DNA from: Candidatus Magasanikbacteria bacterium RIFCSPHIGHO2_01_FULL_33_34
GTDB lineage: Bacteria > Patescibacteriota > Patescibacteriia > Magasanikbacterales > UBA922
Direction of reading: 5' to 3'
DNA length: 41,112 nucleotides
Assembly: GCA_001782825.1 (NCBI GenBank)
Contig: MFPS01000002.1
Span: 1-41,112, forward strand
Under the pieces are notes generated by a model. The model searched no databases and was not told the DNA's origin. It saw only the letters and a program-made list of their open reading frames with translations. Shown piece after piece: positions 1 through 41,112 of the stretch (the stretch's first letter is position 1; every line of letters begins with the position of its first letter). The position numbers and the translations under genes are program-made.

Positions 1-1
1 T

Positions 2-2617
2 TATCAAACTTCTAATGTATTGGTTGATGGTGTATCTCAAGGAGTTGTTTCTAGTTATACTTTTTCAAATGTAACTGCTAATCATACAATTTCAGCTGAA
101 TTTGTAGTCAATACACCAACAGAAGGTACATTTGAGATAGACAATCAATTCATTACAGGATTACAAAATCCAACTGCTATGGCTTTTGCACCAGACGGTA
201 GATTATTCGTAACTGAACAAGCTGGAGCAGTACGCATTATTACACCAGAAGGACAACTACTCCCTACTCCGTTTTTAGTAACGACTAATATGAGAAGTGA
301 CGAAGAACGTGGATTATTGGGGATTGCTTTTGATCCTGATTTTGTTAACAACAACTATATCTACATTTTCTATACAGAAAATTCGTTGGGTGCTCGTCTT
401 AGTCGTTTTACAGCCAACGGAAATACTGTTGTACCAAATAGCGAATTGATATTGCTTGAATATTATAATATTTCAGGTAACCACAGAGGTGGAGATATTC
501 ATTTTGGACCTGATGGCAAACTCTATCTATCTCTTGGTGATGCCGGTGAACCACTTAACTCCCAATTAGTAACAAACTATGACGGAAAAATTTTAAGGTT
601 AAATAGTGATGGTACTATTCCAAATGATAATCCTACTAGCTTTGTCAATACATCCGGACAAACTCTTACTCCTGTAGGTCAATATCGTGCTATTTGGGCT
701 TTTGGTTTACGAAACCCATACCGTTTTTCTTTTGATTCAAATACTGGAAAAATGCATATAAACGATGTTGGTGCTGGGGCATGGGAGGAAGTCAATGTTG
801 GTCAAGCTGGTATAAATTATGGTTGGCCAACCTGTGAAGGAATGTGTTCTAACCAATATGCTCAAAATCCAATATATGTACATGAACGTGGTATTGAAGG
901 ATGTGCTATCACTGGAGGTGCTTTCTATACTGGAAACCAATTCCCTGCAACTTACACCGATAATTACTTTATTATTGATTACTGTAGCACATGGATCAGA
1001 TACTTAGACACCAGTAATACTTTTTACACTTTTCCACTGTCAATTCCTCAATTTTCAGTTGACCTAAAAACAGGCCCTGACGGAAGTCTTTATGTAGCCG
1101 GTCATGGATCTGGTATAATATCAAAAATTACATTCGTAGGTAGTGGATCTAATCAAAACCCTGTAGCCCAAGCAAATGTTAGTCCAATTTCAGGAGAAGT
1201 ACCTCTAAATGTCAATTTTGATGGCTCAACCTCTACTGACCCAGATGGCGATCAATTAACCTACACTTGGGATTTTGGTGATGGGATTACTAGCAACAGT
1301 GTTATAACTACTCACACTTACACTATTGGTGGTTCTTACAATGGCAGTTTGACTGTAGATGACGGCCAGGGCGGATCTGATATTGTCAATTTTACTATCA
1401 TGGCTGGATCTACACCAATCGCAGATATCACCCTTCCAGATGGAGGAACATTCTATACTGCAGGCGACACAATCAATTTTTCTGGTGTTGCTACTGATCC
1501 TGACGATGGCGTATTACCGGCTAGCGCTTATAGCTGGACAGTTCTATTCCATCATGATCAACACACACATCCTCATCTTGGTCCGATTAATGGTATTACA
1601 AATGGCTCATTTGACATTCCAACCTTTGGTCATACAGAAGATAATGTATTCTATAGAATATATCTCACTGTTACTGATTCTTCTGGACTACAAACAACAG
1701 TTACTCGCGATGTAATGCCGATAAAAGCAAATATAACTATTGACTCCAATATTCCTGGTACAGAAATTCTTCTCGATGGCCAACCACAAACTACACCTTA
1801 TACCTTTGTCGGAGTTGCCGGAGTACAAAGAACTATAGGCGTAACATCACCACAAACTATTAGTGGACAAGGTTATCAATTTGATACATGGTCAGATGGA
1901 GGTTCAGAAAGCCATATGATTATTACCCCAAATACTAATACAACTTACACTGTCAACATGGTAGAACAAACTATACCAAGCGTACCACCACCTACTATAT
2001 ATTGGAAATTTGATAATAATGTTACGGAATCAATAAATAATATAACAACCGTAGGCCGTGGTTCTATTAGATATAGTACAGATGTTGCACCTATCAATAA
2101 TCCTAACTCAGCATCTCTAACATTTAATGGTGCGACTGGTACATATTTAGCAACAAATGGTTCACAAATTATTAATGGATGGACAGAAGGTAGTACTTCT
2201 GTATGGGTAAAGATTACTGACACTGTAGCAAATTCTTGGTCTACTGGTAGCTATCATGCCTTGCTTTTCAAATATGGCATTCTTCAAACACGAATTCTAA
2301 AAGATTCTACTGGCCTAAAATTTGTAGCCTCTCACAGTAATGGTTCCCCATTTGGTAATCATATTGTATCCACAACCTCAATCCCAACTAATACTTGGGT
2401 AAATCTAGTAACAGTTCACCAAGGGACAAATTTAAATCTATATATAAATGGTCAATTAGCTGGCAGTGGTAATACTACTAATAGTCTAGGTGGATCAAGT
2501 ACAGATGGTTTAGATATCATTGGTCACGGTGGAAATTACTCAGGTTTATTAGATGATTTGAGATTATACAACATAGCCTTATCACCATCTCAAGTACAAC
2601 AACTACCACTTCAATAA
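2..2617 (+). CDS. Glucose/sorbosone dehydrogenase-like secreted multidomain protein (5' partial)
   Basis: The frame is open from base 2, so the true start and any signal peptide lie outside the window. Visible order, counting from codon 20-22: tail of a repeat domain (about 1-28), a six-bladed beta-propeller of the GSDH/PQQ sugar dehydrogenase family (about 40-372), a PKD domain (about 380-465, with WDFGDG), a second PKD/cadherin-like stretch (about 470-590), a PEGA-like segment (about 595-655) and a C-terminal LamG/concanavalin fold (about 660-865). Propeller signatures include NHRGGDIHFGPDGKLYLSLG, where the His matches the family's catalytic position, and AFGLRNPYRF. Known family members oxidise sugars extracellularly with PQQ or act as binding propellers. 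The substrate here is unknown, and PQQ supply cannot be judged from the window. Four Cys in the propeller could form disulfides outside the cell. There is no C-terminal anchor or sortase motif. A strong terminator follows. Confidence 0.85.
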   Translation, partial: YQTSNVLVDGVSQGVVSSYTFSNVTANHTISAEFVVNTPTEGTFEIDNQFITGLQNPTAMAFAPDGRLFVTEQAGAVRIITPEGQLLPTPFLVTTNMRSDEERGLLGIAFDPDFVNNNYIYIFYTENSLGARLSRFTANGNTVVPNSELILLEYYNISGNHRGGDIHFGPDGKLYLSLGDAGEPLNSQLVTNYDGKILRLNSDGTIPNDNPTSFVNTSGQTLTPVGQYRAIWAFGLRNPYRFSFDSNTGKMHINDVGAGAWEEVNVGQAGINYGWPTCEGMCSNQYAQNPIYVHERGIEGCAITGGAFYTGNQFPATYTDNYFIIDYCSTWIRYLDTSNTFYTFPLSIPQFSVDLKTGPDGSLYVAGHGSGIISKITFVGSGSNQNPVAQANVSPISGEVPLNVNFDGSTSTDPDGDQLTYTWDFGDGITSNSVITTHTYTIGGSYNGSLTVDDGQGGSDIVNFTIMAGSTPIADITLPDGGTFYTAGDTINFSGVATDPDDGVLPASAYSWTVLFHHDQHTHPHLGPINGITNGSFDIPTFGHTEDNVFYRIYLTVTDSSGLQTTVTRDVMPIKANITIDSNIPGTEILLDGQPQTTPYTFVGVAGVQRTIGVTSPQTISGQGYQFDTWSDGGSESHMIITPNTNTTYTVNMVEQTIPSVPPPTIYWKFDNNVTESINNITTVGRGSIRYSTDVAPINNPNSASLTFNGATGTYLATNGSQIINGWTEGSTSVWVKITDTVANSWSTGSYHALLFKYGILQTRILKDSTGLKFVASHSNGSPFGNHIVSTTSIPTNTWVNLVTVHQGTNLNLYINGQLAGSGNTTNSLGGSSTDGLDIIGHGGNYSGLLDDLRLYNIALSPSQVQQLPLQ

Positions 2618-2636
2618 AGTTTAAACATAAACTTTT

Positions 2637-2669
2637 AAAATAATCCTAATAAAATTAGGATTATTTTTT
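2637..2669 (+). terminator. Rho-independent terminator after the GSDH-like gene
   Basis: A perfect stem (TAATCCTAAT with ATTAGGATTA, loop AAA) is extended by four A-T pairs and followed by a T run. It lies 20 nt after the stop codon. The A/T flanks make it potentially bidirectional. Confidence 0.85.
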
Positions 2670-2740
2670 ATTTAATTAAAACACAAAGCTCACTTGACAT
2701 AAATTATTATTGATAATAACCTACAATAGAGGAGGTTACT

Positions 2741-3043
2741 ATGCGTACAAAATTTATAATCATCAGTCTATTTTTGTTAGCAATTGCTATCATTTTTGAC
2801 ACTGTTTCAACCTTTGTTTTTTCCTTTAAACCAAACTTTTCAGAAAAAAACCCAAATATGAGCTGGTGGCTTGAACAAGGATCATATTATTTTATAGCAA
2901 TAAAGTTACTACAACAATTTGTTTCTCTTTTACTACTATGGCTTGCGAGAAAACACAAATATATACCTATTGTAACTTTTTTTCTATTACTAATACACGC
3001 ATATATTGTATTTCTACATATACAACTTTGGCAAAAATTTTAA
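2741..3043 (+). CDS. Small three-helix membrane protein, unknown function
   Basis: A 100-residue protein with three hydrophobic helices (about residues 4-28, 50-70 and 75-96). An extracytoplasmic or cytoplasmic loop carries FDTVST, EKNP and a downstream IKLLQQF. This arrangement (acidic D..ST in helix 1, E.NP in the loop, K in helix 2) resembles DUF5658-type small membrane proteins, but I only infer that from the pattern. The start is well supported by a GAGGAGG Shine-Dalgarno at 2730-2736, which is rare among genes of this window. A TTGACA lies at 2694-2699, but no good -10 follows at 17 bp. It is a single gene bracketed by terminators on both sides. Confidence 0.7.
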   Translation: MRTKFIIISLFLLAIAIIFDTVSTFVFSFKPNFSEKNPNMSWWLEQGSYYFIAIKLLQQFVSLLLLWLARKHKYIPIVTFFLLLIHAYIVFLHIQLWQKF

Positions 3044-3053
3044 CCAAAGTAAC

Positions 3054-3082
3054 AAAAAATACCCCGCTCACAAGCGGGGTAT
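3054..3082 (-). terminator. Rho-independent terminator of the 3094-3597 gene
   Basis: Read on the minus strand, stem ATACCCCGCT / AGCGGGGTAT with loop TGTG is followed by about six T. It is GC-rich, unusual for this AT-rich region, and separates two convergent genes. Confidence 0.85.
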
Positions 3083-3093
3083 CAAATATATTA

Positions 3094-3597
3094 TTAATGT
3101 ATTTTCCATTGTCTAGCAAACAAATCAGTAAGCGGTTCAGTTTCTTTTTCAAAATCTTCTTCTAAAAATACAGTCATAGCTTCTCTTATATCCAATGGAT
3201 CTTGATCTAAAAGAGGAATTCTGAGTAATGGTCTGATTCCACTTTTTGGTTGGATAAATAAAGTTTTTATTTCTGGTGGCTGATAAATAATATAAAAACT
3301 CTCTAACTCAGAATATTTATAAAATCTATTACCCAATACCACACCAAGCTCTGTTATACTAAATAAAACTTGTGCAGGCTCTTGGTATGATTGAATAAAC
3401 AAGATAATCGCCGACAAAACAATAATCAATGAAAACAAAAAATTATTTGACAAAAATCCATATATAACCAAAATCATGCCAACAGTAATCATAAAAATAT
3501 ACCAAAATAAACCTCTTTGGTGTCTATCAAATTCTTGGACAGTCCACTCATACGCTACATCACCTGTGATACTATTTTCTCTTAATATTTCTGGCAT
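3094..3597 (-). CDS. Two-helix membrane protein with a PH-like cytoplasmic domain, unknown
   Basis: 167 residues. An N-terminal soluble stretch (about 1-28) is followed by two adjacent transmembrane helices (about 30-50 and 53-70). A roughly 95-residue soluble domain starting near LFSITELGVVLGNRFYKYSE has alternating hydrophobic strands and resembles the bacterial PH-like domains seen after paired helices in small Patescibacteria membrane proteins. That assignment is inferred from pattern only; no catalytic motif is visible. The gene stands alone: it has its own promoter at 3621-3650 and a strong terminator, and it diverges from the LCP gene. Confidence 0.75.
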   Translation of the reverse strand: MPEILRENSITGDVAYEWTVQEFDRHQRGLFWYIFMITVGMILVIYGFLSNNFLFSLIIVLSAIILFIQSYQEPAQVLFSITELGVVLGNRFYKYSELESFYIIYQPPEIKTLFIQPKSGIRPLLRIPLLDQDPLDIREAMTVFLEEDFEKETEPLTDLFARQWKIH

Positions 3598-3620
3598 ATT
3601 TATTTATTTTTTCTACATAT

Positions 3621-3650
3621 ATTATACCATAAAAGGCAAAATTGATACAA
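3621..3650 (-). promoter_or_regulatory. Sigma-70-type promoter for the 3094-3597 gene
   Basis: On the minus strand, TTGTAT (3645-3650), an 18 bp spacer and TATAAT (3621-3626). The start codon is about 24 nt downstream of the -10 box. Confidence 0.65.
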
Positions 3651-3660
3651 GAATAAAACC

Positions 3661-3689
3661 TTGATTATTGATTATTTTTAGCATATACT
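3661..3689 (+). promoter_or_regulatory. Promoter of the LCP gene, probably giving a leaderless mRNA
   Basis: TTGATT (3661-3666), a 17 bp spacer and TATACT (3684-3689). The ATG at 3697 begins only 7 bases after the -10 box, so transcription would start at or next to the start codon. No Shine-Dalgarno is present. Confidence 0.6.
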
Positions 3690-3696
3690 ATATCAC

Positions 3697-5223
3697 ATGT
3701 TAGAAGAATATAATAAACCAAGAAAGACGGATAATATCGAAAAAAAACCGTTAAATTTTCTTGACACAAATACAAATAATCCAGAAAAACCTGCCAAAAA
3801 AAACAAAAAAAGTTTTTTTATTTTAGCTATCTTTATTATATTATTTTCCATATTAATAATCAGAACTTTCTCTTCTCCAGCAATATCTGAAAATCCTTAT
3901 GAATACGATCCAATTACACTAGAACCAAACAAACCAGACAATATTCTAAAAAGAATAACAAATTTTGTCTTTAAACGACAGACCGACTTAGTTGGCAAAA
4001 AAGATGACCGTATAAATATACTTTTACTCGGTATGGGTGGTCCTGGACACAATGGCCCATACTTGACAGATACTATAATTACTGTCAGTATAAAACCATC
4101 TACTGGTCATATAGCTATGATTTCTATTCCACGAGACTTGGGAGTTGATATTCCAGACTATGGCAAACAAAAAATCAATCACGCCAATGCTTATGGTGAG
4201 GCAAAGCAAGAAGGTGCTGGAGCTATATACGCCACAAAAGTTATTGAAGATACTTTTGATATCACAATCCCCTATTATGTAAGAGTAGATTTTCAGGCTT
4301 TTAAAGAAATAATTGATAATGTCGGTGGAGTTAAAATTGATGTTGAAACAAGTTTTACTGACCATGAATTTCCAGCTCCAAATGACGAATATCGTTCTTT
4401 GACTTTTGTAAAAGGTGTACAAACAATGGACGGCGAAAGAGCTCTGCAATATGCTAGATCACGCCACGGAAACAACGGAGAAGGTTCTGATTTTGCCAGA
4501 GCCAAAAGACAACAAAAAGTAATCCTTGCACTCAAAGAAAAAATATTATCATTTCAAACCTTATCTAATCCAATCAGAATTAGTAAAATTATAAAATCTC
4601 TTGGAAACCACATTAACACAAATATTGAATTTTCAAGTATGATTTCACTGTTAAAAATTGGTCGATCAATTGATTTAAAAAATATAATTACATTAGTATT
4701 TGATATACAAGATAATAAATTTTTAGAAAGTAGCTACACACCTGAAGGAGCATATATACTAAGTCCAGTAACGGGTAATTTTGACGCAATGAAAGATGCT
4801 ATAAAAAATATTTTTGATAACAATAGTATTGCAGACACAACCCCATCTCAAGACACACCTGCGCCAGAATCCATAAATATTATTGTAGAAAAAGAAAATA
4901 CAAATATAACTGAAACAAAAGAATCCAATCAAAATAAAGATGCGATAGAAATCCAAAATGGAACTTGGCGCGCTGGTCTGGCTTCTAGAGTACAGAATAA
5001 ATTGACTGATTATGATATAATTGTGGAAGAAATTGGTAATACCCAGACACGACCAATAGCTGAAAGTGGATTATACATAATATCAAATATTTCTGATACA
5101 AAGATAATTGAACAAATTCAAACAACCTTAAATATACCCCTTAAAAAAGAAATTCCAGAAAATGAATCTATAGTGAGTAGTACAAAAATATTAATTATTT
5201 TAGGTGAAGATTTTGAAGAATAA
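3697..5223 (+). CDS. LytR-CpsA-Psr (LCP) family envelope glycopolymer transferase
   Basis: 508 residues: a Lys/Asn-rich cytoplasmic tail (1-38), one transmembrane helix (about 39-57), an LCP catalytic domain (about 103-280) and a C-terminal LytR_C domain (about 415-505), joined by a Ser/Thr/Glu-rich linker. LCP signatures seen are INILLLGMGG, LTDTIITVSI, ISIPRDLGV, the substrate-phosphate-binding Arg in GERALQYARSRH, and DFARAKRQQ. Known LCP enzymes move undecaprenyl-linked glycopolymers onto peptidoglycan or protein outside the membrane. The exact polymer in this organism is unknown. It is the first gene of the plus-strand run, 28 nt before der. Confidence 0.9.
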   Translation: MLEEYNKPRKTDNIEKKPLNFLDTNTNNPEKPAKKNKKSFFILAIFIILFSILIIRTFSSPAISENPYEYDPITLEPNKPDNILKRITNFVFKRQTDLVGKKDDRINILLLGMGGPGHNGPYLTDTIITVSIKPSTGHIAMISIPRDLGVDIPDYGKQKINHANAYGEAKQEGAGAIYATKVIEDTFDITIPYYVRVDFQAFKEIIDNVGGVKIDVETSFTDHEFPAPNDEYRSLTFVKGVQTMDGERALQYARSRHGNNGEGSDFARAKRQQKVILALKEKILSFQTLSNPIRISKIIKSLGNHINTNIEFSSMISLLKIGRSIDLKNIITLVFDIQDNKFLESSYTPEGAYILSPVTGNFDAMKDAIKNIFDNNSIADTTPSQDTPAPESINIIVEKENTNITETKESNQNKDAIEIQNGTWRAGLASRVQNKLTDYDIIVEEIGNTQTRPIAESGLYIISNISDTKIIEQIQTTLNIPLKKEIPENESIVSSTKILIILGEDFEE

Positions 5224-5251
5224 AATTATATAAAAAATTTATTTAAATTAT

Positions 5252-6640
5252 ATGGATAATGTAGAACAAGAAATAGACAATCTACCGATAATTGCTATCG
5301 TTGGAAGAGTGAATGTAGGAAAATCAACTTTTTTTAATAAATTAATTGAAAAAGATAAAGCTATCACTTCAACAATTCCTGGCACCACTAGAACCAATAA
5401 TGAAGGTACTGTTTTGTGGAACGGAAAATATTTTAGATTAATTGATACTGGTGGTTTAACTTTTGATGATAATATTGAACTAGAAAGCGACATACTCAAA
5501 CAAAGCCAAAGAGCAATGAAGGAAGCCGACGCAATAATATTCATGATTGATGCCAAAACTGATATTATGCCCCAAGAAAAAGAATTGGCAAAATATATAC
5601 GCAGAATTGAATCAAAACCAGTTATTCTAGTGGCCAACAAAGTAGACAACAAAAGAATTGAGATGCAATCACTATCTGGAGAATGGTACAAACTTGGCTT
5701 AGGTGAACCATTCAAAATTTCTTCTTCTAGTGGTAGAAGTATTGGGGATTTACTAGACCACATCTTTAATATTTTACAAAAATCAAAAAAAAGACCAAAA
5801 AAAGAAAAAAAGAAAGAATCCATAAAAGTAAGTATAATTGGCAAGCCAAATGTTGGAAAATCATCATTATTCAACAAAATGATAGGAGAAGACAAAGTAA
5901 TTGTCAGTGAACTAGCCCACACTACTCGCGAACCATTTGATACAGATATTATCTATAAATATACAAGTGATAAAAAAACTATTTCACAAAATATAACCTT
6001 TATTGATACTGCTGGAATTAGACGCAAGACAAAAGTAACTGGAGAATTAGAAAGAAAAGGTATTGGCAAAAGTATTAGAATACTAGAAGAAAGTGATATT
6101 ATACTTTTTGTAATTGATGCAAATGAAATTATTTCTAGTCAAGATATGCAACTTGGAGGACTCATTGAAAAACGCGCAAAAAGTGTAATTATCCTAATAA
6201 ATAAATGGGATTTATCAGACGACAACACTGACACAAAACGACATATGGTTGAAAAAATGGTTTATTCACATTTTCCTCACATCGATTTCGCACCACTGGT
6301 TTTTGTAAGTGGTAAAACTGGTTATAGTGTACACAAAATAATGCCCTTAATAATCAGAGCATGGCAAACACGCCATATAATCGTACCAGTTAAAGCACTA
6401 GAACATTTTATAAAAGAAACTACTCATGAACACAGACCTTCACGCGGTAAAGGTACAAGACACCCAAAAATTGTCGGCATAAGACAAATAGACAGTAATC
6501 CACCCGTACTAGAATTAGCAATCAAACACAGAACTTCCCTACATTATTCTTATGTAAACTTTATAAAAAACAAACTACGTGAACAATTTGATTTCTTTGC
6601 ATCGCCTATTATCATTAAACTAAGAAAAATGAAAAGATAA
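5252..6640 (+). CDS. der: GTPase Der (EngA), 50S ribosome assembly
   Basis: 462 residues with the diagnostic tandem G domains. G domain 1 (about 10-165) has GRVNVGKST, DTGG and NKVD. G domain 2 (about 190-365) has GKPNVGKSS, DTAGIRRKTKV and NKWD. A KH-like C-terminal domain (about 370-455) follows. Der binds 50S precursors and is essential for large-subunit maturation. A Lys-rich linker joins the two G domains near residue 180. The ATG lies 28 nt after the LCP gene without a Shine-Dalgarno. Length matches the family's usual 440-490. Confidence 0.97.
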   Translation: MDNVEQEIDNLPIIAIVGRVNVGKSTFFNKLIEKDKAITSTIPGTTRTNNEGTVLWNGKYFRLIDTGGLTFDDNIELESDILKQSQRAMKEADAIIFMIDAKTDIMPQEKELAKYIRRIESKPVILVANKVDNKRIEMQSLSGEWYKLGLGEPFKISSSSGRSIGDLLDHIFNILQKSKKRPKKEKKKESIKVSIIGKPNVGKSSLFNKMIGEDKVIVSELAHTTREPFDTDIIYKYTSDKKTISQNITFIDTAGIRRKTKVTGELERKGIGKSIRILEESDIILFVIDANEIISSQDMQLGGLIEKRAKSVIILINKWDLSDDNTDTKRHMVEKMVYSHFPHIDFAPLVFVSGKTGYSVHKIMPLIIRAWQTRHIIVPVKALEHFIKETTHEHRPSRGKGTRHPKIVGIRQIDSNPPVLELAIKHRTSLHYSYVNFIKNKLREQFDFFASPIIIKLRKMKR

Positions 6641-6650
6641 TAAATATCTT

Positions 6651-7193
6651 ATGAAATTAATAGTTGGTCTAGGAAACCCCGGAAAAAAATATGAAAAGAC
6701 ACGCCACAATGTTGGCTTTATGGTTTTAGATTATCTAAAAAAAAATTTATCTAAATATAATATAGGTTCTTGGGAATTAAGTAAAAAATTTAATGCTGAA
6801 ATCTGTGGATGTGTCATAAATAATGAAAAAATAATATTAGCAAAACCAATGACATTTATGAATCATTCTGGTCAATCCATCCAACTTATTGCTAATTTTT
6901 ATAATATAACCCCAGAAAATATTATCGTAGCGCATGATGACAAAGACTTGATTCTAGGACAATTAAAAATACAAATTAATCGTGGACATGCTGGACACAA
7001 TGGAATAAAATCAATAATTGAACACATAAAAAGTCAAAATTTTCACCGTATAAGAGTTGGTATAGCCTCTACTAATGAAAATAAAATGAAAAATATTTCA
7101 AAATTTGTTTTGAATAAATTTAGTTTATTTGAAAAACGTAATCTAGAAAAAATGATAGATACAGCAACTAAAGAAATACTAAATTTGGTATAA
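6651..7193 (+). CDS. pth: Peptidyl-tRNA hydrolase
   Basis: 180 residues, usual length about 185-195. It starts LIVGLGNPGKKYEKTRHNVG, containing the conserved Asn and the catalytic His of RHNVGF. PMTFMNHSG, the catalytic-base Asp in HDDKDL and GHAGHNGIKSI follow. The enzyme cleaves the ester of peptidyl-tRNAs released by ribosome drop-off and recycles tRNA in the cytoplasm. It starts 10 nt after der, so the two translation genes are probably co-transcribed. The C-terminus is slightly short. Confidence 0.96.
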   Translation: MKLIVGLGNPGKKYEKTRHNVGFMVLDYLKKNLSKYNIGSWELSKKFNAEICGCVINNEKIILAKPMTFMNHSGQSIQLIANFYNITPENIIVAHDDKDLILGQLKIQINRGHAGHNGIKSIIEHIKSQNFHRIRVGIASTNENKMKNISKFVLNKFSLFEKRNLEKMIDTATKEILNLV

Positions 7194-7205
7194 ATTAATA
7201 AAACA

Positions 7206-7236
7206 ATATAAACTTTTACACACAACAAGTTTATAT
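7206..7236 (+). repeat. Intergenic hairpin between pth and dprA
   Basis: A 10 bp perfect inverted repeat (ATATAAACTT / AAGTTTATAT) with an 11-base loop is followed by ATTTTC. It may act as a weak terminator or mRNA 3' stabiliser within the operon. The gap is only 77 nt and I see no convincing dprA promoter. Confidence 0.45.
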
Positions 7237-7270
7237 ATTTTCATATCAATAAAGCAAAAACTAGCTAATT

Positions 7271-8353
7271 ATGAAAAAAGAAATACTTTTTGCGCATTAC
7301 CCAAAAGCAAATGTAAAACGCTACCATGAATTATTGGGAGCTTTTTCAAATTTGGACAATGCTTGGAATGCTCAATTTTCTGATTTTAAAATTCTTGGGT
7401 GGAAAGACTCCACTATAAATGATTTTCTTGATTGGAAAAAAACTATAGACGAAGATAAATTAATCAATACTTTAGAATCAGAACAAATCAAATGTATAAC
7501 CAGGGAAGATGATGATTATCCATCCCTATTAAAAAATATTTATGATCCACCATTCTGTTTATTTGTCAAAGGTAGTCTAAAAAATATAACCTATCCTTTA
7601 GCTATTGTGGGCCCAAGAAAATATAGTACCTATGGTAAACAAATGGCCCAAGATTTTGCTTCTAACCTTGCCAAAGCTGGTTTTAGTATAATTAGTGGAT
7701 TAGCGCTCGGAATTGATGGCATAGCCCACTCTTCTGCGCTTGACATTGGTGGCAAAACTAGTGCAGTCCTTGGCTGTGGTATAAACAAAAATAACATATA
7801 TCCATCATGCCACAAGCAACTCTCCGAAAAAATTATTGCATCCGGAGGAGCATTAATATCAGAATATCCACCAAATACTCTACCAAATAAATATACATTC
7901 CCTATGAGAAATCGCATTGTAGCTGGTATAAGCCTCGGAACTCTTGTGATTGAAGGAGCTGAAAAATCAGGCGCGCTCATTACTGCTCAATGTACCCTTG
8001 ATTATGGTCGTGAAATATTTGCTATACCCCAAAATATAACCTCCCCCACTTCCACTGGCGTAAATAAATTACTAAAAACTGGAGCGCACTTTGTTACAGA
8101 AACAAAAGATATCATTGAAATACTAAACCTATCAGAAATTCTTGAAGTCACAAAGACCATTGACAACTCTGTAGACAGTCATAGTACTGATAATAAAATA
8201 CTATCTACAATGTCCAAAGAACCAATGCATATAGACATAATAGTAAAAAAAACTGGACTAAATAGTCACACAGTCAGCAGTACTCTTGCGCTATTAGAAT
8301 TATCTGGTAAAATACGAAATTTAGGGTCTATGATGTTTGTAATCTCAATATAA
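7271..8353 (+). CDS. dprA: DNA processing protein DprA (Smf)
   Basis: 360 residues. The central Rossmann-like DprA domain (about 100-285) carries GPRKYSTYG (family G-S/x-R motif), SGLALGIDGIAHSSAL, VLGCGINKNNIYP, SEYPP, FPMRNRIVAG and EGAEKSGALITA. An N-terminal helix-hairpin region (about 1-75) and a C-terminal winged-helix (about 300-360) complete it. In transformable bacteria DprA protects incoming single-stranded DNA and loads RecA. Its presence suggests DNA uptake, as often seen in Patescibacteria. folC follows after only 3 nt, so translation may be coupled. Confidence 0.95.
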   Translation: MKKEILFAHYPKANVKRYHELLGAFSNLDNAWNAQFSDFKILGWKDSTINDFLDWKKTIDEDKLINTLESEQIKCITREDDDYPSLLKNIYDPPFCLFVKGSLKNITYPLAIVGPRKYSTYGKQMAQDFASNLAKAGFSIISGLALGIDGIAHSSALDIGGKTSAVLGCGINKNNIYPSCHKQLSEKIIASGGALISEYPPNTLPNKYTFPMRNRIVAGISLGTLVIEGAEKSGALITAQCTLDYGREIFAIPQNITSPTSTGVNKLLKTGAHFVTETKDIIEILNLSEILEVTKTIDNSVDSHSTDNKILSTMSKEPMHIDIIVKKTGLNSHTVSSTLALLELSGKIRNLGSMMFVISI

Positions 8354-8356
8354 TAT

Positions 8357-9682
8357 ATGAACTTTTTAGAAGCAGAACAATTTTTGTTATCCCTCAGAAA
8401 TATACCCAGAAAAGACTTTATTAAAAAAAATAAAAACTGTCAAATATGTTTAGATAGACTAAACTATTTTTTGTCATTTTTAGGCAATCCCCAAAACAAA
8501 ATTCCTCATTATATACATATAACCGGTACAAGTGGTAAAGGTTCACTTACAACTTATTTACATTCAATTTTACACACCGCTGGTAAAAAAGTTGGAAGTA
8601 CCCAATCACCTCACCCCACTAAAATCACCGAGCATTGGAAAGTTGCTACAAAAAATATGACTGATAAAGAATTTGTAAATATAGTAAAAATAATCAAAGT
8701 AGCGCTTGAAAAATATATATCTTCTAATAAATATGACATAATATCATATTCTGAAGTTCTTACAGCTATCGGTTTATTATTTTTTTATCAAAAAAATGTT
8801 GAATGGGCAATAATAGAGGTGGGGCTTGGAGGTAGATATGACTCAACCAATATAATTCCAAACAAAGATATTGCAATTATTACAAATATTGGGCTTGATC
8901 ATGAAAAATCAATTGGGCCAACAAAAAAAGCTATAACTTACGAAAAATCAGGTATCATAAAACCAAATACAAAAATATTTACCATGGTATCAGATACAAA
9001 ATTATTAAATATAATAAACAATGAATGCAAAAAAAATATAGCTGATATTAAAATAATCAAAAAAAATAATTTTAAAATAATTAATTTTTCTATAAATAAA
9101 ACACAATTTAACTATCTAGATAATGAATATGTACTTACTACACCAGGAATTCACCAAATAAATAATGCATTAATTGCAATTGAAGTCTCAAAATACCTAA
9201 ATATACCTATAAACACTATTAAAAAAGGTCTAGCCAATACCAAACAAATATTGAGATTAGAATTGTTTTATAAAAACCAAATTATTCTAGACGGTGCTCA
9301 CAATAAAGATAAAATGAAATCAACCGTAGACTTTATAAAAAAAATCAATGAAAAAAATGAAAAAAATATTCATATATTAATAGGTTTTTCTGAAAATAAA
9401 AAATATAAACAAATGATTAAAATGATTTTGGATCTGAACCCAAAATCTATAGCTATTTCTAGAAATACAAATAATCCTTTTAGAAAAGTAGCCAGTCCAA
9501 TTGATATAAAAAAAGAATGTAATAAAAAAAATACAAACAATACTCTACATGTTTTTGTAGATCCAGAAAAAGCTTTAGATTGGTCAATGAAAAAAATAAA
9601 AAAAAATGATATACTACTAATCACCGGATCAATCTTTCTCAGTGGTCAAATAAGACCATTATTGACAAAAATGAAATTATAG
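8357..9682 (+). CDS. folC: FolC-type Mur ligase (folylpolyglutamate synthase family)
   Basis: 441 residues, very Lys/Asn/Ile-rich. The ATP-binding P-loop is ITGTSGKGSLTTYL. The Mur-ligase central domain shows EVGLGGRYDSTN and ITNIGLDHEKSIG, and the C-terminal ligase domain shows ILDGAHNKDKM. Known members add glutamate to folates, and bifunctional ones also make dihydrofolate from dihydropteroate. Which activity remains is not visible, since no other folate gene is in the window. There is a 3 nt gap from dprA and a 16 nt gap to topA. Confidence 0.88.
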   Translation: MNFLEAEQFLLSLRNIPRKDFIKKNKNCQICLDRLNYFLSFLGNPQNKIPHYIHITGTSGKGSLTTYLHSILHTAGKKVGSTQSPHPTKITEHWKVATKNMTDKEFVNIVKIIKVALEKYISSNKYDIISYSEVLTAIGLLFFYQKNVEWAIIEVGLGGRYDSTNIIPNKDIAIITNIGLDHEKSIGPTKKAITYEKSGIIKPNTKIFTMVSDTKLLNIINNECKKNIADIKIIKKNNFKIINFSINKTQFNYLDNEYVLTTPGIHQINNALIAIEVSKYLNIPINTIKKGLANTKQILRLELFYKNQIILDGAHNKDKMKSTVDFIKKINEKNEKNIHILIGFSENKKYKQMIKMILDLNPKSIAISRNTNNPFRKVASPIDIKKECNKKNTNNTLHVFVDPEKALDWSMKKIKKNDILLITGSIFLSGQIRPLLTKMKL

Positions 9683-9698
9683 GCTAGAGTAAAAAAAT

Positions 9699-12227
9699 AT
9701 GGCAAATAAACTCGTTATTGTAGAAAGTCCTACAAAAGCAAAAACAATTACCAAGTTTTTAGGCAAGGGATTCAAAGTTGAATCCTCTTTTGGACATGTG
9801 CGAGATTTACCAAAAAGTACTATGGGTATAGATATTGAAGGTAATACTTTTGAACCAGTCTACGAAATACCCAACACAAAAAAGAAAAAAGTAACAGAAC
9901 TACGCAAATTAGCCAAAGACGCTGATGAAATCCTATTTGCAACTGATGAGGACCGTGAGGGCGAAGCTATATCATGGCATTTAGCTGAACTTTTAAAAAT
10001 TAAAACTGACAAAGTAAAACGTCTGGTTTTCCATGAAATTACCAAAAGCGCTATAGAACAGGCTATTAATAATCCCCGACCGCTAGATATAAATTTAGTA
10101 GATGCCCAACAAGCCCGTCGTATTCTAGACAGACTAGTCGGATATGAACTATCCCCTCTTTTGTGGAAAAAAGTCAGATATGGCTTGTCTGCTGGACGAG
10201 TCCAATCAGTAGCAGTCCACTTAATCGTAGAAAAAGAAATTGAACGATCAAAATTTAAATCAAGTGAATATTTTGATCTAATTGCATCCCTATCATCTGA
10301 TAAAGAAAAATTTAATGCAAAATTAATTAGTTATAATTCATTAGCCATACCGATTGGAAAAGATTTTGATCCTGATACTGGAAAACTTAAAAAACCTGAA
10401 AACTTTACTTTACTTGATAATAATAAAGCAATTGAATTATCCAAAAAACTTTTAAATACTGAACCTTGGGTAGTATCTGAAATTAATGAAAAACCATACC
10501 AAACTCATCCATACCCACCATTTATAACTTCTACTCTACAACAAGAAGGCCATAGAAAATTAGGCTGGGGAGCAAAACAAACTATGCGTGTAGCTCAATC
10601 ACTTTATGAAAATGGATATATCACCTACATGCGTACTGACTCAGTCAACCTCTCAACCCAAGCAATTGACGCTGCACGAGACGCAGCTATGGAATTTGGC
10701 AAAGAATATGTAAGCACTGAACCAAAAAATTATACAAGCAAATCCAAAGTTGCCCAAGAAGCACATGAAGCAATCCGTCCAGCCGGCAGTTCTTTTATAC
10801 ATCCAAGTCAAATTCAAAAAGAAGTAAATAGCGATGAAAGTAAATTATATGAATTAATTTGGAAAAGAACAGTTGCCTGCCAAATGAAAAGCGCGCAATT
10901 GGTTAGTCTAACTGTTAAAATCAATGTTGAAAAAGCTGAATTTGAAGCTAAAGGTAAAAGAATTGAATTTGCTGGATATTTACGTGCTTATGTAGAAGGA
11001 ACTGATGATCCTGAAGCAGAACTAGAAGATCAAGAAATCACCCTACCAAAATTAAAAGAAAAACAAATTGTAAAAGCAGACTCTGTTAAACCAGAAGGAC
11101 ACACAACTCAAGCTCCAGCTAGATATACCGAAGCTTCGCTTATAAAAAAATTAGAATCAGAAGGAGTCGGAAGGCCATCAACCTATTCAACAATTTTGGA
11201 TACAATTATAGAAAGAGATTATGTTATCAAACATGGCAGTGCATTAGTGCCAACCTATACGGCAATGATAGTAGACCATTACTTACAAAAATATTTTCAA
11301 CCACTTGTCAATGTAAAATTTACATCCAAAATGGAAGATGATCTAGATGATATTGCCATCGGCAAAGAAAAATGGCGACCTTACATTAAAGAATTTTATA
11401 CAAAAAAATTTCACAGCCATATTAAAGAAGCTATGGCTAACGAAGAATACCCAGATATAAATATTGGTAAAGACAAAGACACTAATACCGATATTATTAT
11501 CAAATCTGGAAAATATGGACCATACTTACAGCGAGGTGAAGGTGGAGAAAATAATACTTGTTCCCTACCAGATTCATTAGCACCAGCTGATTTGACACTG
11601 GACTCTGCTATTGAACTACTAGCAAAACCACAAGGCCCTCAAATACTTTACAAAGATGAAAAAACTGGAAAAGATGTAACTCAAAGAACTGGCAGATTTG
11701 GCCCATATTTACAACTAGGTGAAGATGAAGAAACCAAAAAAGCCAAAAAAGTTTCATTGAGTTATGGTCCAAAAAAACTACCGATTGGAGCCAGTCTTGA
11801 TATAGATAATGTAACTAAAGAGCAAGCTACAAAAATTATTTCATTCCCATTAAATATTGGAGAAATTAATGGTGTAAAAGTAACAGCCAGTGTTGGCAGA
11901 TTCGGACCATACCTTAAAAAAGATGATGATTTTAGATCTATTCCAAAAGATAAAGATATTTTGACACTAACACTAGAAGATGCAAAAGAAATCTATGCCC
12001 AAGAAAAAAAAGGGCGAGGAAAACGAAAAACTAAGATTCTAAAAGAATTAGGCGAAGAACCAAAAACCTCAAAACCAGTCCAGATATTAGATGGCCCATA
12101 TGGCCCATATATTTCAAATGGAACTAGAACTTTTGCTCCAGTACCAAAAGATACAAATATAGAAGATATTACCCTCGCACAAGCGCTTGAGCTTATCAAA
12201 GAAAAAAAGGGTAAAAAGAAAAAATAA
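9699..12227 (+). CDS. topA: DNA topoisomerase I (type IA)
   Basis: 842 residues. It begins KLVIVESPTKAKTITKFL. The TOPRIM domain has FATDEDREGEAISWHL (acidic triad), and the active-site Tyr is in YITYMRTDSVNLS. Archetypal GRPSTYSTI follows near residue 490. The C-terminus replaces Cys4 zinc fingers with four RFGPYL/YGPYI-type repeats (near 605, 665, 730 and 800) and a Lys-rich tail. The enzyme relaxes negative supercoils through a 5'-phosphotyrosine link. The zinc-free repeat C-terminus is also known in other bacterial lineages. Confidence 0.97.
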   Translation: MANKLVIVESPTKAKTITKFLGKGFKVESSFGHVRDLPKSTMGIDIEGNTFEPVYEIPNTKKKKVTELRKLAKDADEILFATDEDREGEAISWHLAELLKIKTDKVKRLVFHEITKSAIEQAINNPRPLDINLVDAQQARRILDRLVGYELSPLLWKKVRYGLSAGRVQSVAVHLIVEKEIERSKFKSSEYFDLIASLSSDKEKFNAKLISYNSLAIPIGKDFDPDTGKLKKPENFTLLDNNKAIELSKKLLNTEPWVVSEINEKPYQTHPYPPFITSTLQQEGHRKLGWGAKQTMRVAQSLYENGYITYMRTDSVNLSTQAIDAARDAAMEFGKEYVSTEPKNYTSKSKVAQEAHEAIRPAGSSFIHPSQIQKEVNSDESKLYELIWKRTVACQMKSAQLVSLTVKINVEKAEFEAKGKRIEFAGYLRAYVEGTDDPEAELEDQEITLPKLKEKQIVKADSVKPEGHTTQAPARYTEASLIKKLESEGVGRPSTYSTILDTIIERDYVIKHGSALVPTYTAMIVDHYLQKYFQPLVNVKFTSKMEDDLDDIAIGKEKWRPYIKEFYTKKFHSHIKEAMANEEYPDINIGKDKDTNTDIIIKSGKYGPYLQRGEGGENNTCSLPDSLAPADLTLDSAIELLAKPQGPQILYKDEKTGKDVTQRTGRFGPYLQLGEDEETKKAKKVSLSYGPKKLPIGASLDIDNVTKEQATKIISFPLNIGEINGVKVTASVGRFGPYLKKDDDFRSIPKDKDILTLTLEDAKEIYAQEKKGRGKRKTKILKELGEEPKTSKPVQILDGPYGPYISNGTRTFAPVPKDTNIEDITLAQALELIKEKKGKKKK

Positions 12228-12281
12228 TTATAAGCTCTCCAATACCGAGGGTTTTTAATTATATTTACAAAGTATTAATAG

Positions 12282-12310
12282 TTGCAAAACTTAAAAAAAA
12301 CATATAAAGT
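12282..12310 (+). promoter_or_regulatory. Candidate promoter for rel
   Basis: TTGCAA (12282-12287), a 17 bp spacer and TAAAGT (12305-12310), 23 nt before the rel ATG. The 106-base gap after topA otherwise holds nothing recognisable. The -10 box is weak. Confidence 0.4.
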
Positions 12311-12333
12311 ATAAGAAGTTAAGCAATAAAAAT

Positions 12334-13809
12334 ATGAAGGAAAAACAAACCATCCAATCCTTAATAGACAAAATAATGACTTATAGCCCTGAGTCTGATT
12401 TGGATATGGTGCGTTTAGCTTTCAATTTTGCCGATGATGCCCACAGAGGCCAATTCAGAAAATCCAAAGAACCATATATTGTACACCCATTAGCTGCCGC
12501 CCATATTCTAGCAGATATGAGAATTGACCCTATTATAATTACTGCCACCCTACTCCATGATGTACCCGAAGATACCCATGTAACTCTCAAAGAAATTGAG
12601 GATAATTTTGGTAGTGAAATTAAAAACATGGTTGAAGGAATTACAAAACTTGGAAAATTGAAATATCGTGGAGTTGAACGTTATATTGAAAATCTTAGAA
12701 AAATGTTTATAGCCATGGCAGAAGATATCCGTGTCATGATAATCAAATTTGCTGACAGAATTCATAATTTACAAACATTAGACGCATTACCTCCCCAAAA
12801 AAGATACCGGATTGCGCTTGAAAGTCTAGAAATTTATGCACCAATTGCAAATCGACTTGGTATGGCTGAGATGAAAGGTCAATTAGAGGACCTAGCTTTT
12901 AGACATGTTTACCCAAAAGAATATGAAAGAGTAAAAAAATTGATGGACGAAAAATTACGTGGTAAAGAAAAATCTCTTGAAGGTGTAGAAAATATTTCAA
13001 AAGCTGAACTCATAAAATCTAATATAGAAGTAATTGATCTCAAAGGTAGAAGTAAAAGATTATATAGTTTTTATAAAAAACTCTTAAGAAAAGAAAATGA
13101 TATTACAAAAGTGTATGATGTAATAGCAATCAGAGTTATTGTGTCCAACATAGCTGACTGTTATGCCACGCTCGGTATACTCCACAATATTTGGAAACCT
13201 CTCAAAGGTAGAATCAAAGACTATATTTCACAACCAAAACCAAATGGCTATCAATCACTTCATACTACTGTTTTTGATGATCAAGGAGATTTAATTGAAT
13301 TTCAAATTAGAACACTGGAAATGCATGATGAAGCAGAATATGGTGTGGCAGCCCATTGGCATTATGACGAAAGAGGCTCTAGACTACCAGCCAAAGAAAT
13401 TCTCTGGGTCAAAGAATTAGCTGAGATTCAAAAAGATATTTTAAATAAATTATCTGATTTAGAAGAAATTAAAGTTGATTTTTTACAATCTAGAATTTTT
13501 GTTTTCACACCAAAAGGAGACGTTATTGATCTGCCAGAAGATGCAACTCCAGTAGATTTTGCCTACCACATACACACAGACATAGGCAAAAAATGCAATG
13601 GAGTTAGAATAAATGAAAAAATGGCACGATTAGACACTCCACTTAGAAATGGTGACGTGGTTGATATAATAGTTGATAAAAACAGAAAAGGACCAAATCA
13701 AGATTGGTTATCTTTTGTCAAAACTCATACCGCCAAAAATCATATCAAAAATCAACAAAAAAGTACCAGACTCACAGGTTGGTTAAAATCTGTTTTACCA
13801 AAAAAATAA
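12334..13809 (+). CDS. rel: Short RelA/SpoT-family (p)ppGpp synthetase/hydrolase
   Basis: 491 residues versus about 700-780 for standard long Rel. The HD hydrolase domain (about 25-200) keeps HRGQF, LLHDVPEDT and KFADRIHNL. The synthetase domain (about 235-360) keeps RIKDYISQPKPNGYQSLHTT and the EFQIRTLEMHDEAEYG block with AAHW. A TGS domain (about 395-460, IFVFTPKGDVIDLPEDATPV) follows, after which the protein ends. The conserved-Cys/zinc-finger and ACT regulatory domains are missing. Both activities look intact, so it is probably bifunctional. It makes and degrades the stringent-response alarmone. Confidence 0.93.
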   Translation: MKEKQTIQSLIDKIMTYSPESDLDMVRLAFNFADDAHRGQFRKSKEPYIVHPLAAAHILADMRIDPIIITATLLHDVPEDTHVTLKEIEDNFGSEIKNMVEGITKLGKLKYRGVERYIENLRKMFIAMAEDIRVMIIKFADRIHNLQTLDALPPQKRYRIALESLEIYAPIANRLGMAEMKGQLEDLAFRHVYPKEYERVKKLMDEKLRGKEKSLEGVENISKAELIKSNIEVIDLKGRSKRLYSFYKKLLRKENDITKVYDVIAIRVIVSNIADCYATLGILHNIWKPLKGRIKDYISQPKPNGYQSLHTTVFDDQGDLIEFQIRTLEMHDEAEYGVAAHWHYDERGSRLPAKEILWVKELAEIQKDILNKLSDLEEIKVDFLQSRIFVFTPKGDVIDLPEDATPVDFAYHIHTDIGKKCNGVRINEKMARLDTPLRNGDVVDIIVDKNRKGPNQDWLSFVKTHTAKNHIKNQQKSTRLTGWLKSVLPKK

Positions 13810-13843
13810 TAAGTTCTCTAAAAACATAAAGGCTTTATTTAAA

Positions 13844-13961
13844 AAGTCTGATAATTTTCTTTTTTACGGATTTGTTTACCACAACAGGCATCACCCTCGG
13901 AGCCTAGGCGAGAATCCTGCCTGCCGGCAGGCAGGGAGTAAAAAAGAAAATTATCAGACTT
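13844..13961 (+). repeat. Family-1 structured element, copy 1 (between rel and parB)
   Basis: Perfect 24 bp inverted arms (13844-13867 and 13938-13961; outer end AAGTCTGATAATTTTC) enclose a 70-base core. The core shares CGGATTTG, CCACAACAGGCA, CCTCGGAGCC and GCGAGAAT with copies at 19155-19258 and 23425-23530. The arm sequence is unrelated to the other copies' outer arms. This copy differs by carrying a 20 bp GC palindrome (13916-13935) where the others have GAGCGA. It lies between convergent genes and may double as a terminator. Confidence 0.8.
13916..13935. repeat. 20 bp perfect GC palindrome nested in family-1 copy 1
   Basis: CCTGCCTGCCGGCAGGCAGG is exactly self-complementary and very GC-rich in an AT-rich neighbourhood. 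Base composition and its absence from the two sister elements suggest a later insertion or a separate small repeat family. Confidence 0.8.
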
Positions 13962-14023
13962 AATTAAAATAGACAAATATAAATAATTCTATAATATTTT
14001 AAACAAAAGAATTTAAATAAAAA

Positions 14024-14887
14024 TTAAGTAAGTTCTTGTAACAAACGCTTTAACTCGTCTTTTGATGAATAATGAATAGTTATAGTTCCTTTTTTGCCTT
14101 TCTCTAAAATAACAACTTTTGTACCAAGACGTTCCTCCAGCAATTCCTCTTGTGCAACTACATTTGGATCTCGTCTTACAGAACCTTTTCTAGATTTATC
14201 TGTATTACCATATACCTTCATCTCAACATCACGAACAGTCATCTCTTCACCGATCATACTTCTGAAAACTCGCATTTGTTCTTTTTCATCTTTTAAACTC
14301 AAAAGTGCTCTTGCTTTGCCTGCGTTTATTTTTTTGTCTATCAAAGCTTTTTGAATTTCTTCTGGTAAATCTAATAAACGGATCATATTAGCAATCGTAG
14401 ATCTATTTTTACCAACTTGTTCTGATACTTCTTGCTGAGTCAAATTAAATTCTTCAATCAATCTTTTGTATGCAAAACCTTCTTCAATTGCATTTAAATC
14501 TTGTCTTTGTATATTCTCAATCAAAGCAAGTTCAAGTTTTTCTTGTTTGGTTGCAGAACGAACAATTGCTGGAATTGACACAAGACCAACAATCTGAGAT
14601 GCTCTGAATCTTCTTTCGCCAGCAATCAACTCATAGCCACCATCTGTTTTTTCAGTTACAGTGACAGGTTGCAATATTCCATGCTTTTTTATAGACAAAA
14701 CCAAGTCTTCCAAATCTTCGTGTGAAAAATACTTTCGTGGTTGCTCTATATTTGGAGATATTTCACTAATTGGAATATGCCAAATTCTATTATGATCATT
14801 ATCACTGACATTATTTGTTTCCATTCGGATAGTTTTTCTAATCTTTCCTTGTGGAATCAATGAATTTAATCCTTTTCCTAAAGCCAT
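14024..14887 (-). CDS. parB: Chromosome partitioning protein ParB
   Basis: 287 residues starting MALGKGLNSLIP, the classic ParB N-terminus. The ParB/Srx domain (about 35-125) holds IEQPRKYF, GILQPV and the CTP-binding GERRFRA motif, then ALIENIQRQDLN. A helix-turn-helix KorB-type domain (about 135-195, LTQQEVSEQVGKNRSTIAN) binds parS. A C-terminal dimerisation region (about 235-285) ends it. It loads as a CTP-dependent clamp at parS near the origin and is moved by ParA. It begins 9 nt after the parA stop, so it is co-transcribed. I saw no parS consensus in the window. Confidence 0.96.
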   Translation of the reverse strand: MALGKGLNSLIPQGKIRKTIRMETNNVSDNDHNRIWHIPISEISPNIEQPRKYFSHEDLEDLVLSIKKHGILQPVTVTEKTDGGYELIAGERRFRASQIVGLVSIPAIVRSATKQEKLELALIENIQRQDLNAIEEGFAYKRLIEEFNLTQQEVSEQVGKNRSTIANMIRLLDLPEEIQKALIDKKINAGKARALLSLKDEKEQMRVFRSMIGEEMTVRDVEMKVYGNTDKSRKGSVRRDPNVVAQEELLEERLGTKVVILEKGKKGTITIHYSSKDELKRLLQELT

Positions 14888-14896
14888 AATCTTATA

Positions 14897-15667
14897 TTAA
14901 TAATTACTATGCTTTTCCAAAATTTCACGCGCCAATCTTTCATAAGCTTTTGCGCCTTTACTCTTTGGATCATAATGTAATATACTCTTTCCAAAACTTG
15001 GTGCTTCTGCAAGACGCACTGTTCTTGGAATTATACTTTTAAAAATTGTATCAGGAAAATATCTATATAATTCATTCATAATATCTTCTGATAATTTTGT
15101 ACGTTTATCAAACATAGTAATAACCGCACCCAATATATTTAAATTAGGTTTTATATGTTCTTGAATAAGCTGAATTGTATTTAATAACTGACCCAATCCC
15201 TCAAGCGCATAATATTCAGCTTGAACTGGAATCAAAAGCTCATCGGCCGCAACTAGACTATTAATTGTTAATAACCCCAATGAAGGCGGGCAGTCAATTA
15301 TAATATAATCATATGCATGACGCACTTCCTCTAACAAATCTGATAATTTAAATTCTCTACGCTCAACATCCACAAGTTCAATATTTGCCCCAGCCAAATT
15401 TGCAGTTGCAGGCACAACTCGTAGTGAAGTATGATCGGTATTAAAAATAACATCATGAAAACGTTTCTGACCTGATAATGCCTCATAAATACCGTGCTTC
15501 AAATTGTCTCTTTGCAGACCTAATCCGCTTGAAGCATTTGCTTGTGGATCCATATCGACCAACAACACAAAACTACCCAAATCTGCCAAATAAGCGGCCA
15601 AGTTCATAGCTGTCGTAGTCTTGCCTACGCCACCTTTTTGATTAACAATAGAGACTATTTTTGTCAT
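14897..15667 (-). CDS. parA: Chromosome partitioning ATPase ParA (Soj)
   Basis: 256 residues. Deviant Walker A motif KGGVGKTTTAMN, with signature Lys11 and catalytic Lys16. Walker A' is LLVDMDPQANASSGLG and Walker B is DYIIIDCPPSLGLLT. ATP-dependent nonspecific DNA binding and ParB-stimulated hydrolysis move the origin region. The family length is normal. The promoter at 15677-15705 places the transcript start about 3 bases before the ATG, so the mRNA is probably leaderless. Start choice is firm because TKIVSIVNQKGG is the usual N-terminus. Confidence 0.97.
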   Translation of the reverse strand: MTKIVSIVNQKGGVGKTTTAMNLAAYLADLGSFVLLVDMDPQANASSGLGLQRDNLKHGIYEALSGQKRFHDVIFNTDHTSLRVVPATANLAGANIELVDVERREFKLSDLLEEVRHAYDYIIIDCPPSLGLLTINSLVAADELLIPVQAEYYALEGLGQLLNTIQLIQEHIKPNLNILGAVITMFDKRTKLSEDIMNELYRYFPDTIFKSIIPRTVRLAEAPSFGKSILHYDPKSKGAKAYERLAREILEKHSNY

Positions 15668-15676
15668 ACTTTATAC

Positions 15677-15705
15677 ATTATACACCAAATTGACATAACT
15701 TACAA
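15677..15705 (-). promoter_or_regulatory. parA promoter, interleaved with the tRNA-Leu promoter
   Basis: On the minus strand, TTGTAA (15700-15705), a 17 bp spacer and TATAAT (15677-15682). The -10 box ends 9 bases before the ATG. Its spacer contains the -35 box of the opposite promoter, so polymerase can occupy only one at a time. Confidence 0.75.
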
Positions 15706-15718
15706 AATAGGCTATAAT
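15690..15718 (+). promoter_or_regulatory. Consensus promoter for tRNA-Leu and the downstream metallophosphoesterase
   Basis: Exact TTGACA (15690-15695), exact 17 bp spacer and exact TATAAT (15713-15718). The tRNA 5' end lies 19 bases downstream. This is the best promoter in the window, as expected for a stable RNA gene. Confidence 0.85.
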
Positions 15719-15736
15719 TTATCTTATTATAATAAT

Positions 15737-15821
15737 GCCGATGTGGTGGAATTGGTAGACACGCACGACTCAAAATCGTGTGCCGCAAGGCATGTGGGTT
15801 CGATTCCCACCGTCGGCACCA
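15737..15821 (+). tRNA. tRNA-Leu(CAA)
   Basis: 85 bases with encoded CCA. The acceptor GCCGATG pairs with CGTCGGC with one G-U. The anticodon stem CACGA/TCGTG has loop CTCAAAA giving anticodon CAA (15771-15773). A class II variable arm TGCC-GCAA-GGCA and T arm GTGGG-TTCGATT-CCCAC are present. It reads UUG leucine codons. A coding gene begins 4 bases after the CCA. Confidence 0.97.
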
Positions 15822-15825
15822 AAGT

Positions 15826-16803
15826 ATGACCCTTTTTTACGATATTTTAATATTACTCACAATAATGATGACTGCAACCCCTGCAGTAATTTTACTATAC
15901 CATCGCTACAAAGATACAACTTCATGGGAAAGCAAACATAAAAAATTAAGTGTATTTATTTCCATATTACTACTACTTGGATCTTTTACTGTCATATATG
16001 GATCATTCATTGAGCCAAAATTGCTTGTTACAAATTATCAAGATATTGAAATAATTTTAAATGGAAACAGTATCAATGCCTTAATTGTGAGTGATATCCA
16101 TGTTGGAGATTTTAACCGAAGAAACGAGATTAAAAAAATTGCCAAACACATAGTAAAACTAAACCCTGATATTGTATTTATTGTTGGCGATCATATTCTT
16201 GCTACTCACAAAGAAGATGATAGACTAGATTATCTAGAAGAATTAAAAATAGTGGCTGATAATATACCAACCTATGCTGTGCATGGAAACCATGAATACG
16301 GCATTGGTGGAGCTGATGAAAATATTAACAAAAGGTACAAATTACCAAACAAAAGTATAGAAATAAAAAATATACTTGAAAAAATGGGCATGCACTACCT
16401 AGTCAATGAAACTGAAAAACTAACCATAAATAAAAGTGAATTTCTTTTATTTGGCGGTGACGAATATTTGGCTGATAGATTAGATTTTACAAGCCTAGTT
16501 GATATGCAAAAACAATACCCAGATTTGCCATCAATTGCTCTTATCCACAATCCAGCAGGCACACCTATGGCCAATGAAAATAATGTAGATTTCGTAATAT
16601 CAGGTCACACACATGGTGGCCAAGTAAGACTACCTTTTATAGGCGCAGCTATGAAAATTGAAGTTCCAATACCACTTGAATGGTATCAAGGGTTTAGTCA
16701 ATACAAAAATACTCAACTATTTGTAACAAGTGGTGTAAATGAATCAGGTGGACGAATCAGACTTTTTAACCCACCAGAAGTTGTAATGATGAATATCAAA
16801 TAA
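15826..16803 (+). CDS. Membrane-anchored calcineurin-like metallophosphoesterase (YkuE-like)
   Basis: 325 residues from the ATG at 15826; upstream in-frame codons belong to the tRNA and are not used. Two N-terminal transmembrane helices (about 3-24 and 35-55) precede a metallophosphoesterase domain. That domain has the complete dimetal motif set: SDIHVGDF, VGDHI, HGNHEYG, ALIHNP and SGHTHGGQVR. Relatives (YkuE/YaeI type) hydrolyse phosphoesters near the membrane, with lipid-linked substrates proposed. The true substrate is unknown. The only visible promoter is that of tRNA-Leu, so tRNA and mRNA appear to share one transcript and tRNA 3' processing would release the mRNA. Confidence 0.9.
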   Translation: MTLFYDILILLTIMMTATPAVILLYHRYKDTTSWESKHKKLSVFISILLLLGSFTVIYGSFIEPKLLVTNYQDIEIILNGNSINALIVSDIHVGDFNRRNEIKKIAKHIVKLNPDIVFIVGDHILATHKEDDRLDYLEELKIVADNIPTYAVHGNHEYGIGGADENINKRYKLPNKSIEIKNILEKMGMHYLVNETEKLTINKSEFLLFGGDEYLADRLDFTSLVDMQKQYPDLPSIALIHNPAGTPMANENNVDFVISGHTHGGQVRLPFIGAAMKIEVPIPLEWYQGFSQYKNTQLFVTSGVNESGGRIRLFNPPEVVMMNIK

Positions 16804-16827
16804 AAAACTGCTTATTAGCAGTTTTTT
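16802..16827. terminator. Bidirectional terminator between the metallophosphoesterase and dacA-type genes
   Basis: Stem ACTGCT / AGCAGT with loop TATT, extended by A-T pairs and flanked by an A run on one side and a T run on the other. It serves the two convergent genes. Confidence 0.85.
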
Positions 16828-16838
16828 ATTTTATAATT

Positions 16839-17870
16839 TTATGGCCACTGATAATTTTCAAATACCATATTAGCCAAATCTCGAGACTCTGTAAACCTAT
16901 CTTCATGTTCCTCAGCTCCCAATACTACCACATCAACTACCCTACCATCATTATTCCTTATACTCACGGCAAAACTATAACCAGCCGCATTAGTATACCC
17001 AGTCTTTCCACCCAAAACTTCTGCAAAATCATTATTCACCCAACCCAATAATAACCAATCTGTATTCCACATATGATGTGATTTTTCTCTTTGTTTTGAA
17101 TATAAATTGTATTCAGGAGTTTTAAGAGCCTCTACAATTTTTGTATTTTCTAATGCATTATTTAAAAGTATAACAATATCACTTGCACTAGATTTATTAC
17201 CCTCATCAAGACCAGTTGGTTCTACAAAAGTAGTCTCTGTCATTCCCAATTCCCTAGCTTTTTGATTCATCCGCTCGACAAATGCCACCACTGGCCAATC
17301 TAATGCATTAGCAAGACTTAAAATAGCTTTATTTGATGAACCAACAAGCGCTGAATACCAAAGTTCATCAAGAGTATAAATATCCCCTGCATACATATGT
17401 GTCCCCATTGAATCACTCCCGATCACAGTAGCTTCACTATTCCAGTCCGGATTTTTTTCCAACAAAACTAAGGCGCTCATCAATTTTGTAATACTCGCAA
17501 TCGATCTTTTATCATATTCATTTTTACTATACAAAATAGCCCCACTTTTATGATCTTTGACAATAATACTTTTTGCGCCAAAACTATCCTGTGGCAATAA
17601 TTCACCCACCAAAACTGGTATTTCTGGATTTGGAATACTAACTGGTTCTATTACAATATCTCCTCCAGCCAATGTTGATTCACTATCAGACAAATCTGTC
17701 ATTTTTTCCATAACCAATGAAATTTCATTTAATTCTGAAGAAAATTCTAATTTATTTGTAAAAAATGAAACAGTAAATACAGCTCCGACGGCTAATAAAA
17801 CAGAAATAAATTTCCAAAAAAAACCAATCTTATCTACCGGTTTTTCTGGCCCAAAAAAAGGAGTATTCAT
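16839..17870 (-). CDS. D-alanyl-D-alanine carboxypeptidase (peptidase S11, PBP5/DacA-like)
   Basis: 343 residues. A cytoplasmic N-terminus and one transmembrane helix (about 16-40) act as signal-anchor. The S11 domain (about 95-340) has all three catalytic motifs: S-I-T-K in ASITKLMSA, S-S-N in VGSSNKAIL, and K-T-G in GGKTGYTNA. It trims the terminal D-Ala from peptidoglycan stem peptides outside the membrane. It lacks the C-terminal membrane-binding domain of PBP5, so the N-terminal helix presumably anchors it. Last gene of the aspS-scpA-scpB run, 24 nt after scpB. Confidence 0.92.
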   Translation of the reverse strand: MNTPFFGPEKPVDKIGFFWKFISVLLAVGAVFTVSFFTNKLEFSSELNEISLVMEKMTDLSDSESTLAGGDIVIEPVSIPNPEIPVLVGELLPQDSFGAKSIIVKDHKSGAILYSKNEYDKRSIASITKLMSALVLLEKNPDWNSEATVIGSDSMGTHMYAGDIYTLDELWYSALVGSSNKAILSLANALDWPVVAFVERMNQKARELGMTETTFVEPTGLDEGNKSSASDIVILLNNALENTKIVEALKTPEYNLYSKQREKSHHMWNTDWLLLGWVNNDFAEVLGGKTGYTNAAGYSFAVSIRNNDGRVVDVVVLGAEEHEDRFTESRDLANMVFENYQWP

Positions 17871-17894
17871 AAACTAAACAAGTATAATAATTAA

Positions 17895-18431
17895 TTATTC
17901 CTTCACTTCAATAATTTTTTCTAAATTGGGATGTTCACTCATTTCAGCATAATCTGGCAATTCTGTAACATTTTTTATGCCAAGATGACGAAGGGCTTCA
18001 AAAGACAGACGATAAACCGGCACAATTTTATCAATATCCTCAGCCTCTTCAATCAACCCTCTCATTAACAAATTTCTAATAATCAAAGCGCAATTAACTC
18101 CTCTAATAAGCTCTAATTCTGGTCTTGTAACTGGTTCTCTATAAGCTATTACAGTCAATGTCTCTAACTGTGCTTTTGTCAGCTCACCAACAATTTCATC
18201 TTTTATAAAACTTTCAATTACATCATGATTTTTAGAATTAGTAGCCATTTGCACACTGTCACCAACTTGCAAAATATTTATACCTGATTCTTCATTGTAT
18301 TTCCCTTGCAAAATTTCAACCGCCTCTTCAATCTCAATAATATTTTTACCAATAGCCTTGGCAATTGCCGACAACTTCAATGGTTTTGAAGCAACAAATA
18401 AAATAGATTCAATTTGAGATTGTAAATTCAT
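17895..18431 (-). CDS. scpB: Segregation and condensation protein ScpB
   Basis: 178 residues of tandem winged-helix type. Signatures include IESILFVASKPL at the N-terminus and LTVIAYREPVTRPELELIRGVN with a following LMRGLIEE. Dimeric ScpB binds the ScpA kleisin bridging SMC heads, forming the SMC-ScpAB complex that compacts and segregates chromosomes. It follows scpA by 9 nt, the usual gene order. The smc gene itself is not in the window. Confidence 0.95.
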   Translation of the reverse strand: MNLQSQIESILFVASKPLKLSAIAKAIGKNIIEIEEAVEILQGKYNEESGINILQVGDSVQMATNSKNHDVIESFIKDEIVGELTKAQLETLTVIAYREPVTRPELELIRGVNCALIIRNLLMRGLIEEAEDIDKIVPVYRLSFEALRHLGIKNVTELPDYAEMSEHPNLEKIIEVKE

Positions 18432-18440
18432 AATGATTAT

Positions 18441-19133
18441 TTAAATTCTTGTGATTGCAATATCAGAAAAAGCTGAATCCTGTTTTAAAATCACAGTTTT
18501 TTGCTTTACTAACTCTAATAGTGCCAAAAAGTTGATTATTATTTCTGTTCGATTATTTGAATTATCTAATAATTCAAAAAAATTGACTGATTTATTTTTT
18601 TCCAAAATTAATCTTATTTTATCCAACCTTTCCTTCAAAGATATAGCCCTATCAATACTAGTCTCTGGTAATGATTTTAATGGTTGCAATCTCCTAATTA
18701 ATTTTACCATATTATCATACATGGTATTCTTATCCAAATTTGTTGGGGCAACAAACTCTTCTGACTGTCTTGGTGCTTCAATTCTAAATACACTTTGTTT
18801 GCCATCTATCCATAATTTATCTATTTTTCTACTTGCTTCTACAAAAATCTTATACAACCTTAATTGATCCTCCAAACTCTGACCATCTTCTTCCTCTTGA
18901 TTAAATTGTGGTAATAATAATCTAGATTTTATATATAACAATCTTGTTCCGACCAACAAAAAATCTGCCAATTCCTCTTCTTTATTTTCCTCAAGCTTAT
19001 CCAAATATTGCAAATATTGTTCAGTAATTTCTGCAAGTGAAATCTCAGATATACTCATCTGTTTATCACTAATCAAACTCAACAATAGATCAAGTGGACC
19101 ACTAAATTTTTCTAGCTGTACAGTAGCCTTCAT
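18441..19133 (-). CDS. scpA: Segregation and condensation protein ScpA (kleisin)
   Basis: 230 residues from the ATG at 19131-19133. A longer frame upstream starts at TTG and would run into the family-1 element, so I reject it. The N-terminal kleisin region FSGPLDLLLSLISDKQMSI is classic, followed by ADFLLVGTRLLYIKSRLLLP, and a C-terminal winged helix (about 160-230) contacts an SMC head. It joins SMC and ScpB. It lies about 147 nt downstream of aspS, with the structured element between them. Confidence 0.94.
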   Translation of the reverse strand: MKATVQLEKFSGPLDLLLSLISDKQMSISEISLAEITEQYLQYLDKLEENKEEELADFLLVGTRLLYIKSRLLLPQFNQEEEDGQSLEDQLRLYKIFVEASRKIDKLWIDGKQSVFRIEAPRQSEEFVAPTNLDKNTMYDNMVKLIRRLQPLKSLPETSIDRAISLKERLDKIRLILEKNKSVNFFELLDNSNNRTEIIINFLALLELVKQKTVILKQDSAFSDIAITRI

Positions 19134-19154
19134 AATTTTGATGAAAAAAATAAT

Positions 19155-19258
19155 AATTAATGATTGGAGATTATCATGAGCGGATTTGATTGCCACAACA
19201 GGCAATCACCTCGGAACCACAGTGAGAATGAGCGAATGATAATCTCCAATCATTAATT
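19155..19258 (+). repeat. Family-1 structured element, copy 2 (between aspS and scpA)
   Basis: Perfect 23 bp inverted arms (19155-19177 and 19236-19258) hold a 58-base core (19178-19235). The core folds into two small hairpins: GATTGCC-ACAACA-GGCAATC and a CTCG/TGAG stem. Compared with copy 3 the core differs at four positions, two of which are a compensating A-T versus G-C pair in the first hairpin. It sits in the mRNA between two genes of one operon, antisense to the written core. Confidence 0.85.
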
Positions 19259-19280
19259 CTACTATAAATTATAATTTATA

Positions 19281-21041
19281 CTACTTATTATTACTATCAA
19301 TTTTTATATGTAATTCTTTCAATTGTTTATCATCAACTACAGACGGGCTTCCCATCATCGGTTCTTCTGCTTTTTGATTCTTTGGAAATGGTACTACATT
19401 GCGTATATTATCCTCATTTGTAAGTAACATCACTAAACGCTCAATACCCGGAGCAAAACCACAATGGGGTGGAGCGCCAAATTCAAACGCTCTTATCATA
19501 TGTCCAAATTTAGCATCAACCGCTTTTTTGTCATATCCAGCTACCGCAAATGCTCTATACATTATCTCAGGATCTTTATTGCGCACCGCACCCGAAGAAA
19601 TTTCAAGCCCATTGGCAATAATATCATATTGATCAGCTAATATATTCAAAGGATTTTCATCATTCAAAGCTTCTAAACCACCCATTGGCATAGAAAAAGG
19701 ATTGTGCCCAAAATCAATCTTGCCTGATTCTTCATTCAATTCATACATTGGAAAATCTACCACCCATGCCCAGGCAACCAAATTAGGATCAGACAAATTA
19801 AGCTTCTTTGCAACCAAAGTACGAACAGCGCCAAGGGCTGTACAAGAAATTTTCCAATTGTCTGCAGAAAAAAATACAATACTTCCCTCTTCTGCTTTTA
19901 CAAGATCACGAAGCGATAATAATTCTTGTTCTGAAAAAAACTTTGCAATCGATCCCTCAAATTTACCTTCAACATATTTCATCCAAGCAAGACCTTTAGC
20001 ATGAGCACGTTTTGCCACATCAGTAAATTCTTCATCAATTTCTTTTCGTGTAAATTTGGCCCCACCTGGCACAACCAAAGCTCGGACAAATTCAGCTTCT
20101 GCAAAAACTTTAAATCCAGTTTGTTTGGCCCACTCTGCTACATCTACCATTTTCAAATCATACCTCAAATCAGGTCTGTCCCCACCATAAGTTTCCATTA
20201 CTTCCTTATATGGAATTCTTGGAAAAGGACTTTCTTTTACTTGCTTACCAGCAAACTTGGTCAATTCAATAAATAATGGCTCCATCAATTGAAAAAATTC
20301 ATCTGATGTCATAAAACTAGTTTCAACATCAAGTTGATAAAATTCACCCGGACTTCTATCAGCCCGAGGATCTTCATCACGCATACAAGGTGCGATTTGA
20401 TAATATCTATCCATTCCACCAACCATCAAAAGCTGTTTATATTGTTGTGGAGCTTGAGGAAGCGCATAAAACTTTCCAGGATGCAATCTACTTGGCACAA
20501 GAAAATCACGCGCTCCTTCTGGTGAAGACACTGTCAAAACTGGTGTTGCCAATTCAATAAAACCATTATTATCCATATAATCACGAATAACTTTCAACAT
20601 CTTTGCCCTAAAAATCAAAGTATTTTTTAATTTTTCACGACGAATTTCCAAAAATCTATACTTCAAACGAAGGTCCTCATCTTCCTCTGCCTTGCGCGCA
20701 TCAAAAATTTCAAATGGCATTGCTTTGGCTTTGCTCAATACTTCAACTTCACTCACCAACAACTCAATCTCACCAGTAGACAGTTCTTTATTAATTGATT
20801 TTTTGTCTCGCTTTACAACTGCACCTTTTACTTTAATAATATATTCGTACTTCAAACCCTCAGCCACAGAAAAATCAGCCACCTTATCAGGGTGGAATAC
20901 CACTTGAGTAATACCATATCTATCTCGCAAATCAACAAAAATAACCCCACCTAAATCACGGCGCTTATGAACCCAACCAGATAATACTACTTCTCCCTTA
21001 CTTTTTGCAGATAATTCTCCACATGTGTGTGTTCTATACAT
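19281..21041 (-). CDS. aspS: Aspartyl-tRNA synthetase
   Basis: 586 residues, bacterial type. The N-terminal OB-fold anticodon domain (1-105) has GWVHKRRDLGGVIFVDLRDR. The class II core has motif 2 (IAPCMRDEDPRADRSPGEFY), the inserted GAD domain (about 290-410) and motif 3 (GFAPGIERLVMLL, then VVPFPK). It charges tRNA-Asp. A His occupies the W-V-H position in the OB fold, a place where Asp/Asn tRNA discrimination has been reported to be tuned. An asnS gene lies just upstream, so indirect Asn-tRNA formation is not needed. It has its own promoter and heads the aspS-scpA-scpB-dacA run. Confidence 0.97.
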   Translation of the reverse strand: MYRTHTCGELSAKSKGEVVLSGWVHKRRDLGGVIFVDLRDRYGITQVVFHPDKVADFSVAEGLKYEYIIKVKGAVVKRDKKSINKELSTGEIELLVSEVEVLSKAKAMPFEIFDARKAEEDEDLRLKYRFLEIRREKLKNTLIFRAKMLKVIRDYMDNNGFIELATPVLTVSSPEGARDFLVPSRLHPGKFYALPQAPQQYKQLLMVGGMDRYYQIAPCMRDEDPRADRSPGEFYQLDVETSFMTSDEFFQLMEPLFIELTKFAGKQVKESPFPRIPYKEVMETYGGDRPDLRYDLKMVDVAEWAKQTGFKVFAEAEFVRALVVPGGAKFTRKEIDEEFTDVAKRAHAKGLAWMKYVEGKFEGSIAKFFSEQELLSLRDLVKAEEGSIVFFSADNWKISCTALGAVRTLVAKKLNLSDPNLVAWAWVVDFPMYELNEESGKIDFGHNPFSMPMGGLEALNDENPLNILADQYDIIANGLEISSGAVRNKDPEIMYRAFAVAGYDKKAVDAKFGHMIRAFEFGAPPHCGFAPGIERLVMLLTNEDNIRNVVPFPKNQKAEEPMMGSPSVVDDKQLKELHIKIDSNNK

Positions 21042-21089
21042 AATTTAAAAAATAAAACCATTAAGCCATTTCAAGCCCTTATAGGAATT

Positions 21090-21118
21090 ATTTTAACATA
21101 AAAGTTAGGTCTTGACAA
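21090..21118 (-). promoter_or_regulatory. Promoter of aspS-scpA-scpB-dacA
   Basis: On the minus strand, TTGTCA (21113-21118), 17 bp spacer and TAAAAT (21090-21095), about 48 nt upstream of the aspS ATG. Confidence 0.65.
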
Positions 21119-21125
21119 CACACCA

Positions 21126-21155
21126 AAAACCACCACAATATACTGTGATGGTTTT
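21126..21155 (-). terminator. Hairpin terminator after asnS
   Basis: On the minus strand a 12 bp stem AAAACCATCACA / TGTGGTGGTTTT, with one G-U wobble and a 6-base loop, ends in T's. The U tract after the stem is short, so it may be a weak terminator. The wobble is a valid pair only on the minus strand, matching asnS transcription. Confidence 0.6.
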
Positions 21156-21159
21156 AAAA

Positions 21160-21206
21160 TTTAAAAATGTTTATATGTTTAAATGTTTGAATGTTTATAT
21201 GTTTAC
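21160..21206. repeat. Family-3 AT-rich repeat at the 3' end of asnS
   Basis: Tandem units of the form ATGTTTATATG / TTTAAATGTTTGAATG run up to the asnS stop codon. The reverse complement (TAAACAT-type units) occurs just upstream of the asnS start at 22491-22526, so the gene is bracketed by inverted copies. Confidence 0.6.
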
Positions 21207-22492
21207 GGTCTTACTCTGTTAATCATCCGAGGAAATGGAATAGTCTCACGAATATGATGTACCCCACAAATCCAACCAACCATACGCTCCAATCCTAGAC
21301 CAAAACCAGAGTGTGGTACTGATCCATATTTTCGCAAATCCAAATACCATTGATATTCTGGTCCTGAAAGCCCTTCTTTTTGAATTTCAGCTTTTAATAC
21401 TTCATAATCATCTTCACGCTGTGAACCACCAATCAGCTCTCCTGCGCCTTCAATTCCTATCAAATCATTATTTAATACAATCTCTGGATCAGTCGGGTCA
21501 ACCTTCATATAAAATGGCTTAATCGTTTTTGGCCACTTGTGAATAAATACTGGTACTGGTGAATCCTGTGTCAACATTCCTTCGTCATCATTACCCAAAT
21601 CCTCACCAAATTTAATATCAGATCCCAAATGATTCAACTTTTCAATCGCTTCTTTATAAGTTAACCGAGCAAATGGAAGTGTAAGCATTCTCTCAATCGG
21701 CGCAATATCCCGTTCTAATATTACTAACTCTTCTTTTACATTTTCTAAACATCTTCGTGCAATAAATTTAACCATTGCTTCTTGAATATCCATATTTTCA
21801 TCATGTTCTACATAAGCTGCTTCAGCATCCATCATCCAAAATTCTGTTAAATGTCTTTTTGTTTTACTTTTCTCAGCCCGAAATGTCGGACCAAAATCAA
21901 ATCCACGCCCAACCGACATAATAGCAGCTTCCAAATATAATTGACCTGATTGAGACAAAAATACCTCGCCCTCATCAAAATATTCAATTCCAAATAATGT
22001 AGTTGAACCTTCACAAGCATTTGGGGTTATAATCGGTGTATCAATTTTTACAAAATCTTGCTCATGAAAATAATCATAAATAGCCTGAATCACCTCATCA
22101 CGCACTCTCTGAATTGCCCACTGCTTTTTACTGCGAAGCCAAAGATGACGATTATCCAACAAAAAATCTGGTCCATGCTCTTTTTTGGTAATTGGGTATT
22201 CTTCAGCAATCTGAACAATCTCTACTTTTGAAACTTGCAACTCAAATACACCTTCCTGTTTTGGATGTTTACTAATACTACCAACAACTACCAATGAAGA
22301 TTCTTGAGTCAATTTTTCTACATTATTCCATACCTCTTCGCTCACCCCTGACTTTACTACTACAGCCTGAACAAAACCACTTCCGTCCCGTAGCTCCAAA
22401 AAAGCTATTGAACCAGATGATCGCTTGTTATACAACCAACCCTTAATCTCTACCTCTTGATTAACATATTGTGAAATATTTTTTATAAGCAT
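21203..22492 (-). CDS. asnS: Asparaginyl-tRNA synthetase
   Basis: 429 residues, class IIb. The OB-fold anticodon-binding domain (1-100) has [20 protein letters not shown]. Motif 2 lies around [20 protein letters not shown] and motif 3 is [15 protein letters not shown], ending with [15 protein letters not shown] as in known AsnRS. There is no GAD insertion, which separates it from AspRS. It charges tRNA-Asn directly. The start is the first ATG, within a family-3 repeat, and no Shine-Dalgarno is visible. Confidence 0.95.
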
Positions 22493-22526
22493 ATAAACAT
22501 TTTAACATAAAAACATCTAAACATTA
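22491..22526. repeat. Family-3 AT-rich repeat upstream of asnS
   Basis: ATAAACAT and CATCTAAACAT units, complementary to the units at 21160-21206 and 22624-22662. It overlaps the asnS start codon. Confidence 0.55.
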
Positions 22527-22549
22527 CCACTTTTTTATACTTTTAACAA
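22521..22549 (-). promoter_or_regulatory. Candidate asnS promoter
   Basis: On the minus strand, TTGTTA (22544-22549), 17 bp spacer and TAATGT (22521-22526). The -10 is weak and partly made of family-3 repeat sequence. Confidence 0.35.
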
Positions 22550-22623
22550 GTAGATAATTAAAGATAAAATCATACACAAAAAAATAACATAAATGCTCGT
22601 ATTTAACTATTTTTTAATAACAA

Positions 22624-22662
22624 GTATATTTGTATATTTAAATGTCTATATGTTTAAATGTA
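22624..22662. repeat. Family-3 AT-rich repeat running into the 3' end of recO
   Basis: ATATTTAAATGTCTATATG and TTTAAATG units. The last residues of RecO (H-L-N-I-stop) are encoded by repeat sequence, so the repeat either invaded the gene end or supplies its stop codon. Confidence 0.55.
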
Positions 22663-23413
22663 ATTCCCAATCTTCAATCTTCTTCTCACTATGAAACAAG
22701 ACAAATTCATAAATTAACTTATGAAGTTTTTTTTGTTCAACTTCCTCCATAGAAAAATCCTGTATTAGTCTCCAGTCATTTTTAAGCAATGCCTGTAAAT
22801 TTGATACTTCTCTCAAACCACAATCAACAATCTGTTCTCCTATGTGTTTTTTTTCTTCACGACACAAAGGACAAATTATTCCTCCACCAGCAAAATAAAA
22901 ACCAAGTTTTTTATTATTTAACAAATTATCTTTTGCCATTTCTTTATATGTTTTTTCACATATAACACAATAATCAAGTATCGGATAAAAACCAAGCACA
23001 GAAAATAAGTTTATTATGAAAGCATCAGTCAATATATTATTAAATTTATCACTTTTATCAACAAACTTAAGCCAACTTAAAAATAATTCAAATATTCTAC
23101 TATCTACTTCTTCAACTTCAGTCATCTGATCCAAAAAAGAACACAAAAATCCCGCATCCATACTCTTGTCAAAATTTTGTCTAATTTTAGCAAAAAAATT
23201 AATAGGAATTACTTTTGTCAAGTGCGCCACTCCTTTACCTTCTGCTATTTCAATTTGAACGTAAGAAAAAGGCTCCAAATGAGCCGAATTTTTACTTTGT
23301 ATTTTCTTGACACCACGTGCAAATAATTCAACCTTTCCAGACTCTTTGGTATAAAAAGTTATATGTTGATCAAATTCTTTAAAATTTCTACGTGCTAATA
23401 CTATTGCTTCCAT
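22646..23413 (-). CDS. recO: DNA repair protein RecO
   Basis: 255 residues. The N-terminal OB fold (1-80) begins MEAIVLARRNFKEFDQHITFYT and contains GKVELFARGVKKIQSK. The helical C-terminal domain has the zinc site C-V-I-C (near residue 147) and C-P-L-C (near 180). RecO works with RecR to load RecA on SSB-coated gaps, and also anneals strands. Length is typical. Its C-terminal residues lie in a repeat, so the end may be non-native. It is last in the map-ruvX-recO run, with family-1 copy 3 between ruvX and recO. Confidence 0.92.
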   Translation of the reverse strand: MEAIVLARRNFKEFDQHITFYTKESGKVELFARGVKKIQSKNSAHLEPFSYVQIEIAEGKGVAHLTKVIPINFFAKIRQNFDKSMDAGFLCSFLDQMTEVEEVDSRIFELFLSWLKFVDKSDKFNNILTDAFIINLFSVLGFYPILDYCVICEKTYKEMAKDNLLNNKKLGFYFAGGGIICPLCREEKKHIGEQIVDCGLREVSNLQALLKNDWRLIQDFSMEEVEQKKLHKLIYEFVLFHSEKKIEDWELHLNI

Positions 23414-23424
23414 ATTATATTAAA

Positions 23425-23530
23425 AATAAATCTAATAGGAATTATTATGAGCGGATTTGGTTGCCACAACAGGCAACCACCTCGGAGCCACAGCGAGAAT
23501 GAGCGAATGATAATTCCTATTAGATTTATT
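23425..23530 (+). repeat. Family-1 structured element, copy 3 (between ruvX and recO)
   Basis: 24 bp inverted arms (23425-23448 and 23507-23530) pair except for one T-G wobble. They hold a 58-base core (23449-23506) with hairpins GGTTGCC-ACAACA-GGCAACC and CTCG/CGAG. The right arm covers the ruvX stop codon and two bases of its last sense codon. The element ends 11 bases from the recO ATG, so it must be in the recO 5' leader. Confidence 0.85.
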
Positions 23531-23888
23531 GTTTATCCAAATAAGTCTGCATAATCACCATCGCTGATTTCTCGTCGCGACTAACGTCACCACCCATACT
23601 ATCAGCTTGACGAGAACTAAATCTCTCATCAACAAACTCCAATGGTAAATTAGTTCTCTTTTTTAATTCTTCTGCAAATTCATTCACTCGCCTAGTATTA
23701 TCATTTTCTTTTGAATCCAATCCTAGTGGCATACCAAGCACAAGCTTGTCTATCCCTTCTTTATTTATAAGAGTAACCAATTCATCAATATTATTGACAA
23801 TACCATAAGGTAATACAACATCAAGCCCAACTTGAACCCAAGCTAATCCAATTCTTTTTTTACCATAATCAATACCTAACAAGTTCAT
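23526..23888 (-). CDS. ruvX: Holliday-junction resolvase-like protein RuvX (YqgF)
   Basis: 120 residues, slightly short of the usual 135-150. The RNase H-like fold is shown by LGIDYGKKRIGLAW (first catalytic Asp), LVLGMPLGLD, EFVDERFSS (catalytic Glu/Asp) and DEKSAMVIMQTYL (third acidic residue). Family members are implicated in pre-16S rRNA 5' processing and, by fold, in junction resolution. It is placed between map and recO, separated from each by repeat elements. Confidence 0.93.
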   Translation of the reverse strand: MNLLGIDYGKKRIGLAWVQVGLDVVLPYGIVNNIDELVTLINKEGIDKLVLGMPLGLDSKENDNTRRVNEFAEELKKRTNLPLEFVDERFSSRQADSMGGDVSRDEKSAMVIMQTYLDKQ

Positions 23889-23895
23889 AGTGAAT

Positions 23896-24039
23896 AGTTC
23901 ATAGCCAATAGGATTTATTTAAAGTTTATATACACTACCCGAATGACTTTTGTTAATATAATTTAATTTTTTATAAATAATTATCTGTGCTTCCAACTTG
24001 CAAAACTAACTATTAGCTCTTGGCTATCAATTATGAACT
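23896..24039. repeat. Family-2 inverted-repeat spacer, copy a (map/ruvX)
   Basis: Left arm AGTTCATAGCCAATAG (23896-23911). The right arm (24010-24039) contains TATTAGCTCTTGGCTAT and ATGAACT, roughly complementary to it, with an AT-rich middle. The right arm overlaps the map stop codon. Same family as the spacers in the ribosomal operon. Confidence 0.65.
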
Positions 24040-24825
24040 AATCTCATTTGGCCTTCTAGTAGCTACGACTGGACCATCTTTTGTAATGATAATTGTATGC
24101 TCAAAATGAGCATTCAAACTATGGTCCTGAGTAGATATACTCCAGCCGTCCGCGGCTGTGTCTACTGCATAATCTCCAATAGTTATCATTGGTTCAATAG
24201 CAATCACCACCCCTGGCTCCAAAATCCATGACTCCAAATTCTTGTCATAATAATTTGGAACTCGTGGTTCTTCATGCACAGCATGACCAACGCCATGACC
24301 CACTAGATCACGCACCACACCATACCCCAAAGGCTCTATATAGCTCTGTATAGCCTTACCAATACTTGCAATAGTATTCCCCACCTGACACTGCGCAATG
24401 CCAATTTCTAGAGATTTTTGAGTTTCTGCAAGCAATTTCTTGGTTACTTCATCAATATTACCAACTGGTATAGTGAGAGCTGTATCTGTAAAATATCCAC
24501 CATCTGCTGGGTATCGCATACCAATATCAATACTAAAAATGTCCCCATCCTTGAGAACTTTTTCTTTGGTAGCAATACCATGAACTAATTCATCATTTAT
24601 TGAAGCACAAATTGTAGAAGGAAATGGAGGGTCACTTGGACGAGATTTATACCCTTTGAAAGCTGGGATTCCACCCGCTGCAATAATCATTTTTTCTGCT
24701 TTCTGATCAACATCCCAAGCACTCATACCAACCACTACCATATTGGAAAGATCCTCTAATATCTTTCCCATTAGCTTTCCACCTTCTAAAATAAGCTCTA
24801 ATTCTCTATCTTTTTTAATATACAT
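24031..24825 (-). CDS. map: Methionine aminopeptidase, type I
   Basis: 264 residues. The dimetal ligands of the pita-bread fold are all present: Asp in FSIDIGMRY, Asp in GYFTDTALT, His in LVGHGVGHAVHEEP, Glu in VVIAIEPMI and Glu in NAHFEHTIII. The substrate-binding His is in DELVHGIAT. It removes the N-terminal Met from nascent proteins. There is no N-terminal zinc-finger extension. Its ATG is one base from the adk stop, matching the conserved secY-adk-map order. Confidence 0.96.
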   Translation of the reverse strand: MYIKKDRELELILEGGKLMGKILEDLSNMVVVGMSAWDVDQKAEKMIIAAGGIPAFKGYKSRPSDPPFPSTICASINDELVHGIATKEKVLKDGDIFSIDIGMRYPADGGYFTDTALTIPVGNIDEVTKKLLAETQKSLEIGIAQCQVGNTIASIGKAIQSYIEPLGYGVVRDLVGHGVGHAVHEEPRVPNYYDKNLESWILEPGVVIAIEPMITIGDYAVDTAADGWSISTQDHSLNAHFEHTIIITKDGPVVATRRPNEISS

Positions 24826-24826
24826 A

Positions 24827-25420
24827 TTATAATTGATCTAAAATTTCCATAATACTTTTACCAACCTCCTCAATTGATCTTTCACCACTTACTCTTTTTA
24901 ATAAACCAAGACTCTCATAAAAATATAAAATAGGCTTGATAGCTTCATTACCTTGCTCTTCAATTCTCTTTTTCATAATTTCCAACTGATCATCATCTCG
25001 CAAACCATTGGAAGTTTCTTTCCTATGTAAAAGTCTCTCTAAACTTAATTTGTCTGATATATTTACGTCAATAACAACAACATTATTTTCTACACCTTTT
25101 TCCTCAAAAAATCTCTGATACTTTTCTGCCTGTTCAACACTTCTTATGGCCCCATCCAATATAATCCCCTTATTTAACAAAAAGTACTTTTCCATCTCAC
25201 TAAAAACTAATCTATAAATTAGTTCATCATCTACTAATTTACCGTCCTTCATATCATCAAGCATCGCCAAATCATTAGGATCAGCATTTTTATCATCAGC
25301 CAATTTCCTCAACAAATTTCCTGTTGATATGTGGCCATAATTCAATTTTTTTGCCAATATTTCTGCCTGCGTACCTTTCCCACTCCCTGGTACTCCCATT
25401 AAAATAATTACTTTCGCCAT
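24827..25420 (-). CDS. adk: Adenylate kinase
   Basis: 197 residues from the ATG at 25418-25420. An in-frame TTG upstream is rejected because the ATG sits one base after the preceding stop and matches the usual N-terminus. P-loop GVPGSGKGTQ, NMP-binding segment HISTGNLLR and GIILDGAIRSVEQAE are visible. The LID is the short type without zinc cysteines (LHRKETSNGLRDDD). It interconverts AMP, ADP and ATP. The otherwise common G-F-P-R motif is altered to DGAIRS, so specificity may differ from canonical Adk. Confidence 0.9.
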   Translation of the reverse strand: MAKVIILMGVPGSGKGTQAEILAKKLNYGHISTGNLLRKLADDKNADPNDLAMLDDMKDGKLVDDELIYRLVFSEMEKYFLLNKGIILDGAIRSVEQAEKYQRFFEEKGVENNVVVIDVNISDKLSLERLLHRKETSNGLRDDDQLEIMKKRIEEQGNEAIKPILYFYESLGLLKRVSGERSIEEVGKSIMEILDQL

Positions 25421-25421
25421 A

Positions 25422-25712
25422 CTATTTATCAAATTTACTAAAATAATTTACAAAGGTGTTCATTAAAATTTTTTGATCATTTTCACTAATTTTATTTTTA
25501 TATTTGAGATTATATATAACTTTATATATATCACGCAAAGACAATTTACCATCTCCAGACCTATGACTTTCTAATTCAGAATAAACCAATTCTTCTTCAT
25601 CCTTAGTTAAAGATTCTACATTCAAATCTCTAAATATTTTTTTAAAATCTTCTAATGGAAATGGCTGTAATTTTTGTGAATACTTATTTGAAGGTGATGA
25701 AAATAAACCCAT
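25422..25712 (-). CDS. Small acidic protein with one EF-hand-like loop, unknown
   Basis: 96 residues, charged and predicted mostly helical, with no signal or membrane segment. Around residues 50-62 the segment HRSGDGKLSLRD follows an EF-hand spacing: Ser at position 3, Asp 5, Gly 6, hydrophobic 8 and Asp 12. Position 1 is His instead of Asp, so calcium binding is doubtful. It is wedged between secY and adk in an otherwise conserved gene order and ends one base before adk, so it is translated with it. I do not recognise the family. Confidence 0.75.
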   Translation of the reverse strand: MGLFSSPSNKYSQKLQPFPLEDFKKIFRDLNVESLTKDEEELVYSELESHRSGDGKLSLRDIYKVIYNLKYKNKISENDQKILMNTFVNYFSKFDK

Positions 25713-25787
25713 ACTATATGGCTATATTATAGTTAATTAATAACAATATATTAACAAAGACTCGACTAATTTGCAAACCTTGTTATA

Positions 25788-25880
25788 CAAACATCTAAAC
25801 ATATAAACATTTTTATAATAAATCCGCCTAATGGCGGATTTATTATGTTTAAATGCTTATATGTTTGTATGTTTAAATGC
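25788..25880. repeat. Family-3 cruciform between secY and the small acidic gene
   Basis: A perfect 14 bp stem with loop TAAT (25815-25846; core AAATCCGCC/GGCGGATTT) is enclosed by outer TAAACATATAAACAT (left) and ATGTTTAAATG / TTATATGTTTG (right) complementary repeats. No T run follows on either strand, so it is not a classic terminator. It may be an mRNA-stabilising or attenuating structure after secY. Confidence 0.7.
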
Positions 25881-25882
25881 AC

Positions 25883-27145
25883 TTATATCTTGTCGTATTC
25901 ATGAACTGTAACCTGAGCATCAATTTGTTTAGCAGAATCAATCGCCACACTCACAACTATCAACAGACTAGTACCACCAATAACTAATGCTTGTGAATTT
26001 GTAACCAATTGCATCAATAATGGCAATACAGCAACAGCTCCTAAAAATAAAGCGCCAATAAAAACAATTCTTGTCATTGTTTGTTGTAAATATTCTTCAG
26101 TTTGTTTTCCTGGGCGAATACCCGGTATAAAACCACCTTGTCTTTGTAAATTTTCAGCTATTTTTTCTGGATTGAAAATTACTGCAGTATAAAAATATGT
26201 AAAACCAAATACCAATGTAAAGTACATCACACCATAAAATAATTGATTTTGAAATAAATTTATTGTACCAATCGCCGCTCTTCCCAAAAAGCCTTCATTG
26301 CCTACAAAAAACTGAGCAATCATCGGTGGAAAAAGAATAATAGAAATAGCAAATATAATTGGGATAACCCCAGCCATATTCACACGCAATGGCAAATGAC
26401 TTTTAGCACCCTGCCCACCTCTGCCTTGTCTAGCATAACTAATAGGAATATTCCTTTGTCCTTCATTTATAATAACAATACCCACAACAGTTGCAATTGC
26501 AATCGCAACAAACAACAGATACGTTGATAAATCTGATGGATTGTAATTAACAGCCGCATTTCTAACAACGGTTGGAAGCGAAGCTACTATTGAAGAAAAA
26601 ATCAAAAGTGAAATTCCATTGCCTATCTTTTTCTCAGTAATCAATTCACCAATCCACATCAAGAATATAGTTCCAGCGGTTACAAACAACATCATGGTTA
26701 CCAGTCTAATTGAAGTCAAATCTCCAAAAATTCCTTGCTGTGAATTACTCAATAATTTCAAAAAACCATATGCTTGTAAAAATGCTAATGGCACTGTTGC
26801 TATTCTAGTATACATGTTTATTTTTTGTTGTCCTGATTCACCTTCTTTTGACATTTCTTCAAGCTTAGGCACAACCATTGTTAACAATTGAAAAATAATT
26901 GATGATGTAATATATGGAGCAATTCCTAACATTACCAAAGAAAAATTTTCAATAGTTCCGCCAGAAAATACATTCAACAAACCTAATATCTGATTACCAG
27001 CCAAAAAACTACTTAGAGCTTCTCTATCTACACCTGGCATTGGGATATGAGCTACCAAACGAAAAATAACTAGCATACCTAAAACAAAAAATATGCTATT
27101 TCTCAAACTTTTTATACCCCAGATTTTTTTAACTTTTTCCCACAT
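25883..27145 (-). CDS. secY: Preprotein translocase subunit SecY
   Basis: 420 residues with ten hydrophobic segments. Starts SLRNSIFFVLGMLVIFRL and then HIPMPGVD. The plug and helix-2 region has GLLNVFSGGTIENFSLVMLGIAPYI. Cytoplasmic loop C4 has YARQGRGGQGAKSHLPLRVN, and C5 has NPEKIAENLQRQGGFIPGIRPG. It forms the protein-conducting channel with SecE/SecG and binds SecA or ribosomes. It is located at the end of the spc-type cluster as usual, 17 nt after rplO. Confidence 0.97.
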   Translation of the reverse strand: MWEKVKKIWGIKSLRNSIFFVLGMLVIFRLVAHIPMPGVDREALSSFLAGNQILGLLNVFSGGTIENFSLVMLGIAPYITSSIIFQLLTMVVPKLEEMSKEGESGQQKINMYTRIATVPLAFLQAYGFLKLLSNSQQGIFGDLTSIRLVTMMLFVTAGTIFLMWIGELITEKKIGNGISLLIFSSIVASLPTVVRNAAVNYNPSDLSTYLLFVAIAIATVVGIVIINEGQRNIPISYARQGRGGQGAKSHLPLRVNMAGVIPIIFAISIILFPPMIAQFFVGNEGFLGRAAIGTINLFQNQLFYGVMYFTLVFGFTYFYTAVIFNPEKIAENLQRQGGFIPGIRPGKQTEEYLQQTMTRIVFIGALFLGAVAVLPLLMQLVTNSQALVIGGTSLLIVVSVAIDSAKQIDAQVTVHEYDKI

Positions 27146-27162
27146 ACCTTAATAATTGCAAT

Positions 27163-27606
27163 TTAAAATTCTAATTTTCCGCCTGCTTTTTCTATAGCTA
27201 CCACTGCCATTTTACTAGCAAAGCATCCTTTTAGAGTAATTTTTTTCTTTAATTCACCTGTAGCAATAACTTTTACACCAAATTGTGGTTTATCAATAAC
27301 CCCCATTTTTTTTAAATATTTTGGAGTTACCACATCGCCATCTTTTGCAACTCTTTCCAAAACTGACAAAGTTATAGTCTGTTTTTTTGGTTTCAAACTA
27401 TTAAAACCACGTATTTTAGGTACTTTTTGAAGTGATCTTTTAAAACCTTTTAGGGCAAGACCGCCTTTGCCACCGGAACGAGCTTTTTGACCTTTCATTC
27501 CGCGACCAGCAGTTGTACCTTTTTGACTTGCATTACCACGACCAACTCTCTTTTTTCGTTTGTGAGAACCTGGTGTAGCTTTAATTGTATGTAAAATTGT
27601 AGCCAT
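27163..27606 (-). CDS. rplO: 50S ribosomal protein L15 (uL15)
   Basis: 147 residues. The Gly/Lys/Arg-rich N-terminal extension (KRVGRGNASQKGTTAGRG) that threads into 23S rRNA is present, followed by FKRSLQKVPKIRGF. It is a late-assembly large-subunit protein. The gap to rpsE upstream is 23 nt with no rpmD (L30) between them, whereas many bacteria have rpsE-rpmD-rplO. Confidence 0.96.
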   Translation of the reverse strand: MATILHTIKATPGSHKRKKRVGRGNASQKGTTAGRGMKGQKARSGGKGGLALKGFKRSLQKVPKIRGFNSLKPKKQTITLSVLERVAKDGDVVTPKYLKKMGVIDKPQFGVKVIATGELKKKITLKGCFASKMAVVAIEKAGGKLEF

Positions 27607-27629
27607 ATATATTACTTTATAGAGAATAC

Positions 27630-28199
27630 TTATTCACTCTTTGTTTTATCATCTTCTTTTTCTTCAACTATTTTTTTTACAGAATCAACTACTTCCTTTT
27701 TCATAGGCTCTTTTTTTACTTCTCTTTTCTGTCTTATTGGCTTAAACATTTGTAATGCTTCAAAAATAGCTTTAATATTTGTAATTTTATTATTTGTCTT
27801 ACTCATAATCTTTGCAGAAACATTTGGTACACCAGCTAGCTCCAACACAACTCGCACTGAACTTCCAGCAATAATACCAGAACCCAATGGAGCTGGTTTT
27901 AGCATAACTCTACCCGCTCCATACTTAGCTTCTACTCTATGAGGAATAGTATTTTTTGTAATTGGAACAGATATCATATTTTTCTTTGCTTGATTAACAG
28001 CTTTTTCAACTGCCAATTGCACATCTTTGCCTTTTTTTACACCATAACCAACTCTACCTTTTCTATTACCTACCACAACACAAGCACGAAAACTAAGTTG
28101 TTTTCCACCTTTTGTAACACGAGTAACACGAGCCAAATCAACAATCTGTTGGTCAAACTCTGGTTTTTCTTTTTTGAATTTTCCTTTGCCTTTTCGCAT
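27630..28199 (-). CDS. rpsE: 30S ribosomal protein S5 (uS5)
   Basis: 189 residues versus about 165-170 in typical bacteria. The dsRBD-like N-domain has ARVTRVTKGGKQLSFRACVV, followed by GNRKGRVGYGVKKGKDV, and the C-domain has GSGIIAGSSVRVVLELAGV. A roughly 30-residue Lys/Glu-rich tail (KREVKKEPMKKEVVDSVKK onward) is extra. It acts in decoding fidelity and mRNA unwinding at the entry channel. Confidence 0.96.
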   Translation of the reverse strand: MRKGKGKFKKEKPEFDQQIVDLARVTRVTKGGKQLSFRACVVVGNRKGRVGYGVKKGKDVQLAVEKAVNQAKKNMISVPITKNTIPHRVEAKYGAGRVMLKPAPLGSGIIAGSSVRVVLELAGVPNVSAKIMSKTNNKITNIKAIFEALQMFKPIRQKREVKKEPMKKEVVDSVKKIVEEKEDDKTKSE

Positions 28200-28228
28200 A
28201 ATATTTACAAGTAAAAATATTTAATTTT

Positions 28229-28597
28229 TTATAATATTAAACCAGCTTCACGCGCACCTTCTGCAACCGCCTTAATTCTACCATGATATCTATTTCCACC
28301 TCTATCAAACACTACTTTTGTTACTCCGGCTTCAATTGCTTTTTTACCAAGAGCAATACCTAATAAATAACCTTGAGCAACCTTACCTTTTCTATCCCCT
28401 GCATTACCCTTTTTGTCTATATCTTTTTTTACATTTGCACTGACAAGAGTCTTGCCAATTTCATCATTAATTACCTGCAAATATAATCCAGTTAATGTCT
28501 TGGTTACGTGCAATCTAGGTCTCTCTGTTGTACCAGAAATTTTTGCTCTGATTCTAGCTTTACGTCTATTTTTCATTGTTATTTTTGAATTCTTCAT
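28229..28597 (-). CDS. rplR: 50S ribosomal protein L18 (uL18)
   Basis: 122 residues. Signatures are RRKARIRAKISGTTERPRL, YLQVINDE, GIALGKKAIEAGVTKVVFDR and GRIKAVAEGAREAGL at the C-terminus. It carries 5S rRNA into the central protuberance together with L5. A second in-frame ATG seven codons in (MKNRRKAR) could be the true start, which would shorten the protein to 115 residues. Confidence 0.96.
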   Translation of the reverse strand: MKNSKITMKNRRKARIRAKISGTTERPRLHVTKTLTGLYLQVINDEIGKTLVSANVKKDIDKKGNAGDRKGKVAQGYLLGIALGKKAIEAGVTKVVFDRGGNRYHGRIKAVAEGAREAGLIL

Positions 28598-28615
28598 AAA
28601 ATAGTATAAATTTTA

Positions 28616-29158
28616 CTAAGCTGATTTAGCTGTTTTACCAGCTTTGCGTCTAATAGTTTCTTCAAAATATTTGATACCTTTACCTTTGTATGGCTCTGGT
28701 TTTCTGATTGATCTGATTTCTGATGCAACTCTGCCTAACAATTCATTATTAATACTTTCAAGTGTAATCAAATTCTTTTCAACTACAGCTTTAACGCCTG
28801 CAGGCATTTTGTATATAACTGGGTTTGAAAAACCAATATCAATTTTCAAATCTACGCCTTGTAGTGCTACTTTGTATCCTACTCCATTTATCTCTAGTTG
28901 CCTCTTAAAACCTTCAGTTACACCTTTAATCATATTTTGTATATGAGCAGAAAAAGTACCCCAGAGTGATCTTTCAAATTTATTTTCTTTGTTAACCACA
29001 TCAACCGTAACTTTACCTTCAGCTATATTTACAGTTACAAATTTATGCAAATCACGTTCCAATTGGCCTTTTGGTCCAGAAATAATAACTTTCCCTTCTT
29101 TTACAGAAACTTCTACACCACTTGGAATTTTTATAATTTTTTTACCTATACGTGACAT
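28616..29158 (-). CDS. rplF: 50S ribosomal protein L6 (uL6)
   Basis: 180 residues, normal length. It starts MSRIGKKIIKIPSGV and has two tandem L6 folds, with GVTEGFKRQLEINGVGYKV in the linker and EIRSIRKPEPYKGKGIKY near the C-terminus. It contacts the sarcin-ricin loop region near the GTPase centre. Upstream, a 114-base family-2 spacer separates it from rpsH. Confidence 0.97.
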   Translation of the reverse strand: MSRIGKKIIKIPSGVEVSVKEGKVIISGPKGQLERDLHKFVTVNIAEGKVTVDVVNKENKFERSLWGTFSAHIQNMIKGVTEGFKRQLEINGVGYKVALQGVDLKIDIGFSNPVIYKMPAGVKAVVEKNLITLESINNELLGRVASEIRSIRKPEPYKGKGIKYFEETIRRKAGKTAKSA

Positions 29159-29175
29159 ATATTTATATATTTATT

Positions 29176-29265
29176 AGTTCGGAGCCAATAGCCAGTAGGC
29201 TATTATATTAAACTTATTTATCTGATTTATGTCAAACTATTGGCTATGAACTTTTTGCTATGAAC
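29176..29265. repeat. Family-2 inverted-repeat spacer, copy b (rpsH/rplF)
   Basis: The left part has AGTTCGGAGCCAATAG then an internal hairpin AATAGCC-AGTA-GGCTATT. The right part has CTATTGGCTATGAAC. It is almost identical over about 100 bases to copy d at 32899-32981, differing mainly by a 9-base insertion. It fills the gap between the rpsH stop and the rplF start. Confidence 0.8.
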
Positions 29266-29272
29266 TTGTTAA

Positions 29273-29662
29273 TTAATATATTGAACAAATAACCTCTCCT
29301 CCAATTGAATCTTTTCTCGCTTTTTTGTTTGTCATCAAACCTTTTGAAGTAGACAAAATTGCAATACCATAATCATTCAAAATTTTTGGTATTTCATCTG
29401 ACTTACAATACTTTCTGTGCCCTGGTTTACTTTCACGTTTTATAGATTGTATAGCAGGTTTTTTACCAATATATTTAAGTTCCAATCTCAAAACTGGTGG
29501 CTTACTTTCAACCTTTTCTGAAGATTTGATATATCCTTCACTAACTAAAATTGAACAAATATTCATTTTTAATTTTGAATAAGTCAAGTCAACAGTTTTT
29601 TTGCCAACTGCTTGCGCATTACGGATACGTGTTAACATGTCTGCGATTGGATCTGTCATCAT
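29273..29662 (-). CDS. rpsH: 30S ribosomal protein S8 (uS8)
   Basis: 129 residues, normal length. It starts (M)MTDPIADMLTRIRNAQ, with two adjacent ATG codons as possible starts. The C-terminal signature GIAILSTSKGLMTNKKAR followed by IGGEVICSIY is intact. It binds helix 21 of 16S rRNA early in assembly and represses the spc operon in E. coli. Whether it does so here is unknown, but repeat spacers flank both sides of the gene. Confidence 0.97.
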   Translation of the reverse strand: MMTDPIADMLTRIRNAQAVGKKTVDLTYSKLKMNICSILVSEGYIKSSEKVESKPPVLRLELKYIGKKPAIQSIKRESKPGHRKYCKSDEIPKILNDYGIAILSTSKGLMTNKKARKDSIGGEVICSIY

Positions 29663-29666
29663 ATTT

Positions 29667-29770
29667 TAGTTCTTAGTTCTTGGCCAATAGCCAATAGTAT
29701 AATATATATTAATTATGTCTTAGCTTTTAGTTTATATCTTCTATTGGCTATAAACTATTGGCTATGAACT
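29667..29770. repeat. Family-2 inverted-repeat spacer, copy c (rpsZ/rpsH)
   Basis: Left arm has TAGTTCTTGGCCAATAG plus CCAATAG. Right arm has CTATTGGCTATAAAC repeated as CTATTGGCTATGAACT. Middle is AT-rich. Duplicated arm units make several alternative hairpins possible. Confidence 0.75.
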
Positions 29771-29775
29771 TTTAC

Positions 29776-29961
29776 TTACCAGCTTGATTTTCGTACACCT
29801 GGCAATTTACCATCATTAGCCAACTCTCTAAAACAAATTCTACACAAATTGAAATGTCTCATATAACCTCTTTTTCTACCACACTTCCAACAACGTCTAA
29901 CAATTCTTGTGCTAAACTTTGGTTTCTTTTTAGATTTTGCGATTTGTCCTTGAGTTGCCAT
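29776..29961 (-). CDS. rpsZ: 30S ribosomal protein S14, zinc-binding short type (uS14)
   Basis: 61 residues, the compact zinc form. C24-W-K-C27 and C40-R-I-C43 form the zinc ribbon, followed by [15 protein letters not shown] at the C-terminus. It is located in the head of the small subunit. The position between rplE and rpsH is standard. Confidence 0.97.
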
Positions 29962-29978
29962 AGTATAAATAATTTAAA

Positions 29979-30527
29979 TTATTTTTTATCACGAAATGGG
30001 AATCCCATTTTCTTTAACAGTGAAAAACTTTGTTCTTTATTTTTACCTGATATTACAAATGTCATTTCTAACCCATTAATTATATCACTGGTTCCTGCAG
30101 TAATTTCAGGAAAAGCTAATTGCTCTTTAATTCCAACTGTATAATTCCCTTGTTGATCAAAACCTTTTGGGTTAATGCCACGAAAATCCCGAATACGTGG
30201 AAAAGTAATATTTATTAATTTATAAACAAAATCATACATACGCTCACCTCTAATAGTTACAGATGAACCAATACTCATTCCTTCTCTTATTTTAAAGTTT
30301 GAAATTGACTTTCTTGATTTGTTTTCAATAGGTTTTTGACCAGATATTGCTGCTAAAACATCATTTACATGTTTAACATAATTTTTGTCCTTTGCATGTT
30401 TTCCATACCCAACATTAATTACCACTTTTTCTAATTTAGGTACTTGCATAACATTTTTAAAACCAAACTCTTCCTTTAAAAAAGGTGCAATTTCATTTTT
30501 ATATTGTTGGTATAGTACTGATTTCAT
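29979..30527 (-). CDS. rplE: 50S ribosomal protein L5 (uL5)
   Basis: 182 residues. Signatures are NVMQVPKLEKVVINVGYGKH, the rRNA-contact SNFKIREGMSIGSSVTIRGE, PRIRDFRGINPKGFD and a C-terminal segment ending MGFPFRDKK. It binds 5S rRNA and the P-site tRNA elbow. It has 17-23 nt gaps to neighbours. Confidence 0.97.
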   Translation of the reverse strand: MKSVLYQQYKNEIAPFLKEEFGFKNVMQVPKLEKVVINVGYGKHAKDKNYVKHVNDVLAAISGQKPIENKSRKSISNFKIREGMSIGSSVTIRGERMYDFVYKLINITFPRIRDFRGINPKGFDQQGNYTVGIKEQLAFPEITAGTSDIINGLEMTFVISGKNKEQSFSLLKKMGFPFRDKK

Positions 30528-30550
30528 AAACTATTTTGTAATTCAAATAT

Positions 30551-30868
30551 TTAAATAAATTCACCGCTTTTTTTAGAAACTCTTTTCTTTTCACTACCTT
30601 CCATCTTAAAACCAACTCTAGTAGATTTCTTTGTGTTCGGATCAATAATCATGACATTACTAATATGGATTGGAAAAGATAATTCAATTGTTTGACCTTT
30701 TTCACCAGATCTTTGAGTTTTTAAATGCTTTTTCCTAAGATTCACTCCTTCAACAACAACATAATTCTGACCATTACTTTTGGACTTCAAAACTTGTATG
30801 ACTTTACCAGTCTTACCATTATCTCGTCCACTTAATACTTTTACATTGTCACCTGTTTTTATTTTCAT
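30551..30868 (-). CDS. rplX: 50S ribosomal protein L24 (uL24)
   Basis: 105 residues. The N-terminal KOW motif MKIKTGDNVKVLSGRDNGKT-GKV and GVNLRKKHLK are diagnostic. It is an assembly initiator that binds the 5' domain of 23S rRNA near the exit tunnel. It lies 11 nt after rplN. Confidence 0.96.
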   Translation of the reverse strand: MKIKTGDNVKVLSGRDNGKTGKVIQVLKSKSNGQNYVVVEGVNLRKKHLKTQRSGEKGQTIELSFPIHISNVMIIDPNTKKSTRVGFKMEGSEKKRVSKKSGEFI

Positions 30869-30879
30869 ACTTTACATTA

Positions 30880-31251
30880 TTATAATACCTCTGGAGCTAA
30901 TGAAACAATTTTTTTATAACCTACCCCACGCAATTCACGAGCAACTGGTCCAAAAATACGGGTTCCTTTTGGTTCTTTAGTTTTATTATCAATAATTACA
31001 GCAGCATTTTCATCAAATCTAATATAAGTACCATCTTTTCTTCTTTTTTCTTTTCTTTGACGTACAATTACAGCATGAACGACCTCACCTTTTTTAACCA
31101 TACCACGAGGTGCAGCTTCCTTCACAGAACAAGTAATAACATCACCAATTTGTGCATATCTTTTTTTGTAACCACCAAGTACACGAATACACATTAGCTT
31201 TTTTGCTCCTGTATTATCTGCTACTTGTAACATTGATGTGTGTTGAATCAT
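30880..31251 (-). CDS. rplN: 50S ribosomal protein L14 (uL14)
   Basis: 123 residues, normal length. Signatures are [20 protein letters not shown], a basic loop [19 protein letters not shown], and [13 protein letters not shown] with [10 protein letters not shown] at the end. It forms an intersubunit bridge at the base of the 50S. The ATG giving MIQHTSMLQ is preferred because family members begin MIQ. Confidence 0.97.
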
Positions 31252-31283
31252 ACTATTTTAAACAGTGAAAGCCTAATCGGCAA

Positions 31284-31553
31284 TTACTTAATTACTTTTA
31301 CTAATCTCCATTTTTTTGTTTTACTTATTGGTCTGCATTCTAAAAATGATACTACATCTCCAACTTGTGCTATATTCTTTTCATCATGTACAGCATATTT
31401 CTTGCTAGTAGTATATTGTTTTTTATATTTTGGGTGCATTTTCTTTGTCTTTACTGATACATGAATTGTCTTATGTTCAGCAACACTAACAACCTCACCT
31501 TCAAATTGTCGGTGTATAGATTTTTTAATTGTTTCAGTTTGATTAGTAACCAT
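31284..31553 (-). CDS. rpsQ: 30S ribosomal protein S17 (uS17)
   Basis: 89 residues. OB-fold signatures are FEGEVVSVAEHKTIHVSVKT, the loop KYKKQYTTSKKYAVHDE and VGDVVSFLECRPISKTKKW. It is an early-binding small-subunit protein of the 5' domain. Confidence 0.96.
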   Translation of the reverse strand: MVTNQTETIKKSIHRQFEGEVVSVAEHKTIHVSVKTKKMHPKYKKQYTTSKKYAVHDEKNIAQVGDVVSFLECRPISKTKKWRLVKVIK

Positions 31554-31573
31554 ATTCTTTGTAACTTATTACT

Positions 31574-31759
31574 CTACTTTTTTGAATTTATTAATGTTAA
31601 TATTTGAGCAACTTCTTTTTTTAATTTTCTTATATCTCTCACATTTTTCAATTGTGCGCCACTTATACCAAATCTTAAATCACGCAACTTTGATTTTTTC
31701 TCAACTAACATTTCTTCTAAATCTTTTACAGATTTGTTTTTTAATTCATTATTATCCAT
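31574..31759 (-). CDS. rpmC: 50S ribosomal protein L29 (uL29)
   Basis: 61 residues. Two-helix protein with LKNKSVKDLEEMLVEKKSKL and RDIRKLKKEVAQILTLIN. It is located at the tunnel exit, where trigger factor and SRP dock next to L23. It follows rplP by 4 nt, the tightest junction in the ribosomal run. Confidence 0.95.
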   Translation of the reverse strand: MDNNELKNKSVKDLEEMLVEKKSKLRDLRFGISGAQLKNVRDIRKLKKEVAQILTLINSKK

Positions 31760-31763
31760 ATTT

Positions 31764-32174
31764 CTATTTCTTTACTACTTTAGCCTTTAAAGGCATCTTA
31801 TGTGAGGCTAAAATCAATGCCTCAATAGCTTTATCATCTGGAACTCCACCCATTTCGAACAAAACTGTTCCAGGTTTTACAGTACATACATAATGATCCG
31901 GAGCACCCTTACCTTTTCCCATAGGCATTTCACTACCCTTTGACGTAACTGGTCTATCTGGAAAAATTCTAATCCAAACTCTTCCTCCACGTCTTACATA
32001 TCTGGTAAGTACTCGACGAGCAGCTTCAATCTGTCTAGATGTTACCCATGAATGGTCCATCGCTTTCAAACCAAACCCACCAAAAGCTACAGTATTGGTT
32101 CTTGAAGCAATACCTTTATTCAATCGTCTTGGCTTATGCCATTTTCTATGTTTTACTTTTTTTGGCAATAACAT
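31764..32174 (-). CDS. rplP: 50S ribosomal protein L16 (uL16)
   Basis: 136 residues. Signatures are MLLPKKVKHRKWHK at the start, AFGGFGLKAMDHSWVTSRQI, the RRGGRVWIRIFPD segment and MGKGKGAPDHYVCTVKPG. It organises the A-site region and the L25/5S area of the large subunit. Confidence 0.97.
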   Translation of the reverse strand: MLLPKKVKHRKWHKPRRLNKGIASRTNTVAFGGFGLKAMDHSWVTSRQIEAARRVLTRYVRRGGRVWIRIFPDRPVTSKGSEMPMGKGKGAPDHYVCTVKPGTVLFEMGGVPDDKAIEALILASHKMPLKAKVVKK

Positions 32175-32182
32175 AAATTCAT

Positions 32183-32881
32183 TTATTTAGTTTCTTTTTC
32201 TTTTTTATCTTCACTGTTGTTTTCCAATTTTGAAAATTGATCTTTTCTACCAAATATTTCACCATGATAAACCCAAACTTTCACACCAATCTTACCATAA
32301 GTAGTATTTGCTTCACAAAAACCATAATCAACATCAGATCGCAAAGTAATCAATGGAACTTTTCCAGCTGACAATTTTTCTGCTCTAGCAATTTCTACTC
32401 CGTTCAATCTACCAGACAAACCAATCTTAACACCTTTTGCTCCAGATTTCATTACTTTCTCAATTGACTGTTTCATCACTCTACGAAATGGCATGCGTTT
32501 TTCAATCTCAGATGCTACAGTCTGTGCAATTATAGCAGCTGACAAAGCTGGTGAATGAACTTCCTGAATATTCAATTTAACTTTCAAAGACATCTGTAAA
32601 AATTTCCTCTCAATATATTTTCTTAAATCCTCAAGACCTTGTCCACCACGTCCAATAATAAAACCAGGTTTAGCTGCAAAAACTGTTACGGTCATATTCT
32701 TTGGACCTCTGGCAATACCAATAGAATCAATATGAGCATCTCTATATTTCTTCATCAAAAACTCACGAATACGAATATCGTGTTCTGCATATTGTGCATA
32801 TTTTTTCTTTCCAAACCATCTAGAATCCCAAGTATAAATAACTTGCATTCTATTAATTCTTGGATGAACTTTATGTCCCAT
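32183..32881 (-). CDS. rpsC: 30S ribosomal protein S3 (uS3)
   Basis: 232 residues. It starts MGHKVHPRINRM. The type II KH domain has FIIGRGGQGLEDLRKYIERK. The C-domain has PFRRVMKQSIEKVMKSGAKG, SGRLNGVEIARAEK and KVWVYHGEIF. A short Glu/Lys tail ends it. With S4 and S5 it forms the mRNA entry helicase. Confidence 0.97.
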   Translation of the reverse strand: MGHKVHPRINRMQVIYTWDSRWFGKKKYAQYAEHDIRIREFLMKKYRDAHIDSIGIARGPKNMTVTVFAAKPGFIIGRGGQGLEDLRKYIERKFLQMSLKVKLNIQEVHSPALSAAIIAQTVASEIEKRMPFRRVMKQSIEKVMKSGAKGVKIGLSGRLNGVEIARAEKLSAGKVPLITLRSDVDYGFCEANTTYGKIGVKVWVYHGEIFGRKDQFSKLENNSEDKKEKETK

Positions 32882-32898
32882 ATATTTATATAGTTATT

Positions 32899-32981
32899 AG
32901 TTCGGAGCCAATAGCCAGTAGGCTATTATATTAAACTTATTTATGTCAATCTATTGGCTATGAACTATTTGCTATTAACTT
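32899..32981. repeat. Family-2 inverted-repeat spacer, copy d (rplV/rpsC)
   Basis: The first 46 or so bases from AGTTCGGAGCCAATAG through the hairpin AATAGCC-AGTA-GGCTATT and TATTAAACTTATTT are identical to copy b at 29176. Right arm CTATTGGCTATGAAC and the terminal TTGTTAATTAA are also shared. It occupies nearly the whole 101-base gap. Confidence 0.8.
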
Positions 32982-32982
32982 G

Positions 32983-33444
32983 TTAATTAACTTTTTCACC
33001 TTTGATTTCTTCTACTTCAGCATCTTTTACATTTTCTTTGGCTTCATTTTCTTTATTACCTTTTGTTTTTTCTTTTATTTTTTTCTTTGCTAATTTTTCA
33101 TCAACTTCACCTTCCAAAACCAATGTAATATGTGATGTCCTTTTACGGATTGGTGTAGCTCTTCCCATAGCTTTTGGAGTCCATCTATGTAATGTTTCTC
33201 CGCCATCTACGAAGGCTACTTTAATTACTAATGTCTCTGGTTTAATCTGATGATTGTGTTTAGCATTAGCAATAGCTGATTTTAACAATTTTAATACTGG
33301 TTCTGAAGAATGCTTACTGGAAATTTGTAACTGAGCAATAGCCTTATTAACTTGCATCCCACGAATAAGGTCGATAAGCAAACGCACCTTTCTTGGGGCT
33401 ACTCTTAATTTTCGTAATGTTACTTTTGTTTGTAGTTTTTCCAT
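32983..33444 (-). CDS. rplV: 50S ribosomal protein L22 (uL22) with a charged C-terminal tail
   Basis: 153 residues versus about 110 usually. The core has KLRVAPRKVRLLIDLIRGM, AIANAKHNH and the tunnel-lining hairpin near GETLHRWTPKAMGRATPIRK, then RTSHITLVLEG. About 40 residues of Lys/Glu-rich low complexity follow (KKIKEKTKGNKENEAKENV onward). The hairpin lines the exit-tunnel constriction; the extra tail would lie on the outside surface. Confidence 0.96.
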   Translation of the reverse strand: MEKLQTKVTLRKLRVAPRKVRLLIDLIRGMQVNKAIAQLQISSKHSSEPVLKLLKSAIANAKHNHQIKPETLVIKVAFVDGGETLHRWTPKAMGRATPIRKRTSHITLVLEGEVDEKLAKKKIKEKTKGNKENEAKENVKDAEVEEIKGEKVN

Positions 33445-33469
33445 ATAAACTTGTAATCAGTATATATAA

Positions 33470-33796
33470 TTATTTTTTACTATCTTTACTCTCAGGCTTT
33501 AATGCAGTAGTGCCTTTTTCTTCAGTCTTTTGCATCTTACCACCGTGTTTAACAAATTTTCTTGTAAGCGCAAACTCACCAAGTTTATGTCCAACCATAT
33601 TTTCATCAATATAGACATTCAAAAAGTCCTTACCATTGTGAACCAAAAAAGTAAATCCAACCATTTCAGGAGTAACAGTAGATGAGCGAGCCCATGTTTT
33701 AATAGACTTATTTTTTTCACCTGCATCAATTGCTTTTTTGACCTTTTTCATCAAATTTTCATCAACGTAAGGGCCTTTTTTTAAACTTCTTGACAT
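33470..33796 (-). CDS. rpsS: 30S ribosomal protein S19 (uS19)
   Basis: 108 residues versus about 92 usually. Signatures are [38 protein letters not shown] and [14 protein letters not shown]. An extra hydrophilic tail of about 20 residues follows. It is located in the 30S head and contacts the A-site tRNA and L5. Confidence 0.97.
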
Positions 33797-33800
33797 ATTT

Positions 33801-33904
33801 AATAGTTCTTAGTTCATAGTTCAAAACCAATAATTAATTATTTTAAAGTTCAATTACCATTTACTTATTTCTATTGGCTATGAACTATTGGCTATAAACT
33901 TTTT
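33801..33904. repeat. Family-2 inverted-repeat spacer, copy e (rplB/rpsS)
   Basis: Left arm has TAGTTCTTAGTTCATAG with CAAAACCAATAATT. Right arm has CTATTGGCTATGAAC followed by CTATTGGCTATAAAC. Tandem duplication of arm units is clear on both sides. Confidence 0.75.
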
Positions 33905-33916
33905 AATTATTTCCTT

Positions 33917-34753
33917 TTACTTTTTCCTTCTACTTACAATAAACTTATCGCTCCATTTACCTCTTTCACGAGTCTTAACACCCAAAGCTTTCTTACCCCA
34001 AGGAGTTTTCGGACCAGTTTTCAAACCAATCGGACTGTGTCCCTCACCACCACCGTGTGGATGATCAACCGGATTCATATTCTTACCTTTAACAGTTGGC
34101 TTCCAGCCTTTATGTCTCATTCTACCAGCTTTTCCCCATCTTACCAATTTATAATCTGGATTACTGACCTTACCAATAGTTGCTGAACAATCTTCACTTA
34201 TAAGTCTGACTTCACCAGATGGTAATTTAAATTGTGCCATACCATTATCTGATATCTGTAATTGTACACCTGTTCCAGCACCCTTTATAATTTGCCCACC
34301 CCTTAATGGAGTCAATTCAACATTGTAAACAAATAAACCAACTGGAATATGCTTTAATGGCATTCTATTACCAGTTACTGCTTCAATCTTGTTAAGAGAT
34401 GAAACTACTTTATCTCCAACTTTCATACCTTCAGCAGCTAAAATATATGATCTTGTATTATCTGGAGATACAACTAATGCAATCCTTGAATTACGATTTG
34501 GATCATATTCAATTGCAACTACTTCATATACAACATCATAATCTTGTCTTTTAAAATCAACTACTCTGTACAATCTCTTAGCACCACCGCCACGATGTCT
34601 AACTGTAATCCTACCTGTATTGTTACGGCCAGATTTCTTATTTAAAACTGCAGTAAGATTTTTTTCAGGTCTTGTTTTTGTTACATCAGAAAAATCCTGG
34701 ACACTTGATTTGCGTCTTCCTGGAGTAGTTGGTTTGTAAACTTTTACTGCCAT
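33917..34753 (-). CDS. rplB: 50S ribosomal protein L2 (uL2)
   Basis: 278 residues, normal length. Signatures are KVYKPTTPGRRKSSVQDF, RHRGGGAKRLYRVVDF, VEYDPNR-type segment IEYDPNRNSRIALV, and the peptidyl-transferase-near NPVDHPHGGGEGHSPIG. It is essential for subunit joining and peptidyl transfer. Flanked on both sides by family-2 spacers. Confidence 0.98.
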   Translation of the reverse strand: MAVKVYKPTTPGRRKSSVQDFSDVTKTRPEKNLTAVLNKKSGRNNTGRITVRHRGGGAKRLYRVVDFKRQDYDVVYEVVAIEYDPNRNSRIALVVSPDNTRSYILAAEGMKVGDKVVSSLNKIEAVTGNRMPLKHIPVGLFVYNVELTPLRGGQIIKGAGTGVQLQISDNGMAQFKLPSGEVRLISEDCSATIGKVSNPDYKLVRWGKAGRMRHKGWKPTVKGKNMNPVDHPHGGGEGHSPIGLKTGPKTPWGKKALGVKTRERGKWSDKFIVSRRKK

Positions 34754-34761
34754 ACTTTTAT

Positions 34762-34855
34762 AGTTCTTAGTTAATAGTTCGGAGCCAATAGTCAGTAGTT
34801 TATTGAAAATTATTATGTAATTTCTATAAACTATTAGCTATTGGCCATGAACTAT
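34762..34855. repeat. Family-2 inverted-repeat spacer, copy f (rplW/rplB)
   Basis: Left arm has AGTTCTTAGTTAATAG and GTTCGGAGCCAATAG. Right arm has CTATAAACTATTAG and CTATTGGCCATGAACT. It runs up to the rplW stop codon. Confidence 0.75.
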
Positions 34856-35293
34856 TTAAACACCTTCATGTATATTAATTGTTTTACCTTTTGGTAATTT
34901 AATAAATGCTTTTTTCCAATCAGATCTCTTGCCTAATCTTTGGCCAAAACTAGTTCTCTTGCCTTCAACATTTAATATTCTTACTTTTTTTGGCATTACC
35001 CCATAAACTTCTCTTATTGCTTCTTTTACTTGAAATTTGTTAGCTTTTATATCAACTACAAATGCATATGTACCCATTTGTTCCAAGACAGCAGATTTTT
35101 CACTAACAAGTGGTCTAATCAATATTTTATTTGAAGTAATACTAGCTGAAGGTACTTTCTTTTCTGATACTGTTTTTTCTGCTTTATCTTTTTTTACAAC
35201 CTCTTTTTTATCTACCAAAACATCAGCAGATTTTTTTGAGTCTGTTACATCTTCAACTTTATCTTTCTTTTTTAACTTATCAAGTAAACCCAT
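34856..35293 (-). CDS. rplW: 50S ribosomal protein L23 (uL23) with a Lys-rich N-terminal extension
   Basis: 145 residues versus about 95-100. The L23 core starts near residue 52 (ILIRPLVSEKSAVLEQM) and includes KANKFQVKEAIREVYGVMPK and VRILNVEGK. The first 50 residues form a charged extension beginning MGLLDKLKKKDKVED. L23 sits at the tunnel exit as the docking site for trigger factor and SRP, so the extension lies where nascent chains emerge. No internal start codon fits the core, so the extension seems real. Confidence 0.95.
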   Translation of the reverse strand: MGLLDKLKKKDKVEDVTDSKKSADVLVDKKEVVKKDKAEKTVSEKKVPSASITSNKILIRPLVSEKSAVLEQMGTYAFVVDIKANKFQVKEAIREVYGVMPKKVRILNVEGKRTSFGQRLGKRSDWKKAFIKLPKGKTINIHEGV

Positions 35294-35305
35294 ATAATAA
35301 AATAT

Positions 35306-35935
35306 TTATTTTACTAATCTATTCTCTAATTCTTTTACACCATCTTTTGTTGTAATAATATATTGGTGATGTAGTAAATCTATAACATTAACATCAGATG
35401 CAGTCTGTATATCCAATTTAGGAATATTATTTACTGCTCTTTTCAAAGCTTCATCATTTTTTGATGCTAAAAGCAATGTTGTTTTTCCAAGTCCAGGCAA
35501 AGCCGCTCTTAATGTTGCCATTGTTTTAGTTTTACCATCTACTACTAAATTTTCCAAAACAATAAACTTACTTGTTTGAACCTTATCAGAAAGACACATC
35601 TTTACTGCTGTTTTTTTAGTTTTTTTATTTATTTTTTGTTTATAATTTCTGGTATTCAATGGACCAAATGTAGCACCACCTCCACGCCAAATAGGTGAAC
35701 GAATAGAACCATGGCGAGCGCGACCAGTACCTTTTTGTTTCCATGGTTTTTTTCCACCACCACTAACTTCAGATTTATCTATTGCATGTGCCCATGGTTC
35801 ACGAGCATTTGCCATCAAAGCAAGGTATACCTGATGAATAACTGCCATTTTTGATTTCAAACCAAAAATATTATCATCTAATTCAAGTGATCCATTTTCC
35901 TTACCACGATCATTGTAGATTGCTACTTTTGCCAT
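35306..35935 (-). CDS. rplD: 50S ribosomal protein L4 (uL4)
   Basis: 209 residues. The tunnel loop region has WKQKGTGRARHGSIRSPIWR then GGATFGP. The C-terminal fold has the usual FIVLENLVVDGKTKTMA. It is an early assembly protein; in E. coli it also represses its own operon by attenuation in the S10 leader, and this is not shown here. It lies 12 nt before rplW. Confidence 0.97.
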   Translation of the reverse strand: MAKVAIYNDRGKENGSLELDDNIFGLKSKMAVIHQVYLALMANAREPWAHAIDKSEVSGGGKKPWKQKGTGRARHGSIRSPIWRGGGATFGPLNTRNYKQKINKKTKKTAVKMCLSDKVQTSKFIVLENLVVDGKTKTMATLRAALPGLGKTTLLLASKNDEALKRAVNNIPKLDIQTASDVNVIDLLHHQYIITTKDGVKELENRLVK

Positions 35936-35954
35936 ATTATTTAATTCTTAGGTT

Positions 35955-35984
35955 TCACCCCGAGGGTGACCAGCCTCTGGCTGG
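35955..35984. repeat. Tandem double hairpin between rplC and rplD
   Basis: TCACCC-CGA-GGGTGA (35955-35969) is followed directly by CCAGCC-TCT-GGCTGG (35970-35984). Two 6 bp GC-rich stems with 3-base loops and no spacer. The second hairpin matches the one at 36868-36882 except for the loop. Confidence 0.75.
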
Positions 35985-36000
35985 CTTCTTATTCTGTTAT

Positions 36001-36765
36001 CTATTTTGTATTATTATCTGACTCTTCTTTTATTTCCTCAGCTTTTACTTCTGCTGTTTTTTCTTCTTTTGTTTCTTCATTTTTTTCTTCTACTACAGGT
36101 GTTTCTTCTTTTACATCTTCTTTAGATTTTTCGATTTCAATTTTTATTTCACCATTAACATTTGAAATCAACAATAAACTTCCTTTTGCTCCAGGTACAG
36201 CACCCTTTATGTAAATAGTATTTTCTTTAGGGTCTACTTCAACTACTTCTAAATTCAAAACAGATACCTGAGCATCACCCATATGTCCAGCCATTCTAGT
36301 TCCTTTGAAAACTCGTCCTGGATCAGTTGCACCAATACTACCAGGCATACGCAATTGATCTTTATGACCGTGACTAGCTGGAGAACCTCTAAAGTTATGT
36401 CTTTTTACAACACCTTGGAAACCTTTACCTTTTGACCATCCAGTTACTTTTACCTTATCCCCTGCTTCAAAAGTATTCACTGTAAACATGTCTCCTCTTT
36501 TTAAACCTTCTGCATTATCAGTTCTAAATTCTTTAAGTATTTTTACAATTGGCAAATCTTTCAAATGACCCTGTTTTGCTTTATTTAAACGAAACTTCTT
36601 TTGTTCAGAAAAACCAACTTGAATAGAATTAACACCATCTTTTTTGGCTGTCTTTACTTGTGTTACTACACATGGTCCAGCTTGTACACGAGTAACAGGA
36701 ACCACAGTCCCATCCGGACGAAACAATTGTGTCATTCCATTTTTTGTACCAAGAATAAATTTCAT
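36001..36765 (-). CDS. rplC: 50S ribosomal protein L3 (uL3) with a Glu/Lys-rich C-terminal tail
   Basis: 254 residues from the ATG at 36763-36765; an ATG four codons upstream exists, but [15 protein letters not shown] is the usual family start, preceded by AAAGG. The core has [40 protein letters not shown] and GTRMAGHMG. About 45 extra C-terminal residues are Glu/Lys/Val low complexity. It is one of the two 50S assembly initiators near the peptidyl-transferase centre. Confidence 0.96.
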
Positions 36766-36852
36766 AACCTTTAGCATTATAAGCTTTTGTATATTATATT
36801 TTGTCTTTTCTAATCATTATATTAAAAAAGCCAGAAGACAACCCTAACCATT

Positions 36853-36882
36853 TCAGCCAAAGGCTGACCAGCCATAGGCTGG
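36853..36882. repeat. Tandem double hairpin upstream of rplC
   Basis: TCAGCC-AAA-GGCTGA (36853-36867) followed directly by CCAGCC-ATA-GGCTGG (36868-36882). Same architecture as 35955-35984. It lies in the rplC leader about 90 nt before the start codon. Confidence 0.75.
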
Positions 36883-37110
36883 AATTTAAACTAATTTATA
36901 ATAAACGATCCATACAGACAAAAATCTGTTTAAATCTTATAAAAAATATGTTTAAATTTATTGTTAGTACTACCTTCTAGCCATTTTGGCTTATTTTGTA
37001 GTTTGTTTTGGTTGCTTTTTCCTCTTGTGCCTAAATAACTCACTAGATGTTTTTAAACTCTTTCGAGTTAATCTTATCTAACTTGTCTTATAGACATTTA
37101 AACTGTGCCA

Positions 37111-37139
37111 ATTTTACATTATTTTAAAATATCTGTCAA
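37111..37139 (-). promoter_or_regulatory. Promoter of the rplC ribosomal operon
   Basis: On the minus strand, consensus TTGACA (37134-37139), 17 bp spacer and TAAAAT (37111-37116). It lies downstream of the rpsJ stop, so rplC onward can be transcribed independently of tuf-rpsJ. Confidence 0.75.
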
Positions 37140-37203
37140 GTCTTTTTAATATTTTAATAATTGTGTTAAATTAGCTAATTTTATTGTACGAAATTAAACC
37201 TTA

Positions 37204-37590
37204 TTACATCTTTATTTCAACATCTACTCCACTTGGCAAATTTAGACTCATCAGAGCGTCAATTGCCTTAGGATTTGCATCAATAATATCTATCAATCTT
37301 TTGTGAACACGAATTTCATATTGCTCTGAAGATGTTTTGTGAACAAAAGTTGAACGATTCACACTAAACTTCTTCTTTGCAGTTGGTAATGGTACCGGAC
37401 CCACAACTTTTGCATTATTTCTCTCAGCAGTATTGATAATTGTTTTTGTTGCAATATCAATAATTTTGCTATCAAATGCACAAATCTTGATTCTAATCTT
37501 TTGACCTGCTTCTGCTTGATCAGCTTTGGCAGTTGCCTTATCTTCTTTATTTGATGTATGAATTTTCTTTTCTGTTTTTGTAGCTGACAT
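37204..37590 (-). CDS. rpsJ: 30S ribosomal protein S10 (uS10) with an N-terminal extension
   Basis: 128 residues from the ATG at 37588-37590 (another ATG six codons upstream abuts a hairpin). The usual length is about 102. The core begins IRIKICAFDSKIIDIATKTI and holds VVGPVPLPTAKKKFSVNRS and FVHKTSSEQYEIRVHKRLID. The extra 25 N-terminal residues are Lys/Ala/Glu-rich. It is in the 30S head and also functions as NusE in antitermination. Linked to tuf rather than directly to rplC. Confidence 0.96.
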   Translation of the reverse strand: MSATKTEKKIHTSNKEDKATAKADQAEAGQKIRIKICAFDSKIIDIATKTIINTAERNNAKVVGPVPLPTAKKKFSVNRSTFVHKTSSEQYEIRVHKRLIDIIDANPKAIDALMSLNLPSGVDVEIKM

Positions 37591-37608
37591 AATTAATCCA
37601 AAGAGCAT

Positions 37609-37634
37609 CCAGTCTCGCCTTTCGGCGAGACTGG
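37609..37634 (-). repeat. 11 bp hairpin with GAAA tetraloop between tuf and rpsJ
   Basis: On the minus strand, CCAGTCTCGCC-GAAA-GGCGAGACTGG. The loop is a GNRA tetraloop only on the transcribed strand. No U run follows, so it is unlikely to be an intrinsic terminator. It may shape the tuf/rpsJ mRNA ratio by stabilising or processing the message. Confidence 0.75.
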
Positions 37635-37643
37635 AATATTAAG

Positions 37644-38834
37644 TTATTTAATAATTTTTGTTACAACACCAGCTCCAACAGTTCTTCCACCTTCACGAAT
37701 AGCAAAACGAACTTTTTCTTCCATAGCTACTGGTACTATTAATTTAATTGTTAAGTTTGCAGTGTCTCCTGGCATCACCATCTCTGTACCTGCTGGTAAA
37801 GTTACATCTCCAGTTACATCAGTAGTTCTAATGTAAAATTGTGGTTTATAACCTTTGAAAAATGGCTTATGACGACCACCTTCATCTTTTGTAAGAGCAT
37901 ATACTTCTGCTTCAAACTCAGTATGAGGTGTAATTGTACCTGGTTTAGCTAACACCATTCCACGTTCAACTTCTTCTTTTTTTGTACCACGAAGCAAGAT
38001 TCCAGCATTGTCACCAGCTTGTCCTTGATTAAGATTCTTGTTAAACATTTCTACACCAGTAACAGTTGTTTTCATTGTTTCAGGATTTATACCGACAATT
38101 TCAACTTCTTCACCAACTTTAACAACACCACGTTCAATACGTCCAGTTACAACAGTACCACGACCTTCAATTGAGAAAACATCTTCAATCGGCATCAAAA
38201 ATGTCTTGTCAAGATCACGTTCTGGAGTTGGAATATATTCATCCAATGTTTTTAGTAAATCCATAACTGGTTTACTCAATGTCTCATCACTTGGATTTTC
38301 CAAAGCTTTCAAAGCTGAACCACGAATAATAGGAGTTGTGTCCCCTGGGAAATCATATTTCTTCAATAACTCTTTTATTTCTTCTTCAACAAGATCAATC
38401 AATTCTGGATCAGATACTTGATCTACTTTATTTAAGAAAACTACGATATAAGGCACACCTACTTGACGAGCAAGTAAAATATGTTCACGTGTCTGAGGCA
38501 TTGGGCCGTCAGCAGCTGACACAACTAAAATTGCACCATCCATTTGGGCAGCACCTGTAATCATGTTTTTAACATAATCTGCGTGACCTGGACAATCAAC
38601 GTGTGCGTAATGTCTAGCTTCAGTCTCATATTCAACATGAGCTGTAGCAATTGTAATACCACGAGCCTTTTCTTCTGGCGCAGCATCAATTTGGTCTATA
38701 TTTTTAGTTTGTGCAGTCAAACCATGAGCTGCGGCAACTTTCAAAATAGAAGCTGTTAATGTTGTTTTACCATGGTCAACGTGTCCAATAGTACCAACAT
38801 TTACATGGGCCTTTGAACGATCAAAGTCTACCAT
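37644..38834 (-). CDS. tuf: Elongation factor Tu
   Basis: 396 residues. P-loop [11 protein letters not shown], switch I with [13 protein letters not shown], switch [21 protein letters not shown] and SALKALE are all present. Domains 2 and 3 follow, ending [20 protein letters not shown]. It delivers aminoacyl-tRNA to the ribosome with GTP. It has its own strong promoter and a 130-nt leader, and is not preceded by fusA/rpsG/rpsL, so the str operon is split. Confidence 0.98.
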
Positions 38835-38852
38835 ATTAACATTTTTTCCCGC

Positions 38853-38877
38853 ACTGTTTATGAGTGGTCACAACAGT
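38853..38877 (-). repeat. Hairpin in the tuf leader
   Basis: ACTGTT / AACAGT stem with a 13-base loop on the minus strand, ending about 19 nt before the tuf ATG. A second stem, ATGTAAA / TTTACAT enclosing CCTA/TAGG, lies at about 38931-38966. The leader is structured, but I match no known riboswitch. Confidence 0.5.
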
Positions 38878-38974
38878 TTTGTAATCCAGCGGATCTTATT
38901 ATTTATTTATAGATTAAAATACATGTAAAGAAACCTAAAATAGGGTACTTTTACATTTATATTTGATGTTGACA

Positions 38975-39003
38975 ATTATACATTAATCATCAATTTAAGT
39001 CAA
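38975..39003 (-). promoter_or_regulatory. tuf promoter
   Basis: On the minus strand, TTGACT (38998-39003), exact 17 bp spacer and TATAAT (38975-38980), about 140 bases upstream of the tuf ATG. Confidence 0.8.
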
Positions 39004-39048
39004 GTAGCACAAATCAAAATTTTGGGGATAAAAGAATAAAATATATTT

Positions 39049-39621
39049 TTATACTGGTTCCTCATAAAAAACTGGCTCATCATCCCCCAAAGACTCTTCT
39101 TCCCAAACTTGGTTTTTTTCTTCACCTGATTTCTGAGGAATAATTTTTGGTTCTATATCTTTTACCATATCTTCATCTACTTCATATGGTTTACTAATTT
39201 CTTTTACATTACTCAAAGATTCATTACCAACCCCTTCATAATCAAAAAATTCAGCTAAACCACCCTCTGATTCTTTAACTTCGTCTGTAAAGTCAATTTC
39301 AGATTCATCAAATTTATCACTTAAAACATTGCCAGCACTAAACCAACTTCCACCTATATCTCTGCCACCTTCTTCATCAACAAAATCATCATATATATCA
39401 TCATCTTCAAGTTTGGTATTGGCTCTCCAGATAGCAATATCACGATTTATTTGATCAAGCAATTGTTTATCAGACAGATTCCGAACATCTCGTCTATTAT
39501 CCAAAAGCATTTCATATTCATCAACATTCATTATTACAATATCCTCCCCTTTTTCAGGTTGATGAACTATCAATCTATCTCCTGTTTTTCTAGCTAAATT
39601 TATTAAACGATCCAGTGACAT
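39049..39621 (-). CDS. Phd/YefM-like N-terminus fused to a long acidic tail, unknown
   Basis: 190 residues from the ATG at 39619-39621 (an in-frame TTG just upstream is rejected). Residues 1-45 (RLINLARKTGDRLIVHQPEK, then NVDEYEMLLD) resemble Phd/YefM antitoxin-type DNA-binding proteins with the D-E-Y-E-x-L-L signature. The remaining 145 residues are strongly acidic (many Asp/Glu, few Lys) and probably disordered. No toxin gene neighbours it, so a toxin-antitoxin role is doubtful. It has its own promoter. It lies between tuf and the rRNA region. Confidence 0.75.
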   Translation of the reverse strand: MSLDRLINLARKTGDRLIVHQPEKGEDIVIMNVDEYEMLLDNRRDVRNLSDKQLLDQINRDIAIWRANTKLEDDDIYDDFVDEEGGRDIGGSWFSAGNVLSDKFDESEIDFTDEVKESEGGLAEFFDYEGVGNESLSNVKEISKPYEVDEDMVKDIEPKIIPQKSGEEKNQVWEEESLGDDEPVFYEEPV

Positions 39622-39651
39622 ATTCAAAAAATTAATACTTAAGTTGTAACG

Positions 39652-39681
39652 ATTATATCGCCATACTTATAAATTGGTCAA
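39652..39681 (-). promoter_or_regulatory. Promoter of the acidic Phd-like gene
   Basis: On the minus strand, TTGACC (39676-39681), 18 bp spacer and TATAAT (39652-39657), about 30 nt before the start codon. Confidence 0.75.
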
Positions 39682-39711
39682 GGGTTAAAAAAAGACTTTT
39701 GACCTAAAATT

Positions 39712-39753
39712 GAAAGACCCCCAGAAAAAAATGTTTGTCTTTCTCTTGGGGGT
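39712..39753 (-). other. Possible H-type pseudoknot or alternating hairpin
   Basis: On the minus strand ACCCCCA (39717-39723 complement) can pair with TGGGGGT (39747-39753 complement). GAAAGAC (39737-39743 complement) can pair with GTCTTTC (39712-39718 complement). The two stems interlock, so they either form a pseudoknot or alternate. It is upstream of the mapped promoter of the acidic gene. Confidence 0.35.
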
Positions 39754-39874
39754 GTGGGATTAGCGGAGTCTGTGGGGAAATTTTGTATCGATTACGACAC
39801 ATTATTTCGGTCCAAGCTCTACGCTCTTCCTTATATTTATAATAATTAATAAATAACATTATGTAAATAGACTG

Positions 39875-39883
39875 TGTGGATAA
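39875..39883 (-). promoter_or_regulatory. Perfect DnaA box
   Basis: TTATCCACA on the minus strand, an exact match to the strict consensus. It lies 5 bases beyond the terminator of the candidate ncRNA. Confidence 0.5.
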
Positions 39884-39888
39884 GGTAC

Positions 39889-39911
39889 AAAAAAATAGGG
39901 TCTTGCCCTAT
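39889..39911 (-). terminator. Rho-independent terminator of the candidate ncRNA
   Basis: On the minus strand, ATAGGG-CAAGA-CCCTAT followed by six T. Just upstream is another 8 bp hairpin GGGTTCTC / GAGAACCC (39922-39942), which also has a T run on the plus side. Confidence 0.75.
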
Positions 39912-40097
39912 AAATTAACAAGGGTTCTCATAAAGAGAACCCAGTTTTTTGCTCGATGGAGCTAAGTGATAGATTTCTATTACTTATACTAAGTCTCAGA
40001 AACCTATCACTTTCACTAAAAGTTTTTTTAATTACCCTACATGAGGATAATCCGACAATGTCGTATACTCCCTGCCCTTTTGAGCAGCTCATCTAAC
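39889..40097 (-). ncRNA. Candidate structured non-coding RNA, about 209 nt, unassigned
   Basis: It has a promoter (40104-40132) and a terminator but no open reading frame. On the minus strand it forms a 15 bp stem (39964-39978 with 39998-40012, one G-U pair valid only on this strand). An outer stem GATGAGCT with AGCT-C-CATC (40086-40093 with 39955-39963, one bulge) encloses it, followed by a GGGTTCTC/GAGAACCC hairpin and the terminator. A long central stem with an outer closing stem recalls 6S-like RNAs, but no sequence signature for 6S, SRP RNA, tmRNA or RNase P RNA is visible. Confidence 0.55.
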
Positions 40098-40103
40098 AAA
40101 TTA

Positions 40104-40132
40104 ACCATACCACAAACTAACAATCCTGTCAA
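40104..40132 (-). promoter_or_regulatory. Promoter of the candidate ncRNA
   Basis: On the minus strand, consensus TTGACA (40127-40132), 17 bp spacer and TATGGT (40104-40109). It lies immediately downstream of the 16S terminator and one DnaA box. Confidence 0.6.
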
Positions 40133-40141
40133 CCCTTAGAC

Positions 40142-40150
40142 TGTGGATAA
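40142..40150 (-). promoter_or_regulatory. Perfect DnaA box
   Basis: TTATCCACA on the minus strand, same orientation as the box at 39875-39883 and 267 bases away. It lies between the 16S terminator and the ncRNA promoter. Confidence 0.5.
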
Positions 40151-40151
40151 C

Positions 40152-40175
40152 AAAAAATCGCCTACTAAGCGATTT
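40152..40175 (-). terminator. Rho-independent terminator downstream of 16S rRNA
   Basis: On the minus strand, AAATCGC-TTAGTAG-GCGATTT with a six-T run that begins inside the stem. It lies about 135 nt after the 16S 3' end, with no 23S or tRNA before it. Confidence 0.7.
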
Positions 40176-40259
40176 CTCTTAAACTATTTCTTCCACCGAA
40201 TAAATGTGATAAAGACTAGAACGTCTAATAATCCTGGTCCATGATAGGACCTCTATGTG

Positions 40260-40299
40260 ATCTCACCGAAGTGAGATTTTTTTCTTTCTTCCGAAAGAA
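40260..40299 (-). other. Two tetraloop hairpins in the 16S 3' trailer
   Basis: On the minus strand, TTCTTTC-GGAA-GAAAGAA (40282-40299, GNRA loop) is followed by ATCTCAC-TTCG-GTGAGAT (40260-40277, extra-stable C-UUCG-G loop). These loop types appear only on the rRNA-sense strand, suggesting a processed and folded precursor trailer. A smaller GGTCC/GGACC hairpin follows near 40235-40250. Confidence 0.6.
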
Positions 40300-40309
40300 T
40301 GTACTCCAG

Positions 40310-41112
40310 AAAGGAGGTGATCCATCCACAGCTTCCGCTACGGATGCCTTGTTACGACTTTACCCTAATTACTGACCTCACCTTCAACCCTATACAGGGT
40401 CTTCGGGTGTTGCCAACTTTCGTGGTATGACGGGCGGTGAGTACAAGACCCGAGAACGTATTCAACGCGCCGAGCTGATGCACGTTTACTAGCGATTCCA
40501 ACTTCATGAAGGCGAATTTCAGCCTTCAATCCGAACTGAGATTGGTTTTGAGGGATTGGCTACACCTTGCGGCTTCGCTACCCGTTGTACCAACCATTGT
40601 ATCATGTGTGTAGCCCTGGACGTAAGAGCCATGCTGATTTGACGTCGTCCCCACCTTCCTCCTGCTTGCGCAGGCAGTCTTGTGTGTACAATTTAACACA
40701 CAACGAGGGTTGCGCTCGTTACCCCACTTAAGGGTACACCTCACGGCACGAGCTGACGGCAACCATGCAGCACCTATCTAACACCCTCGAAGGAGGCTTC
40801 CCTTTCAGGTAGCTTGCAGTTAGTAGTTGAGCCCAGGTAAGGTTCCCGCGTATCATCGAATTAAACCACATGATCCACCGCTTGTGCGGGTCCCCGTCTA
40901 TTCCTTTGAGTTTTAACCTTGCGGTCGTACTCCCCAGGCGGTGCACTTAACGCGTTAGCTTTTTTAAACGACACTGAAAGGGTCGATACTTCCAATGTCT
41001 AGTGCACATCGTTTACAGCGTGGACTACGGGGGTATCTAATCCCCTTCGCTACCCACGCTTTCGTCCCTGAGTGTCAGGCATGTTCTAGCAAGCTGCCTT
41101 CGCCTTTGGTGT
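40310..41112 (-). rRNA. rrs: 16S ribosomal RNA, 3' half (partial)
   Basis: It runs from about E. coli position 725 to the 3' end; the 5' half is outside the window. The 3' end (minus strand) GGATCACCTCCTTT keeps the anti-Shine-Dalgarno. Decoding-site A1408, A1492, A1493 and C1400-G1401 are retained. U1409-A1491 replaces C1409-G1491, A921-U1396 replaces U921-A1396, and the helix 24 tip uses G783-C799 and G784-C798, all as compensated pairs. No intron or large insertion lies in this half. The exact 3' end is uncertain by a few bases. Confidence 0.97.

Follow-up and report, generated by a model that had tools for sequence, protein, structure and literature searches.

A predicted small RNA gene between 16S rRNA and tuf in Candidatus Magasanikbacteria, with a paralogue in the same genome and no counterpart in Rfam

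Among the described bacterial RNAs, 6S RNA (SsrS; RF00013), an open-promoter mimic that sequesters RNA polymerase, resembles the RNA reported in this article in its length of about 200 nt, its closing stem formed by the 5' end, its long arm and, possibly, its abundance. The two differ in that our RNA has an extra GC hairpin ahead of the terminator and is matched neither by RF00013 nor by a 6S model of its own lineage. The raiA-motif RNA (ModT) is an orphan structured bacterial small RNA present in thousands of species; like our RNA it is free-standing, structured and recognized by conservation of its structure (PMC11706538), whereas our RNA is so far confined to one lineage of Patescibacteria and has no match in Rfam. 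The likeness to protein-titrating RNAs of the 6S and CsrB type concerns only the proposed action, in which a hairpin holds a conserved site for protein recognition, and the sequence of our RNA lacks the repeated GGA loops of CsrB. Our searches of the open-access literature turned up no described small RNA of Patescibacteria.

The window, that is, the whole stretch of 41,112 nucleotides that was analyzed, is a complete contig (C2) in a 9-contig, 1.0-Mb genome (G000); of the named relatives found, Candidatus Magasanikbacteria bacterium RIFOXYC2_FULL_40_16 is the closest. An Rfam search places the 16S rRNA gene on the minus strand and its 3' terminus at 40310, and the order from 5' to 3' on that strand is 16S, the 16S terminator, a TTATCCACA box, the -35 and -10 elements, the small RNA, a gene for a 192-aa protein, and tuf. 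The features of the locus are the following:

40147..40176 (-): terminator of the upstream 16S unit (hairpin 40176-40154), read from locus L023, offsets 147-176
40142..40150 (-): TTATCCACA box, 9 nt 5' of the -35 element, identified by sequence and by a family-wide pattern of spaced box and TTGACA
40104..40132 (-): putative promoter TTGACA-17-TATGGT (-35 at 40132-40127, -10 at 40109-40104), with the same arrangement in the paralogue
39889..40097 (-): predicted small RNA transcript of ~209 nt, spanning promoter to terminator, z = -7.19, without a credible Rfam match
39951..40097 (-): domain enclosed by an outer stem of 40097-40086 / 39963-39951, whose pair probabilities are 0.4-0.8 and for the most part 0.7-0.8
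40013..40085 (-): small 5' hairpins, from the fold and the comparison of copies, in the window copy and missing from the paralogue
39964..40012 (-): central arm of 16 bp, a 2x2 purine internal loop AG/AA, 5 bp and a 3-nt loop, pair probabilities near 1.0, with covariation
39922..39942 (-): hairpin GGGTTCTC-TTTAT-GAGAACCC, pair probabilities close to 1, stem identical in the paralogue
39888..39911 (-): intrinsic terminator ATAGGG-CAAGA-CCCTAT followed by a run of 7 T, with a similar one in the sister species

A small noncoding RNA gene that constitutes an independent transcription unit, occurs as two paralogues and belongs to a family absent from Rfam is well supported by the analysis; that the unit is transcribed we infer from its signals. 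The structure, the paralogy, the covariation and the promoter-like and terminator-like signals are direct results of computation. The predicted promoter agrees with the consensus at 10 of 12 positions and has TG ahead of the -10 element, which places the predicted start of transcription near 40097 (-). Promoter and intrinsic terminator match their consensus, follow each other in the correct order and lie on one strand, as is expected of a free-standing small RNA. The first-pass annotation had located the gene right after the 16S unit; the position is correct, and since the 16S transcript ends in a terminator of its own (40176-40154), the small RNA is a separate unit. We assign function to the minus strand for two reasons: promoter and terminator both point to it, and a model of the arm (R3) scores higher on it at the window RNA (60 bits versus 31.8 bits on the plus strand), a preference that arises partly by construction, R3 having been built from minus-strand sequences that include the window RNA.

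The box upstream of the promoter is part of a wider pattern. TTATCCACA-like boxes lie 6-13 nt, mostly 7-9 nt, 5' of TTGACA promoters, and across 46 family genomes the spaced combination is matched about 100 times, compared to 1 for the reversed pattern. Promoters bearing the box precede 16S, 23S, rpoB, groES and other genes, and the element may be an unrecognized upstream promoter element of the lineage. The box, with window sites at 40150-40127 (-) and 39883-39862 (-), is similar to a DnaA box. With a promoter of this rRNA and housekeeping class, the RNA is probably abundant and its transcription linked to growth.

Between the small RNA and the gene for the 192-aa protein there are two more promoter-like sites. 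One of them, TTTACA-17-TATTAT with the same upstream box, lies directly after the small RNA terminator, and the stretch that follows it (39685-39832, minus strand) is strongly folded (z = -5.2), with a CCCCC/GGGGG hairpin and a rod that contains a 2x2 A-rich loop. This stretch is possibly a second small RNA, and no counterpart was seen at the corresponding place in the sister species. The 192-aa protein itself (39049-39627, minus strand) has a weakly Phd/YefM-like N-terminus (E 0.009, below the cut-off) and an acidic tail, and the gene order 16S, 192-aa gene, tuf recurs throughout the family.

The predicted minus-strand transcript folds at -75.3 kcal/mol compared to -45.0 +/- 4.2 kcal/mol for shuffled sequences (z = -7.19), and none of 200 shuffles folded as well. 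The opposite strand also has a low value (z = -5.78), which is expected from palindromic stems. The core of the central arm consists of UUUCUG and UAGAAA on either side of the 2x2 purine loop and its 5-bp stem. Among the 16 pairs of the arm there is one G-U inside the helix and another G-U that closes it. In the fold, an A-rich linker (39950-39943) and an AU-rich segment ahead of the terminator are single-stranded. The anatomy agrees well with the first-pass annotation, which had proposed a consensus -35 element with 17-bp spacing, a central stem of 15 bp with strand-specific G-U pairing, an outer closing stem, a further hairpin (here GGGTTCTC/GAGAACCC at 39942-39922) and a terminator with six U, found here as ATAGGG/CCCTAT followed by seven T. 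Its statement that the gene contains no reading frame was incorrect: a frame of 54 codons beginning with ATG runs from 40092 to 39928 (-) within the small RNA, although it has no Pfam match and is not kept in the paralogue.

A second copy was detected in the same genome at C9:65904-65995 (-), downstream of tsf, where a DNA search finds the segment C9:65891-65986 to be 73% identical to the window RNA. It is a complete gene of the same layout, consisting of a TTATCCCCA box, TTGACA-17-TATAAT, the closing stem, the arm, the hairpin GGGTTCTC-TCAC-GAGAACCC and a terminator of its own. The two copies have the same arm core, TTTCTGAGACTT...TAAGTAATAGAAA, whereas five pairs of the outer stem of the arm differ; four of these differences are compensatory and one is compatible (A-U/G-U), so that 100% of the aligned cells remain paired. 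Covariation computed from the two copies alone has a weak shuffle control (39/500). The linkers and apical loops are not conserved between the copies and the 5' hairpins of the window copy are not present in the second one.

We searched for further members of the family with a structure-aware model (R1) built from the two copies; in its seed alignment (A4) one loop base of the window copy was removed to align the GGGTTCTC stems, which affected no pair. R1 finds just the two copies in the source genome and no match outside it in 46 genomes of the family and 86 of the order. DNA similarity search of 39 relatives likewise detected nothing beyond the two own copies, the exact core pattern was absent from the collection of genome contigs searched, R3 gave nothing convincing in 800 kb of one complete family genome (G048), and those gaps between 16S and tuf that were read in other genera hold other genes or nothing and not the small RNA. 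In viral contigs the core pattern occurs in seven stretches, close to chance by a rough estimate, and the flanking sequences do not form the structure.

Over 381 genomes of the class, R1 yields one credible additional match, L178, in another family. Its hairpin reads UUUCUG-AA-GCUUA-AAAGU-UAGGC-AG-UAGAAA and its outer stem is different in sequence but fully paired; it lies in an intergenic unit in which a promoter-like site, a closing stem of 12 perfect bp and a terminator occur on the same strand as the hairpin, which strengthens the case for this match. With L178 aligned, 7 of the 19 arm pairs are changed on both sides, 98.2% of the cells are paired and the covariation score is 0.65 compared to at most 0.25 in slid controls, with 0 of 500 shuffles as high. 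The structure is thus kept by compensatory change, at four pairs between the paralogues and at seven when L178 is included. The match has E = 7e-4 for one genome, with 381 genomes searched; an estimate made after the match had been seen puts at about 0.05 the probability that the 381-genome search meets a hairpin of such geometry and core by chance. Because the structure-aware model favors paired matches and the chance estimate is post hoc, L178 is a probable, tentative distant homologue rather than a proven one. Two other candidates were rejected: L177 (33.7 bits) is the palindrome of an ordinary terminator, whereas L217 (19 bits) is a hairpin ahead of a gene for a small basic protein. The latter hairpin, long and near-perfect and located directly 5' of that gene in a complete family genome (15855-15905), is possibly a cis-regulatory element. 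Overall, stem conservation, by which the first-pass annotation proposed to judge the gene, holds in the paralogue and, less certainly, in the distant homologue.

The sister species (G001), the one further genome of the genus in the comparison, has the same order of 16S, RNA, 192-aa gene and tuf. Its locus contains TTATCCACA, TTGACA with a poorer -10 element, matching 5' and 3' ends, a rod and a GGGGCC hairpin, and its terminator, ATACGG-GAAAA-CCGTAT, is one compensatory pair apart from that of the window RNA. When box, promoter and 5' end are aligned locally the score is 45, where 500 shuffles have a mean of 25, a standard deviation of 4 and a maximum of 47, and the RNA is again strongly folded (z = -7.75). 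The center of this RNA cannot be aligned with that of the window RNA and the arm core is not recognizable there. The position and layout of the gene are thus better conserved than its sequence.

Rfam searches of 39640-40330 with E up to 10 gave no credible match, only chance matches such as NPPA-AS1_3. Models of tmRNA, SRP RNA and RNase P RNA had no match at the gathering cut-off or with E up to 10, and ARAGORN found no tmRNA; the earlier description of the gene as an unassigned structured RNA, free of signatures of these three classes, is borne out by these searches, the paralogue, the covariation and the gene of the same plan in the sister species. A separate observation is that the source genome, although nearly complete, contains no tmRNA that reaches the RF00023 cut-off, the best matches mostly overlapping tRNAs. 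Another is that the 16S gene of one family member harbors a group I intron (L039 165-451; RF00028, 50.7 bits).

The 6S-like role that the first-pass annotation had considered from shape alone deserves particular attention, as the length, the closing stem joining 5' and 3' ends, the rod-like parts and the place among growth-linked genes all fit a 6S RNA. RF00013 has no match at the window RNA (E up to 10) and none elsewhere in this genome. It matched five family genomes below its gathering cut-off, and four of these matches (L133, L135-L137) look like diverged 6S RNAs of Patescibacteria with a closing stem, a central bubble and a conserved ACCCACCUG segment. A lineage 6S model (R2) built from these four has matches in 26 of 39 relatives and locates the 6S RNA of the source genome at C9:10308-10457 (L156, L180) with 83.7 bits and E = 1e-17, and more weakly, with 35.6 bits, that of the sister species. 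With all filters off, the window RNA and its paralogue are absent even among chance-level R2 matches. As the genome has its 6S RNA on contig C9 and R2 finds nothing in the window RNA, the 6S reading falls, and we regard it as very improbable.

Other explanations fare differently. A trans-acting antisense RNA, independent of Hfq and pairing through unpaired sequence such as the linker 39950-39943 or the AU-rich segment ahead of the terminator, is unlikely in our judgment, yet deserves to be taken seriously: antisense regulation is the commonest role of bacterial small RNAs of such size, and both a T-rich 3' end and single-stranded linkers exist. Against it, conservation is found at paired positions while linkers and loops vary between the copies, and a gene for Hfq (PF17209) was not found in the source genome or in 19 relatives, with matches in 5 of 14 controls. 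The RNA could instead be a cis-acting leader or attenuator of the 192-aa gene and tuf, or a trailer of 16S, given that all lie on the same strand in an order that recurs in the family; this is improbable considering that 16S ends at its own terminator, that the RNA carries a promoter and a terminator of its own and is followed by two promoter-like sites before the 192-aa gene, that the paralogue occupies an unrelated locus after tsf, and that the gene order is present in other genera that lack the RNA. A mobile or repetitive palindrome (REP or MITE-like) without RNA function would also suit the finding of two separate copies whose hairpin stems are identical, but the genome contains just these two, each has a promoter and a terminator, and the arm has accumulated compensatory changes, which makes this origin even less probable. 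Lastly, the 54-codon frame has an ATG near the predicted transcript start, and translation of it is close to negligible as an explanation: besides having no Pfam match, the frame is not maintained in the paralogue or in the sister species, and the compensatory changes fit an RNA helix.

We favor the reading that the window RNA is a free RNA of ~209 nt from a new family whose arm is recognized by a protein that the RNA titrates or scaffolds, and we would give this specific mechanism about even chances. More broadly, we read it as a lineage-restricted and probably protein-binding RNA of a new family. The promoter of the rRNA class would lead to high, growth-linked transcription; the 5' end of the RNA would close a domain that carries the long central arm, followed by the GC-rich hairpin and the terminator; a protein would recognize UUUCUG/UAGAAA around the 2x2 purine loop; and the RNA would titrate or scaffold the bound protein. 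A short helix around the purine loop, including a G-U pair, keeps its sequence in both paralogues and in L178, while the apical loops differ (GUA, CAAGA and AAAGU, respectively). Such a sequence fixed inside a helix, with differing loops and linkers, favors protein recognition over an antisense seed. Transcription, abundance, protein binding and target are what we infer, and only the conservation pattern points to docking. The family is thinly sampled, with two copies, one diverged sister gene and one tentative distant homologue, and the fact that the core is unrecognizable in the sister species counts against a strictly required protein site.

What makes this RNA interesting is its place of occurrence and its lack of any counterpart in Rfam rather than a demonstrated new mechanism. 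It is doubtful, though conceivable, that it represents the first described member of an abundant, structure-conserved class of Patescibacteria RNAs with a new recognition arm built on a 2x2 purine loop, fast turnover around a fixed core, and a role as a second growth-linked regulator beside 6S RNA or as an RNA of ribosome biogenesis; a class-wide distribution would hold only if the L178 homologue is real. Its separation from the true 6S RNA of the genome removes the most obvious misreading. A structured family with a paralogue, covariation and a promoter of the rRNA class, in a 1-Mb genome without detectable Hfq, offers a concrete target.
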